This document shows, piece by piece, positions 1-5,335 of a stretch of 5,335 bases of DNA; positions within the stretch are counted from its first letter, which is position 1, and the number at the start of each line of letters is the position of its first letter. The translations under genes were made by a program, and so were the position numbers. The stretch comes from Candidatus Aerophobota bacterium (GTDB taxonomy: Bacteria; Aerophobota; Aerophobia; Aerophobales; B3-G15): the NCBI GenBank assembly GCA_014859225.1, contig JACUUP010000099.1, forward strand, positions 1 to 5,335. The letters run 5' to 3'. The notes under the pieces are model-generated. The model did no database searches and was not told the origin of the DNA. It saw only the letters and a program-made list of their open reading frames with translations.

Positions 1-59
1 TCACCGGCAAAGGATGCAAGAAGCGCCTTTTCCGTTTTAGTTCCTTTCACAGTTTTCAT
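1..59 (-). CDS. rbr: Rubrerythrin, N-terminal 19 codons (gene runs off the left edge)
   Basis: Reading leftwards from the ATG at 59-57 gives MKTVKGTKTEKALLASFAG, followed by GA, the first two bases of the next codon. This matches the conserved start of rubrerythrins (M-K-x-x-K-G-T-K-T-E-K-x-L-x-x-x-F-A-G-E-S), and the incomplete codon agrees with the Glu expected next, a residue of the ferritin-like diiron site. Rubrerythrin is a cytosolic non-haem iron protein that reduces hydrogen peroxide in anaerobes and microaerophiles. The rest of the four-helix bundle and the C-terminal rubredoxin-like domain lie outside the window. The start is supported by AAAGGAGGT at 75-67, with 7 bases between it and the ATG, and by a good promoter at 86-114. 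The identification rests on only 19 residues, but the match is distinctive. Confidence 0.85.
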   Translation of the reverse strand, partial: MKTVKGTKTEKALLASFAG

Positions 60-85
60 TTCTTAAACCTCCTTTAAGTTTTACG

Positions 86-114
86 ATTATCAAAACCCCA
101 CTACATTTTTTCAA
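86..114 (-). promoter_or_regulatory. Sigma-70-type promoter of rubrerythrin
   Basis: On the minus strand, TTGAAA (114-109) and GATAAT (91-86) are separated by exactly 17 bases, each one mismatch from consensus. Transcription would begin near 79, giving a leader of about 20 bases that contains the AAAGGAGGT ribosome site and little else. I see no convincing PerR- or Fur-type palindrome next to it. Confidence 0.7.
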
Positions 115-164
115 AACAAACGAGATACCTGTCCTACTTTGCAATTTTTTAAGAAATTTTTGTC

Positions 165-243
165 TGGTCGGGGCGGTCGGATTTGAACCGACGACCTCTT
201 GCTCCCAAAGCAAGCGCGCTAAACCAGGCTGCGCCACGCCCCG
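165..243 (-). tRNA. tRNA-Pro, anticodon UGG
   Basis: The minus strand folds into a complete 79-nt tRNA. The acceptor stem pairs CGGGGCG with CGCCCCG, followed by discriminator A and an encoded CCA (167-165). The D arm has GCGC/GCGC stems around AGCCTGGTTTA. The anticodon stem is CTTGC/GCAAG with loop TTTGGGA, which places anticodon TGG at 207-205. The T arm is GTCGG/CCGAC with loop TTCGAAT. The C1-G72 pair at the top of the acceptor stem is typical of bacterial tRNA-Pro. The UGG anticodon reads CCA and CCG, and often all proline codons when U34 is modified. No GC-rich terminator follows before the rubrerythrin gene. Confidence 0.97.
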
Positions 244-259
244 AATAACAAGTATCTAA

Positions 260-288
260 ATTATACAACTTATACCTCTCTAAGTCAA
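260..288 (-). promoter_or_regulatory. Promoter of tRNA-Pro
   Basis: Minus strand: TTGACT (288-283), a 17-base spacer, then a perfect TATAAT (265-260). Transcription would start near 253, about 10 bases before the mature tRNA 5' end, which leaves a short leader for RNase P. The -35 box lies back to back with that of the protease gene. Confidence 0.8.
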
Positions 289-294
289 ATTTTC

Positions 295-322
295 TTGACA
301 TAACCAGGCAAACCAATAAAAT
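295..322 (+). promoter_or_regulatory. Promoter of the Lon-like protease gene
   Basis: Plus strand: perfect TTGACA (295-300), a 16-base spacer, then TAAAAT (317-322), one mismatch from consensus. Transcription would start near 329, giving a leader of about 40 bases ending in the ribosome site AAAGGGAG (355-362) before the ATG. I see no CIRCE or CtsR-like operator, so the sequence gives no sign of heat-shock repression. Confidence 0.7.
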
Positions 323-368
323 GAAAACAGCATTAAATACTTGAAAAATACTGCAAAGGGAGAAATAA

Positions 369-2783
369 ATGCAGGTTAAACCCAATGAGCTTTCATACAA
401 ACAGCTGAGAAAAGAATTTGACCTTTCAAAGATTGAATGGGAGACTACAGAAGAGCTCTTGAAACCAGATGAGGTCATAGGTCAGGATAGAGCTATCAGG
501 GCAATTGAGTTTGGTCTTAATATCCAGAGCCCGGGATACAACATCTATGTGGCTGGAATGAGTGATACTGGTAGAACCAGTATAGTAAAAAATATTTTGC
601 GGAAGGTAGCTGGCGAAAAAAAACTCCCATCTGATTGGTGTTATGTGAATAATTTTGAGATGCCCGACCAGCCTCTTGCTATATCACTACCTCCTAAGAG
701 GGGAAAAATTTTCAAAAAAGATATGGACGAGCTTATACATATCCTTAAAAAAGAAATACCCAAGGCTTTTCGCAGTGATGACTATAAAGAAAGAAGAGAG
801 GTCTTATTAAAAGAATCTGAGAATGAGAAAAAAACTATTTTATCCCAGATAGAGCAAAAATCTAAAGAAAAAGGCTTTAAGATTATCAGAACCCCATTTG
901 GATTTACCACTGTTCCAGTTAAGGAAAATGGTAGTCCCTTGAAAGAAAAGGAGTATCAATCTCTTGCTCAAGAAGAAAAGGAAAGAATTGAAAATGATAT
1001 GGTCATTATTCAAAAAGAAATTGCACAGGTTTTTGAAAAAATAAACGAGCTTGATAAAAAATCAAGGGATACTCTTAACAGTTTTAATCGTGAAGTGGTT
1101 AAGTTTGTTGTAGAGCGGTATATTAAGGTCCTGGAGCAAAAATATACAGAGCACTCCCTTATATTAAAATATTTAGGGCTGGTAGCCAAAGATATGGTTG
1201 AAAACATGGAAGATTTTCTAAAAGAGGAAACTTCTACCTCGCAAGTTAGACTCCCCATAACAGAGGAGAATCTCTTCACCCGATATGCGGTTAATTTGAT
1301 TGTGGATAATTCCCAAACTAAAGGGGCACCCGTTGTGATAGAGAGTAATCCAACCTATGGAAATATATTTGGACGCATAGAGAGAAAAGTGCAGTTTGGA
1401 GTTTTTATGACTGACTTCACAAAAATTAAATCCGGTGCTCTCCAGAGAGCAAATGGAGGCTATCTGGTGTTAAATGTGGAAAGGGTGTTCATGTATCCCT
1501 TTGTCTGGGACACCTTGAAAAGAGCTCTTCAGGAGCAACAGATAAAAATTGAAGATATATCTGAACAATATGGGTTTGTATCTACAAGCACCCTGAAACC
1601 TGAACCTCTACCCCTTGATGTGAAAGTAATAATGATAGGCAGAAACTTCATTTTTAATCTTCTTCACTATTATGATGAGGATTTTAAAAAGATATTTAAA
1701 GTCAGAGCTGATTTTGATTGGGAGATAAAATCGGATAATAACACCGTTTTCCAGTGTGCTAAATTTCTATGTAAATTATGCAATGAAGAAAAACTAAAGC
1801 ATTTTGATAAAAGTGGCTTCTTGGCTATTCTTGAATACAGCACAAGGCTTACAGAAAATCAGGGTAAGCTCTCTCTTCTTTTTGGCAGGATAGCTGATGT
1901 AGCACGAGAGGCAAACTACCAGGCACAAAAAAACAACAGTAGATACATAACTAAAAAAGATGTAGAAGAAGCTCTTGAGGAAAAAGAATACAGAAGTAAT
2001 ATAATTAAAAATAAGATTGAAGATATGATTGCAGAAGATACTTTATATATTGATACAGAAGGAGCAAAGAATGGTCAAATAAATGGCCTATCTGTTTATG
2101 CTTATGGTGAGTATATTTTTGGCAGGCCTTCCCGTATAACTGCTCAAACCTTTATGGGTAACAAAGGAGTAATTAATATAGAAAGAGAAGCCAAGCTGAG
2201 TGGAAAAACGCACGATAAAGGTGTGCTTATTCTCTCAGGATACCTGGGAGGAAAATATGGGGTGAAAACTCCACTCTCTATTTCTGCAACTTTAACTTTT
2301 GAACAAAGCTATTCTTTTGTTGAAGGTGATAGTGCTTCCACAGCTGAACTTTTTGCCATCCTTTCCAGTCTTTCTGAGCTACCTATAAAACAGGCAATTG
2401 CTGTCACCGGTTCAGTGAACCAGAGGGGAGAAATCCAACCCATAGGGGGAGTCAATGAGAAGATAGAAGGGTTTTTTGATACCTGCAAGATAAAAGGATT
2501 AACCGCAGAGCACGGAGTGATAATACCAAAAAGTAATGCTAACAATCTCATGTTAAAAAAAGAGGTTGTAGAAGCTGTCAAGGAGGGGAAATTTCACATC
2601 TATCCAATCAGCAGTGTAGATGAAGGTATGGAGATTTTGACCGATGTTCCAGCAGGTGAAAGAGGTGCCGATAGCCTTTTCCCTGAAGGGACTATAAACA
2701 GAAAAGTTGAAGATAAATTATTTTTCCTTTTAAGAGAACAGGAAAAGCTAAGAAAATTAGCAGAAAAAGAAGCTGAGAAATAA
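369..2783 (+). CDS. Lon-like protease (AAA_32/Lon_C family, COG1067)
   Basis: An 804-residue cytosolic serine protease of the Lon superfamily, in the group with an N-terminal AAA_32-type domain and no LonA-type N domain. Residues 1-110 carry the ATPase start, including VIGQDRAI (36-43), a modified Walker A GMSDTGRTS (63-71) and YVNNF (92-96). Residues about 115-290 are a long charged helical, probably coiled-coil, insertion. NPTYGNIFGRIE (327-338), GGYLVLNVE (363-371, the Walker B region), FKVRADFD (443-450) and LSLLFGRIADV (501-511) complete the AAA part. The Lon peptidase domain covers about 560-770. Ser655 in EGDSAS and Lys698 in GGVNEKIEG form the catalytic dyad, 43 residues apart as in E. 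coli LonA (Ser679/Lys722). Walker A has Arg69 where canonical P-loops have Lys, and the Walker B acidic position is Asn369, so ATP hydrolysis may be weak or absent, as reported for LonC-type proteases. The start is supported by AAAGGGAG 6 bases upstream. It is a single-gene unit with its own promoter and terminator. Family assignment is firm; substrate and ATP dependence are unknown. Confidence 0.95.
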   Translation: MQVKPNELSYKQLRKEFDLSKIEWETTEELLKPDEVIGQDRAIRAIEFGLNIQSPGYNIYVAGMSDTGRTSIVKNILRKVAGEKKLPSDWCYVNNFEMPDQPLAISLPPKRGKIFKKDMDELIHILKKEIPKAFRSDDYKERREVLLKESENEKKTILSQIEQKSKEKGFKIIRTPFGFTTVPVKENGSPLKEKEYQSLAQEEKERIENDMVIIQKEIAQVFEKINELDKKSRDTLNSFNREVVKFVVERYIKVLEQKYTEHSLILKYLGLVAKDMVENMEDFLKEETSTSQVRLPITEENLFTRYAVNLIVDNSQTKGAPVVIESNPTYGNIFGRIERKVQFGVFMTDFTKIKSGALQRANGGYLVLNVERVFMYPFVWDTLKRALQEQQIKIEDISEQYGFVSTSTLKPEPLPLDVKVIMIGRNFIFNLLHYYDEDFKKIFKVRADFDWEIKSDNNTVFQCAKFLCKLCNEEKLKHFDKSGFLAILEYSTRLTENQGKLSLLFGRIADVAREANYQAQKNNSRYITKKDVEEALEEKEYRSNIIKNKIEDMIAEDTLYIDTEGAKNGQINGLSVYAYGEYIFGRPSRITAQTFMGNKGVINIEREAKLSGKTHDKGVLILSGYLGGKYGVKTPLSISATLTFEQSYSFVEGDSASTAELFAILSSLSELPIKQAIAVTGSVNQRGEIQPIGGVNEKIEGFFDTCKIKGLTAEHGVIIPKSNANNLMLKKEVVEAVKEGKFHIYPISSVDEGMEILTDVPAGERGADSLFPEGTINRKVEDKLFFLLREQEKLRKLAEKEAEK

Positions 2784-2815
2784 AAAAAGGGCTACCCGCA
2801 GAGGCAGCCCTTTTT
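2784..2815. terminator. Bidirectional rho-independent terminator
   Basis: AAAAAGGGCT (2784-2793) pairs with AGCCCTTTTT (2806-2815). After an A-C mismatch, two more C-G pairs extend the stem around a 6-base loop. The T run follows the GC stem on the plus strand, and the A run gives a T run on the minus strand. It can therefore end both the protease transcript (the hairpin starts at the stop codon) and the leftward transcript from gpgS-GT4-hsp20 remnant. Confidence 0.9.
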
Positions 2816-2831
2816 GTAAAAATCTTAGGGG

Positions 2832-2996
2832 TTATTCAACCTTAATTTCTTTCCTCTTTGCTTTAGCTTCCTCAGCCTTAGGTAAAGTAACCTCCAGAAT
2901 ACCATTTTCATACTTTGCCTTAGCTGCATCAGCCTTTACTTTCAGAGGTAAAGGAATTGTTCTTTGCCATGTGCTGTACGCTCTTTCACAGATCAC
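2832..2996 (-). pseudogene. Hsp20/alpha-crystallin small heat-shock protein, C-terminal remnant
   Basis: The minus strand encodes, up to the TAA at 2834-2832, the last ~54 residues of an Hsp20. ERAYSTWQRTIPLP matches the family's E-R-x-Y-G-S-F-x-R-x-I-x-L-P strand region. It is followed by KADAAKAKYENGILEVTLPK, the A-x-Y-x-N-G-[IV]-L-x-[IV]-x-[LIV]-P-K signature. The C-terminal I-K-V of KEIKVE fits the I-x-I/V motif used for oligomer assembly. Bacterial Hsp20 proteins are usually about 140-150 residues, so the N-terminal arm and the first half of the alpha-crystallin domain are missing. Upstream in this frame comes a TGA at 3008-3006. The only plausible start is GTG at 2996-2994, which overlaps the GT4 stop (GTGA) and could allow re-initiation. 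The lysine- and alanine-rich tail is intact and no internal stop is present, so the break looks recent or the fragment is still translated. A functional chaperone is unlikely without the missing strands. Confidence 0.85.
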
Positions 2997-4243
2997 TTTG
3001 CGTCTTCATCTACCAATTTTTTTACATAATTTTCATATATTGCTTCCCAACTATAGTGCGCTGTCACCCTCTTAAACATGGAAAAGGTGGGTATGCCATT
3101 TAGATAATTTAAAATCTTTGTAGCTATCTGCGGTATATCCTCTGTTAAGTTCACTCTTAAAGCAAAATCTCCCGTCACCTCGGGAAAAGGCTCAATATCG
3201 GTGCATATAATTGGAATTTTTTTTGCACCTGCTTCAAGTAAAGGTATTCCAAATCCTTCCTGGGTAGAAGTTATAAACAGTGCATCGCAAATAGAATAAA
3301 AATCTTTTATTTCTTTGAAATCCAGTTTTAAATCATAGCTCTCTTTAAAATCAGAGATAAATATCACTTCTTCCTGTACCTCAAGGTCCCTGCAAAGTTT
3401 ATGCAAATAGTCAAAATAGTTAATTGTCCCCGGATTATGCGGGTCAGGGGGGGAGGTAATGATAAATTTACATTTTTTACCTCTTTTTTTTATTTCTTTT
3501 ATTACTTTTATTCCCAGCTCGTAATTTTTCCGCTTTAAGATTCTTGAAGGAAAAAACATTACAATATCACTCGTGAAAAGTTCCTTATCCTGGGCAAAAT
3601 TCCAAACTGAATCAGAGATGTCAAGATAAGATTTTAAGTCTATTCCCGCCGGAACCACCTGAATAAGCTCAGAATCTATGGAAAAAAGTGCTGCCAGCTC
3701 TCTTTGACGGAGTTCAGAGATGGTTATATATTCTGCCTGCGCAATAAACTCAGATAGAATACTCCAGGGATATTTGTCTTTTTGCGCCATATCTTTTTGA
3801 TATGCAGGATTCATGAGAGCAGAATCATGACACCAGAGATAAAATGTAACTCTGGATGATAGTTTCTCCATGAGCTGTTTTAAGGCGCAGGTGAGCGGAA
3901 GGTTAAAGTGCATGGTCATAATGTTGTGGATTACACATACATCTACATCCCTTAGTTCATCTTCCAATTTTAAACAAATTTCCTCTTTTAGCTGATAGAA
4001 CTTTTTAGAGACTTCCCCCTCTTTTAATTTTTTATCCAGAGTTTCTTCAAAAGAGGCAAGAGAGCGCAGCTCGGGTATTATTTTTACTTCAATTCCGTTT
4101 TCTGATTCTCCCACCCCACTTATTACCTTTACCCTGTAGCCATTTTTAACTAAAATCCTTGCATGAGCCTGGATAACAATTTCCACTCCACCAATGACAG
4201 GCGGGTAGGTGTAGTGGACTATAGCTATTTTTCTATTTTCCAT
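2993..4243 (-). CDS. GT4-family glycosyltransferase, candidate mannosylglucosyl-3-phosphoglycerate synthase (MggA-like)
   Basis: A 416-residue GT-B fold, retaining glycosyltransferase, full length for GT4, with no signal peptide or membrane segment, hence cytosolic. The N-terminal acceptor half has PPVIGGVE (14-21), the G-G-x-E loop common in GT4, then VIHNIM (104-109) and WCHDSALMNPAY (137-148). The C-terminal nucleotide-sugar half has FFPSRILKRKN (230-240), with Arg234 and Lys238 where GT4 enzymes bind the donor phosphates, SPPDPHNPG (264-272), and the E-x7-E motif EGFGIPLLE with Glu329 and Glu337. The ATG lies 3 bases after the gpgS stop with no clear ribosome site, so translation is probably coupled to gpgS. 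Because gpgS makes glucosyl-3-phosphoglycerate, the likely acceptor is that product, with GDP-mannose as donor, as for MggA of Petrotoga mobilis, whose gene is functionally connected with gpgS. Donor and acceptor are inferred from context only; another glucosylglycerate-extending enzyme (MggS-like) is possible. The C-terminus looks complete although the gene abuts a truncated hsp20. Confidence 0.9.
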   Translation of the reverse strand: MENRKIAIVHYTYPPVIGGVEIVIQAHARILVKNGYRVKVISGVGESENGIEVKIIPELRSLASFEETLDKKLKEGEVSKKFYQLKEEICLKLEDELRDVDVCVIHNIMTMHFNLPLTCALKQLMEKLSSRVTFYLWCHDSALMNPAYQKDMAQKDKYPWSILSEFIAQAEYITISELRQRELAALFSIDSELIQVVPAGIDLKSYLDISDSVWNFAQDKELFTSDIVMFFPSRILKRKNYELGIKVIKEIKKRGKKCKFIITSPPDPHNPGTINYFDYLHKLCRDLEVQEEVIFISDFKESYDLKLDFKEIKDFYSICDALFITSTQEGFGIPLLEAGAKKIPIICTDIEPFPEVTGDFALRVNLTEDIPQIATKILNYLNGIPTFSMFKRVTAHYSWEAIYENYVKKLVDEDAK

Positions 4244-4246
4244 TCT

Positions 4247-5254
4247 TCAGGTTACTTTGAATTCTTTCAGCAATCTTCTTTTTTCTCTATACTCTCCAAT
4301 CTCAATCATAGGTTTTCTCTCTATAAGGCTAAACTTTTCCCTGACCAGAAAAATTTCCTCACCCCTGGCGCGAACCAGGTTAAAGTAGTCTTCAATTTTT
4401 CTATTTATAGAGATGGTCTCTTGCTCCTGGAGTCGGGTAAAAAAAGTATGAAGAATAGCAAAGGACATTCTACCCAAATCATCAAGACTGCGATTCCTGT
4501 GTATTCTTCTATCAAGGTCCACCTGAGCTAAAGAAAAAAGACCACATTGCTCATATATATCAATTAAAAGACCTGTTTCTACGCCGTAGCCAACCCTGAA
4601 GGGTATTTTTTCCAGGATTTCTCTTCTTCCGGCATATTCGCCCGAGAGAGGCTGAAAAAAACCACTCAATTCTGGATAAAAATTAGACAAAAGCGGGCGA
4701 ACCAGTATCTCGGTAACTCTTCCTCCGCCTGTGCGTCTCAGTTTATTCGTACCCATCTTTATGGGGCGCTCATAAAATGCTTTTACATATACAATCTCGT
4801 CAAACTCAAGTAGAGGTCCTAAAATACCATAGGCAAATTTGGGATGAATATTTTTAATATCTGCATCTATCCATAAAATTATATCCCCCTCCAGAAGATA
4901 AAGGCTATTCCAGAGATTCTCACCTTTTCCTTTTAGATAACCGTGTCGGGGAAGACACTCTGAGGATAAATAAACTTTTGCCCCTGCTTCCCGGGCAACC
5001 TTTACAGTATTATCCGTTGACCCACTATCTATGATTGCTATCTCATCTATAAGAGGATAATTTGTCTGAAGCTCATCCTTCATTACTTTAACTTCTTTTT
5101 CTATAGTTTCTTCCTCGTTTAAAGTGGGAAAACCAAGACTTATTTTTAGCCCCTTTTTTTCTTTTAAGTCCACCAGCCTTTTTATATCGGAAAATCGGCT
5201 GTGGTGAAAAGTGTTTGTTTTAATCCAGCGGTCCAGATTCTCCTGCCAACTCAA
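4247..5254 (-). CDS. gpgS: Glucosyl-3-phosphoglycerate synthase (GT81)
   Basis: Transfers glucose from an NDP-glucose to 3-phosphoglycerate, the first step towards glucosylglycerate-type solutes. Cytosolic, GT-A fold, metal dependent. Numbering from the TTG start (335 residues): TFHHSRF (15-21) is the family's N-terminal signature; PTLNEEE (43-49) and IDSGSTD (75-81) bind the nucleotide; GKGE (109-112) carries the conserved Lys110; DAD (130-132) is the metal-binding DxD; GGGRVTE (176-182) is the 3-phosphoglycerate loop; GYGVETGLLID (222-232) carries the conserved Glu226; HRNR (252-255) matches the His-x-Asn-Arg of mycobacterial GpgS. All key residues are present. I chose TTG at 5254-5252 because AGGAGGTGA (5268-5260) is a perfect ribosome site 8 bases away. 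An in-frame ATG at 5287-5285 would add 11 residues, but its AAGGGAGG touches it with no spacing and it lies almost at the predicted transcript start. First gene of the operon with the GT4 gene. No phosphatase partner is visible. Confidence 0.93.
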   Translation of the reverse strand: MSWQENLDRWIKTNTFHHSRFSDIKRLVDLKEKKGLKISLGFPTLNEEETIEKEVKVMKDELQTNYPLIDEIAIIDSGSTDNTVKVAREAGAKVYLSSECLPRHGYLKGKGENLWNSLYLLEGDIILWIDADIKNIHPKFAYGILGPLLEFDEIVYVKAFYERPIKMGTNKLRRTGGGRVTEILVRPLLSNFYPELSGFFQPLSGEYAGRREILEKIPFRVGYGVETGLLIDIYEQCGLFSLAQVDLDRRIHRNRSLDDLGRMSFAILHTFFTRLQEQETISINRKIEDYFNLVRARGEEIFLVREKFSLIERKPMIEIGEYREKRRLLKEFKVT

Positions 5255-5259
5255 TATAA

Positions 5260-5268
5260 TCACCTCCT
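5260..5268 (-). promoter_or_regulatory. Ribosome binding site that sets the gpgS TTG start
   Basis: Reads AGGAGGTGA on the minus strand, fully complementary to the 16S 3' end, with 8 bases between GGAGG and TTG. It lies inside the longer in-frame ORF that begins at 5287, so an automated caller preferring ATG would place the start upstream of this site. Confidence 0.8.
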
Positions 5269-5277
5269 CCCCGTCAT
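5260..5277 (-). other. Possible 5-codon leader ORF overlapping the gpgS ribosome site
   Basis: ATG at 5277-5275 opens the peptide MTGRR and stops at TGA 5262-5260, 5 bases before the gpgS TTG. A second Shine-Dalgarno-like AAGGGAGG (5295-5288) ends 10 bases before this ATG. Its two AGG arginine codons are themselves the gpgS Shine-Dalgarno core. It could be chance, since any ATG in a purine-rich leader would look similar. Confidence 0.2.
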
Positions 5278-5300
5278 ATTTTCTCATCCTCCCTTGTTTA

Positions 5301-5329
5301 ATTATAGGAAAATGCTAAACTAAAGTCAA
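5301..5329 (-). promoter_or_regulatory. Promoter of the gpgS-GT4 operon
   Basis: Minus strand: TTGACT (5329-5324), a 17-base spacer, then TATAAT (5306-5301). The hexamers and spacing are identical to the tRNA-Pro promoter. Transcription should start near 5294, giving a leader of about 40 bases. No operator-like palindrome is visible in the short upstream stretch, which is cut by the window edge. Confidence 0.8.
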
Positions 5330-5335
5330 TTAAGC

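Follow-up and report, generated by a model that had tools for sequence, protein, structure and literature searches.

The question raised by this locus is what an uncultured bacterium of the order Aerophobales would make with a gene for glucosyl-3-phosphoglycerate synthase (gpgS) and, directly behind it, a gene for a glycosyltransferase of family GT4. The window, meaning the whole stretch of 5,335 bases that was analysed, is a complete contig (C231) of a genome (G000) of 1.8 Mb in 273 contigs with an estimated completeness of 91%. Both genes lie on the minus strand, gpgS at 4247-5254 and the GT4 gene at 2993-4243 (416 aa), and 3 bases separate the gpgS stop codon (4249-4247) from the GT4 ATG (4243). 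The intact GpgS, the full-length GT4 and the short spacing described in the initial annotation were borne out. The gpgS frame can be extended to an ATG at 5287, which would give 346 aa instead of 335, but the TTG at 5254 is the more likely start because a strong ribosome-binding-like site, GGAGGAGGTGA (5260-5270, minus strand), lies ahead of it and the nearest relative begins at the same codon. Upstream of the pair the sigma-70-like motif TTGACT-17-TATAAT (5329-5301, minus strand) matches the consensus at 11 of 12 positions and is among the top three of 17 promoter-like sites in the window, in which about 13 sites with at least 9 of 12 matches are expected by chance; the promoter proposed earlier is thus a good pattern and no proof of a promoter. 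At the other end a terminator-like hairpin (2784-2815) with a 14-pair stem and a T-rich tail, likewise a pattern only, may mark the boundary between the putative operon and a convergent lon-like gene.

The identity of the first enzyme is well defined. It scored 369.2 bits against the curated GpgS model NF010496 (cut-off 262). Its matches to GT81 proteins of solved structure lay at 206-224 bits, the best sequence match in the PDB being the mannosyl-3-phosphoglycerate synthase (MpgS) of Rubrobacter xylanophilus (3f1y, 224 bits). The donor, metal and acceptor residues of the Mycobacterium tuberculosis GpgS, K114, D134, D136, V186, T187, L209, Y229, E232, H258 and M269 (PMC2581804), align with K121, D141, D143, V191, T192, L214, Y234, E237, H263 and M274 of the window ORF, and the claim that the catalytic residues are complete can be extended to every functional residue checked against that enzyme (Rv1208), also a member of GT81. 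In the mycobacterial protein the side chain of Ser81 leaves no space for the guanine amino group (PMC2581804). The window enzyme has a serine at the aligned position (Ser88, in DSGS), whereas R. xylanophilus MpgS, its top PDB match, carries alanine there (DADS); the donor is therefore likely to be UDP-glucose and not a GDP-linked sugar. Family evidence for the first step, the GpgS reaction, is strong. A tblastn search of plasmids with GpgS returned only distant matches, at 41% identity or less.

The second enzyme is a GT4 by domain, motif and fold. It matched PF00534, the group 1 transferase domain, with 71 bits and PF13439 with 33.5 bits, and the E-x7-E motif reported for it is present as E329-GFGIPLL-E337 with both glutamates invariant in 15 homologues. 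The predicted structure (pLDDT 90) has a GT-B fold and reached Z scores of up to 19.8 against GT4 structures. Scores were similar for BshA, MshA, GlgM, sucrose-phosphate synthase, PimB' and a methylmannose transferase, with an rmsd of 16-18 because the two GT4 domains differ in their placement, and no single donor or acceptor was picked out by the structure searches. The best NCBIfam match was MggS (NF041101), with 66.4 bits over residues 5-350 against a cut-off of 640, and among the leading matches MggS alone covered the N-terminal, acceptor-side half; when the N-terminal 200 residues were searched alone MggS was found and nothing else credible. Viral contigs scanned with the profile of this GT4 gave generic GT4 matches only (best E 9e-12) and no link to phages.

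The natural comparison is with Petrotoga and Thermotoga, in which, according to a 2010 study, GpgS is followed by MggA, or MggS acts on glucosylglycerate. In a genome that we take to be that of Petrotoga mobilis (G128) gpgS was recovered together with the next gene, which overlaps it by 4 bases and encodes a 505-aa protein, presumably MggA judging from gene order. The arrangement resembles that of the window in having a GT4-like gene right after gpgS on the same strand and no adjoining phosphatase, and the two GpgS proteins are 57% identical. Proteins of the MggS kind were also recovered, comprising a Thermotogales MggS with 702 bits to NF041101, a model whose cut-off Thermotoga maritima exceeds, and 16 MggS-like proteins.

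A careful tree of 63 proteins, including MggA, MggS, MggS-like proteins, window-type GT4s and other GT4s, grouped the window GT4 with MggA, MggS and the MggS-like proteins against the other GT4s (100/100). Within that group MggA, MggS and the MggS-like proteins shared a clade (99/98) that left out the window GT4, and the clade of MggS and MggS-like proteins (100/99) likewise excluded it. The long branches of the tree make the exact branching order uncertain. Profile comparison placed the window-type GT4s nearer to the MggS-like proteins (E 7e-27) than to MggA (E 2e-11). By its sequence, then, the window GT4 belongs to a separate branch that is related to the MggA and MggS enzymes. Its identification as MggS was rejected on the shortfall against the curated model and its position outside the MggS clade, and as an MggA orthologue on its separate branch, the profile score and its length of 416 aa against 505 aa. 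All 31 window-type GT4s formed one clade in a quick tree (87), which the careful tree, with two changes, did not recover. It had also been suggested that clustering with cell-wall, lipopolysaccharide or mycobacterial-type transferases would refute the proposed role; the window GT4 did not fall among the other GT4s sampled, a set from which Rv3032, MshA, BshA, PimB' and WaaG are absent.

Whether the two genes belong together can be judged from 17 genomes of the order. Close relatives of GpgS and of the GT4 were found in exactly the same 14 genomes and both were absent from the other three; for independent genomes, which these are not, such a distribution would have a chance of 1/680. The two genes stand in one cluster in 13 of the 14, the exception being G007, in which they are on separate contigs. 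The pairing exceeds chance.

The absence of a phosphatase near the pair, noted earlier, holds for the whole contig, and it had been proposed that dephosphorylation must be encoded elsewhere. Relatives give a partial answer. In six genomes (G003, G006, G009, G010, G013 and G016) gpgS and the GT4 gene flank a gene for a histidine phosphatase of 184-208 aa, which in G007 comes after gpgS; the phosphatase is the sole PF00300 protein found in each of these seven genomes. The pairing of such a phosphatase with gpgS recalls the mycobacterial GpgP (Rv2419c), which we take to be a histidine phosphatase. The same phosphatase type accompanies the pair outside the order, in G034, a Nitrospirota locus (L119) and three Chloroflexota loci (L126, L136 and L141), which makes it probable that the ancestral cluster already contained it. 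A search for PF00300 proteins found none in G000, in G001 and G002 of the same family, or in G005, G011, G012 and G014, which would point to loss in the lineage of the window. An unlinked HAD-IIB hydrolase (contig C121 in G000) is common to G000, G001, G002 and G005, and nothing comparable was matched in the relatives that have the histidine phosphatase. The G000 protein passed the HAD-IIB cut-off (64 bits against 42) and missed that of mannosyl-3-phosphoglycerate phosphatase (32 bits against 165), so that the check for an MpgP/GpgP-type HAD phosphatase suggested at the outset yielded a protein of the broader class. It is a candidate phosphatase of the window lineage and only a lead, because the GT4s of G000, G001 and G005 form one branch and its distribution may reflect a single event. 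A HAD protein of G011, considered as a shared replacement, is present in G011 alone. The accompanying check for GDP-mannose genes found a ManC-like gene (contig C125 of G000) that matches the guanylyltransferase portion of TIGR01479. Its 283 bits fall short of the cut-off of that bifunctional model (373) and are level with P. mobilis (295 bits); a supply of GDP-mannose is thus indicated, with which mannose as donor is compatible and no more. A MggS-like gene occurs in seven relatives, but G000 and G001 yielded none.

Beyond the order, named genomes were scanned and 24 loci were found to encode proteins related to the GT4 at 29-41% identity, in metagenome-assembled genomes (MAGs) of Nitrospirota, Chloroflexota, Calditrichota, Myxococcota, Thermodesulfobacteriota, Acidobacteriota, Verrucomicrobiota and Fidelibacterota. 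The closest were in Nitrospirota MAGs (37-41%), and at L119 the genes encode in a row a GT-A protein (444 aa), GpgS, the phosphatase and the GT4. The Chloroflexota loci L126 and L141 have a longer row, of a MggS-like protein, an MGH1-like glycosidase, the GT4, GpgS (here the C-terminal portion of a ~610-aa protein) and the phosphatase. The glycosidase scored 281 bits to PF22422 (MGH1-like_GH) and 104 bits to glucosylglycerate hydrolase (NF047898), missing the latter's cut-off of 550, and its presence in the cluster gives independent support for the making and recycling of a glycerate glycoside. At the Calditrichota, Myxococcota, Thermodesulfobacteriota and Acidobacteriota loci a MggS-like gene adjoins the GT4 gene and GpgS is not beside it; in two Calditrichota-type genomes (G089 and G143) GpgS is encoded elsewhere. 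About half of the distant genomes that carry the GT4 yielded no GpgS, and the acceptor of the GT4 therefore need not always derive from GpgS.

Taken with the domain and tree results, these neighbourhoods make it reasonably probable that the pair is a sugar-glycerate operon in which either glucosyl-3-phosphoglycerate or glucosylglycerate receives a second hexose from the GT4. GpgS, with UDP-glucose as the most likely donor, would join glucose to 3-phosphoglycerate and so form glucosyl-3-phosphoglycerate. The GT4 would then add mannose or glucose before or after removal of the phosphate by a separate phosphatase, the GpgP-like histidine enzyme in the clusters of relatives and an unlinked enzyme, perhaps the HAD-IIB protein, in the lineage of the window. 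The product would be a disaccharide glycerate of the mannosylglucosylglycerate type, serving presumably as a small protective solute. For the second step this is the best reading of neighbourhood and phylogeny. The initial proposal of a pathway opened by GpgS and continued by a second glycosyl transfer is thus well supported on both counts, while its more specific part, a pair of the MggA/MggS type, does not agree with the place of the GT4 outside the MggA and MggS clade or with its score against the MggS model.

Which hexose is added, and to what, is where the alternatives divide. In the narrower case of this same pathway the GT4 would act as MggA does, transferring mannose from GDP-mannose to glucosyl-3-phosphoglycerate so that dephosphorylation yields mannosylglucosylglycerate. 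The position of the gene, which as in Petrotoga comes right after gpgS and has no phosphatase gene close by, the ManC-like gene and the kinship of the GT4 with MggA and MggS are all in keeping with such a role, but the clade that excludes the window GT4, the difference in length and the distant profile match to MggA are not, and in relatives a phosphatase sits between the two genes, a hint that the GT4 may accept glucosylglycerate itself. A separate MggS-like enzyme is also present in seven relatives. An MggA role is possible and on the doubtful side. A little less plausible again is a transfer of glucose to glucosylglycerate, the diglucosylglycerate serving either as a solute or as a glucan primer like that of mycobacterial methylglucose lipopolysaccharide. 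GpgS and GpgP catalyse the first steps of that synthesis (PMC4555173), and enzymes of both kinds occur in the relatives, GpgS requiring UDP-glucose in any case. The window differs from the mycobacterial pathway in that its second glycosyltransferase is of no recognisable Rv3032 or GlgM type and the phosphatase is absent from its genome; the match to glgA_Coryne is weak (36.7 bits against a cut-off of 302) and, unlike that to MggS, confined to the C-terminal half, and inspection of the listed neighbourhoods by eye revealed neither a methyltransferase nor an acyltransferase.

That the GT4 is an envelope or exopolysaccharide enzyme, placed beside gpgS incidentally, appears distinctly unlikely. 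Numerous GT4 enzymes do work in envelope synthesis, the sugar-nucleotide half of this one fits many GT4 families and structures about equally well, and half of the distant carriers lack a detectable GpgS. Incidental placement is, however, difficult to square with the identical distribution of the two genes over 14 of 17 genomes of the order, with clusters in Nitrospirota and Chloroflexota that again contain gpgS and the phosphatase, with the pairing of the GT4 with a MggS-like glycosyltransferase and an MGH1-like glycosidase, or with a tree that unites it with MggA and MggS. Many carriers hold the GT4 and the MggS-like enzyme side by side, in Chloroflexota together with GpgS, and it is therefore conceivable that the two act in series. 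This would yield a trisaccharide glycerate solute not described before, spread over several phyla and with a dedicated turnover glycosidase, a speculative extension that we hold with about as little confidence as the diglucosylglycerate route.

The kind of pathway to which the second-hexose reading assigns the operon is already known, mannosylglucosylglycerate having been reported only from two Petrotoga species and later from Rhodopirellula baltica (PMC3694870). What is new is a branch of GT4 enzymes that has no curated family and is not described in the papers searched; literature searches for gpgS clusters of uncultured phyla were without result, and no report of an assay came to light for any of its members. 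For want of a curated family model, annotation pipelines would label its members only as group 1 glycosyltransferases. Judging from the clusters, uncultured Nitrospirota and Chloroflexota and the order of the window itself may make related di- or oligosaccharide glycerates, and the GT4 is also present in MAGs of Calditrichota, Myxococcota, Thermodesulfobacteriota, Acidobacteriota and Verrucomicrobiota, so that a single assay would name the branch across all of the phyla that carry it.

A HAD-IIB phosphatase gene is carried by the window genome (L327:3608-4387), and the enzyme is present in four genomes that do not have the clustered histidine phosphatase (loci L327, L328, L329 and L330), while none of the genomes with a clustered histidine phosphatase was found to contain it. 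It is possible that the HAD-IIB enzyme is a replacement for the clustered histidine phosphatase, and the distribution of the two may possibly trace to one event. The HAD of G006, a relative in the same order, is sucrose-phosphatase-like and unrelated to the HAD-IIB phosphatase of the window genome. It scored 108 bits against TIGR01485, below the cut-off of 184. This sucrose-phosphate-phosphatase-like HAD is preceded by a 460-aa protein (the two span L331:887-3095), which suggests sucrose synthesis in this one relative.

A GT-A family of the MGS_GT type, mannosylglycerate-synthase-like, ~400-440 aa in length and weakly matching GpgS, could represent a non-phosphorylating route to glycosylglycerate. 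Two copies were found in the window genome, on contigs C216 (L333:1249-2544) and C30 (L334:1992-3293). A member of the family also adjoins gpgS at one Nitrospirota locus (L119:350-1684), and another lies immediately ahead of the GT4 gene at one Verrucomicrobiota locus (L121:6790-7980).

In Chloroflexota loci, among them L126 (5515-7353) and L141 (8756-10582), GpgS makes up the C-terminal portion of a longer protein of ~600-617 aa, whose first 280 residues look by eye like putative universal stress protein domains. A 734-aa protein in another genome, G036 (L117:6438-8642), joins GpgS to a second glycosyltransferase region that is weakly GpgS-like. In G002, which belongs to the same family as the window genome, gpgS and the GT4 gene are separated by the gene for a 451-aa protein (L114:1213-2568) that weakly resembles models of oligosaccharide amylase and trehalase.

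The end of GT4 in the window is adjoined, and slightly overlapped, by an hsp20 fragment (2829-3005, minus strand; PF00011, profile positions 48-101 of 102) comprising 57 codons of the 3' part of the gene without a start of its own. A deletion has probably left its scar in the window, because DUF763 comes after GT4 in G001 and G005, and in G006 the order is GT4, then the DUF763 gene, then a complete hsp20.

The remainder of the window contains a lon-like protease gene with AAA_32, LonB LID and Lon_C domains (369-2783, plus strand), a tRNA-Pro(tgg) (165-243, minus strand) and the start of a gene (1-59, minus strand) reading MKTVKGTKTEKALLASFAG, which looks like that of a putative rubrerythrin.
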